Source: Bacteroidetes bacterium 43-93 (GTDB lineage: Bacteria; Bacteroidota; Bacteroidia; Chitinophagales; Chitinophagaceae). Taken from it: a DNA stretch of 49,432 bases. Within the stretch, counting starts at the first letter, position 1; the number at the start of each line of letters is the position of its first letter. This document shows, piece by piece, positions 1 to 49,432 of this stretch. A program made the translations under genes and the position numbers. Below the pieces are notes generated by a model. It worked only from the letters and a program-made list of their open reading frames with translations, did not search any database and had not been told where the DNA came from. The stretch covers positions 1 through 49,432 of the forward strand of contig MKUO01000020.1 in the NCBI GenBank assembly GCA_001897855.1, in the 5' to 3' direction.

Positions 1-804
1 CTGAATGTTACCACACCTGCAGGTTGTGCCGGCAGCGATACGGTTACTTTAACAGTATTCCCGGCAGCGTTCCTGTTTACAAGTAACGACACAGCAATAT
101 GCTCAGGAGAATCAGCGAGAATACATGTTAATGCAAAAGGCGTCAAGAGTTTCCACTGGACACCTGACGTAAGAATAGACAATGTTTATTCTCTTGACCC
201 AATAGTAAACCCGATAGCCAACCAAAAATACAGGGTGTATGCAGTAGATACCAATTTCTGCTCAGATACTGCAGAGGTAATGGTAAGAGTTCATCCTAGA
301 GCAATGCTCCAATTACCTGATTCTGTAAGATTGTATCCAGGGCAGTCGTACCAGGTAGAACCGGGCGGTAACTGCAGCTACTATAGCTGGTTCCCTCCAC
401 TAGGTGTAAGTGACGTAAAACTCTCGAACCCTGTATTAAAACCGGAAGTTAACACACGTTATTTCGTAACCGGTGTAACAGAAGCCGGATGCGTCATAAA
501 TGATTCAATAAGTGTATTTGTATCCAATGAAAGCATCGTAGATATACCAAATGCATTCACCCCGGGATCCGGTGTCAATAACAAATTGAAAGTAGTGCAC
601 CTGGGAGATGCCACCCTGAAGAAATTTGTTATCTACAATCGTTGGGGCAATCCTGTCTTTGAAACGAACGACATCAATACGGGCTGGGATGGCACCTGGA
701 AAAATGAACCACAGCCGATGGGTGTATATGTGTACACACTGGAAGCTGTATCACCAACCGGAAGAGTGTTCAACAAACAGGGCAATATCACCCTAATAAG
801 ATAA
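1..804 (+). CDS. T9SS cargo protein with gliding-motility-type C-terminal domain (5' partial)
   Basis: The frame is open from the first base, so the gene starts upstream of the window; 267 residues are visible. They hold Ig/PKD-like repeats, each with a paired Cys pattern (TAICSGESARIHV, TNFCSDTAEVMV, EAGCVINDSISV), then a CHU-C type domain over about the last 90 residues. That domain begins VDIPNAFTPGSG, continues FVIYNRWGNPVFE and GWDGTWKN, and ends in GVYVYTLE plus a final beta strand. This is the type B sorting domain of the type IX secretion system, so the protein is probably a large exported surface or secreted adhesin-like protein. The passenger's function cannot be told from this end. 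Confidence 0.9.
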   Translation: MNVTTPAGCAGSDTVTLTVFPAAFLFTSNDTAICSGESARIHVNAKGVKSFHWTPDVRIDNVYSLDPIVNPIANQKYRVYAVDTNFCSDTAEVMVRVHPRAMLQLPDSVRLYPGQSYQVEPGGNCSYYSWFPPLGVSDVKLSNPVLKPEVNTRYFVTGVTEAGCVINDSISVFVSNESIVDIPNAFTPGSGVNNKLKVVHLGDATLKKFVIYNRWGNPVFETNDINTGWDGTWKNEPQPMGVYVYTLEAVSPTGRVFNKQGNITLIR

Positions 805-825
805 GTGAAGGGATATAATTCGTGT

Positions 826-873
826 AAAAAAAGTGAAAGCCCGGATATAAATATCCGGGCTTTCACTTTTTTC
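826..873. terminator. Bidirectional intrinsic terminator
   Basis: A long perfect hairpin (arm AAAGTGAAAGCCCGGATA, short AT-rich turn) carries A-runs on the left and T-runs on the right, so it works in both directions. It lies between the convergent cargo gene and C1 peptidase gene. Confidence 0.9.
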
Positions 874-886
874 GCTATACGACAAA

Positions 887-2065
887 CTAATCTAAATGCA
901 TTTTTTCCTGCAGATCCTGTGGTAGTGCATCTTTGTGCAACAAGAATGCTGTAGTCTTGTAGCGCACATAATTCTTAGATACATAGATGTATCCTTTATA
1001 ATCATTTTTTTCGCCCCATGAATTTTTTACGATGTAGTATTCATTTCCATCCTGGTCTTTTGCCAGGCCTACGATATGCATACCATGATCGTCTGTAGTT
1101 GTATAATCATCCAGGCCTTCCTGGCGCATTTCAGCAGTGATCTTACGTTCAGGCTTAGGCCCATTGAACAAATCTTTTTGCTCACTCTCTTCCATATCCT
1201 CCCATTCTTTTTCAGGAACAAAGGCTACCCCATTCTTCCAGCTAAAGTATTTTTCACTAACATCAGCCGCCCAGGCAACTGTATAACCATGATGCAAAGC
1301 ATAATCAATAGAACGGGTAATATCGTTGAATTTTACATTGTACACTTTATCAAAGCTCCAATTATCCGGCAACAGGAAAAGTGTCTTTTTATAATATGGT
1401 TTATCGGTTACGGAAGTAATCTCAACATAATCTTTTGGATTAATGCCTACCACTTCGTTTGCAAATGTTTTAGGCGTGTATTGTTTACCCTGCCATGTAA
1501 AAGTTTCCGGTACCTCGCCAAGATATGTATCTAATACTTTTTGAAAAGCCTCCTTCCATTTTGGTGTTAGCTTTTTGTTTGGGTTACTTACCACTGCATC
1601 CAGCATACCTTTTAGCATTGCCTGCATTTCACCAAATTTGTTTTTGGTAGTACCGTAATGCAAACCGGTATAAACACTTTGTGGGACGATACCGTATTTT
1701 GCATACATATTTATCACGTCATGGCATTCTCCACCGTCGCCCCATGACAATCCGCCATGCAATTTAACATAGGCATCTGCTTTATCCATATACACGCAAC
1801 GTGCTGTAAAAATCTCAGCAAGGTCTACAGGCTTTTTGCCCATACGGATCATTTCACTTTCGAGGAACGACGTGGTAGAATAACTCCAGCAAGTACCTGA
1901 ACTTGCCTGATTTTTTACCGATGTACGTTCTACATTCAGTATGTCCTTAAAAACATATTTCTTCTTTGCGCTATCACTTTTATTGCTTTCCAGTTTTTTT
2001 ACCAGGTCATCCTGCGCATGCGCCATCAGTGGCACACATGCCAAAAGCATTAAGATTTTTTTCAT
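887..2065 (-). CDS. C1 family cysteine peptidase (bleomycin hydrolase / aminopeptidase C type), secreted
   Basis: 392 residues with an N-terminal signal peptide (hydrophobic stretch ending AHAQ near residue 18). The papain-fold triad is visible: Cys59 in QASSGTCWSYS, His330 in DDHGMHIVGL and Asn348 in VKNSWGEKN. The wide spacing between Cys and His, and the domain order, match PepC/bleomycin hydrolase rather than classical papain. The signal peptide predicts a periplasmic or exported aminopeptidase, as in other Bacteroidota. The gene is monocistronic, ending at the bidirectional terminator. The substrate is not deducible. Confidence 0.9.
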   Translation of the reverse strand: MKKILMLLACVPLMAHAQDDLVKKLESNKSDSAKKKYVFKDILNVERTSVKNQASSGTCWSYSTTSFLESEMIRMGKKPVDLAEIFTARCVYMDKADAYVKLHGGLSWGDGGECHDVINMYAKYGIVPQSVYTGLHYGTTKNKFGEMQAMLKGMLDAVVSNPNKKLTPKWKEAFQKVLDTYLGEVPETFTWQGKQYTPKTFANEVVGINPKDYVEITSVTDKPYYKKTLFLLPDNWSFDKVYNVKFNDITRSIDYALHHGYTVAWAADVSEKYFSWKNGVAFVPEKEWEDMEESEQKDLFNGPKPERKITAEMRQEGLDDYTTTDDHGMHIVGLAKDQDGNEYYIVKNSWGEKNDYKGYIYVSKNYVRYKTTAFLLHKDALPQDLQEKMHLD

Positions 2066-2154
2066 TAACAGATATTTATTGTAAGAATTTGGCGAATATA
2101 GAAAAACTCCGACCGAAAATCGACCGGTAAATGGGTGAAAAGCAGGGTTATTTA

Positions 2155-2493
2155 TTAATATAAATCAATGGAATAGAGTAAGATCCTATCCTTTCCGTCC
2201 ACTCCAAAGAACGAAGCTTTCTCAACGACGAAAAGAGTAAAGCTACGCTGAAGCGATTTTACTATCTGTTCGCGCTTCACATCATCGTAGAGCTCCAGAC
2301 GATCTTATTCCTCTAAGGTATCGAGATGTTCGAAAAACGCCCTGTCACCATCTATTTTGGCTACTACGTTGTCTATTACGCCTTGCATATACGGAGATGG
2401 CTCGCCAATCTCAAAATCAAACAACACCTCGAAAAGTGTGTCCTCGTCTTTAAACTGCTGATTTTTGATATACATAACAGACACATTCCACAC
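2155..2493 (-). pseudogene. Small unknown gene interrupted by one in-frame TAA
   Basis: From GTG 2493 (or ATG 2475) the frame runs 62 codons to EHLDTLEE, then a TAA at 2305-2307. It continues in the SAME frame for 49 more protein-like codons (RLELYDDVKREQIVKS ... DGKDRILLYSIDLY) to a second TAA at 2155-2157. The downstream part has ordinary acidic/amphipathic composition and no other stop, which suggests one gene of about 112 codons with a nonsense change. It follows the lipoprotein gene by 39 nt in the same direction. I recognise no family. Alternatives are a genuine 62-residue protein, a second cistron starting at GTG 2280, or a base-calling error. Confidence 0.5.
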
Positions 2494-2532
2494 CGTAAAC
2501 CTAATAAAAAAGGTTCAGGAATAAAATAGCCT

Positions 2533-3624
2533 CTACTGATATTGGATGTATATAGGGCTTGGATCGAGCTTGAGCACGTCTGCAGGTTGCATAATTTTAT
2601 ATGGCGGCGTTAGCTCATCGTTTTTATAGAATAGCTTAAAACCGGCAAACTGTACAGGCTCGGAAACAACCGCAAGCTGGTAGCTATTCCTCTTTTTCGC
2701 GGGGAACCCAAAACCATCCATATTGATCACCACCTGTACTTCGCGGCGCAATTTGATATTGCGGGAATTGGTAAGCATACCTTTAGTGAAGCGATGCACA
2801 ATGAGCACCTTAGGCGCCAATTTATTTTTGACAACAATGTCTTTCAGGAAGGCAGATGCATAATTGACATCCTCAGCATCGAACGTGCCGATGGAAGTGC
2901 TGGGCACTTTGCCATTTTTCATGGAAAATTCAGGATCGATACCCAGATGTACATTGGGCATGGCAAGATATTTTTCCAGCAACGGCAATTCGGCCTGCAA
3001 TGAGCTGTGCCCTACCTGCACATCGAGGAATACGATTGCATCTATCTTTTTTGCCATTTCCAAAACCTTATCGATCTGTGAGGACGGCATACGCAATCTA
3101 TATTTGCCATCCTTACCCGGTAAGTGTTGAGCGGTAACCGCTATATAATGCAATGCGGGCTGCACTGGGATTTGCGGGTCTGCGGCGGCCCAGCGTTTTG
3201 CTTCGGACTGCAAGTGCTGCAACATTTCGTCCGGCGGCAGCTGTCCCAGTATACCCATACCTTTGGAATATAGATTGCCATAATAAGCTACTATTCTTTT
3301 AAAAGGCAGTATAGCACCTGCCAGTGGATAGGCAGATTTTACGGGCCACTTTGCAGATGCTTTATCATGAACAAGATGCAGCATTAATTTGTTATACAGC
3401 GCTGTATCCAAAGCTGCTATTGGTTCCTCAACCGGCTCGGCCACACTGACAGGAGGCTTTGCCGCTATTGCAGAATCTTTTGCGGGAAAGTCATTTTTCT
3501 TTGCCTCTGTGTTGTTACATGCGATGAGCGAAAGAAAAGGAAGCAGCAACAATTTTCCTGCTAATGTTTTAATTCTTGTATGAGTTGAGAGCTTTGATGA
3601 GTTGCGCAGCATTCCAGTTGCCAT
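2533..3624 (-). CDS. Uncharacterised lipoprotein
   Basis: Up to 363 residues. A hydrophobic segment (LAGKLLLLPFLSLIAC) ends in a lipobox with the lipidated Cys near residue 36, followed by a low-complexity Ala/Pro/Glu linker. The remaining ~280 residues look globular with alternating beta/alpha character (IDAIVFLDVQVGHSS, NVHLGIDPEFSM, KVLIVHRFTKGM), suggesting a TIM-barrel-like fold, though I recognise no catalytic motif. The 5' end overlaps the deacetylase gene by 56 nt (44 nt if the second ATG at 3612 is used), so the two are probably translationally coupled. A role in envelope polysaccharide processing is inferred only from this neighbour. Confidence 0.65.
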   Translation of the reverse strand: MATGMLRNSSKLSTHTRIKTLAGKLLLLPFLSLIACNNTEAKKNDFPAKDSAIAAKPPVSVAEPVEEPIAALDTALYNKLMLHLVHDKASAKWPVKSAYPLAGAILPFKRIVAYYGNLYSKGMGILGQLPPDEMLQHLQSEAKRWAAADPQIPVQPALHYIAVTAQHLPGKDGKYRLRMPSSQIDKVLEMAKKIDAIVFLDVQVGHSSLQAELPLLEKYLAMPNVHLGIDPEFSMKNGKVPSTSIGTFDAEDVNYASAFLKDIVVKNKLAPKVLIVHRFTKGMLTNSRNIKLRREVQVVINMDGFGFPAKKRNSYQLAVVSEPVQFAGFKLFYKNDELTPPYKIMQPADVLKLDPSPIYIQYQ

Positions 3625-4318
3625 CTACGATAATTCTTTTAACGGTATATGAAGGTTCAAGCGCATCAGAAGATCCTGATAACCTGAATGCCGCAATGTA
3701 ATTATATTTCTTTAGTTGCTCAATAGCATTTCGGTTCCACAGGCCATAAGGATAGGCAAAATATCGGGGAATTTTGCCGGTAATACTCTTTAATGTCTCC
3801 ATCGGCTTCACTAATTGCTCATTCCAATCGGTCGTTGTATAGGATGTAACCCGTTTATGATTCCATGTATGACAACCAATTGTATTACCCTTGCCTGATA
3901 GTTCCCGTATCTGGGCCGCCGATAAATAGCCGGGTTTCCCAAGAGTAACAGTCATGATAAAATAAACTGCTTTAAAGCCGTATTTTTCCAAAACAGGTTT
4001 AGCATCGGTATATTGACCTTCTGTGCCATCATCAAAAGTAATGATGAGGGGCTTCGAAGGCACCATCCTTTTACCTAATACCTGATCGGGCAAAATGGGA
4101 TGGAAATCATTATCCTTCAGGGCTTTGATCTGAGCTGCAAATGTATTGACAGGTACAATATATATCCTGCTAAACTTCGAATCCGCTGGTTTCCAATCGC
4201 GCACCTGGTGATAACAAATAACAGGGATGTTCCGGAACGGATCCTTAGCCTGACAAAAAACAACCACCGGTGAAAAAGAGGCTCCAGCAAACAGTATTGC
4301 GCTTAAAAGGTGCTTCAT
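3569..4318 (-). CDS. Polysaccharide deacetylase family protein (NodB domain)
   Basis: 249 residues with an N-terminal signal peptide. NodB motif 1 is present as TFDDG (residues 94-98), and the zinc-binding HxxxH motif as H150-TWN-H154. FAYPYG further on is the third family motif. These are the metal-binding and catalytic residues of carbohydrate esterase family 4, which removes N-acetyl groups from chitin, peptidoglycan or poly-GlcNAc. The presence of ICYHQV near residue 35 resembles the PgaB/IcaB type. It sits 4 nt after the UspA gene and overlaps the lipoprotein gene, so these form one operon. The sugar substrate is unknown. Confidence 0.9.
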   Translation of the reverse strand: MKHLLSAILFAGASFSPVVVFCQAKDPFRNIPVICYHQVRDWKPADSKFSRIYIVPVNTFAAQIKALKDNDFHPILPDQVLGKRMVPSKPLIITFDDGTEGQYTDAKPVLEKYGFKAVYFIMTVTLGKPGYLSAAQIRELSGKGNTIGCHTWNHKRVTSYTTTDWNEQLVKPMETLKSITGKIPRYFAYPYGLWNRNAIEQLKKYNYIAAFRLSGSSDALEPSYTVKRIIVDGNWNAAQLIKALNSYKN

Positions 4319-4322
4319 ACTT

Positions 4323-4733
4323 CTAGGGCACTACCAGCATAGGTGTTTTAACGCGGTGTAATAAATGGCTAGCCATGCTTCCCATAAAAACATCTGCCAG
4401 CGCCGAGCGCCCCTTCATACCAAAAACCAGCAGATCATGAGGAGTTGAGTCCAATACCTCATTGATCTTAACCGTAGGTATGCCATACTCTTCGAGATAC
4501 ACAACATTATTTCCCAGATGCTTTATTGCCAGTTCGTTTATCTTTTTACTATCGTCCCTTAACGTATTAAACACTTCGCCTTCGCCGCCGGTTGCGGTAG
4601 AGAGCCACATTTCGTCAATAATGTATACGACCGTAACATCCGGTTGGGGTACACGAGCGCCAATCAGCACCTTAGCTGCTTCTAAAACTCTTTCTGTCTG
4701 CTGTGAGTAATCAACGGCTATCAATACTTTCAT
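4323..4733 (-). CDS. Universal stress protein (UspA family)
   Basis: 136 residues from ATG 4733 (MKVLIAVDYS); the frame extends upstream to 4790 but the fold begins at this Met. It is a single Usp domain, with the N-terminal beta strand and Asp of AVDYS. A C-terminal GxxG-x9-GS motif (GMKGRSALADVFMGS) marks the ATP-binding subclass, and the protein ends in the typical strand TPMLVVP. Such proteins are cytoplasmic stress-survival factors. It heads the minus-strand group with the deacetylase and lipoprotein. Confidence 0.92.
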   Translation of the reverse strand: MKVLIAVDYSQQTERVLEAAKVLIGARVPQPDVTVVYIIDEMWLSTATGGEGEVFNTLRDDSKKINELAIKHLGNNVVYLEEYGIPTVKINEVLDSTPHDLLVFGMKGRSALADVFMGSMASHLLHRVKTPMLVVP

Positions 4734-4819
4734 GTGTTTGCCTTTTTTGTGCAAATTACCGAAGAGCACTTCACAATCCGCTGACCGCAATCAGCAGAAA
4801 AAATAATTACAGACACTAT

Positions 4820-5377
4820 CTATGCTAAAGTCCTGTTTAACTGCACAAAATGGCGTTGCTGATGAGCAATGAGAAAACGGAAGGTATCGCCCAGCTTCAG
4901 TTTAATAAATTTACTGATACTGATAGGCGTTTTTATCTTACCAATATCCTTTTTATACGCGGCTTTGAGATAATGAAGTAATTGCTCTTCTCCGGCAATA
5001 AACTCCTGCAAAACTTTAGCGGCATCTAAGCGCAATTGCGGCACATGATCTTTGGGCGCACTCATTTTTTTGGGTATGTTACCATCAGCGCCCGGCAGCA
5101 TTATTTTAGTGAAATAGTTACCTATCCTGCCGCTTTTAAAAACTGCGTCCGGTGCACTATTGACGTTCTGCGACAAGGACTTCTGTATCTGTGGCAGATA
5201 ATACCTGTTATAACTATTCAGGTGTTCTATCACCTGCAATGCGGTCCATCCACCTGTTGGCGGCACTTTGTTTAATTTATCGGGATGCAAGGTGCGGACC
5301 TTATTGATTCTTGACAAGATGTCTGTGACATCCTTTTCCAGGCCTGACAATAGCAGCTGCTTATTGAAATTGCGCAT
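4820..5377 (-). CDS. DinB-like four-helix metal-binding protein
   Basis: 185 residues, all helical in character. WTALQVIEHLNSYNRYY provides the first conserved His and HQQRHFVQLNRTL near the C-terminus the other two, the usual three-His metal site of the DinB/YfiT superfamily. Members include thiol transferases, many of unknown function. It follows the Crp/Fnr gene on the same strand after a 10-bp hairpin, so the regulator may control it. A second DinB-type gene (frameshifted) lies at the right end of the window, but the two are not close copies. Confidence 0.8.
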   Translation of the reverse strand: MRNFNKQLLLSGLEKDVTDILSRINKVRTLHPDKLNKVPPTGGWTALQVIEHLNSYNRYYLPQIQKSLSQNVNSAPDAVFKSGRIGNYFTKIMLPGADGNIPKKMSAPKDHVPQLRLDAAKVLQEFIAGEEQLLHYLKAAYKKDIGKIKTPISISKFIKLKLGDTFRFLIAHQQRHFVQLNRTLA

Positions 5378-5417
5378 ATATTATTCTTTGAAGCAAAACT
5401 AGCTATGAAGAAATATC

Positions 5418-5443
5418 TAAATCTTGGCGCAGACCAAGATTTA
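5418..5443. promoter_or_regulatory. 10-bp inverted repeat between crp-like gene and DinB gene
   Basis: TAAATCTTGG and CCAAGATTTA form perfect arms around CGCAGA. The right arm contains the stop codon of the regulator gene. No clear T-run follows on the minus strand, so it could be either an operator for the DinB gene or a weak terminator. Confidence 0.45.
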
Positions 5444-6019
5444 CAATTTAACGCTCCCAAGCAGTTTACTGAATGTTGCAGGATCGACCCCGATATAGGA
5501 AGCAAGATATTTATGCGGTATCAGATTTAGTACATGCGGACTACGCTTAAGTAATGTTATAAACTTTTCTTCTGCGGTAAAACTCATTAATTCTACCTGC
5601 CGCTGCAGGGTTCCCTGCAAGACGAATGTCAAAGCTTTTAGTATCCAGGCCTCAATGCACCTATGCTTCCTCATCAATTGTTCCAGATCGCTATAATGTA
5701 TGCGCAACAAAATACTGGTAGTTAAGGTCTCGAGATAATATTTAGAAGGCGTTCGGGTAAAAAAGCTATCGATGACACCGGAAAAGGAAGGTTCATAGGA
5801 AAACACCAAGGTCGCCTCCTTATCGCCGTGCAGGTAGTATGCCCTTTGCACACCGGATGCTACCCAATACAGGTATTTTTCTACCTCACCCTCACGGGTC
5901 AGGAGCTGCTTTCTCTTATATTCCACAAGTTCCCAGCTGTTAGCAAGATCATCCCAGGCACTATCATCCAGGGGGTAGATCAAAAAAACCTGTTCCTTAA
6001 GTTTATCTAAATAGTTCAA
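5441..6019 (-). CDS. Crp/Fnr family transcriptional regulator
   Basis: About 192 residues from TTG 6019. The frame opens at GTG 6097, but that 26-codon extension overlaps the divergent gene and is unlike the family, and no ATG exists in between. A cyclic-nucleotide-binding-like beta roll (YKRKQLLTREGEVEKYLYWVASG) precedes a short C-terminal helix-turn-helix (IPHKYLASYIGVDPATFSKLL). The length is typical of the many Bacteroidota Crp-like regulators with no known effector. The DinB gene downstream and the unknown divergent gene are candidate targets. Confidence 0.8.
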   Translation of the reverse strand: MNYLDKLKEQVFLIYPLDDSAWDDLANSWELVEYKRKQLLTREGEVEKYLYWVASGVQRAYYLHGDKEATLVFSYEPSFSGVIDSFFTRTPSKYYLETLTTSILLRIHYSDLEQLMRKHRCIEAWILKALTFVLQGTLQRQVELMSFTAEEKFITLLKRSPHVLNLIPHKYLASYIGVDPATFSKLLGSVKL

Positions 6020-6097
6020 TTGGGATAATTTATGCAAAAAAGACAAGATCGCGATGATATTGGCACGAATTTTCGTGTATTTCCTTATAAACCACAC

Positions 6098-6523
6098 ATG
6101 ATTATGGATTATAGCTTAACTACCAACAGTATAGATGACGCAGAAGACCTGTTTCTATTAGCAAAAGACCGCCTCCTGGATATAAACGATTGGCGCAATA
6201 ATGATACAGGCTTTATACTCACAGATCATCATAAACAAAAGCTGCACAGAAACGCTCATTCCGGAGATTTTATTAAAATTGGCAGCAGTGACAAATGGCT
6301 TATAATAAACAAAATACAATATGACGATTACCCGGATGTGAATGGTGAGAGCCTCACTATATTTTTATCTTATACAGATGACCCGGAAAGTATGCATACA
6401 ATAGCCGTAAACAGAGTAGGCAAAGTGCTAAGCGTACAGGGATTCAACATAGACTTTTTTGAAAATGCTGAAGCCTTTCTTATCGGTATCCTTGCCACCA
6501 ACGAATACGCTATCGCATCTTAG
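6098..6523 (+). CDS. Conserved small protein of unknown function
   Basis: 141 residues from ATG 6098; in-frame ATGs at 6032 and 6104 are alternatives, and the first would overlap the divergent regulator. It has no signal peptide. The middle reads GDFIKIGSSDKWLIINKIQYDD then an acidic turn DVNGESLTIFLSYTDDP, a pattern I associate with small uncharacterised Bacteroidota proteins that alternate short strands. It is divergent from the Crp/Fnr-type gene and convergent with the next gene, their stop codons lying back to back (6523/6524). Function unknown. Confidence 0.6.
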   Translation: MIMDYSLTTNSIDDAEDLFLLAKDRLLDINDWRNNDTGFILTDHHKQKLHRNAHSGDFIKIGSSDKWLIINKIQYDDYPDVNGESLTIFLSYTDDPESMHTIAVNRVGKVLSVQGFNIDFFENAEAFLIGILATNEYAIAS

Positions 6524-7030
6524 TTACTTAAGGTAGAAGAAGAAATAGTCTGTAGTAAAGGAAGCACCATCTACCATAATGGTAAACCAATATTTAATTG
6601 TCTTTGCCTTCTTGCCCTTCAGATCATACAAAGGAGAAACGGGGCCATTACCGTTTCCTCCCCACTTCCAATGATAGCCTACAGGACTTTTGTCTTTAAA
6701 AAAGATGTCTTTGATATTTGGTTGAAAGACTACGAAATAGCTGTTTTCAGAAGCATGTACGTTTTTCTTTAAAGGTATTTCTCCCCCCTTATAATCGAGT
6801 AGCATAGGCGCGTCCAGTTCGTCATTTTGAGCATAGAACCGGATACGCATATTTTTCCCGTTTTTTATCAATGACCATTGTACCAGGCATTTAATATTGC
6901 CCGGCCCACCTATTGCGTATTGTTTTACACTCGTTTGGGCCTTTACCATTGTCAGCCCCGTTGGCTGCGCCCAGGATACTGTGCTTATAAAAAACAACAA
7001 GGAAAAAACTATCACTAAATAGGTACGCAT
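6524..7030 (-). CDS. Secreted protein of unknown function
   Basis: 168 residues with a clear signal peptide (hydrophobic core then SWAQ). The mature part is beta-rich and aromatic (HWKWGGNGNGPVSP, YWFTIMVDGASFTTDYFFFYL), suggesting a small periplasmic or outer-membrane beta-sandwich. No catalytic motif or family is recognised. It is probably monocistronic: 75 nt separate it from the small gene upstream, and the convergent neighbour shares no space for a terminator. Confidence 0.6.
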   Translation of the reverse strand: MRTYLVIVFSLLFFISTVSWAQPTGLTMVKAQTSVKQYAIGGPGNIKCLVQWSLIKNGKNMRIRFYAQNDELDAPMLLDYKGGEIPLKKNVHASENSYFVVFQPNIKDIFFKDKSPVGYHWKWGGNGNGPVSPLYDLKGKKAKTIKYWFTIMVDGASFTTDYFFFYLK

Positions 7031-7105
7031 AGGCTATACTAATAAATTTTAAATAGCAATTTAAATGGAATATTGCAAAAACAGATGTTAAAATACCTAT
7101 AGGGA

Positions 7106-7318
7106 TTATTCTTTGGTGAGTACCTGGCAGTAAAATGTACCGTCGCATTCGTCGTGCAGGTGCATCATATAGACACCCACATTTAAATGTTGTATGACCA
7201 GTTCATTTTGCCCGGGCTGTAACTCACAATTGATAACGTTATTCCCGGTATTGTTGTCGGAAATAGTTGCCAATATGGGCTTATTCGTTCTGTTGGTAAT
7301 GTATAATTTATCAGTCAT
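7106..7318 (-). CDS. Small protein resembling an isolated T9SS type A sorting domain
   Basis: 70 residues from ATG 7318 (the frame also has TTG 7330). There is no signal peptide. Its organisation resembles the C-terminal sorting domain of T9SS cargo: a strand ending ISDNNTGNNV, then GQNELVIQHLNVGVYMMHL, then a turn and a final strand YCQVLTKE. The usual pattern is G-x-V, polar, L-xx-GVY-xx-x-I, and a closing K-L-xx-E. Without a passenger or export signal this cannot be normal cargo. It could be a remnant, a cytoplasmic protein with the same fold, or coincidence. Confidence 0.45.
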   Translation of the reverse strand: MTDKLYITNRTNKPILATISDNNTGNNVINCELQPGQNELVIQHLNVGVYMMHLHDECDGTFYCQVLTKE

Positions 7319-7367
7319 CTTTTTATGCAAATGTTTATCTAAAATACCCTACCCTTGTTTGTTTGAA

Positions 7368-7387
7368 AATACCTTTATCAAGGTATT
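7368..7387. repeat. 8-bp inverted repeat upstream of the small CTD-like gene
   Basis: AATACCTT-TATC-AAGGTATT, a perfect hairpin in the gap 7319-7583, about 50 nt upstream of the minus-strand start at 7318. It may be an operator or a leader hairpin. Nothing else is evident in this 265-nt gap. Confidence 0.35.
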
Positions 7388-7583
7388 GTAAGATACGTGA
7401 TAGTGCAGACATAGGAAACAGTTATCAGGTATATTTTACAACTATACTTTTAAAAAACCGAGCCGACAATTTGAATATTAGCTAATGGTTAAAAATAGAT
7501 TGGCTGTTCATTCCCTGATTTTGACTAACTTATGTTTTGAATTCAGCTTTAAATTATATAATCTTGTGAAAAGAATTTTTGTA

Positions 7584-7778
7584 ATGAAATTGAAGGTTAC
7601 CTTGATCTTACTTGGAGCGTTTAGCATTCTGTCATCATCCTGCAAACGGTATTATGACTGCCAATGCACCAATAACACAGGCACTATTACAAAACATGTG
7701 GTAAATGCATCAAACAGGGTGCAGGCCAGCAAAGACTGCCGGGCCCTGCAGTTAGATGGCAATTGCGAATTACAATGA
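7584..7778 (+). CDS. Small Cys-containing lipoprotein
   Basis: 64 residues from ATG 7584 (the frame extends to 7485, but the signal peptide starts here). MKLKVTLILLGAFSILSSSC is a lipoprotein signal peptide with the lipidated Cys at residue 20. The short mature part has Cys residues in YYDCQC, KDCRAL and GNCEL, which could form disulfides. I recognise no family. A terminator follows directly. Confidence 0.6.
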   Translation: MKLKVTLILLGAFSILSSSCKRYYDCQCTNNTGTITKHVVNASNRVQASKDCRALQLDGNCELQ

Positions 7779-7783
7779 TAAAT

Positions 7784-7815
7784 GCCCTGTTTTTTCACAG
7801 GGCTTTGTTTTTTTG
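7784..7815 (+). terminator. Intrinsic terminator of the small lipoprotein gene
   Basis: GCCCTGT-TTTTTC-ACAGGGC stem followed by a T-rich run (TTTGTTTTTTT). The convergent regulator gene ends inside the loop. Confidence 0.8.
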
Positions 7816-8436
7816 CATTTCTTCTGCCGCTTCTTCATTATTTCGCTTGCTGATACGTGCCCTGATACGGCTTAGCGCCTCCGGGGTAATACCTAAATAC
7901 GACGCGATCATATATTGCGGTATTCGCTGAATGAAACTGCTTTTCTCTTTTAGAAACTTTTGGTAGCGCTGTTCAGGCGAATCTAACAACAAGGCAGCCA
8001 CCCTACCTGATAAGCTGATGTATAACTGCTCCGCCATTAATCTGCCGACACGTTCTGAATCAGGTAAATACGTGTATATGTATTGCAGTGCATCATAATC
8101 GATCTGCACTACTTCTGTATGTTCCAGCGCATCTGCAAAAAACAGCGATGGCTTCCTTGATAGAAAACTCTCGTAATTACAAAATGACGCCTCTTCGGTA
8201 TAAAAGTTAGTAATCACCTCCTTGCCGTCTATATCGTAGTAGCTCCTGATAATCCCCTTGTTAATAAAACATATAGCGTTACATACCTCGCCGGGTTGCA
8301 GCATCTTTTCGTGCTTTCTAAACTCACGAACAGCAAGCTTACTCTCAAAATTGCTCCAATTTTTCTCCTGAAGCCCGGGAAAGAGGTTGAAATAGAATTG
8401 TTTAATCTTACTGAACTTGCTTGTATTGTCTGACAT
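7795..8436 (-). CDS. Crp/Fnr family transcriptional regulator
   Basis: 213 residues. The N-terminal effector-binding roll (EFRKHEKMLQPGEVCNAICFINKGIIRSYY) is followed by a dimer helix (RLMAEQLYISLSGRVAALL) and a C-terminal HTH (IPQYMIASYLGITPEALSRIRARI). It resembles typical Bacteroidota Crp-like activators, and the HTH ends in the SRIR pattern. The basic/acidic tail after residue 195 is not part of the fold. The target is unknown; the divergent OmpA-domain gene 168 nt away is a possibility. Confidence 0.88.
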   Translation of the reverse strand: MSDNTSKFSKIKQFYFNLFPGLQEKNWSNFESKLAVREFRKHEKMLQPGEVCNAICFINKGIIRSYYDIDGKEVITNFYTEEASFCNYESFLSRKPSLFFADALEHTEVVQIDYDALQYIYTYLPDSERVGRLMAEQLYISLSGRVAALLLDSPEQRYQKFLKEKSSFIQRIPQYMIASYLGITPEALSRIRARISKRNNEEAAEEMQKNKAL

Positions 8437-8604
8437 TAAAACCTGTGATTAAGCCCTGACTCTAAGTTAATTACAATCTTATTTTAAATTTATGATTGTA
8501 GTATTATTTCTACATTGGGTTTTAAATTCACTATTATATTCACCCGCCCAGGAAATATGAAATCTGCCGGCGATATTATACCTTAAAGCAATAGATGTTT
8601 TACC

Positions 8605-9447
8605 ATGCGTTACTTATTTTTATTATTGTGCATATTTTTTAACTACTTCAATGTTACAGCAAAGCCTGCAGATACATTGAAGATCTATTTCGACCTGGGA
8701 AAGACCGAGCTAAAGCCTGCAGGACGACAAACACTTGACTCATTGCTATACAATGACGTCCTGATAGCGGGTAAAAAAATTGGGATAATTGGTTATGCTG
8801 ATTACGTTGGAGGTGATGAACTAAACGTAAAAATATCTGAAAACAGAGCTAAAGTAGTGCAGGATTACCTGATCAGTATGCATGTGAGACCGGAAGATAT
8901 ACAGGTAGTAATTGGGAAAGGTGAAGTAAAACGAAGCGATACAACGGACAGAAGCGGCTTTCAACCCGACAGGCGCGTAGACATTATACCCGGCGGCATT
9001 AAAGGCTGGAAACCACCTGTAGCCAAAGTAAAACCGCCGGAAGTTCCAAAAATTGATATTAGTAAAGTTCAAAAGAATGAGGCGATTCGCCTTAATAAAA
9101 TCTTCTTCTTCCCCGGAAGCCATCGTGTACGGGAAGAATCATTACCTGAAGTGGATAACCTTTACACAATTATGAAAGATAACCCGAAGCTCAAGATTAG
9201 AATAGAAGGACATATCTGCTGCCTGACCCCAAATAACACAGACGGATATGATTATGACTCCGAAGACTTTCATTTATCTGCTAACAGGGCAAAAGCTATT
9301 TATGATATACTTGTTGAAAAAGGCATTGATGAAAGTCGGATGGAATATAAAGGATTTGGGAAAAGCAGGCCTCTTGTCAATCCTGAAAGAAGCACAGAGG
9401 ATGAGAATATGAACCGGCGTGTAGAGATACGAATACTAGATAAGTAA
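8605..9447 (+). CDS. Exported protein with two tandem OmpA C-terminal-like domains
   Basis: 280 residues with a signal peptide (about residues 1-20). Domain 1 (about 24-130) starts LKIYFDLGKTELKPAGRQTLDSL, with a VGGDELNVKISENRAKVVQDYL helix and an RRVDIIPGG end. Domain 2 (about 155-280) starts IRLNKIFFFPGSH, with LSANRAKAIYDILVEKGI and NRRVEIRIL. These are peptidoglycan (diaminopimelate)-binding folds, here doubled with only a Pro/Lys-rich linker and no beta barrel. The protein probably tethers or senses the cell wall in the periplasm. A terminator follows. Confidence 0.88.
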   Translation: MRYLFLLLCIFFNYFNVTAKPADTLKIYFDLGKTELKPAGRQTLDSLLYNDVLIAGKKIGIIGYADYVGGDELNVKISENRAKVVQDYLISMHVRPEDIQVVIGKGEVKRSDTTDRSGFQPDRRVDIIPGGIKGWKPPVAKVKPPEVPKIDISKVQKNEAIRLNKIFFFPGSHRVREESLPEVDNLYTIMKDNPKLKIRIEGHICCLTPNNTDGYDYDSEDFHLSANRAKAIYDILVEKGIDESRMEYKGFGKSRPLVNPERSTEDENMNRRVEIRILDK

Positions 9448-9475
9448 AAAGCGGCCTTACAGGGCCGCTTTCTTT
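9448..9475 (+). terminator. Intrinsic terminator of the OmpA-domain gene
   Basis: AAAGCGGCC-TTACAG-GGCCGCTTT, then TCTTT. It also lies just past the stop of the convergent secreted-protein gene and may act in both directions. Confidence 0.75.
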
Positions 9476-9495
9476 ACCTATGATCTAAAAGAAAA

Positions 9496-10044
9496 TTACA
9501 GTTGAGTAGCAGTATATACTACATCTGTAGTATAAGTACCTGCAGGGTAGCTGAAGCCGGGTGTTGCCTGGTATTTTACAGAGAACGTTTGGTTACCACC
9601 TCTGCTGCCATTGCTGATCAGGTTTTGGTTGCTTGCTGTTACATCTGCATAAGCAGTAGATGAAAACGGTGATGCGATAGTACCACCTGTACCGTTAGCA
9701 GATACCATTACATCCAGTACAGATGCTACAGGCATGATCGGTGCAGGTGAAGTGGTACCTGTATAAGAGAAGTTTGTTGAATTGGCTTTGATCGCTACAG
9801 TGAAGTTCTTGTTAGAACGTACTTTCAGTTCCTGGGCAGAAGATGTTACACCGTTTGCATAATCGTTCACCGTATTAAACGCCAGGTTAACAGCAGCACC
9901 TGTTGCGCTGGAAGAACCGGTAAAAGTGATCTCGATAGCGTTAGACAGGTTCAGGTTTACAGTTTGCGTAGCTGTAGAAGAAACCTGGGCGTTTGCTGCG
10001 TAAGTTGAAGTAAGGATAGCTGCGATTGCGATGATCTTTTTCAT
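9496..10044 (-). CDS. Secreted beta-sandwich protein (fimbrial-subunit-like)
   Basis: 182 residues, with a clean signal peptide cleaved near ANAQ at 19-20. The mature chain is Ser/Thr/Asn/Ala-rich and lacks Cys. It ends VKYQATPGFSYPAGTYTTDVVYTATQL, a C-terminal edge seen in secreted proteins of the DUF4402/spore-coat-U style and in fimbria-like sandwiches. The family assignment is tentative. The G-free 70-nt leader (separate entry) and the codon choice suggest an abundant product. Confidence 0.6.
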   Translation of the reverse strand: MKKIIAIAAILTSTYAANAQVSSTATQTVNLNLSNAIEITFTGSSSATGAAVNLAFNTVNDYANGVTSSAQELKVRSNKNFTVAIKANSTNFSYTGTTSPAPIMPVASVLDVMVSANGTGGTIASPFSSTAYADVTASNQNLISNGSRGGNQTFSVKYQATPGFSYPAGTYTTDVVYTATQL

Positions 10045-10147
10045 TTGGTTTGTTGTTTGTTGTGTGGTTATGGTTTGTTGTTATTGTTTGTTGTTGTTTG
10101 TTTGTTTGATGATGCAAATATGGGGGCAAGCATGGCGCACATGCAAA
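10045..10147 (-). promoter_or_regulatory. Putative promoter and G-free leader of the secreted beta-sandwich gene
   Basis: On the minus strand, TTTG (10147-10144), a 21-nt spacer, then CATATTTG (10122-10115) matches the Bacteroidota -33/-7 pattern with one mismatch. From 10114 to the start codon the plus strand has no C, so the 70-nt mRNA leader contains no G: a run of CAA/ACAA units. Such leaders cannot fold and favour translation. Confidence 0.6.
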
Positions 10148-10240
10148 AAATGCAGCCCTGTTAACGCCGTTTTTGCAACCTGTTAACCGGTGATTAACAA
10201 AACGCCTGCCACAAACCATTGTAAATCAAACAGATAAGAC

Positions 10241-10264
10241 AAGAGCAGCCATATGGCTGCTCTT
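10241..10264 (-). terminator. Probable terminator of the SUF operon
   Basis: AAGAGCAGCC-ATAT-GGCTGCTCTT, a perfect 10-bp stem 30 nt beyond the last suf gene. The minus-strand tail (GTCTTATCTGTTT) is only moderately T-rich. Confidence 0.65.
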
Positions 10265-10293
10265 TCAGTAAATTATATATTGTCCTTAGAACC

Positions 10294-10605
10294 TTAAAGC
10301 ATTCCCAGCTCTAACTGGGCTGCTTCTGACATCATGCTCTTATTCCATGGTGGAGTCCAGGTTACAGCCACATGCACATCATTAACGCCTTCTATCTCTC
10401 TTATTTTCTGATCTACGTCTATAGGCAATGATTGTGCGACAGGACAGCTAGGTGCTGTAAGCGTCATAGTGATCTGTACATTGTTGATAGGCAATATGTC
10501 TATTTGATAGATCAACCCCATCTCGTAAATATTAACGGGTATTTCCGGATCGTATATTGTTTTAAGGCATTCTATTACCTTTTCTTTCAAAGCATCAGTT
10601 TCCAT
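10294..10605 (-). CDS. MIP18/DUF59 Fe-S assembly protein (SufT-like)
   Basis: 103 residues. The DUF59 core DPEIPVNIYEMGLIY and the conserved Cys loop LTAPSCPVAQ are present; the C-terminus has TWTPPWNKSMMSEAA. The family (SufT, PaaD-like, eukaryotic MIP18) helps mature or deliver iron-sulfur clusters. It is the last gene of the suf operon, overlapping sufE by 11 nt, an arrangement usual in Bacteroidota. I infer a role in cluster delivery downstream of SufBCD. Confidence 0.92.
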   Translation of the reverse strand: METDALKEKVIECLKTIYDPEIPVNIYEMGLIYQIDILPINNVQITMTLTAPSCPVAQSLPIDVDQKIREIEGVNDVHVAVTWTPPWNKSMMSEAAQLELGML

Positions 10606-11041
10606 TACTTTCCATTTTTAGTTTGTATGCCAATGCAAAGTTTTTCATTTGTTTTACCATAGACAGCAAACCGTTAGATCTTGTCTGCGCCAGATGTTTG
10701 GTCATACCTATCTTATCTATAAACTCTAATTTAGCGTTAAGTATCTCATCAGGTGTATGATTGGTGAGCACACGTATCAGCATACTTATCAAACCCTTTA
10801 CGATCACTGCATCACTATCTGCAGAAAAGTAGATATACCCGTCTTTATAATCCGCATGGAGCCATACGGTTGACTGGCACCCCCTTACCTTATTCTCATC
10901 CACCTTATATTTATCATCTAACGGCGGTAGCCTTTTACCCAGGTCTATGATATATTCGTATTTATCATCCCAGGAGTCGAAGAGCCCAAACTCTTCTACT
11001 ATCTCGTTTTCCGTATCCTGAATTGTATTCACTTTGTCCAT
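10595..11041 (-). CDS. sufE: SufE sulfur-acceptor protein
   Basis: 148 residues from ATG 11041 (TTG 11050 is less likely). The catalytic Cys55 lies in VRGCQSTVWL, and LPPLDDKYKVDENKV just before it is the family signature. SufE takes persulfide sulfur from SufS and passes it to SufB. It follows sufS by 11 nt and overlaps the DUF59 gene. Confidence 0.95.
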   Translation of the reverse strand: MDKVNTIQDTENEIVEEFGLFDSWDDKYEYIIDLGKRLPPLDDKYKVDENKVRGCQSTVWLHADYKDGYIYFSADSDAVIVKGLISMLIRVLTNHTPDEILNAKLEFIDKIGMTKHLAQTRSNGLLSMVKQMKNFALAYKLKMESNGN

Positions 11042-11052
11042 TAACCACAAAG

Positions 11053-12297
11053 TTACGAAAGCATCTTCACTACCTTATGTAAGCCAGCAACCAATGCATC
11101 TACTTCATCTATAGTACTATAGACCGCAAAGGAAGCTCTTGTAGTACCCGGAATACAAAACCTTGACATTAACGGCTGCGTACAATGATGGCCGGTACGC
11201 ACAGCAATGCCTTGATTATCTAAAAGAATACCAATATCCTGCGGATGGATATTATCTATTACAAAGGAAATTACACCTGTTTTATGCATGGCCCGGCCAA
11301 TGATCTTCAGCCCATTTATCTTTTGAAGTTCTTCAGTAGCGTAATTCAATAATACCTGCTCGTGACGGGCAATATTTTCCTTACCAATAGATTCCATAAA
11401 ATCCATGGCAGCCTTAAAAGCAATTACATCGGCAATATTAGGTGTGCCCGCCTCATATTTATATGGCAGCTCGTTATAGGTAGTTTTTTCGAAAGTTACT
11501 TCTTTGATCATCTCTCCCCCACCCATATATGGTGGCATAGCTTCGAGGATGTGCTTTTTACCATACAATACGCCAACACCGGTTGGACCATATAATTTAT
11601 GCGCAGATAATGCGAAGAAATCGCAGTCCATATCCTGAACATCTATATCCATGTGAACAGTAGACTGTGCGCCATCTACCAATACTACAGCGTCTACTTT
11701 ATGAGCAGCAGCGACTATCTCCTTAACCGGATTAATGGTGCCCAGGGCATTAGATGCATGTACTATGGCAACGATCTTTGTTTTGGAGTTCAATAACGAA
11801 TGAAAAACATCCATTTGCAGCTCCCCGGCTTCATTCACCGGTATCACCTTAAGGATCGCTCCTTTCTCCTCACACAAAATTTGCCATGGAACAATATTGG
11901 AATGGTGCTCCATACCGGATATGATCACCTCATCTCCTTTACCAACATTCTGCCTGCCCCATGTAGCAGCTACAAGGTTAATACCTTCCGTAGTTCCGCG
12001 GGTGAAGATGATTTCTTCGCGAACTGCAGCGTTAATGAATTTCTGTACGGTATCTCGGGTTGCCTCAAATGCAGCTGTAGCTTCCTCCGCCAGTGTATGT
12101 ATACCTCTGTGAATATTGGCATTATAGCCCGAGTAGTAAGAAGTCAGCGCATCGATGACCGCCAGTGGCTTTTGCGTAGTCGCTGCATTGTCCAGGTACA
12201 CTAATGGCTTGCCTTTTACCTGACGCTCCAGTATCGGGAATTGCTTCCTAATAGAAGCTATGTTTATAGCAGGCTGAACTTCTTCTATCGTTGCCAT
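11053..12297 (-). CDS. sufS: SufS group II cysteine desulfurase
   Basis: 414 residues, the normal length. It is a PLP enzyme that takes sulfur from L-cysteine. PLP contacts include HHSN at 131-134, the Schiff-base Lys234 in ALSAHKLYGP, and TRGTTEG around 100. The active-site Cys372 sits in RTGHHCTQPL, the context that marks the SufS/group II class. It starts 2 nt after sufD and is followed closely by sufE, its sulfur acceptor. Confidence 0.97.
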   Translation of the reverse strand: MATIEEVQPAINIASIRKQFPILERQVKGKPLVYLDNAATTQKPLAVIDALTSYYSGYNANIHRGIHTLAEEATAAFEATRDTVQKFINAAVREEIIFTRGTTEGINLVAATWGRQNVGKGDEVIISGMEHHSNIVPWQILCEEKGAILKVIPVNEAGELQMDVFHSLLNSKTKIVAIVHASNALGTINPVKEIVAAAHKVDAVVLVDGAQSTVHMDIDVQDMDCDFFALSAHKLYGPTGVGVLYGKKHILEAMPPYMGGGEMIKEVTFEKTTYNELPYKYEAGTPNIADVIAFKAAMDFMESIGKENIARHEQVLLNYATEELQKINGLKIIGRAMHKTGVISFVIDNIHPQDIGILLDNQGIAVRTGHHCTQPLMSRFCIPGTTRASFAVYSTIDEVDALVAGLHKVVKMLS

Positions 12298-12299
12298 CT

Positions 12300-13601
12300 T
12301 TATATCTGAGTTGTCAATCGCGCTGCGATCAATTCCTGCACATACGTACGTATATGCTCTATTTTTATTTTTTCGAGTATATCCAAAGCGAATCCCTGCA
12401 GCAGTAGTGACATAGCCACCTCTTTGGGAATACCTCTTGACTGCAGGTAAAAAATTCCTTCTTCGTCCAAACTACCAACCGTGCAACCGTGAGAACACTT
12501 TACATCGTCCGCAAATATTTCTAATTGTGGCTGTGTGTTTACTGTAGCATTTTCACCTAACAAAATGTTTTTATTCGACTGGAATGCATTGGTTTTCTGA
12601 GCATCCTGCCTTACGTATATACGGCCATTGAAAACACCTGTAGAGCGGTCGTTTAAGATACCTTTATATAATTCATTGCTCTGGCAATGAGGCATTACAT
12701 TATCTACGATGGTGTGATTGTCTATATGACTTTCCCCATTCTGGAAATATAGGCCATACATGTGTGCCTCTGAATGTGCAGCACCCATTACAATATTCAG
12801 GTTATTGCGGACTATGCCACCATCTAATGAAATAGTTACCGTTTCTGCATAGCTTTTACCTACCTGGTGAATATGGGTAGTACTTACCTGGCTGGCCTTG
12901 CTATTATCATTCTGGATCTTGCAATAAGAAACATTAGCATTCTCCGCTACTATTATCTCTGTAACCTGGTTAGTGATACTTTCTGAAGCGCCAAGCGTGG
13001 CATAAGTTTCTACAAAACTTACTTCTGCTGCTTCACTCACGTATACCAGACAACGAGGCAATGCACAAACGGCATCTGCAACAGCATCTACTATATTATA
13101 TATATATACCGGATGTGGTACTACCTTCGCTTTGGGCACGTAAATAAATACACCTTGCGCATATGCAGCATTCAGTGCATTGATACCATCTTTCAGGTAT
13201 TTGCTGCTGCTATTGAAGTATGCTTTTACAATGTCGGCATATTCATCGGAGGCTGCGGCCTCTAATGAGGTAACTATGATCTCGTCAGAAATGATCTTTG
13301 AGAATTCCTCGGAATACCGGCCATTCACAAATACAAGTTCATTCGCATTCTCGTGCCCCGGAAGCCTTACCGCATCTATGCTTGATTGATTGAACGAAGT
13401 GATATCCTCATTCTGCAACCTGAATTCTTTCTTAAATATGCTACCTATACGGGTATATTTCCATTCTTCATTCCGCGAAGTAGGGAAACCCATGTTGGTA
13501 AAAGTATCAAGCGCTGACTTACGTACAGGGGCAAGCGGACTATCCTGCTTTGCAGCCTGTATCGTATTCAATTGCTCTATATAATAATCCACTGTGCTCA
13601 T
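12300..13601 (-). CDS. sufD: SufD subunit of the SufBCD Fe-S scaffold
   Basis: 433 residues. N-terminal helical part (SRNEEWKYTRIGSIF) followed by the right-handed beta-helix core shared with SufB and a C-terminal helical end with CSHGCTVGSLDEEGIFYLQS, where the His of SHG is the conserved core residue. SufD pairs with SufB and SufC2 to assemble clusters. Gene order B-C-D-S-E supports the call. Confidence 0.95.
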   Translation of the reverse strand: MSTVDYYIEQLNTIQAAKQDSPLAPVRKSALDTFTNMGFPTSRNEEWKYTRIGSIFKKEFRLQNEDITSFNQSSIDAVRLPGHENANELVFVNGRYSEEFSKIISDEIIVTSLEAAASDEYADIVKAYFNSSSKYLKDGINALNAAYAQGVFIYVPKAKVVPHPVYIYNIVDAVADAVCALPRCLVYVSEAAEVSFVETYATLGASESITNQVTEIIVAENANVSYCKIQNDNSKASQVSTTHIHQVGKSYAETVTISLDGGIVRNNLNIVMGAAHSEAHMYGLYFQNGESHIDNHTIVDNVMPHCQSNELYKGILNDRSTGVFNGRIYVRQDAQKTNAFQSNKNILLGENATVNTQPQLEIFADDVKCSHGCTVGSLDEEGIFYLQSRGIPKEVAMSLLLQGFALDILEKIKIEHIRTYVQELIAARLTTQI

Positions 13602-13628
13602 GTGTTTTTTGCTTTACAGCAATGTGAT

Positions 13629-14393
13629 TTAAACGTCTTCTTCTACTCCTATTTCGTTCTTAATGAAGTCATATCCTTTCTTCTCCAGTTCCAATGCCAA
13701 TTCTTTAGTGCCTGATTTTACGATACGGCCTTTATATAAAACGTGTACGAAATCGGGTACCAGGTAATCTAGTAAGCGCTGATAGTGTGTAATCACCAGT
13801 ACTGCATTATTTTCATTACGCAGTTTGTTTACACCATTTGCCACAATCCTGATGGCATCGATATCGAGCCCAGAATCTGTTTCATCGAGGATAGCCAGCT
13901 TAGGTTGCAGCATCGCCATCTGGAATATTTCATTGCGTTTCTTTTCACCACCGGAGAAGCCCTCGTTCAATGAACGGCTCAGCATTGCCTGGTCCATTTC
14001 CATCAAAGCCATTTTTTCTTTCATCAGCTTCAGGAAAGAAACAGCATCCAATTGCTCTTGCCCACGATATTTGCGCACTTCGTTTACCGCAGTTTTTATA
14101 AAGTTGGTAGTGCTTAATCCCGGTATCTCTACAGGATACTGAAAGCTGAGGAATACACCTTCACCCGCCCTTTCCTCAGGAGAAAGTTCCAACAGGTCTT
14201 TGCCTTCAAAAGTCACAGAACCACCTGTTACTTCATAATCCTGGCGGCCTGCCAGTACAGATGCAAGCGTGCTTTTGCCGGATCCGTTAGGGCCCATGAT
14301 CGCATGTACCTCTCCCGGTTTAATATCCAGGTTAATACCTTTAAGAATTTGTTTTTCTTCAATGCCTGCCTGCAAATTATCAATGCGCAACAT
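13629..14393 (-). CDS. sufC: SufC ATPase subunit of the SufBCD Fe-S scaffold
   Basis: 254 residues, an ABC ATPase without membrane domains. Walker A is GPNGSGKST (residues 34-42), the Q-loop FLSFQYPVEIPG, the signature GFSGGEKKRNEI and Walker B AILDETDSGLDID. The EKKRNE wording after the signature is characteristic of SufC. It powers conformational changes of SufB-SufD during cluster assembly in the cytoplasm. Confidence 0.97.
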   Translation of the reverse strand: MLRIDNLQAGIEEKQILKGINLDIKPGEVHAIMGPNGSGKSTLASVLAGRQDYEVTGGSVTFEGKDLLELSPEERAGEGVFLSFQYPVEIPGLSTTNFIKTAVNEVRKYRGQEQLDAVSFLKLMKEKMALMEMDQAMLSRSLNEGFSGGEKKRNEIFQMAMLQPKLAILDETDSGLDIDAIRIVANGVNKLRNENNAVLVITHYQRLLDYLVPDFVHVLYKGRIVKSGTKELALELEKKGYDFIKNEIGVEEDV

Positions 14394-14424
14394 GTGTATC
14401 TATATCGTTTTATTTTTTTAAAAA

Positions 14425-15870
14425 TTATCCTACGCTACCTTCTAAGCTAATAGCCAATAGTTTTTGTGCTTCTATGGCAAACTCCATAGGAAGCTGGTTC
14501 ATTACCTCTTTAGCGAAGCCATTAATGATCAATGCAACGGCAGTTTCCGTATCAATGCCCCTTTGGTTGCAATAGAATATCTGGTCCTCACCCACTTTAG
14601 AAGTGGTGGCCTCATGCTCTACTACCGAAGTATTATTCTTCGCCTCTATGTAAGGGAAAGTATGAGCACCACATTTATCACCTATCAGTAGCGAATCGCA
14701 TTGAGAATAGTTACGCGCATTGGTGGCATTTTTACTCACGTGCACCAGGCCACGGTAGCTATTATTGCTGAAACCTGCGGAGATACCTTTGGAGACAATA
14801 CGGCTGCGGGTATGCTTACCTATATGCTGCATCTTGGTACCGGTATCGGCTTGCTGGTGATTATTCGTTACGGCTACTGAATAAAACTCACCAACAGAAT
14901 GATCTCCTTTAAGTATTACACTAGGATACTTCCAGGTTATAGCAGATCCGGTTTCTACCTGTGTCCAGGATATTTTTGAATGGCTACCCTGGCAAATGCC
15001 ACGCTTGGTAACGAAGTTGTAAATCCCACCCTTGCCATCCTTATCTCCCGGATACCAGTTTTGTACCGTAGAGTATTTGATCTCTGCATGATCTTGCGCT
15101 ATCAACTCTACTACAGCAGCATGCAACTGGTTCTCATCGCGCATTGGTGCAGTACAACCTTCAAGGTAGCTAACGTAACTTCCTTCATCCGCTACAATCA
15201 ATGTCCTTTCGAACTGGCCGGTATTCTCCGCGTTTATACGGAAATACGTAGATAGCTCCATTGGGCATCGTACGCCCTTGGGAATGTATACAAACGAACC
15301 GTCACTGAATACGGCCGCATTTAACGCGGCAAAATAGTTATCTGTAACAGGCACCACCGAACCAAGGTATTTTTTGATCAATTCCGGATGCTCTTGAATT
15401 GCTTCACTCATAGAGCAGAAAATGATTCCCTGTTCCGCCAATTGAGCTTTAAAGGTGGTAGCAATAGACACACTATCTATAACCGCATCCACAGCTACGC
15501 CGGAAAGGCGCTTTTGCTCATCAAGGGAAATACCCAGTTTTTCGAACGTCCTCCTCAATTCCGGATCTATTTCATCCAGGCTATTGAGTTTCTTTTTTTG
15601 CTTGGGGGCAGAATAATATATGATATCCTGATAATCTATCGGGTCATATTTAAGATTGGCCCAAGATGGCTCTTCCATCTTCAGCCATTGATGATATGCT
15701 TTTAGCCTGTATTGCAGCATCCATTCAGGTTCATTCTTCTTTGCAGAAATGAACCGAATTGTATTCTCATCAAGTCCTTTGGGGGCTTCATCAGCTTCTA
15801 TATCAGTAACAAAACCGTATTTATATTCGCTAAGTATCGCCTGCTCTATATCGCTGTACTTCTCTTCCAT
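14425..15870 (-). CDS. sufB: SufB scaffold subunit
   Basis: 481 residues from ATG 15870 ([10 protein letters not shown]); the frame extends 6 codons further to 15888. It carries the family hallmarks [26 protein letters not shown], and [21 protein letters not shown] near the C-terminus, with the acceptor Cys and conserved cluster-ligand region. It is the first gene of the suf operon, preceded by a palindrome and a -7-like box. Confidence 0.96.
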
Positions 15871-15881
15871 AACATTAACCT

Positions 15882-15916
15882 TTAGCATAACATATGCTAA
15901 TTGGCCTGCAAAGTTA
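15882..15916 (-). promoter_or_regulatory. Putative suf promoter -7 box and leader palindrome
   Basis: Minus-strand TAACTTTG (15916-15909) fits the -7 consensus TAnnTTTG; the -33 element is only a T-run at short spacing. Between it and the sufB ATG lies TTAGCATA-ACA-TATGCTAA (15882-15900), a perfect 8-bp inverted repeat covering the expected leader, 11 nt before the ATG. It could be an operator for an iron or Fe-S regulator. Confidence 0.5.
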
Positions 15917-16070
15917 CCAAGGAATTAGCCAAAAAAGTATAAATAAAGCTGAATACACTATTAAAAGCTTTAAATTCTTTGTGTTTTTTTAGAAAACGGA
16001 AGCGTTTATATGCCCAAGGCCTGATACATTTGCCATATCTTAAGCAAACAAATAATATATCCGCCATTTT

Positions 16071-16775
16071 ATGAACAGGCTAAAAGCATTTGTATTCGTT
16101 ATTCTTTGCCTTGTGGGTACATTTAGTAATGCCCAGACAAAAACATCTGCGACTAAAAATACCACTACGACAAAAAAAACACCGACGAAAAAGCCGGTTA
16201 GTAAAGCAAGCGCAAAAAGCAATATCAAGCCTCCGGCAGATGTAGCAAAAACAATTAAACCTACATCACCACCTCCACCGCCTACGCCACCCACGCCTCC
16301 ACAAGAAGTAAACCCGATCTCATCAAAAGATCAGCCTATTGAATTTGAAGCGGGTTTTACACTGGCCATACCCGTACGTACATTCCACCTGTTCCAGCGA
16401 CTGGGATTTGGAGTAGATGGCGCGGCCCATTATAGATTACAGAATAAACTCAAAGACCTGGCAGTAGGTGTGCGTGCTAATTATGCTTATTTCCTCGCCA
16501 AACCGACAAGTACTTTTTTCAAATCTGAGTCTACCAGCTTAGTAAACTTGCTTGCAGATGCAAAATATAACCTGCCGTATCATTTCTTTGCCGGTGCAGG
16601 ATTAGGTGTTGGTGTGGCATTAAAAAGCAGTGGCAGCAGCGTTGGATTTGCAAAAGCTATCTATGCCGGTTATGCGGTAGAATTGCCTGACAATAGCCTG
16701 TTATTCTCCCTATTCTTCGCGCAATCGATGAGCGGAACAAAAAATCTGGGCATCAGAGCAGCTATACAACTCTAA
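16071..16775 (+). CDS. Outer-membrane-like protein with a Lys/Thr/Pro-rich linker
   Basis: 234 residues. The signal peptide ends near SNAQ. Residues ~22-85 are a disordered Lys/Thr/Pro linker, including a poly-Pro tract. The C-terminal ~150 residues show alternating hydrophobic strands with Gly and aromatic residues (EFEAGFTLAIPVRTFHLF, FFAGAGLGVGVAL), ending in an Ile-rich strand RAAIQL, as in small porin-like barrels. Function unknown. Its stop overlaps the upstream ATG option of the next gene by one base. Confidence 0.6.
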   Translation: MNRLKAFVFVILCLVGTFSNAQTKTSATKNTTTTKKTPTKKPVSKASAKSNIKPPADVAKTIKPTSPPPPPTPPTPPQEVNPISSKDQPIEFEAGFTLAIPVRTFHLFQRLGFGVDGAAHYRLQNKLKDLAVGVRANYAYFLAKPTSTFFKSESTSLVNLLADAKYNLPYHFFAGAGLGVGVALKSSGSSVGFAKAIYAGYAVELPDNSLLFSLFFAQSMSGTKNLGIRAAIQL

Positions 16776-16813
16776 TGCCAGATACCGCAGGAAGGAGTAA
16801 CTTTACGTTTTCT

Positions 16814-17992
16814 ATGTCTTTTTACACCACAATTGCGCCGGTTACAATTACCTGTAACAAACGTTTGGCGCCTTACCTGGAACAGGAAGTAGCAGAGCTG
16901 GGCTTTACTATCGAAGATCGTTTTGTGACAGGAGTACGTATTAATGCAAGCTTGAATGACTGTATTAAATTGAACCTGAACCTGCGGTGTGCCAGCCAGG
17001 TCTTATATAGCCTGAAGCAGTTTGACGCTTCCGACGCAGACACTATCTATAAGAGGTTGCTGGCCTATCCCTGGGAAAAGATCATTCCCGAAGATGGCTA
17101 TTTTTCCATAACCAGTAATGTGCAGAACGAGACGATCAACAATAATATGTATGCCAATCTGAGGGTAAAGGACGCTATTGTTGATCGTTTCAGAGATAAA
17201 ACAGGCAAACGCCCTAATACCGGTGCAGAACTGACAGGTGCTGTTATTCACCTGTTTTGGAAAAACGACAATGCCGAGGTATTTATAGATACATCGGGGG
17301 ATTCACTGGCAAGACATGGCTATAGGAAGATACCGGGCCGGGCTCCAATGCTGGAAGCCCTTGCATCGGCAACGATCCTGGCTACGAAATGGGATAAGAA
17401 ATCGCCATTCGTCAACCCGATGTGTGGGTCAGGGACAGTTGCCATAGAAGCTGCACTGATAGCTACCAATACCCGCCCCGGCCTGTTCCGGATGAATTAT
17501 GGGTTTATGCATCTTATCGGTTATGATGAAACCGTATATGATAACGAAATGACCATTCTGGATGAGCAAATAACAGAGGTGCCCGGGTTGAGGATAATAG
17601 CAACAGACTACAGCGATATCGCTATAAAAAACGCACAAAAGAATGCCATAGCCGCGGGTGTAGCGGATATGATAGAGTTTTCCGTTTGCGATTTTGCGGA
17701 GACCAAAGTGCCTGAGGGGGAAGCGGGTGTAATGTTTGTAAACCCCGAATACGGAGAACGCCTTGGCGATGAAAAAGAGCTGGAAGAAACCTATGCGCGT
17801 ATAGGCGACTTTATGAAACAAAAATGCAAGGGCTATCATGGATATGTGTTTACAGGCAACCTTGAACTTGCAAAGAAAATAGGACTGAAAGCCAAAAGGC
17901 GAATAGAATTCTATACCAGCACTATTGATTGCCGTATGCTGGAATATGAACTTTATGAAGGAACCAGGAAACCAGTTAAAGAAAATGAATAA
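16814..17992 (+). CDS. rlmL: THUMP-domain class I 23S rRNA methyltransferase (RlmL N-half type)
   Basis: 392 residues from ATG 16814; an ATG at 16775 (TAATG overlap) would add 13 residues. An N-terminal THUMP domain (~1-165) precedes a Rossmann methyltransferase domain with FVNPMCGSGTVAIEAALIA and ATDYSDIAIKNAQKNA. The catalytic loop reads NPEYGERLG rather than the NPPYGERLG of E. coli. It corresponds to the m2G2445-forming half of E. coli RlmL; the second (RlmK) half is absent, as is normal outside gammaproteobacteria. Its stop overlaps the next gene by 8 nt. Confidence 0.85.
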   Translation: MSFYTTIAPVTITCNKRLAPYLEQEVAELGFTIEDRFVTGVRINASLNDCIKLNLNLRCASQVLYSLKQFDASDADTIYKRLLAYPWEKIIPEDGYFSITSNVQNETINNNMYANLRVKDAIVDRFRDKTGKRPNTGAELTGAVIHLFWKNDNAEVFIDTSGDSLARHGYRKIPGRAPMLEALASATILATKWDKKSPFVNPMCGSGTVAIEAALIATNTRPGLFRMNYGFMHLIGYDETVYDNEMTILDEQITEVPGLRIIATDYSDIAIKNAQKNAIAAGVADMIEFSVCDFAETKVPEGEAGVMFVNPEYGERLGDEKELEETYARIGDFMKQKCKGYHGYVFTGNLELAKKIGLKAKRRIEFYTSTIDCRMLEYELYEGTRKPVKENE

Positions 17993-18512
17993 TATACGCC
18001 TTCTCATATATGTGCTCATTTTTTTGTTTTTAGGATCGCAGTCCTATGCGCATAGCAGGGATAGCATTATTACAACACAGGAGTTCAAAATAGAAAGCGC
18101 AGGAAAGAAAACAACCGTAACACTTGCCCAGCTATCGAAATATAAGCAAGCAAAACTGGGGAATGTAAAGATCCTAAACCATAGAGGAGAACAAAAGAGC
18201 ATCATCCGGAATATTACCGGTGTATTGCTGAAAGACGTTGTGGACTCTTCTTATATGAATGTAAACAAGCCTAAAGATTATAGCGAATACTACATTCTGC
18301 TGGTAGCATCTGATGGTTATAAGAACGTATATTCGTGGAACGAGATATATAATACAGATATTGGCAACCATATTTATATCATAACCGGGAAGGATGGCAA
18401 ACCTGCCGACCAAATGGAGGAACGGATATTGGTAATGTCGCTATCTGATATAAACACTGGGCGAAGGCATCTAAAGAACCTCGCCCGCATAGAAATAAAA
18501 AGGGCTGATTAG
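17985..18512 (+). CDS. Periplasmic SUOX-fold-like (molybdopterin oxidoreductase-type) protein without cysteine
   Basis: 175 residues from ATG 17985, with a signal peptide ending near SYAH. The body matches the small molybdopterin-binding domain pattern: GVLLKDVVDSSY, then YYILLVASDGYKNVYSWNEIY, and a DGKPADQMEERILVMSLSD segment ending in RHLKNLARIEI. There is no Cys anywhere, so the usual Mo-ligating Cys is missing. It lies immediately before moaA, their stop and start sharing one base, so it belongs to the Moco block. It may bind a metal or cofactor in another way or act as a carrier; this is inference. Confidence 0.7.
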   Translation: MNNIRLLIYVLIFLFLGSQSYAHSRDSIITTQEFKIESAGKKTTVTLAQLSKYKQAKLGNVKILNHRGEQKSIIRNITGVLLKDVVDSSYMNVNKPKDYSEYYILLVASDGYKNVYSWNEIYNTDIGNHIYIITGKDGKPADQMEERILVMSLSDINTGRRHLKNLARIEIKRAD

Positions 18513-19504
18513 TGCTGATAGATAACCACGGAAGGATCATCAATTACCTGAGACTGGCAGTTACAGACAGGTGCAACCTGCGTTGCAGCTATTGCATGCC
18601 TGAAGAAGGTATTCAATGGCTGGAGCGGAAGGAATTGCTCAGCTTTGATGAAATGCTGCGCACCTGTAACCTGCTTGTAAACGCCGGGATAGAAAAAATA
18701 CGCATTACAGGCGGCGAACCGTTTGCACGTAAGGGGATCATGTCCTTCATATCTGATCTGTCGAAACTAGACGGGCTTAAAGAATTAAATATTACTACCA
18801 ATGGTGTGGTGACTGCTCCACTAATTCCTGAATTAAAACGTCTTGGTATAAAAAGTATCAACCTTAGTGTGGATACACTCGACCGTGACCGATTTTATGC
18901 AATAACCTTCCGGGATGAACTTCCTGCAGTACTCAACACCATTGAAACTGCATTGGCACATGACATATCTTTAAAACTAAACGCTGTAGTTATGAATGGT
19001 AAAAATACAGAGGATATTTTACCACTCGTAGCACTTACAAAAGACCTACCAATAGACGTGCGTTTTATTGAAGAGATGCCCTTTAATGGCGATGGGCATA
19101 CCGAACAGGAAATATTCTGGGACTACAAGCGCATTTTAGACCATATCAAAACCCAACATCCTGCTATAGCCAAAATACAAGACCCTCCCTATTCCACTTC
19201 CTACAACTATCAAATACCTGGGCATAAAGGAAGTGTGGGCATTATTGCCGCATATACCCGATTATTTTGCGGAACATGCAACCGCATCCGCATTACACCG
19301 CAAGGCACACTTAAAACCTGCCTGTATGATAACGGAGTGCTCGACATAAAGAGTCTATTGCGCGATGAGACATTGAACGACGCAACTATAATTAGTGCAA
19401 TACAAGATGCCATTTTGCATAAACCTAAAGATGGGCATGAGGCGGAACGAACGCGCGAAATGAGTAATCCAATTCATGAATCAATGGCTACTATTGGCGG
19501 ATAA
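18512..19504 (+). CDS. moaA: MoaA GTP 3',8-cyclase
   Basis: 330 residues from GTG 18512. N-terminal radical SAM motif CNLRCSYC (CxxxCxxC) is followed by GGEPFARK. The C-terminal second [4Fe-4S] site is FCGTCNRIRITPQGTLKTCLY, and the protein ends in the Gly-Gly tail needed for activity. It makes the first Moco intermediate from GTP with MoaC. The GTG start overlaps the preceding stop by one base. Confidence 0.97.
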   Translation: MLIDNHGRIINYLRLAVTDRCNLRCSYCMPEEGIQWLERKELLSFDEMLRTCNLLVNAGIEKIRITGGEPFARKGIMSFISDLSKLDGLKELNITTNGVVTAPLIPELKRLGIKSINLSVDTLDRDRFYAITFRDELPAVLNTIETALAHDISLKLNAVVMNGKNTEDILPLVALTKDLPIDVRFIEEMPFNGDGHTEQEIFWDYKRILDHIKTQHPAIAKIQDPPYSTSYNYQIPGHKGSVGIIAAYTRLFCGTCNRIRITPQGTLKTCLYDNGVLDIKSLLRDETLNDATIISAIQDAILHKPKDGHEAERTREMSNPIHESMATIGG

Positions 19505-19508
19505 TGTT

Positions 19509-20711
19509 ATGGTAACGGTACAACAAGCTGAAGAAATAGTATTTGCTGAAGCCGGGAGCTACGGTGTAGAACATTTACCTTTTCAATCGGCCATAGGAAG
19601 AGTACTCGCCGTGCCTATACAAGCAGATCGCGATCTGCCGCCGTATGACCGCGTTACAATGGATGGTATTGCTATTAATTACAGAGCATTTGAACAGGGT
19701 CATACAAAATTTAGAATAACAGGTACTCAGGCAGCGGGGGAACATCCTTTAGCAATAGAGGCCCTGGATGAGTGTATTGAGATCATGACCGGTGCGGCGC
19801 TGTCCGAAACTACTGATACAATTGTACGATACGAAGATGTGACCATAGAAAATGGTTTTGCGACTATCCATGTGACCTCAATAAAAAAAGGACAAAATAT
19901 CCATCGCAGGGGAACAGATAGAAAGGTAAATGACATTATACTTAATGCAGGCAATTTAATAGATGCCTCTGCAATTGGCATTGCAGCTTCCACGGGACAA
20001 ACGACTGTTGCGGTGACCCAATTACCTAAAATTGCTATTCTATCTACAGGCAATGAACTGGTAGAACCATCAGAAACACCCAATGAATACCAAATAAGGC
20101 GGTCGAATGTATATGCCATACATGCGATACTACAAGAATATAACGTGGATGCCACGATCCTTCATATTCCCGACGATGTATCTGTTATAGAAAGGATATT
20201 GTCAGAATGTCTGTCTGCATTTGATGCAATTATATTAAGCGGCGGTATTTCCATGGGGAAATTCGATCACTTGCCACAAGTATTGGAGCAATTGCATGTA
20301 AAAAAGCTATTCTACAAAGTGCAGCAGCGGCCCGGAAAACCATTTTGGTTTGGGAAACATACAAACGGCTGCATTGTATTTGCATTCCCGGGCAACCCGG
20401 TATCAACTTTTCTGTGTGCGTACCGCTATTTCGTGCCATGGTTAAGAAGGTCTTTAGGATTGATAACTCAGCCTACTAAATGGGCGAAACTGGATGCGGA
20501 TGTAGTATTTGAGCCCCAATTGCAATATTTTTTACAGGTGAAATTTAGGCACACAGCCGATGCACAATTAATCGCCACTCCTGTTACAGGTAATGGCTCC
20601 GGTGATTATTCCAACCTTGCAGACGCAGATGCTTTTATGGAACTGCCCGCTGAAATCAGTAATTTTAAGAAGGGAAATATATACCCTGTTTGGCCTTACA
20701 AAGCCATTTGA
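19509..20711 (+). CDS. moeA: MoeA molybdopterin molybdenumtransferase
   Basis: 400 residues from ATG 19509, 4 nt after moaA. Markers are DLPPYDRVTMDGIAI near the N-terminus, RRGTDRK, LSTGNELVEP, ILSGGISMGKFDHL and the FAFPGNPVSTFLCAY segment. MoeA inserts molybdate into adenylated molybdopterin. No separate mogA/moaB adenylyltransferase gene is seen in this window, so that step must be encoded elsewhere or handled otherwise. Confidence 0.95.
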   Translation: MVTVQQAEEIVFAEAGSYGVEHLPFQSAIGRVLAVPIQADRDLPPYDRVTMDGIAINYRAFEQGHTKFRITGTQAAGEHPLAIEALDECIEIMTGAALSETTDTIVRYEDVTIENGFATIHVTSIKKGQNIHRRGTDRKVNDIILNAGNLIDASAIGIAASTGQTTVAVTQLPKIAILSTGNELVEPSETPNEYQIRRSNVYAIHAILQEYNVDATILHIPDDVSVIERILSECLSAFDAIILSGGISMGKFDHLPQVLEQLHVKKLFYKVQQRPGKPFWFGKHTNGCIVFAFPGNPVSTFLCAYRYFVPWLRRSLGLITQPTKWAKLDADVVFEPQLQYFLQVKFRHTADAQLIATPVTGNGSGDYSNLADADAFMELPAEISNFKKGNIYPVWPYKAI

Positions 20712-20723
20712 CTTTTAAATACA

Positions 20724-21200
20724 ATGAGCGATTTTACACATATTAATGAGCAAGGCAAGGCCACAATGGTAGATGTTGGTGAAAAGATGCCTACCAAACG
20801 GACGGCTACCGCACGAAGCATTATTTCCGTACCTCCGCTGGTTTTAGAAAAACTAACTAACGGCGATATCCAAACGAAAAAAGGTGCCGTGTTTCAAACT
20901 GCGATTATTGCCGGTATTATGGGTGCAAAGAAAACGGGAGAGCTAATACCACTCTGCCACCCTATTGGCATGGATAATTGCAATATTGATATCTGTGTTA
21001 ATGGTAATGGAGAAATAGAAATATTATGCGCGGCAAGTATAACGGCAAAAACGGGCATAGAAATGGAAGCGCTTACCGGTGCATCCATTGCAGCACTTAC
21101 TATCTACGATATGTGCAAAGCTATGAGCCACGATATAATAATAAAGGAAACCATGCTGATAGAGAAAACGGGAGGAAAAAGTGATTTCAGAAGAAAATAG
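20724..21200 (+). CDS. moaC: MoaC cyclic pyranopterin monophosphate synthase
   Basis: 158 residues. Markers are MVDVGEKMPTKRTATA, GAKKTGELIPLCHPIGM, and TGIEMEALTGASIAALTIYDMCKA, which hold the conserved His and Asp/Lys active-site residues. It completes the first Moco step with MoaA. It overlaps mobA by 20 nt. Confidence 0.96.
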   Translation: MSDFTHINEQGKATMVDVGEKMPTKRTATARSIISVPPLVLEKLTNGDIQTKKGAVFQTAIIAGIMGAKKTGELIPLCHPIGMDNCNIDICVNGNGEIEILCAASITAKTGIEMEALTGASIAALTIYDMCKAMSHDIIIKETMLIEKTGGKSDFRRK

Positions 21201-21795
21201 AAAAGGGCTATATGGCCTTGTTCTTGCCGGTGGCAAAAGTACTCGCATGGGTAGCGACAAAACCGTTATGACCTGGCATGGACAGGAACAACGTTATTAT
21301 CTGGCTGATATGCTGGGCGAATTGTGCGAAGATGTATTTATATCCTGCAGGGCGGAACAAACACATGACATTGCCAACAATTATAAAGTACTAACCGACC
21401 AGGTTGAAGGGAAAGGACCGTTAGGTGCTATACTTACCGCATTTAATACTTATCCCGACAAAGCATGGCTCATTATTGCAAGCGATCTTCCTTTATTAGA
21501 TGAAGAAACTATCTCATGGTTGATAGACAACCGCGATCCAAATTGCATAGCCACCACTTTTGAGAGTCCGCACGATAGCCTTCCGGAGCCGTTAATTACT
21601 ATATGGGAACCTGCGGCTTTTGAAGCAATACAATCATTATTTCAAGAAAATATATCCTGTCCCAGGAAAGTACTGATGCGCAATCTAGAACGAGTTAAGA
21701 TAATAAAGCCTAATAACCCACAAGCCTTACTGAATGCGAATACGCCTGATGATGCCGCCCAAGTTATTAAACTGATACAACACAATCATTCTTAA
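21181..21795 (+). CDS. mobA: MobA molybdenum cofactor guanylyltransferase
   Basis: 204 residues from GTG 21181. The nucleotide-binding loop is LAGGKSTRMGSDK, with GPLGAI around residue 80 and the metal site ASDLPLLDEE. MobA adds GMP to Moco for bis-MGD enzymes. Its presence suggests at least one DMSO-reductase-family enzyme elsewhere. It is sandwiched between moaC and moeB with overlaps on both sides. Confidence 0.9.
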   Translation: MISEENRKGLYGLVLAGGKSTRMGSDKTVMTWHGQEQRYYLADMLGELCEDVFISCRAEQTHDIANNYKVLTDQVEGKGPLGAILTAFNTYPDKAWLIIASDLPLLDEETISWLIDNRDPNCIATTFESPHDSLPEPLITIWEPAAFEAIQSLFQENISCPRKVLMRNLERVKIIKPNNPQALLNANTPDDAAQVIKLIQHNHS

Positions 21796-22844
21796 TGCCG
21801 GATGAATATACCAGATATAGCTGCCAGATAAAACTACCCGGTTTCGGGATAGAAAAACAGGAGTTGTTAACGAAAGCAAGTGTGCTGATCGTGGGTATTG
21901 GCGGGCTTGGCTGCCCGGCAGCACAATATCTTGCATCCAGTGGCATCGGTAAACTAACACTTGTGGATGGCGATGTGGTTTCAAAGTCTAATCTCCATCG
22001 GCAGATCCTCTTCAATGAATCAGAAATTGGAGAAAAAAAAGCATTAGTAGCTCAAAGAAAACTCAGCGAACAAAGCCCTCACATACAGATAGAAACCTTA
22101 GACATACCTGTCAATCCCGAGAACATAGTAGAACTTGTTAGTAGGCATGATTTAACACTGGATTGTACTGACAATTTTGACACCAAGTATCTGCTAAACG
22201 ACGCTTGTGTGCTGGCTGCAAAACCATTGGTCTACGGAGCTATTTATCAATATGAAGGGCAAGTGGGTATTTTCAACGCGGCAAATGATAATGGTAGCAG
22301 AAGTGCCAACTACCGAGATATCTTTCCTGATGTAGACAGCTCGCAGATACCTGATTGCAATGATGGTGGCGTGATCCCTACCCTCGCAGGCATGATTGGA
22401 TTAATGCAAGCCAATGAAGCAATAAAGTATATAACCGACATCGGACAAACCTTAGTGGGTAAACTTGCTATACTTGATGCACTAACGATGCAAACCCGCG
22501 TCATAAAACTCCCAAACGAAACCAAAACTCAAATCAATTCCCTTCCCGTTATTCGCCTGGTTGCAACGGTCAACAAAGCACAATTGAACGAATTTCTTGA
22601 AAATGGTGATTCCTTATTATTGGATGTACGGCCGGCAGAAGAACATGCTGCCTTTAATATAGGTGGAATAAATATTCCGCTTCAATCACTTACCGGGGAC
22701 ATTATAATCCCGGAACATGTCAAAACGATAATTGCCTATTGCGCTACAGGTAAAAGAAGCGGCGAAGCAGTGAAGGTATTAAATAGAAAGCTGCAAGACA
22801 TCAAGGTTTACTCTCTTGAGAAGGGGTTGCAGAATTGGGATTAA
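21795..22844 (+). CDS. moeB: MoeB-type adenylyltransferase with C-terminal rhodanese domain
   Basis: 349 residues from ATG 21795 (TAATG overlap with mobA). The E1 domain has GIGGLGCPAAQYLASSGIG, DGDVVSKSNLHRQ with the Arg finger, DCTDNFDTKY and a Cys in PDCNDGGVIPTLAG. The C-terminal rhodanese module has LLLDVRPAEEH and the catalytic Cys in IAYCATGKRSGEA. It adenylates the C-terminus of MoaD and probably supplies sulfur. The two CxxC zinc motifs of E. coli MoeB are absent (RSANYRDIF here), as in many Bacteroidota homologues. Confidence 0.92.
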   Translation: MPDEYTRYSCQIKLPGFGIEKQELLTKASVLIVGIGGLGCPAAQYLASSGIGKLTLVDGDVVSKSNLHRQILFNESEIGEKKALVAQRKLSEQSPHIQIETLDIPVNPENIVELVSRHDLTLDCTDNFDTKYLLNDACVLAAKPLVYGAIYQYEGQVGIFNAANDNGSRSANYRDIFPDVDSSQIPDCNDGGVIPTLAGMIGLMQANEAIKYITDIGQTLVGKLAILDALTMQTRVIKLPNETKTQINSLPVIRLVATVNKAQLNEFLENGDSLLLDVRPAEEHAAFNIGGINIPLQSLTGDIIIPEHVKTIIAYCATGKRSGEAVKVLNRKLQDIKVYSLEKGLQNWD

Positions 22845-23260
22845 GGATGCGCCGCTACCCAAACCTCCCCATCTTCAAATATTTCCTTTTTCCAGATCGG
22901 CACTGTTTGTTTTAGGGTATCGATGGCATATCTACAGGCATCGAATGCCGCATCTCTATGCGCAGCAGACACCGCGATAACTACGGGCACCTCTCCAACA
23001 TCAAGAATCCCTACCCTATGATGCATTGCAATTTTATGTAGTGGCCAGCGTTGCAGCATTTCCCTTGCAATCTTATCCATTTCCTTCATCGCCATCCGTT
23101 CATATGCTTCAAACTCCAGGCGAAGTACCTTTTTACCTTTCGTATGATTACGGACGGTTCCAACAAAGACATCAATACCTCCGCTTTGCGGTGTCATTAC
23201 CCAATTGATGCAGACATTAATATCTAAGGGTTCTTTCAGTATTTTTATATCAATGTTCAT
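22841..23260 (-). CDS. moaE: MoaE molybdopterin synthase catalytic subunit
   Basis: 139 residues. Key segments are GGIDVFVGTVRNHTKGK, HRVGILDVGEVPVVIAVSAAHRDAAFDAC and WKKEIFEDG, which contains the conserved Lys. Its stop codon overlaps the moeB stop by 2 bases through a shared TTAA on opposite strands. It starts one base into the moaD stop. Confidence 0.96.
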   Translation of the reverse strand: MNIDIKILKEPLDINVCINWVMTPQSGGIDVFVGTVRNHTKGKKVLRLEFEAYERMAMKEMDKIAREMLQRWPLHKIAMHHRVGILDVGEVPVVIAVSAAHRDAAFDACRYAIDTLKQTVPIWKKEIFEDGEVWVAAHP

Positions 23261-23496
23261 TAGCCGCCACTTACAGGAGGTATTATTGCCACCTCGTCAC
23301 TATCCTTAATAATTGAGTCATCAGAAGCATATTCATCATTTACAGCTACCATATAAGAGGATATACCTCGTAATTGGGGATATCTCCCTTCCAATTTCTG
23401 TTTCAATGCACCCACAGTAATGTCCTCATCGACAATCAAATCAATTGATGTCGCCAAAAAAATATCTTTTACAATACCAAACGCTAATATTTCCAT
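23260..23496 (-). CDS. moaD: MoaD molybdopterin synthase sulfur carrier
   Basis: 78 residues with ubiquitin-like fold: ITVGALKQKL, VAVNDEYA, DEVAIIPPVSGG. The C-terminal Gly-Gly is adenylated by MoeB, then becomes the thiocarboxylate that gives MoaE its sulfur. moaD overlaps moaE (TAATG) and follows the tauE-type exporter gene by 5 nt. Confidence 0.95.
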   Translation of the reverse strand: MEILAFGIVKDIFLATSIDLIVDEDITVGALKQKLEGRYPQLRGISSYMVAVNDEYASDDSIIKDSDEVAIIPPVSGG

Positions 23497-23501
23497 AACC
23501 C

Positions 23502-24251
23502 TTACCGAAACAAATGCAAATGTTTTATTAACACTTCTATTCCTGCCACTAAAACAAGTAAAGAAGTCATCCGACGTACTACCAGAAGATCAAACTTCAC
23601 AGCGCTTAACCATGAACCCAGTTGACCACCCGCCAACACTGCAATTGCCAGCAAAGTTATATGAGTATAATCTAAACCGGCAGATATTCCTGAAAGTTGG
23701 CCAGCAATACCTGACAGGGAATTCACTAATATAAACAGGCTTGCAGTAGCGGCAATCTTCTTCGACGTATCCCAACCGGCAAGATTTAGGAGTGGCGACA
23801 GAAAAATACCGCCTCCTATACCTACCATGCCTGACAAAAAACCAATTATTCCCCCCAGGCCTGCATCCCTAAAGACATTAGGCTTATCGGCCATTTTACC
23901 TGCCTTAACTTTTATCCAGAGCAAAATAGCCGCTATAACGAGACTGCATCCTAATACGACAAAAAAGACATCTTCCTTTAATTTGAGCCGGGCTCCCAAA
24001 AAAGCCATTGGGATACTTGTAATAATCAGTGGTAATATTTTCCTCCAATCAACTTGCTTGTTTTTTAAAAATACAAGCGTACCTCCTGTTACTACCACAA
24101 TATTGCATATTAATGCAGTCAGCTTCATTTCCTGAAATGGAATAGCGTATAAGGCTAGTATAGCCAGGTAGCTTGATCCCCCGCCAAAACCTACGGATGC
24201 ATATACAAATGCTATTACAAAGAAAAAAACAAGTAATTCCCAGTGCTGCAT
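23502..24251 (-). CDS. TauE/SafE family exporter
   Basis: 249 residues with about eight membrane helices and the family repeats ASVGFGGGSSYLAIL near the N-terminus and GMVGIGGGIFLSPLL about residue 145. Members export sulfite, sulfoacetate or related organosulfur anions. It leads tauE-moaD-moaE on the minus strand. Inference: the organism handles sulfite or another oxyanion together with molybdoenzymes, but the substrate is not proven. Confidence 0.9.
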   Translation of the reverse strand: MQHWELLVFFFVIAFVYASVGFGGGSSYLAILALYAIPFQEMKLTALICNIVVVTGGTLVFLKNKQVDWRKILPLIITSIPMAFLGARLKLKEDVFFVVLGCSLVIAAILLWIKVKAGKMADKPNVFRDAGLGGIIGFLSGMVGIGGGIFLSPLLNLAGWDTSKKIAATASLFILVNSLSGIAGQLSGISAGLDYTHITLLAIAVLAGGQLGSWLSAVKFDLLVVRRMTSLLVLVAGIEVLIKHLHLFR

Positions 24252-24570
24252 GAACTATACAAAGCCCCTAAGCTACGTATTATTGACCGCGTGCGCAATT
24301 TACCACGGGATTATGCAGGAACTCGTCATTTTTTACCGGTACAACCACATAAATGCCAACTTTAGGCAACAGGCCTTCTTTATCATTTTAAACAAAACAA
24401 ACGTACCAAAGAAAGGATAAGACATTGCTGACTATCTATTGTGCAAGATATAGGCATTCGCACATATGGGGTATATTGTGCAGGCCACTCTTCCGAAAGG
24501 ATAAGTGGCTTTTTACCCTTACAAAACAGAAATAACGGCAGATTTAGTAAGTTCAAGACCGGCTGAAGCT
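24252..24570. promoter_or_regulatory. Divergent intergenic region with duplicated 11-bp and 9-bp motifs
   Basis: No coding sequence is evident. GAAAGGATAAG occurs at 24411-24421 and 24495-24505; TATTGTGCA occurs at 24437-24445 and 24474-24482, so the two motifs are duplicated in reversed order ahead of the LytS-like gene. They may be binding sites for its LytTR partner. I saw no recognisable Moco riboswitch. Confidence 0.35.
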
Positions 24571-25602
24571 ATGAATTCAAACCAGATGAAGAAACGGGCA
24601 TTTACAATCATCATTCATGCATGTGTATGGTTTATATTCTTGTCACTACCCTATCTTTTTAAACCCAGCCATCACAATGCACCTAAAGGGTCTTTACTGG
24701 AGGATCTTATAATCACTCCAAGGTTGGTGGATGGGCTATTACTAATCGGATTATTTTACTTCAATTATTATATAGTAATTCCCAAGTTTTATGCAAAACG
24801 GAAATACTTACCATTAGTTCTTTCTTTATTACTGGGTTTTGTAATATTCCTTGCGGTTAATTATAATATGCGGCCAACTGAATCTATGCATCATGGACGC
24901 GAACACGGGTCGTCTTTGGGTATGGCATTCGGACCGGGATATAATCTGTTCATGTTCATCATCGTCTACGTTTGTTCATTCACATTATCATTGTATAATC
25001 AATTACAAACAGAGAGAGAGGAGAAATTAAATACGGAGATCTCTTTTCTTAAAGCCCAGATCAACCCACATTTCCTGTTTAACACATTGAATAGCATATA
25101 TTCCCTCGCATTGGCAAAATCAGACAAAACTCCGGATGCTGTAGTAAAGTTATCAGGCATGATGCGGTATGCGGTTAGTGACTCCAACCAACAAGATGTT
25201 CCCTTGTCGAAAGAGCTTAACTATATTACCAATTATATAGACTTGCAAAAGATGCGTATACCGGAAACGGTGAAGATCAATTACAGTATTACCGGTAACG
25301 CGAATGAAAAAAAAATCGTTCCTTTCATGATCATACCATTTGTGGAAAATGCTTTTAAGTATGGCATAAACCCGGAGGAAAATTCGGAAATATATATCGA
25401 CATTAACATCAAGGACCGTGAGCTTGGCCTCGTAGTTTTCAATAAGAAAGTATTTGTACAGGAAGACCCGACTACAAGTACCGGGCTCGGCATACGTAAT
25501 ACCAAAGAACGATTAAGACTGCAATACCCAGGTAAGCACAGCTTGACAATTAACGAAACGGATGATAGCTTTACTGTAACATTAAACATAAAACTATCTT
25601 GA
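24571..25602 (+). CDS. LytS/YehU-type sensor histidine kinase
   Basis: 343 residues from ATG 24571 (GTG 24505 and ATG 24586 are alternatives). Four membrane helices in the first ~130 residues enclose a His-containing loop. The kinase region has the His_kinase motif AQINPHFLFNTLNSIY (phospho-His in NPHF), and the ATPase has IIPFVENAFKYGI and GLGIRNTKERL. It belongs to the membrane-sensor kinases that pair with LytTR regulators. It overlaps its partner gene by 4 nt (TTGA). Confidence 0.93.
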   Translation: MNSNQMKKRAFTIIIHACVWFIFLSLPYLFKPSHHNAPKGSLLEDLIITPRLVDGLLLIGLFYFNYYIVIPKFYAKRKYLPLVLSLLLGFVIFLAVNYNMRPTESMHHGREHGSSLGMAFGPGYNLFMFIIVYVCSFTLSLYNQLQTEREEKLNTEISFLKAQINPHFLFNTLNSIYSLALAKSDKTPDAVVKLSGMMRYAVSDSNQQDVPLSKELNYITNYIDLQKMRIPETVKINYSITGNANEKKIVPFMIIPFVENAFKYGINPEENSEIYIDINIKDRELGLVVFNKKVFVQEDPTTSTGLGIRNTKERLRLQYPGKHSLTINETDDSFTVTLNIKLS

Positions 25603-26288
25603 TAAGTGCTATTGCTATAGATGACGAACCGCTCGCACTGGATGTAATCAAAGTTTTTTGCAACAAGATCGACTTCATCAAGCTCGAACAGACGTTTACG
25701 CAAATTGGCGAGGCCGTGAAATACCTGGAAAATCACAAACCTGATCTTTTATTTTTAGACATAAGAATGCCGGCAATGTCAGGAATAGATTTTTACAAAA
25801 GGATAGCGCCGGGCACTATGGCAATATTCGCCACAGCTCATAGTGAATATGCATTGGAAGGCTTTAACCTGAGCGCCATTGACTATCTTTTGAAGCCATT
25901 TGATTTTAACCGGTTTAAGCAGGCAGTTGATAAAGCAAATGAGTACCATACCTATATACAAAATAAAGAGCAGGTATCGGAACCATACCTATTCATACGA
26001 GCTGATTACAGTGTAATAAAGGTTGCCACCGCAGATATTGAATATATAGAAGGCCTCGACAACTATCTCAAAATTCATCTGTATAACTCTAAACCAGTAG
26101 TAGCCAGGATGAGCATGAAATCTATGGAAGAAAAGCTATCACCCAGGGATTTTATGCGCGTGCACAGATCTTATATCATACCTATAAAGAATGTCGTATC
26201 TCTACGGAATAAGACCATATACCTCAAAAATGCAGAGATACCGGTAGGCACCAACTACGCAGAAAAAGTACAACAGAAGTTTTCTTAA
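25599..26288 (+). CDS. LytTR-family response regulator
   Basis: 229 residues from TTG 25599, whose last bases are shared with the kinase stop TGA. Receiver domain: IDDE at 7-10, phospho-Asp54 in LFLDIRMPAMSG, and Lys in LLKPF. LytTR DNA-binding domain (~130-229) has YIEGLDNYLKIHL and FMRVHRSYIIPIKNV. It is expected to bind direct-repeat DNA. Duplicated motifs lie upstream of the operon. Confidence 0.95.
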   Translation: MISAIAIDDEPLALDVIKVFCNKIDFIKLEQTFTQIGEAVKYLENHKPDLLFLDIRMPAMSGIDFYKRIAPGTMAIFATAHSEYALEGFNLSAIDYLLKPFDFNRFKQAVDKANEYHTYIQNKEQVSEPYLFIRADYSVIKVATADIEYIEGLDNYLKIHLYNSKPVVARMSMKSMEEKLSPRDFMRVHRSYIIPIKNVVSLRNKTIYLKNAEIPVGTNYAEKVQQKFS

Positions 26289-26289
26289 A

Positions 26290-27060
26290 TCATTTCAGTT
26301 TCAGTTCCAGAAACGCCGGGCAATGATCTGAATGTTTCACATCAGGGTATATCGCCGCACCTTTCAGAGAACCTCTTAACGGTTCTGTTACAGATATATA
26401 GTCTATACGCCAGCCTTTATTTTGTTCGCGAACAGATGGGAACCGGGCGCTCCACCAGGTATAATGATGCGGATCAGGATTGAATACACGGAAACTATCT
26501 ACAAAACCTTTTTCCCAAAATTTATCGAGCCATTCCCTTTCTTCCGGCAAAAACCCGCTTGATTTTTTGTTACCTGCAGGGTTATGAATATCAATATTTT
26601 TATTGGCTATATTATAGTCGCCGCAGATCACCAGCTTTGGCCTGTTTTTAGACAGCTCCAGCAAATATTCCTGGAATTCATCCAGCCACTGGTATTTATA
26701 TGTTTGACGCTCATCGCCACTGGTACCACTCGGGAAGTATGCATTTATTACACTGATATCACCAAAATCAGCCCTTATAACACGACCTTCAGCGTCGCTT
26801 TGCATAATGCCATTGCCATAGAAGACATTATCGGGTTTGATCTTGCTAAAAATAGCTACGCCGCTATAGCCCTTCTTTTCTGCGGAAAACCAAAACGTCT
26901 CATAGCCTAAAGCCTCAATTTCGGAAATATTTACGTCTTCTTTAGTGGCTTTTGTTTCCTGCAGACATATAATATCAGCAGGATCGCTTTGCAACCAATC
27001 AGTAAAGCCCTTTTTCATGGCGCTTCTTACGCCGTTTACATTATAGGTAATGATACGCAT
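26290..27060 (-). CDS. xth: Exodeoxyribonuclease III (AP endonuclease family)
   Basis: 256 residues. EEP-fold motifs are RIITYNVNGVRSA, LQETKATKED, INAYFPSG, VICGDYNIA and the C-terminal HSDHCPAFLEL with the catalytic Asp-His. It repairs abasic sites and has 3'-5' exonuclease activity. The heme-protein gene upstream ends 3 nt before it on the same strand. Confidence 0.95.
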   Translation of the reverse strand: MRIITYNVNGVRSAMKKGFTDWLQSDPADIICLQETKATKEDVNISEIEALGYETFWFSAEKKGYSGVAIFSKIKPDNVFYGNGIMQSDAEGRVIRADFGDISVINAYFPSGTSGDERQTYKYQWLDEFQEYLLELSKNRPKLVICGDYNIANKNIDIHNPAGNKKSSGFLPEEREWLDKFWEKGFVDSFRVFNPDPHHYTWWSARFPSVREQNKGWRIDYISVTEPLRGSLKGAAIYPDVKHSDHCPAFLELKLK

Positions 27061-27063
27061 CTC

Positions 27064-27525
27064 TTATTGTTGTAGTAGTGCAGGCTTAATCTGCTGTTGC
27101 AGACCCTTGGCCCAGTAAATCAATGTGTTTTTTTCAGCGTCGGTAAGGATGGCATCCTTGTGGATCCATGTATAAGAAGGCAATGGCATTTCATTTTTTT
27201 CCACCATACCTATTACCTTGTCCAGCTTATGCATTTGTCTTTTAGCCGAATAAGACGCAAACTCATTAAAGTTCAGTTCCCTTTTACCTTCATTAACATG
27301 GTGCTGCATCCATAACCCTACGGGCTGGATGTTTGTGTACCACGGATATCTTGTTTTGTTGCTATGACAATCATTACATGCTTTTTCCAATATTACATTT
27401 ACATCTGCGGGCACGGGATATATGCTTGCAATATCCGAAGGGCGTACACCGGAATCGTTTCTTTCCGGCCTTACGAACTGAACCAGAACTATAGCGATCA
27501 GCAGCATTACCAGGACCTTTTTCAT
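27064..27525 (-). CDS. Heme-binding (cytochrome-like) domain protein
   Basis: 153 residues from ATG 27525. One N-terminal membrane helix or signal (about 4-18), then a single CxxCH heme site at Cys50-Cys53-His54 (KACNDCHSNKTRYPWY), and a Met-rich middle (MVEKNEMPLPSY) offering a sixth ligand. This is the haem_bd domain of periplasmic Bacteroidota proteins. The physiological partner is unknown. Confidence 0.85.
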   Translation of the reverse strand: MKKVLVMLLIAIVLVQFVRPERNDSGVRPSDIASIYPVPADVNVILEKACNDCHSNKTRYPWYTNIQPVGLWMQHHVNEGKRELNFNEFASYSAKRQMHKLDKVIGMVEKNEMPLPSYTWIHKDAILTDAEKNTLIYWAKGLQQQIKPALLQQ

Positions 27526-27548
27526 TGAATGAAGTTTGGCACAATTTA

Positions 27549-27578
27549 AAAAAAACGCTGTAACAATTGTCACAGCGT
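27549..27578 (-). terminator. Terminator of the S9 peptidase gene
   Basis: Minus strand ACGCTGT...ACAGCGT stem (27578-27555) then a run of eight T. It lies between the peptidase and heme-protein genes. Confidence 0.75.
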
Positions 27579-27604
27579 GCTCTTTTTAAAAAATATAGTT
27601 GTTA

Positions 27605-29611
27605 TTATTTCAGTGTTTCTGCGAGCCATTCGTAGAATTCACGGTGCCACGCTATACCATTTTGTGCGTGCAATATCCAGTGATTCTCATTTGGGAAGTA
27701 TAACAGCTTGCTTTTGATACCACGCAACTGTGCCGCCTGGAATGCTTCCAATCCTTGCTCTATAGGTACGCGATAGTCGATACCGCCTTGTATGATCATT
27801 ATAGGAGCAGTCCATTTGTCAACAAAATTGCTAGGGTTGAATTTCTGATATCCTTGTGGTTGTGGCTTTGCCCAATAAGGGCCGCCGATATCCCAGTTGG
27901 CAAACCAAAGCTCTTCCGTAGTACCATACCAGCTTTTCAGATCAAACAGGCCATCGTGTGCAATAAATGTCTTGAACCTGTTCTCGTGTATGCCTGCCAG
28001 CATGTATACACTATAACCGCCATAGCTGGCACCGATACAACCGAGCCTGTTTTTATCTACGTAACTTTCTTTAGATACTTCATCAATGGCAGTAAGATAA
28101 TCGCGCATAGGCTGGCCTCCCCAGTCTTTACTGATATCAGCATTCCATTTTACACCCCAACCCGGCATACCACGACGGTTTGGTGCCACTATTATATAGC
28201 CGTTTGCAGCCATCAGTTGAAAATTCCAGCGGAAGCTATAGAACTGAGATAATGCAGACTGCGGACCACCCTGGCAGTACAACAAGGTTGGGTATTTCTT
28301 CTTAGGATTGAAATCAGGAGGATAGATTACCCAAACCCCCATTTCTTTACCATCGGTTGTTTTTATCATCTTCAGCTCCGTATTGCTCAGGCCGATTTTA
28401 CTATACACTTCATCATTTTCATGTGTCAGGGCCTTCATCGACCCGTCTTCTGTATTTACCAGGTACAATTCAGCAGCATGGTTCATATCCGTGCGGGATA
28501 CGATTAACCCTTTGCGTGCCTGGCCAACAATGCCCGCTACATCGAACTTGCCGGAAGTAACCTGGCGCACCGCGGGTAACATTTTCACCATCAGGTTGCC
28601 CGGTACATTTACTTCAAACAGTTGTACGGTTCCCTTCGACGGAGCATTGAAATAAATTTTAGTTGATGTGCTATCCCAGATAAAACCTTCTGCAGTGCCA
28701 TCCCATCCGGCTGTAAGATTCATTTTATAGGCATTTTTACTGCCCAGATCCATCACGTAAATATCTGTCTTATCTGCTTCGTAACCATCGGTATGCATGC
28801 TGGTCCAAGCCATGCGTTTGCCATCCGGACTGAAAGAAGGAGCCATATCGTAGCCCATCATTCCTGCTGTCCAGTTAGTAGTGGTACCGGCCTTTAGATC
28901 ATAATAATAGATATCGGTATTCGTACTTTGTGCATAATCCTTACCTGTCTTCTTTTTACAAACATATACCAGCCCTTTGCCATCAGGTGTCCATACAAAA
29001 TCTTCGCTGCCGCCAAATGGTTTTTGCGGGCAATCGTAAGGTTCAGACTTCATAATATCGGTCCATGTACCGTCTGCAACATTAAGAATGCAAACATGCG
29101 CGTATTTACCATCTTCCCAGGTATCCCAGTGCCTGTAATCCAGGTTGGTGTATGCCTGTAATGTAGTTTTAGGAAGATCTTTATAAATATCAGAACCATT
29201 AACCGGATCTACCAATACCTCGCGGGTAAATGCTATATATTTATTATCAGGAGACGCCTTAATATTATCAGCACCTTCTACAGGATACTGCACCGCCTTC
29301 TTATCTCCCTTTCTTGTGATGGATATATTTTTTTCATCGGCAGTTGCTATAAGTTCTTCCCTGGTGGGTTTGTTATTGCTTTCAGAGATCTCACTTAGCT
29401 TACCTGTAGCAATATTAAGCTTATAATGCTTCGTTGCAGATTTTTCTGTAGTCCAGTCATATTGCCGAGTTGTATAATAGAGCGTTTTGCCGCTTGGCGT
29501 AATTCTGTCTGCACTCACTCTTTTCAGACTCCATAGCATCTCCGGCGTCATGTGGTCCTGGGCGGAAGCCTGTATAGATAGTAACAGGAATGCAACCAAA
29601 AGTTTTTTCAT
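27605..29611 (-). CDS. S9 family prolyl-oligopeptidase-like peptidase
   Basis: 668 residues with a signal peptide ending ASAQ. An N-terminal beta-propeller (~20-400) precedes an alpha/beta hydrolase domain. Catalytic Ser529 in GASYGGYS, Asp612 in QGGIDYRVP and His644 in PNENHWIL form the triad. It resembles DPP4/acylaminoacyl-peptidase-like enzymes, which take short peptides into the propeller. Location is probably periplasmic. The substrate is not evident. Confidence 0.93.
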   Translation of the reverse strand: MKKLLVAFLLLSIQASAQDHMTPEMLWSLKRVSADRITPSGKTLYYTTRQYDWTTEKSATKHYKLNIATGKLSEISESNNKPTREELIATADEKNISITRKGDKKAVQYPVEGADNIKASPDNKYIAFTREVLVDPVNGSDIYKDLPKTTLQAYTNLDYRHWDTWEDGKYAHVCILNVADGTWTDIMKSEPYDCPQKPFGGSEDFVWTPDGKGLVYVCKKKTGKDYAQSTNTDIYYYDLKAGTTTNWTAGMMGYDMAPSFSPDGKRMAWTSMHTDGYEADKTDIYVMDLGSKNAYKMNLTAGWDGTAEGFIWDSTSTKIYFNAPSKGTVQLFEVNVPGNLMVKMLPAVRQVTSGKFDVAGIVGQARKGLIVSRTDMNHAAELYLVNTEDGSMKALTHENDEVYSKIGLSNTELKMIKTTDGKEMGVWVIYPPDFNPKKKYPTLLYCQGGPQSALSQFYSFRWNFQLMAANGYIIVAPNRRGMPGWGVKWNADISKDWGGQPMRDYLTAIDEVSKESYVDKNRLGCIGASYGGYSVYMLAGIHENRFKTFIAHDGLFDLKSWYGTTEELWFANWDIGGPYWAKPQPQGYQKFNPSNFVDKWTAPIMIIQGGIDYRVPIEQGLEAFQAAQLRGIKSKLLYFPNENHWILHAQNGIAWHREFYEWLAETLK

Positions 29612-29641
29612 ATCATTTAATTATTGAACGCGAAAGTATAA

Positions 29642-31135
29642 TCATTTAACAGGTGGTTTATCCCTCGTTTTGGGGGATGTATCGCTCCTACCCTTTTTCA
29701 CCGGCTCAAAATCTACGATATTACTCCATCCTGCTTTCAGCTGTATAGGATCAGTATAAGGGATCACATATTCAGGCTGTATCTTTTCCAGTAAATTGCC
29801 GGTATCCCATTTGCCATTATGGTTTTTATCAACCACAATCCGCATTTTAAAGTCACCCGGTTTTAGCTTTCTTAATGCCACCACCGTATCTGTAACAACC
29901 TTATTGTAAATAGTATCTTTTTCAGATGTTACCATGAATATATAATCCATCCCACGGTATTTACCGGGCAGGTGGATCTCCAGTTTTGCATAATCATCAT
30001 CGCTTTGGGTGCGGAATGAAAAACGTGCAGGCATCACCTCTGCACCTGCAGAGTCTTTAGCAAATCCTTTTAAAAGCCGTAATGTATATACCGCATCTTC
30101 TTTCCATGGCGCTGTGATGTGTAAGACCTGATTGCTGATAGTGTCCCTAAAAACGTTTACCTCGGATTCTACGGACACACCTGAGCTATCGAAACTCAGG
30201 AATACTCTTTGCTTGTTGATGGTATCTATTCTTCGGTTAAAGGTAATATCTACAGGCCTTGTGATATCAAACGTGCGCTTGTTGATATTTGAAGTATCGA
30301 GAACGATGGAGTAAACAAAGGGAACTGGTTCATTCTTCCGGACTGCTCCTGAGCGATCGTTAGTTTTTTTACCTTCCGGTAACTTAGCAGTGTCTGTATC
30401 TATTTCTTCAAACACCCTTAAAGTAACGGGATTGATAGCGCTATCTGCAGGATATATGATGCTATCTATAAATCCTACCTTCTCTTTCTTTCCATCGAAA
30501 GTGAGATTATTATTTGCATCGTGCAAGGCATATATGCGATAAGCGTGATAAGGAAGACCTGCCAGTTCAAAACTTCCTCCTGCACCAATGGGTGCTATAT
30601 AACTAGGTTTCTCCTTTACAATTGCACTATCCGATTTTTCAGCTTTGTACAATACGACAAATCCATCTGCGTCGGGCAAGCCGGTCATCGCATCGTACAC
30701 AATACCTGCAATTTTTAAAGAATCGAAATAATTGCCTGTACTAAATACATAAGTATAGGGATCCATTGGATTACCTTCATGCAAGTCCTTTATGGCCTTG
30801 CCCATAGACACCCGGTAAGTGGTATTTTCCTGGAGTAACGTGTCCGGAATTTTGATCTCTACCCTTTTCCCATATGATAATACGCTTAACGGAATAGGTA
30901 ACAAGGGTGACACCTGTACTTCTTTAGATGCATCACTTACTGTTACAAATTCATTAAAATGCATCTCGATTAAAGACACGCGTGTATTTAATAATGAATC
31001 TTTAGGAGAAACGGATTTGATCTTTGGCGGGGTCGTATCCTTCTTGCCACCCTGGGGCGGCATGATATTGGCGCAGCCAACCAGCACGATACTTATCCAT
31101 AAAAAAAACAGGAAGCGGACAGAAAATAGCTTCAT
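29642..31135 (-). CDS. Ig-like domain lipoprotein
   Basis: 497 residues. The signal peptide ends at a lipobox, VLVGC (Cys about 21). Early residues KDTTPPKIKSVSPKDSLLNT begin a SbsA/Big_5 Ig-like domain (HFNEFVTVSDAS ... YVFSTGNYFD). Later segments alternate beta-sandwich repeats, including RPVDITFNRRIDT and FSFRTQSDDD. It is probably an envelope surface protein. It starts close upstream of, and in the same direction as, the S9 peptidase gene (30 nt gap), so the two may be co-transcribed. Confidence 0.85.
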   Translation of the reverse strand: MKLFSVRFLFFLWISIVLVGCANIMPPQGGKKDTTPPKIKSVSPKDSLLNTRVSLIEMHFNEFVTVSDASKEVQVSPLLPIPLSVLSYGKRVEIKIPDTLLQENTTYRVSMGKAIKDLHEGNPMDPYTYVFSTGNYFDSLKIAGIVYDAMTGLPDADGFVVLYKAEKSDSAIVKEKPSYIAPIGAGGSFELAGLPYHAYRIYALHDANNNLTFDGKKEKVGFIDSIIYPADSAINPVTLRVFEEIDTDTAKLPEGKKTNDRSGAVRKNEPVPFVYSIVLDTSNINKRTFDITRPVDITFNRRIDTINKQRVFLSFDSSGVSVESEVNVFRDTISNQVLHITAPWKEDAVYTLRLLKGFAKDSAGAEVMPARFSFRTQSDDDYAKLEIHLPGKYRGMDYIFMVTSEKDTIYNKVVTDTVVALRKLKPGDFKMRIVVDKNHNGKWDTGNLLEKIQPEYVIPYTDPIQLKAGWSNIVDFEPVKKGRSDTSPKTRDKPPVK

Positions 31136-31181
31136 TTGGTGCCAAAAATAAGATAAACCACCCGGTTTTACTATTTGTGCG

Positions 31182-31189
31182 TAGGTTTG
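31182..31189 (+). promoter_or_regulatory. Putative -7 box of the glutathione peroxidase gene
   Basis: TAGGTTTG matches TAnnTTTG exactly, 44 nt before the ATG. The -33 element is poor (a GTTTT stretch). Confidence 0.4.
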
Positions 31190-31233
31190 TAAAAACTTTT
31201 AAATTTTAATCTTAACAATTTAATCAAGCTGAT

Positions 31234-31782
31234 ATGTTTTTAAGCATTCTATTGTTATTCAAGCTGTTTTTCTTTAGCCCGGATCCCAAAAGTGACCAAA
31301 AAGTTCCGGCAAGTATTTATGATTTTAAGGTAGAGGGGCTAACAGGCGGCACCATAGATTTATCGCAATACAAGGGAAAGAAAATATTGATAGTAAATAC
31401 CGCATCAGAATGTGGGTTCACGCCTCAATACGAAGGGTTAGAGCAGTTGTATAAGAAATACAAGGGAAAACTTGTGATCATAGGTTTTCCGGCCAATAAC
31501 TTTGGGCACCAGGAACCTGGTACGAATGAAGAGATAGCAGGTTTTTGTAAAAAGAACTATGGTGTAAGCTTTCCCATGGCAGCAAAGATTTCCGTTAAGG
31601 GTGATGACATGGCGCCGATCTATCACTGGCTTACAGAAGAAAAATATAATCACTATAAGGACACCAAAGTGAAATGGAACTTTCAAAAATACCTGATCAA
31701 CGAGAAAGGGCAATTGGTAGAAGTATTCTACTCGCCCACCAAACCGATGAGTGACGAGATCAACAAAGCAATTGAGCAATAA
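31234..31782 (+). CDS. Glutathione peroxidase (Cys type)
   Basis: 182 residues with an N-terminal hydrophobic segment (1-15), so membrane-tethered or periplasmic. The peroxidatic Cys60 lies in NTASECGFTPQYEGL, with Gln in FPANNFGHQEPG and Trp in KWNFQKYL completing the active site. Bacterial members use Cys instead of Sec and often act with thioredoxin. A strong terminator follows. The role is peroxide detoxification. Confidence 0.95.
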   Translation: MFLSILLLFKLFFFSPDPKSDQKVPASIYDFKVEGLTGGTIDLSQYKGKKILIVNTASECGFTPQYEGLEQLYKKYKGKLVIIGFPANNFGHQEPGTNEEIAGFCKKNYGVSFPMAAKISVKGDDMAPIYHWLTEEKYNHYKDTKVKWNFQKYLINEKGQLVEVFYSPTKPMSDEINKAIEQ

Positions 31783-31784
31783 CG

Positions 31785-31815
31785 AAAGCCTCTCTAATAG
31801 AGAGGCTTTATTTGT
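31785..31815 (+). terminator. Intrinsic terminator
   Basis: AAAGCCTCTCT-AAT-AGAGAGGCTTT, then a T-rich tail. It also follows the convergent His-rich gene. Confidence 0.85.
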
Positions 31816-31899
31816 TTTATTTGATCTCGAAATCCTTTTATATAGCTTGTTTGTTTACATACTTTATGTATAAGACTTCGATGATCTTAAAAAGTTTAA

Positions 31900-32238
31900 T
31901 TAAGGGTGTGGTGGTAATGGTGGGCGCGGTGGCAATGGCGGATGTGGTGGAACCGGCGGATGTGGCAGATGTCGCGGCATAGGTGGCCTTGGTGGTACAG
32001 GCACATGCCTGTAAACATGCACAGAAGGCCTGTAATGCCGGCTATAATGGTGTCGCGGATAATAACGATAATGTCGTGGATAGTATGCATAATGCCTGTC
32101 TGAATAGTAATAGTGCCGTACTACAGGCCTGCAATGATAGGTTTTGCAATGTCGATAATGCCAATGACGCGCAAACATCCGGTCATTTGATATACAAAGC
32201 AGTAATGCTGCCAATATTACTGTTAGTATCGCTTTCAT
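31900..32238 (-). CDS. Secreted low-complexity His/Tyr/Arg/Pro-rich protein
   Basis: 112 residues. A signal peptide of ~23 residues precedes a mature chain that is almost only His, Tyr, Arg and Pro: first an Arg-His-Tyr part (RHYRYYPRHHYSRHYRP), then a Pro-His part with repeating PP-x-PP units to the end. There are about 16 His in the mature ~90 residues and no globular core. It may bind metals or form an envelope coat. The gene itself contains short direct repeats, so its length may vary. Confidence 0.6.
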   Translation of the reverse strand: MKAILTVILAALLLCISNDRMFARHWHYRHCKTYHCRPVVRHYYYSDRHYAYYPRHYRYYPRHHYSRHYRPSVHVYRHVPVPPRPPMPRHLPHPPVPPHPPLPPRPPLPPHP

Positions 32239-32312
32239 AAATTAATGATTTTGGTACAAAACCATCTGTACAAGAATTTCACCCTCAAAAGTAAAAAACT
32301 GTTAAAATAAAT

Positions 32313-32335
32313 AACCCGCGATGTAGCGGGCTATT
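32313..32335 (-). terminator. Probable terminator of the accC gene
   Basis: Stem CCCGC/GCGGG with flanking A/T pairs (minus: AGCCCGC-TACATC-GCGGGTT), followed by ATTTATTTT. Confidence 0.6.
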
Positions 32336-32358
32336 TATCAAATATTTACAAATGAAAA

Positions 32359-33846
32359 CTATCTTCTTTTAAGCTTCCAGTTAGAAGTTTGAGAAGCAAC
32401 GCCGGTAGCGTTAATTGCACTTTTTTGCTGCTTTTCTTTACTCCAGATATAAGATCCCAGCAAAGCCGCCACTTCTTCGGCAGATTCACTATCTGTATTC
32501 AGATACTCCGGTTTAAAATGCTTTTCGATAAACTTAGTATCAAAATTGCCACTACGGAAAGGTTCCGTCTGCACTGCCCATTTACCGAAATTAAGGGTGG
32601 TTGAAATTCCCTGTATATAATATTCATCAATTGCCCTGCAAAGCTTATTGATAGCCTCATCGCGCGTATTACCATGCACCACCAGCTTTGCTATCATAGG
32701 ATCATAGAATATGGGAATATCCTGACCTTGCTCATAGCCATCATCTACCCGTACACCAGGTCCCTTGGGTGGCTGGTACATTTCCAGTTTACCGGTATCA
32801 GGCAAAAAGTTATTCATAGGATCTTCGGCGCAAACCCTTAACTCCAGGGAGTGGCCGTTGATCTTCAGATCTTCTTGTGAAAAAGAAAGCTTATTGCCGC
32901 GAGCTACATTTATTTGCTCGCGTACCAGGTCTACGCCCGAGATCATCTCTGTAACGCAGTGCTCTACCTGGAGACGGGTATTCATTTCCAGGAAATAATA
33001 GTTCAGGTTTTCATCCACCAGGAACTCTACCGTACCGGCTCCATAATAATTGCAGGAACGCGCAACGGCAACGGCACTTTCGCCCATTGCTTTACGGATA
33101 TCAGGTGTCAGGCAGCTTGACGGTGCTTCTTCAATAAGCTTCTGGTGGCGACGCTGAATAGAACATTCGCGCTCAAAAAGGTAAACGTAATTTCCATGCT
33201 GATCGCCCATCAATTGGATTTCTATATGGCGTGGAGCACCCACATATTTTTCTATAAATACAGCATCATCGCCAAAGGCACTTAAAGCTTCACTTTTGGC
33301 CATGCGCATCTGTTCTTCCAACTCAGCTTCGTTATTTACAACACGCATACCCTTACCACCGCCGCCTGCAGACGCTTTTATTAAAATAGGGTATCCTATC
33401 CTTCCGGCTATTTCTTTCGCTTCGGCTGCATCTTTCAGGGGATCTTCCGTACCGGGCACCATCGGCACATTAAACTTTTTAGCTGCCTGCTTTGCCGCTA
33501 TTTTGCTACCCATCATCTCTATAGAATAGGCAGAGGGGCCGATGAATATAAGACCGGCATCTGTAACTGCTTTGGAAAAGCCTGCATTTTCGCTTAGAAA
33601 TCCATACCCAGGATGTATAGCATCTGCACCTGTTTGTTTTGCTACCTCTATTATCTTTTCGCCACGTAGGTAAGACTGTGCAGAAAGTGCCGGACCAATG
33701 CATACTGCCTCATCGGCATAACGGACGAAAGGCATATTACGATCGGCCTCGGAAAAAACCGCTACTGTTTTAATACCCATTTCTTTGGCAGTACGCATAA
33801 CACGCATTGCTATTTCACCACGATTGGCAACCAGTATTTTTTGCAT
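32359..33846 (-). CDS. accC: Acetyl/propionyl-CoA carboxylase biotin carboxylase subunit
   Basis: 495 residues. N-terminal KILVANRGEIAMRVMRTA, ATP-grasp glycine loop KASAGGGGKGMRVV, catalytic region EKYVGAPRHIEIQLM and FLEMNTRLQVEH are all present. The domain normally spans ~450 residues; a C-terminal extension rich in Ser/Lys (after EYLNTDSES) follows. No biotin carrier or transferase gene is adjacent, so it may serve a complex coded elsewhere (acetyl-CoA or propionyl-CoA carboxylase). Confidence 0.93.
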   Translation of the reverse strand: MQKILVANRGEIAMRVMRTAKEMGIKTVAVFSEADRNMPFVRYADEAVCIGPALSAQSYLRGEKIIEVAKQTGADAIHPGYGFLSENAGFSKAVTDAGLIFIGPSAYSIEMMGSKIAAKQAAKKFNVPMVPGTEDPLKDAAEAKEIAGRIGYPILIKASAGGGGKGMRVVNNEAELEEQMRMAKSEALSAFGDDAVFIEKYVGAPRHIEIQLMGDQHGNYVYLFERECSIQRRHQKLIEEAPSSCLTPDIRKAMGESAVAVARSCNYYGAGTVEFLVDENLNYYFLEMNTRLQVEHCVTEMISGVDLVREQINVARGNKLSFSQEDLKINGHSLELRVCAEDPMNNFLPDTGKLEMYQPPKGPGVRVDDGYEQGQDIPIFYDPMIAKLVVHGNTRDEAINKLCRAIDEYYIQGISTTLNFGKWAVQTEPFRSGNFDTKFIEKHFKPEYLNTDSESAEEVAALLGSYIWSKEKQQKSAINATGVASQTSNWKLKRR

Positions 33847-33903
33847 GGAACGAATATAGTTTGATTAATTGAATTGTTTTTAAGCTTAAACATTATAAAA
33901 ATC

Positions 33904-35736
33904 TCAGGCATCAGGTGCTTCATGGTTTTCTGCGGACTGGTTAAAATAGCTCCAGACAATGCGCGCCTTGGCGGCACCGATCACCTTGGTTAACTCTCTT
34001 TCTGTAAGTGTTTTAATATTTTTTACGGAACGAAACTCTTTAAGCAGGTCTGTGGCCGTCTTATCGCCGATACCCGGTATAGCTTCGAGTTCATTTTTGA
34101 TAGTGCCCTTGCTACGGGTTTGCCGGTGAAACGTGATGCCAAAACGGTGTACCTCATCCCGTATGCGCCTTATCAGCAAATGTGCAGGGCTATCATATGG
34201 TAACTGTAAGGGATCATTATCGCCGGGGAAGAATATCGATTCTTCTCTTTTTGCCAGGCCTACAATAGCCATTCTGCCGGTAATGCCTAGTTTCTCAATA
34301 CTTTCCAGTGCGGCCCCTAATTGTCCTTTGCCCCCGTCAATGATAACCAACTGTGGCAACGGTTGATTGTCTTCCACCAATCTTTTATACCTGCGATACA
34401 CTATTTCTGACATCGAGGCAAAATCATTAATACCCTCAACTGTTTTTATATGAAAATGCCGATAGTCTTTTTTGGATGGCTGGCCATGTTTGAAACATAC
34501 CATTGCAGCTACGGGGAATGATCCCTGGAAGTTAGAGTTATCAAAACACTCAATGTGTTCAGGCAAGTCCTGTAACTGCAAAGCGTCTTTTAGCTCCTCA
34601 AGGACTCGTTCCGTATTGTTCCGTTCTGCCTCACTAAGCAGCAATGTCTTTTTCCGCTTAGCATCTTGCATGGTTATCTCTGCATTTTTGAGGCTCAGCT
34701 CCAATAACTTCTTCTTATCTCCTGCCTTTGGCACGGTTACCTTAATATTTTCGTCTGCCACATTAATGGTAAACGGCACTACCAATTCTTTTGCCTTACT
34801 TTCAAATACATTTCGCAGATTATCAACTGCTAACGACAATACATCAGCATCGTCCTCATCCACTTTTTTCTCTAACTGAATGGTTTGTGCATAGATAATG
34901 CTTCCATTGTTTACGGCCATATAATTGACATAAGCAAAATCCTCATCACTTATGATCGTTGCCACATCCAGATTGCCTAAGTGTGTATTTACCACCGCAG
35001 ACCTGCTTTCGTAAGTAAGCAGATCATCGATTTTAGTTTTTATTACAGCAGCCTTTTCGAACTGCATATTTGCGGCGCTTTCAGCCATCTGGTTCTTCAG
35101 GTATTTGATCACTTCACCTGTATTGCCTTTCAATACATGCCTTACCTGCATCAGGTTATCTGCGTAATCTTCTGCAGATTGTAGCCCTTCGCAAGGGCCT
35201 TTGCAATTGCCAAGATGGTATTCAAGGCAAACCTTATACTTGGCTTTTTTGATATTTTCAGGAGAAAGGTTCAGGTTACAAGTCCTAAGCGGAATATTGT
35301 GTTTGATAAGACCAAGTAATTCGCGCACTCTTGCTACACTCGTAAATGGCCCCAGGTATTCAGATCCATCCCTAATTAGCCTGCGTGTAAAAAACACTCT
35401 TGGGAACGCTTCTTTCTTTATTACGATATATGGATAGGTCTTATCATCTTTCAGATCTATATTAAAACGAGGCTGATGGTGTTTAATGAGAGAATTTTCC
35501 AATAAAAAAGCATCATGCTCGGTATTAGTAACCGTAAACTCTACCCTGTTAATAAGAGATACGAGACGCCTGGTTTTATAATTGTCAAGCGTTTTATTGA
35601 AATAGGAGCTAACACGTTTGCGCAGATCTTTTGCCTTACCAACATACAACAGCTCATTCGACTCGCTGTAATATTTGTAACAACCGGGCTGATGCGGTAT
35701 GGATGCCAGTATATCTGAAAATTGTTCTCTCGTCAT
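33904..35736 (-). CDS. uvrC: UvrC excinuclease subunit
   Basis: 610 residues from ATG 35736 (GTG 35748 possible). An N-terminal GIY-YIG nuclease (PGCYKYYSESNELLYVGKAKDLRKRV) is followed by the UVR motif (MQFEKAAVIKTKIDDL), a central UvrC homology region with the CFDNSNFQGSFPVAAMVCF and DGGKGQLGAAL segments, and terminal HhH (EAIPGIGDKTATDLLKEF). It makes the dual incisions of nucleotide excision repair with UvrA/UvrB. Confidence 0.97.
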   Translation of the reverse strand: MTREQFSDILASIPHQPGCYKYYSESNELLYVGKAKDLRKRVSSYFNKTLDNYKTRRLVSLINRVEFTVTNTEHDAFLLENSLIKHHQPRFNIDLKDDKTYPYIVIKKEAFPRVFFTRRLIRDGSEYLGPFTSVARVRELLGLIKHNIPLRTCNLNLSPENIKKAKYKVCLEYHLGNCKGPCEGLQSAEDYADNLMQVRHVLKGNTGEVIKYLKNQMAESAANMQFEKAAVIKTKIDDLLTYESRSAVVNTHLGNLDVATIISDEDFAYVNYMAVNNGSIIYAQTIQLEKKVDEDDADVLSLAVDNLRNVFESKAKELVVPFTINVADENIKVTVPKAGDKKKLLELSLKNAEITMQDAKRKKTLLLSEAERNNTERVLEELKDALQLQDLPEHIECFDNSNFQGSFPVAAMVCFKHGQPSKKDYRHFHIKTVEGINDFASMSEIVYRRYKRLVEDNQPLPQLVIIDGGKGQLGAALESIEKLGITGRMAIVGLAKREESIFFPGDNDPLQLPYDSPAHLLIRRIRDEVHRFGITFHRQTRSKGTIKNELEAIPGIGDKTATDLLKEFRSVKNIKTLTERELTKVIGAAKARIVWSYFNQSAENHEAPDA

Positions 35737-35750
35737 GCCTTTCTTCACTC

Positions 35751-36317
35751 CTATAAAAAAATGTATTCCACTCTCAGCTCGCGCCCCTTGCCTGTAACGG
35801 AAGATTCAAAGTCTTGTATAATAATACTTTTTACGGGTTCGTAAAACAACTTTTGTGTATGGGTACTCCACTTGTTGTTTCTTGCAGTCTCAATATATAT
35901 GGAAGTAATTTTGTGGCTATAAACACTAGCGGTGATATTGAGCTTCCGGGTAAATAGTTTAGGATCATTGGCTTCATAGTAAAAGTTCTCTGTCCTTGCC
36001 ATACTATCTACAAAGCTTGTAAAGTTATACTGTCCTTCATACTTTCTGTCACCGATGTCAGTGGCAAAAAAAACTTTTAGTATATCTCCCCAGTTAATAG
36101 CGTTCACATTAGTAATTATGCTGTCGGCCTTACCATCTAAATATATTTTTTTAATAATACCAAAAGGTAAGCCGTGATAGACATGCCACTGATCCGCAGC
36201 ATATGCTTTGACAGAAAAATAGGTACCGGATGAAACCGTTTTTGAAGTATCAGTCCTCTTACAGGAAGCAAATAATATTAATGCAAAAAGTATAAGAGGC
36301 AAATGAGCTCTTCTCAT
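35751..36317 (-). CDS. Unknown lipoprotein
   Basis: 188 residues. The signal peptide ends in a lipobox, ILFASC (Cys 19). The mature part alternates charged strands (SGTYFSVKAYAADQWHVYHGLP, KYEGQYNFTSFVDSM) and ends in RELRVEYIFL. No family is recognised. It lies between yqgE and uvrC on the same strand, 37 nt and 2 nt away (14 nt if uvrC starts at ATG 35736), so it may be part of the same transcript. Confidence 0.6.
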   Translation of the reverse strand: MRRAHLPLILFALILFASCKRTDTSKTVSSGTYFSVKAYAADQWHVYHGLPFGIIKKIYLDGKADSIITNVNAINWGDILKVFFATDIGDRKYEGQYNFTSFVDSMARTENFYYEANDPKLFTRKLNITASVYSHKITSIYIETARNNKWSTHTQKLFYEPVKSIIIQDFESSVTGKGRELRVEYIFL

Positions 36318-36354
36318 CTTACAAAGGTAAGGACTACGTAAGTTTTAAAAAGGA

Positions 36355-36933
36355 TTAGTTAAGCTGAGGATTTACGGGGAAATTGACCAGGTGTGCATAC
36401 TCGCCACCCAGGGATCTTATAGCAGACTTCCATATATCACTATGGTCTGACGCAAACAGCAGAGATTCATCAAATGATCCTACCAGCCAGGAACCTTCTT
36501 TCATTTCCTGCTCCAATTGTCCGGGAGACCAGCCTGCGTAGCCTAAAAATAATTTTATATCAGACTGATCGTAGCTACCATTGGCCAATACATTCTGCAA
36601 ACCATCAAAATCACCGCCCCAATAAGCACCGGCAGCAATATTTATGCCCCCAAGTTCGGGTATTTTATGAAGCATATGCAGGGTTTCATTTTGTACCGGG
36701 CCGCCATTAAAAACCGTAAGGCTGGGTTGAATAAACTCAGGAAGCAGGTCACTTAAAACCCAATCTGTATTTTTATTAATAATGAACCCCATAGACCCCT
36801 CGTCTCCATGCTCGCACAGCAATACAACTGACCGCGAAAACCCGGGATCTGCCAAAAACGGCTCAGCTATTAGAAAGCATCCCGTCGATAGCAATTTTGT
36901 ATCCTCCTGCTTAGGTATATGCAAAAAATCCAT
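36355..36933 (-). CDS. YqgE/AlgH family protein
   Basis: 192 residues from ATG 36933. The frame goes on to 37023, but MDFLHIPKQEDTKLLSTGCF begins the known fold. Signature segments are GCFLIAEPFLADPGFSRSVVLLCEH, GSMGFIINK and FLGYAGWSPGQLEQEM. The family is widespread and of unclear biochemical function. It heads a possible operon with the lipoprotein and uvrC genes. Confidence 0.93.
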   Translation of the reverse strand: MDFLHIPKQEDTKLLSTGCFLIAEPFLADPGFSRSVVLLCEHGDEGSMGFIINKNTDWVLSDLLPEFIQPSLTVFNGGPVQNETLHMLHKIPELGGINIAAGAYWGGDFDGLQNVLANGSYDQSDIKLFLGYAGWSPGQLEQEMKEGSWLVGSFDESLLFASDHSDIWKSAIRSLGGEYAHLVNFPVNPQLN

Positions 36934-37081
36934 CGTATAATAAATGTAACAACTCCTGTAAACAAAAACAAAAATGCATAAAGAATGTTTGAATACGCTC
37001 ATTATCAATCTGTACAAAGGCATTATCTATCATTCGTTTCTGAAAATGGAGTTACATTTACATAGAAAACCAGCACAGTAA

Positions 37082-37816
37082 ATGCATTTCTTTTACAGCA
37101 TTCTTCTTTTTGCTATCACTTTTTTTGGAGGTATTATACCATTGTGGTTTAAGGATTTTGACGAAAAAAGGATGCAGTATCTGCTGGCTTTTTCAGGCGC
37201 CTTCCTGTTGAGTATCACATTTCTGCATTTACTGCCGGAAACATTCAGCGACCTGGGAGCCCGGGCCGGTGTCTATGTACTAATCGGCTTCTTTCTACAG
37301 CTTATTATTCAGCGGTTCACACACGGTATAGAGCATGGGCATTTACATGTACATCCGCAAGAAGATCACCATCATCATGTACCCGTCTATTCTATACTTG
37401 CAGGATTAAGCCTGCATGCCTTTATGGAAGGATTACCCTTGGGATTTAATTATAAAATGAGCGCTACGGAACCGTCGCTATATCTTGCCGTAGCAGCACA
37501 CAAACTACCGGAAGCCATTCTCGCGACTACCCTCTTGTTAAATGCCAAAGGGCGAAAGACCACATTAATTACTATGTTCTTTTTCTCTTGCATCACACCA
37601 ATATCCGGCATCCTGGCCAATAGCCTGGGACAATTTTACCATGCAATGGCCGCGGCTGTTGTGGCATTAATACCCATAGTAGCCGGTGCATTCATACATA
37701 TATCAACAACTATATTTTTTGAAAGCGGAACCAAGCAACACTTGCTTACCCGGCAAAAAGTAGCAGCAATACTAACCGGTGTAGCCATTGGATTTGCCAC
37801 TTTATTGTTTGAATAA
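37082..37816 (+). CDS. ZIP family metal transporter
   Basis: 244 residues and about eight membrane helices. A His-rich cytosolic loop (HGIEHGHLHVHPQED then HHHH) lies near residue 85; metal-binding helices contain LHAFMEGLPLGF and AAHKLPEAILAT. Such proteins import or redistribute zinc and other divalent metals. TraB/GumN gene follows 12 nt later, so the two are probably co-transcribed. Confidence 0.92.
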   Translation: MHFFYSILLFAITFFGGIIPLWFKDFDEKRMQYLLAFSGAFLLSITFLHLLPETFSDLGARAGVYVLIGFFLQLIIQRFTHGIEHGHLHVHPQEDHHHHVPVYSILAGLSLHAFMEGLPLGFNYKMSATEPSLYLAVAAHKLPEAILATTLLLNAKGRKTTLITMFFFSCITPISGILANSLGQFYHAMAAAVVALIPIVAGAFIHISTTIFFESGTKQHLLTRQKVAAILTGVAIGFATLLFE

Positions 37817-37828
37817 TATCAGAAACTT

Positions 37829-38707
37829 ATGTCCCTTACTATACGGTCCATATTACTTACAGTCCTTACGCTACTTTCCTCTTTTTCTCTAAAAGCGCAG
37901 CAGGGAAAAGAAGAAGAAAAATCGTTGTTATGGAAGATCAGTAGTAAGGATCTGAAAAAATCGTCTTACATATTTGGGACGATCCATATGATATGTCCCA
38001 AAGACTATGTTTGGACTGAAGCAATGAAAAATGCCTTCGCAAAATGCCAGGAAGTTTGTTTTGAATTGGATCTTGATGATCCCAACATGATGATGGAGAT
38101 AGCGACCGGCATGTTAAACAAAGATGGCAAAACACTAAGGGAATATTTCAGTGACAGCGACTATGTAAAGCTGGAGAGGTATGTAAGGGACAGCATTGGC
38201 ATGGACATATCAGTTTTTTCGCAGATGAAGCCGGTTGCCCTGGAAACTATGTTTGTAACCCATAACAACGAATGTGACAACCCTATATCCTACGAAAATA
38301 ACCTGATGGCAGATGCACAAAAAGTACATAAAGAAATTACAGGGTTGGAATCTGTAAGTGAGCAGCTGGATCTATTTGACAATCTACCTGTTGATAGCGT
38401 AATTAAAGATGTAATGAATACCGTAAATGGTATAGAAACCGGTGAAGATGACTATAAAAAATTAATTGCCGCTTATAAAAAACAGGATTTGAAAGCACTT
38501 TACAAGTTAATAAAGGCATCAGAAAAAATAGACCTGGACCTGGCTGGTTTCCTGGATGTGCGTAATGAAAAATGGATACCACGCATGACAGAAAAAATGG
38601 ACAAAGGCGCTATCTTCTTTGCAGTAGGTGCGGGACACCTTCCCGGCGAAAATGGCGTATTAAACCTGTTGAAAAAAGCAGGATATATTGTAACGCCCGT
38701 TAAATAA
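37829..38707 (+). CDS. TraB/GumN family protein
   Basis: 292 residues with a signal peptide ending LKAQ. The family motifs are SSYIFGTIHMICP near residue 45 with the conserved His, the acidic CFELDLDDP strand, and the C-terminal FFAVGAGHLPGENGVLNLL. The fold is that of Tiki-type metallohydrolases; bacterial substrates are not established. It follows the ZIP transporter, which may supply the metal (inference). Confidence 0.9.
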   Translation: MSLTIRSILLTVLTLLSSFSLKAQQGKEEEKSLLWKISSKDLKKSSYIFGTIHMICPKDYVWTEAMKNAFAKCQEVCFELDLDDPNMMMEIATGMLNKDGKTLREYFSDSDYVKLERYVRDSIGMDISVFSQMKPVALETMFVTHNNECDNPISYENNLMADAQKVHKEITGLESVSEQLDLFDNLPVDSVIKDVMNTVNGIETGEDDYKKLIAAYKKQDLKALYKLIKASEKIDLDLAGFLDVRNEKWIPRMTEKMDKGAIFFAVGAGHLPGENGVLNLLKKAGYIVTPVK

Positions 38708-38712
38708 CGATT

Positions 38713-39108
38713 TTAGAATTGTTCCAGTACGTGGTTAATGGTAGAACTGGTAAGAGGTTTATTCAGGAATTGTTTTACAGAAGAATATCCTTTTACCCGG
38801 GCAATATCATTTTCATTAATAGAGGAAGAAAGCATATAAATATAGAAGTTGCTTCTTCGTTCTGCCGGTAATGTTTCAAAAGACTCTACAAACTCAAAGC
38901 CGTTCATCACAGGCATTTGAATATCTACAAAAATTATCGTTGGTATATCATTCGAAGCCATCGTCCTTAAATAGATCAAGGCGTCATTAGCCTGTTGAAA
39001 TGTAGACACACTTGCGCAACGACCTGTATTCTGAATAATCTTCTCAGCTATAAAGCAATCTAACTTACTGTCATCAACAACTATAAAGTTCAGTTTCTCC
39101 TGGCTCAT
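38713..39108 (-). CDS. Stand-alone response-regulator receiver protein
   Basis: 131 residues from ATG 39108, a single REC domain. Acidic pair VVDDSK near 11-13, phospho-Asp62 in FVDIQMPVMNG, Ser in MLSSSIN and Lys in FLNKPL. No output domain. It starts 1 nt after the REC-histidine kinase gene and is the last of the minus-strand signalling genes. CheY-like relay partners of this kind receive phosphate from hybrid kinases. Confidence 0.92.
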   Translation of the reverse strand: MSQEKLNFIVVDDSKLDCFIAEKIIQNTGRCASVSTFQQANDALIYLRTMASNDIPTIIFVDIQMPVMNGFEFVESFETLPAERRSNFYIYMLSSSINENDIARVKGYSSVKQFLNKPLTSSTINHVLEQF

Positions 39109-39109
39109 T

Positions 39110-40198
39110 TTATTTATTTGGGATGGCGATAGAAAAAGTCGTTCCTTCTGCCGAGGATACAACGTCTATCTTACCATTTAATTTTCCTAATGCATCTTTT
39201 ACGTTATACAGTCCAAAGCCAGATCCTACCTCCTCGCTATTTCCCCTGTAAAACATGTTAAATATCTGGTTAATGCTGTTTTCCGGAATACCGATGCCAT
39301 TATCCTTCACTACAATATTAGCTATTCCTTTGGCAACATTTACATCCAGTTCTACAAATTTATTTTCGTTATTTTTTACCTGGTATTTAAAGGCGTTGGA
39401 TAGCAAATTATTAAGTATGATCTTTATAGATACTTCATCAGAACGGAATGTTTCTGCCTGTTGTACATTCTTAACAAACTTTACATTGTTCATTTTGCTG
39501 GTTACTTCGTAAATATCAGAAAGGTCTTTCACAATATCATCGAAGTTAATATCAGCAATTTCCACCTCACCTCGCCGTATACTATAATAATCATGCAGGT
39601 TTTGGATATAATTATCCAGTTTCAGCATGGCGTTTTCCATCATCCCCATCATTTCCTTTACGTCCGCAAGATTATCTGTATGCTTGGCGAGGTCTATGAT
39701 ACCCAACACACTTAATATAGGACCACGCATATCGTGGGTGGCACTGTATGCAAATTTGTCCAGCTCGTTATATGCTTTCTGCAGTTCTTCGTTCTTTACA
39801 GCGAGCATTGCAGTGGTAACATAGAACTTATATCCCTGATCGATCGACGAACGTATATCATCCTCAGACCAGGGTTTCTTAATATACCTGTAAACATGGC
39901 CACGGTTAATGGCATTGATAACAGATTCTATATCTGCATAGCCTGTAATAAGTATCCTGATGGGGTTAGGAAATTCCTTACGTATCTCTTCAAAGAATTC
40001 AACGCCGGTTTTATCAGGCATTTTTTGATCACTCAGGATAACGCTGATATCAGGGTTAGCCTTCAGGTGATTGATTGCCTCCGTTGTGTTGATCGCTACA
40101 AATATATTATAATCAAACCTAAATGCGGCTTTGAAGCTGATGAGGTTATTTTGCTCATCATCTATATATAGTACTTTTATTTTATCCTTACCATTCAC
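39110..40198 (-). CDS. REC-HisKA-HATPase hybrid histidine kinase (soluble)
   Basis: 362 residues from GTG 40198. N-terminal receiver (1-125): LYIDDEQNNLISFKA, phospho-Asp57, ILITGYAD, YIKKPW. A short coiled coil leads into the dimerisation helix with phospho-His155 in YSATHDMRGPILSVLG, then an ATPase with LLSNAFKYQ, VKDNGIGIPENS and GSGFGLYNVKD. No membrane helix is present. The DEQNN/KPW receiver type resembles those of RpfG-like regulators. It follows the 7TMR-DISM kinase by 11 nt. Confidence 0.93.
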   Translation of the reverse strand: MNGKDKIKVLYIDDEQNNLISFKAAFRFDYNIFVAINTTEAINHLKANPDISVILSDQKMPDKTGVEFFEEIRKEFPNPIRILITGYADIESVINAINRGHVYRYIKKPWSEDDIRSSIDQGYKFYVTTAMLAVKNEELQKAYNELDKFAYSATHDMRGPILSVLGIIDLAKHTDNLADVKEMMGMMENAMLKLDNYIQNLHDYYSIRRGEVEIADINFDDIVKDLSDIYEVTSKMNNVKFVKNVQQAETFRSDEVSIKIILNNLLSNAFKYQVKNNENKFVELDVNVAKGIANIVVKDNGIGIPENSINQIFNMFYRGNSEEVGSGFGLYNVKDALGKLNGKIDVVSSAEGTTFSIAIPNK

Positions 40199-40209
40199 TA
40201 GCGTACGTT

Positions 40210-42402
40210 TTAAAGTGTTTGATGAATAATAGGAAGCTCAATGATAAATTCTGTACCCTCTCCTAATGCCGAATTTACGTTTATTGTTCCATTATGTTTA
40301 GCAATTGTATTATATGCAATGGAAAGTCCTAATCCTGTACCCTCTCCTACATCTTTTGTTGTAAAGAAAGGTTCAAAAAGCTTTTTCTTTGTTGCCTCAT
40401 CCATACCGGTGCCATTATCCTTAATCCTGACAGTTACAGAATCTCCGTTCGCACTTGTAGAAACCGTCAGCAAACCACCTTTCGCCTCCTTGAAACGTTC
40501 TTTAATAGCATACAGGCCATTCGTCATAATGTTGAGGAACACCTGGTTTAGTTTGCCCGGGAAACATTCCACCAATGGTAAATCACCATAATGCTTTGCA
40601 ACTTCAATACGATTATCAAGCTGGTTGTTTACAATAACAAGCGTTGAGTCAAGCCCTTCATTGATGTTGGCCTTCTTCAGATCATCCTCGTCCAGCCTTG
40701 AGAAAATGCGCAAACCTTTTACTATCTCTGCAGTTCTTGATGAGCCTTCATTGATACCGTTTAAAAGATAGTCGATCTCAGTTTTCAGATAATCAAAATC
40801 ATATTCCTGTTTCAGATCATCAATCTTCTTTTTCTTCTCTTCAACAGGCTCATCGTTCAATGTAATTGTTTCGATCTCGTTCAACATGGTAATTACCATA
40901 TCTACATCTCGCTTCAAGGGCTTTACATTAGACGTAACAAAGTTGATCGGGTTATTGATCTCATGCGCTATGCCGGCAGTAAGCTGACCGAGAGAAGCCA
41001 TTTTCTCAGATTCTACCAGCTGCATTTCGGCTTCCTTGAGGTCGCTGATAGCTTTACTGAGGTCGTCGTTAGATTGTCTAAGTTCCTGTGTTCGCTCCGT
41101 AACCTTTGCCTCCAATATAATATTTTGCTCTCTCACAATCCGCGCGTTTTCTTCCAGGGCCCCCATCGCCTGCGCCTGCGATTCTTCTTTTTCTTTCCGG
41201 AATATATTGATCTTATCTGCGAGGGCGAAAGACAGCAACACGATCTCTATTACAGACGCTATCTGTAATGCGAATGTCGATGCTGTATTATAGGGAACAA
41301 TATCGTAATCTTTCAGCACAAAAATAACCGCGCCTATTAATAGCAAACTCCACGCGAGTAAGAAGAACCCGGCGGGCCTGTAATGCCTGCGATAGATTAC
41401 ATAAGATACAAACAAAGAATATAACGAGGCTATAGCCGTATTTAATTGCATTACCTGGAAAGCGATGGACCGCATCCCGAGTAACGAAAGGGCAATGCTG
41501 AAAACGAAAATTCCATTGAAAAAGATCAGGCCGTAATGTAGCTTACGAACTTGCTCTTTAGTCCTGAGAAAATTCTTAATGAATTCAATCGCCGCCATAG
41601 CCCCAAGGCAAGAAAATAATGTAGGCCCTTGTAAAGCTAACCAGGGCGAATTGGGCCACAGGTATTTGAAAGTGAAACTTTGCAAAGTTGTCTGTGTCAA
41701 CCCTACCGTAATGATGTAAACAACGTACAACAGGTAACTCCTATCGCGAACTGAGAAGTAAACAAAAAGATTGTAGAAAGACATCACCAGGATAATACCT
41801 GTAAATATGGCCATCAACAGCTCTTTCTGATAGCTATTGCTAACTACCTGGGTTTCTGTGCCCAATCTTACAGGGAACACCAGCTGCGCCGCACTTTTTA
41901 CTCTTAATAGAATCTCTACAGTATTACCCGGTTGTGCACCGGTACTGAAAACGTAATTACGATCGTTATACTTGCGCTCATAAAATGGCTTATGCTTATC
42001 AACGCTCTCCTTTAACAACAACTTCCCATCCTGCGAAAACACGTAAATATCCCCCTCATCAATCAGCGGTTGTTCTACAAGAAGCAAAGGCGTCTCAGAA
42101 GTATTGTTTTTCAGTTCAAACTTTATCCAAAAAGCAGAATTAGAAAGTGCGAAATTGGGTATTTTGCTCGTAACAGGCTTGTATGCGGTAGAAGAAAAAG
42201 CCTGTTGATAGCTTAGCGTATTTGTTGCGTCCTCTAACACGCTCATACTAGTGCCCGGTATAGTCACCAATTGATCGCTGGTAGCATAATCTACCCTTCC
42301 GGCGTAGGATATACCTGCAGAAAAAATCAATAGTATGGCTAATTTTATTCGTACAAACCAGTTGCTTTCACGAAAAAAAATATGCGCTACGTTAGGAGTC
42401 AT
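40210..42402 (-). CDS. 7TMR-DISM sensor histidine kinase
   Basis: 730 residues. After a signal peptide (to about 34), a periplasmic 7TMR-DISMED2-type carbohydrate-binding-like beta domain runs to about 190, with FWIKFELKNNT and VEILLRVKSAAQLVFPVRLG. Seven membrane helices follow (195-400), then a coiled coil (400-470), HisKA with phospho-His480 in GQLTAGIAHEINNPINF and HATPase with IKDNGTGMD and GEGTGLGLSIAYNTIAKH. It senses an external ligand, typically a small molecule or sugar. It is transcribed from the same strand as the two genes upstream (GNAT, E1-nitroreductase). Confidence 0.93.
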   Translation of the reverse strand: MTPNVAHIFFRESNWFVRIKLAILLIFSAGISYAGRVDYATSDQLVTIPGTSMSVLEDATNTLSYQQAFSSTAYKPVTSKIPNFALSNSAFWIKFELKNNTSETPLLLVEQPLIDEGDIYVFSQDGKLLLKESVDKHKPFYERKYNDRNYVFSTGAQPGNTVEILLRVKSAAQLVFPVRLGTETQVVSNSYQKELLMAIFTGIILVMSFYNLFVYFSVRDRSYLLYVVYIITVGLTQTTLQSFTFKYLWPNSPWLALQGPTLFSCLGAMAAIEFIKNFLRTKEQVRKLHYGLIFFNGIFVFSIALSLLGMRSIAFQVMQLNTAIASLYSLFVSYVIYRRHYRPAGFFLLAWSLLLIGAVIFVLKDYDIVPYNTASTFALQIASVIEIVLLSFALADKINIFRKEKEESQAQAMGALEENARIVREQNIILEAKVTERTQELRQSNDDLSKAISDLKEAEMQLVESEKMASLGQLTAGIAHEINNPINFVTSNVKPLKRDVDMVITMLNEIETITLNDEPVEEKKKKIDDLKQEYDFDYLKTEIDYLLNGINEGSSRTAEIVKGLRIFSRLDEDDLKKANINEGLDSTLVIVNNQLDNRIEVAKHYGDLPLVECFPGKLNQVFLNIMTNGLYAIKERFKEAKGGLLTVSTSANGDSVTVRIKDNGTGMDEATKKKLFEPFFTTKDVGEGTGLGLSIAYNTIAKHNGTINVNSALGEGTEFIIELPIIHQTL

Positions 42403-42521
42403 GCTATGACCGATAGTTCGGCACCATCAATGGGTTAAAAATGTTAATACTAGCTCCTCTATACCAACCCAACAATTACCTCACTAATATATTACTCTTT
42501 ATGATTATTAACAACCTATAC

Positions 42522-42561
42522 ATCAACATTTAATTATTGTTGATAAGAAAACTGGTTATCA
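42522..42561. promoter_or_regulatory. Two overlapping alternative hairpins in the gap before the 7TMR-DISM kinase
   Basis: ATCAACA...TGTTGAT (42522-42528 / 42538-42544) and TGATAA...TTATCA (42541-42546 / 42556-42561) share the bases TGAT, so only one can form at a time. The second covers the E1-nitroreductase stop codon. No T-run follows. This may be an mRNA attenuator or processing site. Confidence 0.3.
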
Positions 42562-44877
42562 GGCTGTTATAAGGATATTTTTCACATCCTTCCTATAAGG
42601 TAATATTTGCGGCCCGGGTGCTTTAAATACTCTAAACAGGTAAATTATAGACTCGTTACCATCGAGGCCCTTGTAACCAGTCATATCCCTGAATTCGTTG
42701 TACAGTTCCTTTATGTGAGGAGTTATTCCGGGTGGCATATCCGGCGCATTTTGCTCCAGGCGTTGAAAAAAGGCAACCGGTACATTCATTGGATGAAATG
42801 CAATATCCAGCTCTGTAGCTTTTAACCACAGTTTTTGAGACGCACGGCCACCGTCGAGAAACGCTTGCTGATCGGTTCCTTCTATGGTAAGCAGCCCCAT
42901 CGCTGAAGCTGTAGTCATATTTTTTATAGAGGCAGTGCTCAAGACCTTTCCGCCATCTATATCCCGCAGAATAGCTACAACTTTGGGATCTCGTATCAAC
43001 CTTACACCTAAAAGATGAGCGGGGCTTAGTTCCAAAGTTGTGATACCCATACCTGTTTTGCGTTCAATAGCCTCAGCCTCGGTCCAGCGCATTTCCTGGT
43101 AGGTGAAATCATAGTGACTTTGTGGCGACAGTACTCTATACCTGTCTGTTTCTGAAATAATCCTGCCAGTTGCTTCCAGTATGGCCGGATCATGAAAGAA
43201 TTTCAGTTTGGTCCCCTTGATTGACGAAACGCAGGATTGGAATTGATCGTACACTTCCTGCCCCAGCTCAACTTGCTGTGTAATTCGTCTGTTAGTATGC
43301 CTTTGAAAAATGACTTTTGATAGATTGTCGTCTGTATGTGGCTCTATACCGTCCTGGGATGTTGCATTCGGGAAGAAAGTGAACGATGCTACAACATCGT
43401 CGCTATTACCTTCCGGATGGTATTTTACTTTTGTCTCAAACCCAAGTTCATGTGATTTTAGGATAACATTCTCTATAGCTGCACCTAATGCTATCATGGA
43501 AGCTGTATCCTTATAATCCATGAACGAAAAGCCAAAGTATCGATCGAAGAATAGTACAAGAACGCCTTTTTCATATACCCATTTCCAAGGTTGGGCATTA
43601 CCACCTGATGGCGCTGTACCTGCAGCATCCACAATCGCTGCTACCTGCTCTTGCGTTAATGCTATTTCACTTTTGTCGTCTGCACTGATGACTTTTGCGG
43701 CTACGTCTTTTAATTTTTCCAGTTCCAGCGGGTGAAATGGATTAGGAACAACATCACTGTTCTCCTTCCTTTGTTTATCACCAACAAGTTCTTCCATATC
43801 CACAAAATAGCGTCCGGATTCATGATACTGATCCAGCGCTATCCGCCTCCATATATCAGCAACGGCCCCGCCGCCTAACGCCACAGCAGAAGCTAATTGT
43901 GGCCAGGTAGTTATGGTATGCCCTATCTCGACGCCTGACGCCTTTAAGCGTGCAGAAATAGTATTCAGGCCAACGATAGGTGCCAGGTAAGGCATCTTCT
44001 CTTCATTGGTTTTTAAGTGTTTCAGTTTGGAAATATCAAGATGGTCCACAAACCCATGCAGAATAGAACGATCAGGTTCCAGGTCGAACCGTTCTACATC
44101 TATAGTGCATCTGTCACTTGCTTCCATCAATACAGGTATGCCGAGTTCTTTTGCTTTAACGCGACAAAGAATTTTCATGTCTACACCGTCACATTCATCT
44201 ATCAAGGCATCTAGTTTACCACCTTCCAGGTAAAAAGCATCCATATTTTCTTCTGTCAGGCCGTCTTCAAAAATGGTAACTTTCAGATATGGATCTATTT
44301 CAGCAATTTCGCGCGCTACGGATATCACCTTCTTAAGCCCAAGGTTTTGCACTCCTGTGCGTATCCTGTTTAGATTTGTCAATTCCAGCAGGTCAAAATC
44401 TGCCAGCCTTATCTCTTTGAAAGAACGTTCCATTGCCAGTGTAACGGCCACAGATTGCCCTACAGATAAGCCAATTACACCAATTACTTTGGTGGCTAAT
44501 ATATCGCGCTCACGTAATGTTATCTTATATTGATTGCGGCTGGTGCGTACTTCTATGAATTCTGCTTCATCGAGCAAGTGCACTATACGTTTACTCCATG
44601 GATAGTAAACCCATACCCCGTAACTAGTCAAATCCCCATTCGTATGTTCATGGATCAAAGAATCATATTCTTCATCAGTCAACTGTTTTGTAGGGTTCCT
44701 GATCTTAAACATTTCCTGCAATTGAGGAACTATCTCATCATACAGGAATATATCTTCTGCCTGCAGCAGCTCGTCAAAACGGGCTTTTTCTTCGGGATTA
44801 TTAAATCTGAAAAAAACGGGCTTATATAAATTCCTCTGTTGTTCTGTTTTGTTTTTGGCTATAGTTATCCTATCCAT
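42559..44877 (-). CDS. ThiF/E1-type adenylating domain fused to nitroreductase-type flavin domain (Rv1355c-like)
   Basis: 772 residues. Residues 1-115 are an unassigned N-terminal part. An E1/ThiF domain (~125-345) follows: nucleotide loop GVIGLSVGQSVA at 133-144, Asp160/Asp162, the Arg-finger segment TNLNR at 167-171, and ECDGVDMK at 228-235 in place of the usual CTDNFDTR. No CxxC zinc pairs are present. The nitroreductase-type domain (~400-750) has DAAGTAPSGGNAQPWKW at 417-433, RHTNRRITQQ at 526-535, and LELSPAHLLGV about 615. The M. tuberculosis Rv1355c (MoeY) family has this architecture and no known reaction. It follows the GNAT gene by 20 nt. Confidence 0.88.
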   Translation of the reverse strand: MDRITIAKNKTEQQRNLYKPVFFRFNNPEEKARFDELLQAEDIFLYDEIVPQLQEMFKIRNPTKQLTDEEYDSLIHEHTNGDLTSYGVWVYYPWSKRIVHLLDEAEFIEVRTSRNQYKITLRERDILATKVIGVIGLSVGQSVAVTLAMERSFKEIRLADFDLLELTNLNRIRTGVQNLGLKKVISVAREIAEIDPYLKVTIFEDGLTEENMDAFYLEGGKLDALIDECDGVDMKILCRVKAKELGIPVLMEASDRCTIDVERFDLEPDRSILHGFVDHLDISKLKHLKTNEEKMPYLAPIVGLNTISARLKASGVEIGHTITTWPQLASAVALGGGAVADIWRRIALDQYHESGRYFVDMEELVGDKQRKENSDVVPNPFHPLELEKLKDVAAKVISADDKSEIALTQEQVAAIVDAAGTAPSGGNAQPWKWVYEKGVLVLFFDRYFGFSFMDYKDTASMIALGAAIENVILKSHELGFETKVKYHPEGNSDDVVASFTFFPNATSQDGIEPHTDDNLSKVIFQRHTNRRITQQVELGQEVYDQFQSCVSSIKGTKLKFFHDPAILEATGRIISETDRYRVLSPQSHYDFTYQEMRWTEAEAIERKTGMGITTLELSPAHLLGVRLIRDPKVVAILRDIDGGKVLSTASIKNMTTASAMGLLTIEGTDQQAFLDGGRASQKLWLKATELDIAFHPMNVPVAFFQRLEQNAPDMPPGITPHIKELYNEFRDMTGYKGLDGNESIIYLFRVFKAPGPQILPYRKDVKNILITA

Positions 44878-44897
44878 ATTAATATCAGGCTAACGTT

Positions 44898-45611
44898 TTA
44901 TTTATTTAAATTTGGTATTTTCAAGTCGTACACAACATCCAGAATCCTTCCCTTGGGGCCTATCTCTTCTTTATGTTGTTGCAGGTTTTTACGCAGATCA
45001 AATATAATTTCTCGTTCTTCGGGATCGGCAGTTTCTAATGTTGTGGTATTATTAATAATCACAGCGGTAGCAATAAGGTCTTCTTTAGGATAATAAAATG
45101 TACCATTATTGCCTAGAAACGTTGCAATTTCAAAACCTACGCGTGCGCTATTTTTAACCGTTGCAGGTGCGCAAAGCCCAAACAAAGTTGTAAGCTGAAG
45201 CTGCTCTGTGATAGCAACCGCCGCCCGGCCAAGATACATGCTTCCGATGCCTAAACCCGCAACTTCCCTGGAGTTCCATAAACCGCAAAACTCGGCGGTT
45301 CCTGCCTCTGCATATTTTTGTATCTGCTGATGGATTGTTATATCCATATCCTTTACGGCCTTTTCAATAGGCAATTCATATTTACCGCCTGCAACCTGTA
45401 CGCGGGCACCGCCATACACTTTCTCTCCATCTTCAGATTCTACAAGTATTACATAGGTGTTAGAATCTTCAAACCATTCTATATTGGCTGACGTGATCAT
45501 AGTGATACCGTAGATCTTCAGCACCTTCATGTGCCCATCAACAAATTTCTGGCAAGCTGCTACATCATCCGGCGCCCTGAATGCCTTAATAACAATTTTG
45601 ATGTAGCTCAT
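44898..45611 (-). CDS. GNAT-like acyltransferase, N-acyl amino acid/AHL synthase-like
   Basis: 237 residues from ATG 45611. The N-terminal third ends in GEKVYGGARVQVAGGKYELP (63-81), which resembles the 'G-x-ARL' core of acyl-homoserine lactone and FeeM-type N-acyl amino acid synthases; next comes Glu107 in AEFCGLWNS. The GNAT acyl-CoA loop follows as EVAGLGIGSMYLGRA (116-130), then NSARVGFEI (154-162). A charged tail of ~50 residues follows. Assignment to the autoinducer-synthase group is inferred from pattern, not from a search; a plain GNAT is possible. Confidence 0.6.
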   Translation of the reverse strand: MSYIKIVIKAFRAPDDVAACQKFVDGHMKVLKIYGITMITSANIEWFEDSNTYVILVESEDGEKVYGGARVQVAGGKYELPIEKAVKDMDITIHQQIQKYAEAGTAEFCGLWNSREVAGLGIGSMYLGRAAVAITEQLQLTTLFGLCAPATVKNSARVGFEIATFLGNNGTFYYPKEDLIATAVIINNTTTLETADPEEREIIFDLRKNLQQHKEEIGPKGRILDVVYDLKIPNLNK

Positions 45612-45685
45612 GGCATATTAGTTGTTTCAATAAGAACGAATATGAAACGTGGCGATTGATGAACGCTTTCTAAAATATCAGTCAT
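45608..45685 (-). CDS. 25-codon ORF overlapping the GNAT start (possible leader peptide)
   Basis: ATG at 45685 runs 25 codons to a TGA that shares ATGA with the GNAT start codon. The peptide begins MTDILESVHQSPRFIFV, with no obvious signal peptide. Overlap of this kind couples translation in many operons, but an ORF this short can arise by chance. Confidence 0.25.
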   Translation of the reverse strand: MTDILESVHQSPRFIFVLIETTNMP

Positions 45686-45738
45686 TATTATTTACCCTTC
45701 GTGCTTTTATCTAAATGTTTCAATAAAATACTACATTG

Positions 45739-45774
45739 AAATATTATTGATTAAAAATTACATCAATAATATTT
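45739..45774. repeat. 13-bp perfect inverted repeat upstream of the GNAT/E1 operon
   Basis: AAATATTATTGAT and ATCAATAATATTT, separated by 10 nt, so the half-sites are 23 bp apart, about two helical turns. The site lies about 130 bp upstream of the GNAT ATG and about 280 bp upstream of the divergent REC gene. Such geometry suits a dimeric regulator. Confidence 0.6.
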
Positions 45775-46049
45775 AAAAGTCAAGCTATCCTAAAAAAATG
45801 AAGTACTAATGGGCAGGCATAATTAACCGTAGCATTATTACAGATTTTTTGCTTTTTCTCTCCCTATAAGCCCTTATCTGCTAATACTCAGCGTGTTTTC
45901 AATTGTAAAAGTAATGCTACTTTTGCATTTTCTACAATATTATAAACTTTATGCTCAAACTAATGGTATTTTCCATAAATGCAGTATCTTTAGTTGAAGC
46001 ATATTTACATACGTTTGAAGCTTTTAATTAAACCATTATCAAACAGAGG
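45775..46049. promoter_or_regulatory. Rest of the AT-rich divergent intergenic region with putative -7 box
   Basis: Together with 45612-45774 this is a 438-nt gap between the GNAT gene and the divergent REC gene. Plus-strand TACTTTTG (45918-45925) fits TAnnTTTG, 124 nt before the REC ATG. I see no further coding sequence or RNA gene. Confidence 0.4.
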
Positions 46050-46514
46050 ATGCCTGCAGATAAAATAAATATACTATATGTAGATGATGAGCAAAACAAC
46101 CTCATTTCGTTCAAGGCGACCTTTAGGATGAAATATGCTGTGTTTACTGCTATCAGTGGAGAAGAGGCTATTAAGATATTGGATAGCCAACCGATAGATA
46201 TTATTGTGACAGACCAACGGATGCCAAACATGACAGGCGTAGAGTTTTTGGAATCTATCCTTGAAAAGCACCCGGACCCGATGCGTATTTTGCTTACCGG
46301 GTATGCAGACCTGAATGCCGTCATAGATGCAGTTAATAAAGGAAAGATATTTCATTACCTTACCAAGCCCTGGAATGAGGATGAACTGGATATGACGATA
46401 AAACGCGCCTACGATGTATATAAGCTTAAAAAGGACGAAAAGGAACTGACAGAAAAACTGGGCGTTACCAATGCTCAACTTGAATTTCTTTTAAGACAAC
46501 AGTTACTTTCTTAA
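46050..46514 (+). CDS. Single-domain response regulator, related to the hybrid kinase receiver
   Basis: 154 residues from ATG 46050. The receiver has LYVDDEQNNLISFKATF at 9-25, phospho-Asp55 in IIVTDQRMPNMTG, ILLTGYAD and YLTKPW. It is followed by only a short coiled coil (LKKDEKELTEKLGVTNAQ) and no output domain. The 12-residue run DDEQNNLISFKA and much of the rest match the receiver of the REC-kinase hybrid 6 kb away, so the two are paralogues. It is transcribed away from the GNAT operon. Confidence 0.9.
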   Translation: MPADKINILYVDDEQNNLISFKATFRMKYAVFTAISGEEAIKILDSQPIDIIVTDQRMPNMTGVEFLESILEKHPDPMRILLTGYADLNAVIDAVNKGKIFHYLTKPWNEDELDMTIKRAYDVYKLKKDEKELTEKLGVTNAQLEFLLRQQLLS

Positions 46515-46523
46515 ATTTTTGAT

Positions 46524-46546
46524 ACGGCCCGTCAGGGCTGTTTTTA
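46524..46546 (+). terminator. Terminator of the single-domain REC gene
   Basis: ACGGCCC-GTCA-GGGCTGT (one G-T pair) followed by TTTTATA. Confidence 0.65.
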
Positions 46547-46585
46547 TAAATAGTATTTTAGCAGCCTGACATTACTAACCGTTTA

Positions 46586-47362
46586 ATGATAAAGCTTAGC
46601 GTTGTTATTATCACTTTTAATGAAGAAAAAAATCTTCCCCGTTGCCTTGATTCCGTAAAGGAACTCGCAGATGAAATACTGGTAGTGGATAGCCTTTCAA
46701 GCGATAATACCTTATCTATTGCACAAGGTTATGGAGCACGTACCATTAGCCAAAAATTCCTTGGCCATATTGAACAAAAGAATTTTGCCTGTGCCAATGC
46801 CCAGTACGACTGGATATTGTCTTTAGATGCAGATGAAGCCCTGGATCCTATACTGGCCGACAACATAAAAAAGGTGAAAGCAGGTCCGCAGGCTCAAGCT
46901 TTTCGTTTCGCTAGGCTAAACAACTTTTGCGGGAAATGGATCTATCATTCGGGTTGGTATCCTGATGCTAAGATCAGACTATTTAATCGCCGTGAGGGTA
47001 TGTGGAAAGGTGAAAACCCGCATGACAGGTGGGAGCTTCACGATGCAAATAGTAAGCCCCTATTTTTAAAGGGAAATTTACTACACTATAGCTTTTATAG
47101 CATATCCGATTACGTTAAAAAGATAGAGCGTTACACAGAAATCGCTTCCCGGCTAAGAGTTGAAAAAGGTAAAAATTATAGTTTATTGCAAATATGGCTG
47201 GTGCCAAAATGGAAATTCTTTTCTGACTATATTTTTCGGCTGGGGATATTAGATGGCTATGCGGGATACCTTGTTTGCAGGCTGAATGCAATGGAAACTA
47301 TGATCAAATACGCGAAAACAAGACAGTATGCAGAATGGAAAAAACAAGGAAGGGAATTTTAA
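46586..47362 (+). CDS. Family 2 glycosyltransferase (WaaE/KdtX-like)
   Basis: 258 residues. The GT-A fold starts KLSVVIITFNEEKNLPRCLDS, the DxD-like metal site is SLDADEALDP, and AQYDWIL and SGWYPDAKIRLFNR are features of the lipopolysaccharide core glucosyltransferase branch. It lacks membrane helices apart from a hydrophobic C-terminal helix. It is probably involved in LPS or other glycan assembly. It ends 1 nt before the pseudouridine synthase gene. Confidence 0.88.
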   Translation: MIKLSVVIITFNEEKNLPRCLDSVKELADEILVVDSLSSDNTLSIAQGYGARTISQKFLGHIEQKNFACANAQYDWILSLDADEALDPILADNIKKVKAGPQAQAFRFARLNNFCGKWIYHSGWYPDAKIRLFNRREGMWKGENPHDRWELHDANSKPLFLKGNLLHYSFYSISDYVKKIERYTEIASRLRVEKGKNYSLLQIWLVPKWKFFSDYIFRLGILDGYAGYLVCRLNAMETMIKYAKTRQYAEWKKQGREF

Positions 47363-47363
47363 G

Positions 47364-48233
47364 ATGCAAGATGGCATTAGCTTAAACAAATACATTAGTT
47401 CTACAGGTTTCTGTTCGCGCAGAGAGGCAGATAAGCTTATAGAACAGGCAAGGGTTACTATTAATGATAATATTGCCATACCTGGTGCACGCGTGCAAGA
47501 CCATGATATTGTATGTGTAGACGGCGAACCAGTAAAAAAGAAAAAGTCTGACAGACCTATTTATATAGCATTAAATAAACCTGTTGGCGTTACCTCTACC
47601 ACAGATCCGAAAGACAAAACTAATATCATCAGTTTTCTGAATTATCCTAAGCGCATCTTCCCGATAGGAAGGCTGGATAAGGATTCTGATGGATTGATAT
47701 TCCTCACTAATGATGGTGATATCGTCAATAAAATCTTAAGAGCCGAAAATAATCATGAGAAAGAGTACATAGTGACGGTTGATAAGGCCATCACACCGGA
47801 GTTCATTCAAAAAATGGCTAATGGTGTGCCGGTATTGGGGGAAACAACAGAGCAGTGCTTTGTAAAACAGGAAGGCAGCCGTAGATTTCGTATCATTCTT
47901 ACACAAGGACTTAACCGTCAGATAAGACGCATGTGCGAATATCTTGGTTATGAAGTTCGCTCCCTTACACGTATCCGCATCATGAATGTACAATTAGGTA
48001 ATCTTGCACCAGGCAAATGGCGGTACCTGACTCAACCGGAAATTACTACAATAGAATCTTTGATTGTTGGATCTAGTAAAACAGCTTCCAGTATAAAAAA
48101 AGCGAAAGCACCGGGTAAAAATGATACCAAGCCTAAGGAACAAAAAAAGCTTGCGGCCAGGGAGGAACAGTTTTCCCTTTCTGTCAAAAAAAACAAACAT
48201 ACAAGCTATAAAGACTGGAGAAATAAAAGGTAG
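47364..48233 (+). CDS. rluF: RluF-type 23S rRNA pseudouridine synthase
   Basis: 289 residues from ATG 47364. An S4 RNA-binding domain (SLNKYISSTGFCSRREADKL) comes first, then the synthase domain with catalytic Asp in PIGRLDKDSDGL and NRQIRRMCEYLGY. The segment KPVGVTSTTDPKD is typical of the RluF/RluE/RsuA group. The last ~45 residues are a Lys-rich tail that is not part of the fold. It modifies uridine in 23S rRNA, most likely U2604. Confidence 0.9.
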   Translation: MQDGISLNKYISSTGFCSRREADKLIEQARVTINDNIAIPGARVQDHDIVCVDGEPVKKKKSDRPIYIALNKPVGVTSTTDPKDKTNIISFLNYPKRIFPIGRLDKDSDGLIFLTNDGDIVNKILRAENNHEKEYIVTVDKAITPEFIQKMANGVPVLGETTEQCFVKQEGSRRFRIILTQGLNRQIRRMCEYLGYEVRSLTRIRIMNVQLGNLAPGKWRYLTQPEITTIESLIVGSSKTASSIKKAKAPGKNDTKPKEQKKLAAREEQFSLSVKKNKHTSYKDWRNKR

Positions 48234-48296
48234 TACTCCCGTAGGGGTATTTCCATTTTGCTGCGTTTTATCTGTGTAACTAATTAAATAAATAAC

Positions 48297-48719
48297 ATGA
48301 AAGATTCATTGAAAACATTTTCTATCGCAGCTATCACTTCTATAGTGGTAATGACAGCCTTTTCCTTTAAACCTGCAGATCCAGGCAACTCCGCCCCGCA
48401 GCACATTGTTTACGAATACAAACAATTCTCTACAATAGAATCTGTAATACCCGGAGGGCTTGGCAGATCGCGGATTTTAACTACAGACGATAACGGCCAA
48501 ATGATAGAAAAGGAATTGAAGAATTTTTACAGCATGGTAGGTATCAACTTTGGCAATATTGCTAATAACGACCGCACTATTGTTGATCGTATTAATGACT
48601 ACAGCAATCAAGGTTGGGAATTAATGCAAGTGTCTACAGGTTCACATGAACAGGCCTCTAACGGCAGCAGTTCAGGCGGTTTGTTTATTACCCGTTATCT
48701 TTTCAGACGGGCAAAATAA
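48297..48719 (+). CDS. Exported DUF4177-like protein
   Basis: 140 residues with an N-terminal hydrophobic signal or anchor (about 1-25). The C-terminal half has the motif DYSNQGWELMQV followed by ITRYLFRRAK, as in small DUF4177 proteins. A middle low-complexity Ser/Gly/Asn loop (ASNGSSSGG) separates the strands. Function unknown. A terminator follows. Confidence 0.65.
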   Translation: MKDSLKTFSIAAITSIVVMTAFSFKPADPGNSAPQHIVYEYKQFSTIESVIPGGLGRSRILTTDDNGQMIEKELKNFYSMVGINFGNIANNDRTIVDRINDYSNQGWELMQVSTGSHEQASNGSSSGGLFITRYLFRRAK

Positions 48720-48729
48720 TTCATCGTGT

Positions 48730-48756
48730 AAGCCATCTCATACAGATGGCTTTTTT
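48730..48756 (+). terminator. Terminator of the DUF4177-like gene
   Basis: AAGCCATCT-CATAC-AGATGGCTT, then a T-run. The convergent DinB pseudogene stop lies in the tail. Confidence 0.85.
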
Positions 48757-49275
48757 ATTGCATAACCGAAAGATATTCCTTCCATGGCCCTACTTCTTCT
48801 TTATACTGTTTGGCCATAGTTCTGCAGATCTGGATGATATGGCTAAGGTCATGTGCCACCCAGGTAGACAATAACTGTCTCAATGTAACAGTACAAGGGA
48901 TGGATGAATCCCTGTATTGTCAAGATCCTCTTCAGTCAGGTTAAGATCATGTAACACCTGGAGGTTGTTTTGTCTTGCCTCAGCGAATTCTTCTAACAGA
49001 TCTATTAATGACTTTCCTTTACTCTCTTCAAACATGGCTGTGCGATCAAAGACTTCAAATACTTTATCGCCATCCTCTGCCAATGTTTTCGAGATACGGG
49101 GAATCCAATTATAATTCTCGCCATGGAGCAAATGCCCAATCACATCGTATGGATTCCACGTATTCTCTCCTTCGTCATTCATTGTCCAATCGTCATCCAA
49201 ACCAGTGAGTAGCTCTTTTAACAGGTTGGGTGTACGTTCGAGGATGGGAATTGATTTTTCAAGACTAAATTGCAT
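48755..49275 (-). pseudogene. DinB family gene with a single-base frameshift
   Basis: From ATG 49275 the frame encodes MQFSLEKSIPILERTPNLL with WNPYDVIGHLLHGE to GIHPSL (127 codons), then runs into stop after VLLH. In another frame, directly after HPSL, coding resumes as [19 protein letters not shown] and continues to a stop at 48755-48757. Inserting one G in CTTGTACTG near 48894 restores a 173-residue DinB protein of normal length (521 + 1 = 522 nt). The restored part carries the HDLSH metal motif. Either the gene is recently broken or the sequence lacks one base. Confidence 0.85.
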
Positions 49276-49332
49276 AGCGATTTTATTTCTACTGCAATTT
49301 CAGCAATTATTTGGACAGTTCTAATCACAAAA

Positions 49333-49359
49333 AAGCCGTTGTCTAATGGACAACGGCTT
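49333..49359 (-). terminator. Terminator of the rRNA operon
   Basis: AAGCCGTTGTC-TAATG-GACAACGGCTT stem just past the 5S gene; the minus-strand tail is TTTTTGTG. Confidence 0.85.
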
Positions 49360-49371
49360 AGATAATAAATA

Positions 49372-49432
49372 TGGCAGCTACCTACTCTCCCGCATTGTGG
49401 TGCAGTACCATCGGCCATGAGGGGCTTAACTT
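49372..49432 (-). rRNA. rrf: 5S rRNA, 3' part (cut by window edge)
   Basis: On the minus strand the last 61 bases read AAGTTAAGCCCCTCATGGCC, then GATGGTACTGC and GCGGGAGAGTAGGTAGCTGCC, which is the 3' half of bacterial 5S rRNA. The gene is cut by the window edge, and the rest of the rRNA operon lies to the right. Confidence 0.93.

Follow-up and report, generated by a model that had tools for sequence, protein, structure and literature searches.

Whether a bacterium senses a lipid that it makes itself is the question raised by six genes of Bacteroidetes bacterium 43-93 (GCA_001897855.1, contig MKUO01000020.1). The stretch analysed, referred to here as the window, comprises positions 1–49,432 of the forward strand of this contig (49,432 nt). 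An earlier note had described five consecutive minus-strand genes and a divergent neighbour, and had supposed that the first two make a small acylated molecule detected by a sensor kinase. All six genes were found as described by ORFs and domain scans, the gaps of 20, 156, 11 and 1 nt were reproduced from the ORF coordinates, and Pfam and NCBIfam returned the claimed domains (ThiF and Nitroreductase, 7TMR-DISM and HATPase_c, Response_reg). The supposed link between synthesis and sensing is well upheld by linkage, folds and modest co-variation, with sensing of the product itself presumed from these. Probably, the cassette encodes both the synthesis of a small fatty amino-acid signal and the membrane receptor for that signal. 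The favoured reading, with a probability of roughly 0.7, is a circuit of synthase and receptor in which tailored N-acyl amino acids are the signal, with a layout like that of PhcBSRQ in Ralstonia; its observed basis lies in the linkage of the genes, their domains and predicted folds, the conservation of phospho-residues, the exchange of tailoring enzymes among cassettes and a modest tracking of tailoring type by the sensor.

The acyltransferase (44898..45611, minus strand, 237 aa) matched no Pfam or NCBIfam family, with DUF3182 alone appearing below the cut-off, and its sequence had no match in the PDB at E ≤ 1. Its GNAT label thus stands on an AlphaFold2 model (mean pLDDT 89.7), for which the best PDB match in Foldseek was FeeM (2g0b_C; E 4.1e-08, TM 0.75 by target), followed among the best 41 matches by other GNATs including BjaI, MesI, RpaI, LasI and TofI. 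The predicted fold is nearest to that of FeeM, an N-acyl amino acid synthase, and then to LuxI-type synthases. With LuxI-type acyl-homoserine lactone synthases the enzyme shares a GNAT fold neighbourhood and, as predicted, an acylated amino acid derivative as product; it differs in that FeeM is nearer and in that the proposed receptor is a membrane histidine kinase, not LuxR. No clear sequence match was obtained with the gene adjoining TrzS on a Rhodococcus plasmid, assumed to be TrzA (BLASTP E 0.074; hhalign probability 15.6 %, E 0.0017), or with a GNAT that neighbours ThiF on a Streptomyces plasmid, and 72,556 plasmid records contained no match at 1e-4.

The second gene (42559..44877, minus strand, 772 aa) encodes a ThiF cyclase fused to a flavin-dependent oxidase of nitroreductase fold and matched NCBIfam NF005901 'Rv1355c family' over residues 10–769 (768.7 bits, cut-off 476). 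Its GLSVG, ADFD..NLNR and ECD motifs also occur in Mycolicibacterium and Rhodococcus plasmid homologues; of the ThiF ATP site, G136/G140, D160/D162, N170/R171, K183 and D230 are common to one Mycolicibacterium and two Rhodococcus homologues, D230 being a candidate counterpart of M. smegmatis D217. Residues R526, R530, R579 and R581 are invariant in five sequences and are candidate counterparts of the FMN-domain arginine R540 of M. smegmatis. Judged by sequence, the protein is a member of the oxazolone-forming Rv1355c/TrzS family. Studied members convert N-acyl amino acids to oxazolones, and trzAS of Mtb adjoins c-di-GMP genes, according to the sections of PMC12856293 used here. TrzAS, OxzAB and TyzACB likewise combine a ThiF cyclase and a flavin-dependent oxidase, which form a single protein in TrzS and OxzB, with an adjoining N-acyltransferase, but the portions of the literature available describe no sensor kinase beside them, and the annotations of four actinobacterial plasmid regions with TrzS include no DISM kinase. 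Among the matches listed in a literature search lying mostly outside subscription journals, none tied oxazolone chemistry or the acyltransferase to a 7TMR-DISM kinase.

The 7TMR-DISM sensor histidine kinase (40210..42402, minus strand, 730 aa; PF07696, PF07695, PF02518) consists of a sensor half (residues ~1–400; DISMED2 97.4 bits, 7TM 176 bits) and a kinase half (~440–728; HATPase 80.7 bits), and its His480 is kept in 151 of 151 aligned loci. The sensor model matched the periplasmic domain of RetS and, weakly, WLS and PE-bound TMEM87A. RetS and LadS, hybrid kinases of the Gac network, have the same DISMED2 and 7TM sensor, and LadS tops the plasmid matches listed (27.8 % identity); to our knowledge neither has an adjoining lipid-signal synthase. 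A soluble receiver-histidine kinase follows (REC-HK; 39110..40198, minus strand, 362 aa from a GTG start; Response_reg and HATPase_c), with His155, Asp57 and Thr85 kept in 115 of 115 aligned sequences. The stand-alone receiver (38713..39108, minus strand, 131 aa; Response_reg), whose ATG start is internal to a listed TTG ORF at 38713–39162, occurs at the same place in many cassettes but not all. The divergent single-receiver protein (46050..46514, plus strand, 154 aa; Response_reg) keeps Asp55 in 115 of 115 sequences and has a conserved C-terminal tail (consensus NEQLEFLLRQKLLS). Of the 118 full-flank TrzS loci, 107 have a homologue of it (>150 bits) at most four genes away, in an orientation that is not always divergent. 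No DNA-binding Pfam domain was found among the cassette proteins, and no LysR-type gene or helix-turn-helix Pfam domain among ten neighbouring proteins scanned.

This layout resembles that of Ralstonia PhcBSRQ, the 3-OH MAME/PAME quorum-sensing system, as far as the published descriptions drawn on here extend (PMC8578825, PMC6989110): a signal enzyme, its role here being a predicted one, and a membrane kinase occur together with a soluble REC-HK devoid of a DNA-binding domain and with a single-receiver protein that is extended at its C terminus. The likeness is one of layout and architecture, taken from those descriptions. The signal enzyme of Ralstonia is a methyltransferase producing a fatty acid methyl ester, whereas an acyltransferase and a ThiF-flavin enzyme are found here; a PhcB-like methyltransferase is absent from the window cassette, and methyltransferases occur in other cassettes only. 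Direct kinship of RECp and REC-HK with the Phc proteins was considered and set aside, plasmid searches having returned general receiver matches. Two alphaproteobacterial REC-HKs sit in CheB/CheR clusters, so the presence of a REC-HK does not in itself point to quorum sensing.

The synthesis and sensing genes were strongly linked. Of 294 family genomes, 89 contained the acyltransferase, in 90 copies altogether; 86 of these copies lay within 4 kb of a DISM sensor, the remaining four being at contig ends. It was also found in 13 of 395 phylum genomes, with the kinase adjoining in each locus fetched. By the earlier note's own standard, the link would have failed had the GNAT-E1 pair occurred mostly without these kinases; the opposite was observed. 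Among distinct TrzS loci with sufficient flanking sequence, 117 of 118 have a DISM kinase at most four genes away. TrzS without a DISM kinase was seen in L122 and L157. Sensor matches away from the acyltransferase numbered 11 of 96 in the family genomes. At four stray matches (G107, G176, G228 and G271) the contig ends or the upstream side is lacking, and seven sensor copies (L236, L244–L249) have no adjoining acyltransferase, one of these copies being a strong match (G266, 436.6 bits). Since the source genome contains a single 7TMR-DISM_7TM protein (E ≤ 0.001) and the arrangement recurs elsewhere, it reflects more than chance.

The tailoring enzyme was exchangeable. ThiF was not found in 33 of the 89 acyltransferase genomes, in which acyltransferase and kinase stay and the slot is occupied by an FAD oxidase (3), a SAM methyltransferase (8), an ICMT methyltransferase (11) or no detected enzyme (11); among these last, absence is uncertain in L213 and L215, which lie near contig ends, and in L233, which has a 647-nt gap. 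Families of the exchanged enzymes were scanned on representatives (L210, L212, L214, L238, L222 and L241) and the others assigned by phmmer. The 24 'ThiF' loci include L069, whose C-terminal half is long and diverged, and L115, cut by a contig end. Counts of tailoring types are biased because most loci were retrieved by TrzS similarity (best 80 of 584 matches). Given this exchange, the N-acyl amino acids made by related cassettes are expected to differ in their caps and to be recognized by matching sensors. Cassettes with SAM or ICMT methyltransferases could make esters of the NAME type, capped N-acyl amino acids that have been likened to AHLs but are inactive in AHL signalling and for which the text available of PMC11580390 names no receptor.

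Agreement with tailoring type was modestly closer for the sensor half than for the kinase half or the relay. Of 184 cassettes, 151 were kept after removal of duplicates and of those in which no acyltransferase was called or no kinase reached 650 aa; 115 were kept after removal of those without RECp or without a REC-HK of 340–410 aa. Label changes on the 115-cassette trees, few in number, were 16 for sensor, 14 for 7TM, 16 for ED, 19 for GNAT, 23 for kinase and 22 for relay (ranges over 12 bootstraps 14–17, 13–16, 17–20, 17–20, 22–24 and 21–23, respectively). With 151 cassettes they were 18 for sensor, 17 for 7TM, 25 for ED, 26 for GNAT and 30 for kinase. Relabelling by tblastn altered two of 151 labels (L064 and L139), in both cases probably an error caused by acyltransferases in tandem, and the ordering was kept (115 cassettes: sensor 17, 7TM 15, GNAT 20, kinase 23, relay 23). 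Given the relay, GNAT distances correlated with those of ED and 7TM (partial r 0.248 and 0.256; 0 of 300 permutations) versus 0.05 for the HATPase of the same protein (36 of 300), in permutation tests that ignore phylogeny. ED alone showed no clear effect of tailoring type (32/500). The window and L210, a same-genus cassette with an exchanged enzyme, share 0.82 identity in GNAT, 0.81 in kinase and 0.42 in sensor. As proof this pair is weakened, since sensor divergence is also fast among cassettes of one type: at a kinase identity of 0.74–0.84, same-type pairs had a sensor identity of 0.41±0.11, and at 0.75–0.80 sensor identity was 0.429 in different-type pairs (n=10) versus 0.402 in same-type pairs.

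In the proposed circuit, the GNAT enzyme would acylate an amino acid, the ThiF half would adenylate and cyclise the carboxylate of this N-acyl amino acid, and the flavin half would desaturate it to an acyl-oxazolone. This neutral lipid would enter the membrane or reach the cell exterior and may bind the 7TMR-DISM kinase through its extracellular jelly-roll, its 7TM part or both. Phosphate would then pass from the kinase to the receivers and the REC-kinase; because these have no DNA-binding domain, they may act on a presumed output via protein contacts, as proposed for PhcR and PhcQ. Such a circuit may depend on cell density. In other cassettes, the exchanged enzyme would yield a differently capped N-acyl amino acid with its own sensor.

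The kinases might instead steer lipid or antibiotic production on an outside cue, such as envelope stress, and not sense the product. Pathway-specific regulators often adjoin biosynthesis genes, the sensor resembles those of RetS and LadS in type, sensors vary fast regardless of tailoring type and seven copies stand without an acyltransferase. Subinhibitory antibiotics also induced oxazolones in several proteobacteria, according to section 8 of PMC12856293. However, no DNA-binding Pfam domain was found in the cassette proteins, and for a product-independent cue it is unexpected that the sensor co-varies with the acyltransferase and that it is the sensor, not the kinase or relay, which tends to go with the tailoring enzyme. 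An outside cue is considered rather unlikely.

Less probable still is detection of the product only within the cell's own membrane, a feedback on lipid level rather than cell-to-cell signalling, which would fit the weak sensor matches to WLS and TMEM87A and the greater abundance of tryptazolones inside cells, acyl-tryptophan being mostly in supernatants, in the parts of PMC12856293 used here; the diversity of tailoring enzymes and variable sensors looks more like signal specificity types, and presence in the family is patchy. That the genes merely travel together without functional coupling is very improbable. The members lie in one gene run, which makes tests of co-inheritance partly circular, but acyltransferase and kinase remain in cassettes whose middle gene is missing or has been exchanged, adjoining reading frames are often ≤20 nt apart or overlapping, and the cassette persists amid differing flanking genes (in 121 cassettes, TraB, which flanks the cassette in the window, 9; Zip 7; GT2 17; RluF 9).

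Recurrence of the synthase-receptor gene set in many Bacteroidota with exchangeable finishing enzymes suggests a little-known system of chemical communication. At somewhat better than even odds, these cassettes form a large family of lipid-signal circuits that has yet to be named, in which a fixed core of LuxI/FeeM-fold synthase and 7TMR-DISM kinase is combined with interchangeable modifiers of the carboxylate or backbone (ThiF-flavin, ThiF alone, FAD oxidase, SAM methyltransferase, ICMT or none) that give private signals, and with matched variable receptor halves. Acyl-oxazolones would then be one signal of the family. The recurrent kinase in the same cassette raises the direct question of whether the product switches it, and cassettes with exchanged enzymes are ready-made specificity controls. 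If right, the synthase-receptor reading would name a ligand class for a 7TMR-DISM receptor and imply widespread, chemically diverse signalling in culturable Bacteroidota (Pedobacter, Mucilaginibacter, Dyadobacter).

The 156 nt that separate the fusion enzyme from the membrane kinase (42403..42558) had been raised as a possible boundary between two operons. This concern is weakened, and two operons are not favoured, because a long gap is rare: the gap before the kinase had a median of 1 nt in 169 cassettes (duplicates kept, window counted), was ≤20 nt in 120 and exceeded 100 nt in 10, these gaps being shortened by setting starts to the first possible codon. The same-genus cassette L055 has a gap of 133 nt. 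A simple script applied the Bacteroidota-like promoter consensus TAnnTTTG and found no site with an upstream TTG before the acyltransferase. The 156-nt gap contains one loose match (TATATTAG, with a TTG 23 nt ahead of it), a possible separate promoter, and two TAnnTTTG sites precede the divergent receiver gene.

The six genes named in the earlier note were recovered from ORF coordinates. Five lie on the minus strand with gaps of 20, 156, 11 and 1 nt and encode an acyltransferase (44898-45611), a ThiF-nitroreductase fusion enzyme (42559-44877), a 7TMR-DISM kinase (40210-42402), a REC-kinase (REC-HK; 39110-40198) and a receiver (38713-39108), and the sixth is a divergent single-receiver protein (RECp; 46050-46514, plus strand). 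Domain scans bore out the fusion, both kinases and the two receivers. The acyltransferase had been described as a GNAT protein, which held for the predicted fold only: the sequence domain scan gave no GNAT match, while an AlphaFold2 model (26-sequence alignment, pLDDT 89.7) was nearest to FeeM, which is an N-acyl amino acid synthase; next came various GNATs, acyl-homoserine lactone synthases among them. The window is the whole of contig G000:C20, its relatives are Bacteroidota and its genome contains one 7TMR-DISM_7TM protein.

The fusion enzyme scored 768.7 bits against the NCBIfam 'Rv1355c family protein' model (cut-off 476). Rv1355c is TrzS, and the family (as shown with the M. smegmatis enzyme) performs ATP-driven cyclisation and desaturation with O2 and FMN of N-acyl tryptophan to an oxazolone, the N-acyl amino acid being made by TrzA (PMC12856293). 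ThiF motifs, including the ECD aspartate, were common to the window enzyme and actinobacterial homologues. In the proposed mechanism, the synthase would acylate an amino acid, the tailoring enzyme would then cap it and the capped product would be bound by the jelly-roll/7TM sensor. The periplasmic domain of RetS was a good match to the sensor model (E 7.5e-07, TM 0.80 by target); matches to WLS and TMEM87A were weak, with low TM-scores and large rmsd. Both of these proteins handle lipids, and the matched TMEM87A structure is PE-bound according to its entry title.

Of 294 same-family genomes, 57 matched model NF005901 (E <= 1e-30), 40 of them above the cut-off. Matches also came from 11 of 149 order-wide genomes and 12 of 395 phylum-wide genomes, one of the last (G300) giving only a 37-bit match on inspection; all three draws take in the window's genome. 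Loci were picked without regard to kinases (56 other family loci, 18 from the phylum and order draws and 80 of 584 named loci), giving 143 TrzS loci once duplicates were removed and the window was added. Neighbours were counted within four genes of TrzS at the 118 loci with full flanks (>=2.5 kb downstream, >=1.5 kb upstream). The suggested linkage of the GNAT-E1 pair with the kinases was upheld by this neighbourhood test on Bacteroidota loci, with a DISM kinase at 117 of the 118 sampled, a REC-HK at 110 and a RECp homologue at 107. The acyltransferase was called at 117 and recovered by tblastn at the remaining one (L148). One exception, L122, had TrzS without a kinase and a very divergent acyltransferase (24 % identical); another, L157, lay outside the 118 (0.5 kb upstream) and lacked acyltransferase and kinase in 5.1 kb downstream. 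Genes flanking the window's cassette were common to few of the 121 cassettes with 4.5 kb on both sides (TraB 9/121, Zip 7/121, GT2 17/121, RluF 9/121).

Searches in the reverse direction used the family genomes. The kinase-sensor alignment matched 92 of 294 at 1e-70; with the acyltransferase alignment (1e-20), 89 of the 294 yielded 90 copies. A sensor lay within 4 kb of 86 of the 90 copies, the remaining four being at contig ends. Both were present in 88 genomes, the acyltransferase only in one, the sensor only in four and neither in 201 (Fisher p 6e-69, phylogeny ignored). Conversely, 85 of 96 sensor matches were linked to an acyltransferase; of the 11 unlinked, four (G107, G176, G228, G271) were on contigs that ended there or lacked the upstream side and seven had no adjoining acyltransferase (L236, L244-L249). 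Phylum-wide, the acyltransferase occurred in 13 of 395 genomes and a kinase adjoined each in the loci fetched. Among the unlinked matches, L245 (G266:C53:16531-17703) is a second, strong sensor-kinase copy (436.6 bits) and is perhaps an orphan receptor; its genome carries a full cassette as well. At L236, the DISM kinase adjoins a different FAD enzyme (ALO family).

Of the 89 acyltransferase genomes, 33 gave no ThiF match, and all 33 loci were fetched. The TrzS slot held a ~536-aa FAD-binding oxidase in three (L212 plus two loci of the window's genus, L210 and L211), a ~254-aa class I SAM methyltransferase in eight and a ~212-aa ICMT-family methyltransferase in 11, with no gene detected in 11 (L213, L215 and L233 uncertain). 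Some other cassettes kept ThiF with the flavin half absent; such enzymes, at L070-L085, L110-L114, L123 and L124 with acyltransferase and kinase retained, may yield a saturated oxazolone. In a TrzS-biased sample of 151 distinct cassettes, the types were ThiF with flavin half (97), ThiF (24), none (11), ICMT (10), SAM methyltransferase (6) and FAD oxidase (3). ThiF, SAM methyltransferase and ICMT could share one logic, the capping of an N-acyl amino acid at its carboxylate. Two cassettes (L064, L139) contained a tandem pair of acyltransferase genes.

Changes of tailoring type were counted on trees of 115 cassettes with 12 bootstraps. There were 16 on the sensor tree (bootstraps 14-17), 14 on the 7TM tree (13-16), 16 on the extracellular-part tree (17-20), 19 on the acyltransferase tree (17-20) and 23 on the kinase-half tree (22-24); the tree of the concatenated relay had 22 (21-23). 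Given the relay, acyltransferase distances in 116 cassettes correlated with those of the extracellular part and of the 7TM part (partial r 0.248 and 0.256; 0/300 permutations) but hardly with those of the HATPase in the same sensor protein (0.05; 36/300); permutation tests here and below take no account of phylogeny. With kinase identity allowed for (pairs at >=0.60), same-type pairs had more similar 7TM parts and sensors than different-type pairs (0/500 permutations each); extracellular parts were not clearly more alike (32/500) and acyltransferases were not (461/500). The window differed from L210/L211 in tailoring enzyme and sensor (sensor identity 0.42) and was close in acyltransferase (0.82, 0.86) and kinase (0.81); against L055, of the same type and genus, sensor identity was 0.64 and kinase identity 0.77. 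Sensors change fast in general. Counting against tracking, same-type pairs at kinase identity 0.74-0.84 had a mean sensor identity of only 0.41, and in the 0.75-0.80 kinase bin different-type pairs (n=10) were slightly more alike than same-type pairs. Support for a sensor that follows the tailoring product is modest. The gene cluster is confirmed, and the reading of it as a synthesis-plus-sensing module is supported in its core.

Phospho-acceptors were invariant in the aligned sets (DISM kinase His480, 151/151; REC-HK His155 and Asp57, 115/115; RECp Asp55, 115/115), and domain scans of the cassette proteins found no output DNA-binding domain. The studied quorum circuit PhcBSRQ of Ralstonia shares these kinds of relay protein, namely a kinase, a REC-HK lacking a DNA-binding domain and a receiver whose C-terminal part is uncharacterised (PMC8578825, PMC6989110). 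RECp and its relatives end in a well conserved C-terminal tail (consensus NEQLEFLLRQKLLS); such tails may be contact sites, because PhcQ R154C, outside the receiver, resembles a deletion (PMC6989110). Relay architecture alone proves nothing, since CheB/CheR clusters also contain REC-HKs. The REC-HK was missing in a few cassettes, and a REC-PAS-HisKA_3 kinase replaced the usual REC-HisKA protein at L158 (scanned) and L115 (similar by reading). The parts of the cassette are of known kinds; among the literature matches listed, there was no description of a fixed synthase-receptor core with exchangeable tailoring enzymes across Bacteroidota. The cassette is probably a form of kinase-based chemical signalling and is not assigned to the Phc or LuxI systems.

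TrzS matches among plasmid records numbered 13, all actinobacterial by name, and no DISM kinase was annotated in four plasmid regions (L205, L206, L207, L209) in the incomplete PLSDB tables. On the Rhodococcus plasmids (L206, L207) a GGDEF gene lies ~1 kb from the Rv1355c-family gene, resembling the c-di-GMP genes reported to adjoin Mtb trzAS (PMC12856293). L205 and L209 contained a TetR gene and a P450 gene, and a Streptomyces ThiF region (L208) had a sensor-domain protein and response regulator ~5 kb off. Signalling neighbours of TrzS therefore seem phylum-dependent. The window's closest named relative (L125) is a MAG labelled Azovibrio restrictus, a betaproteobacterial name; its genes score as those of L055/G221, its cassette and flanks both belong to the same Bacteroidota type as the window's, and the label is probably wrong.
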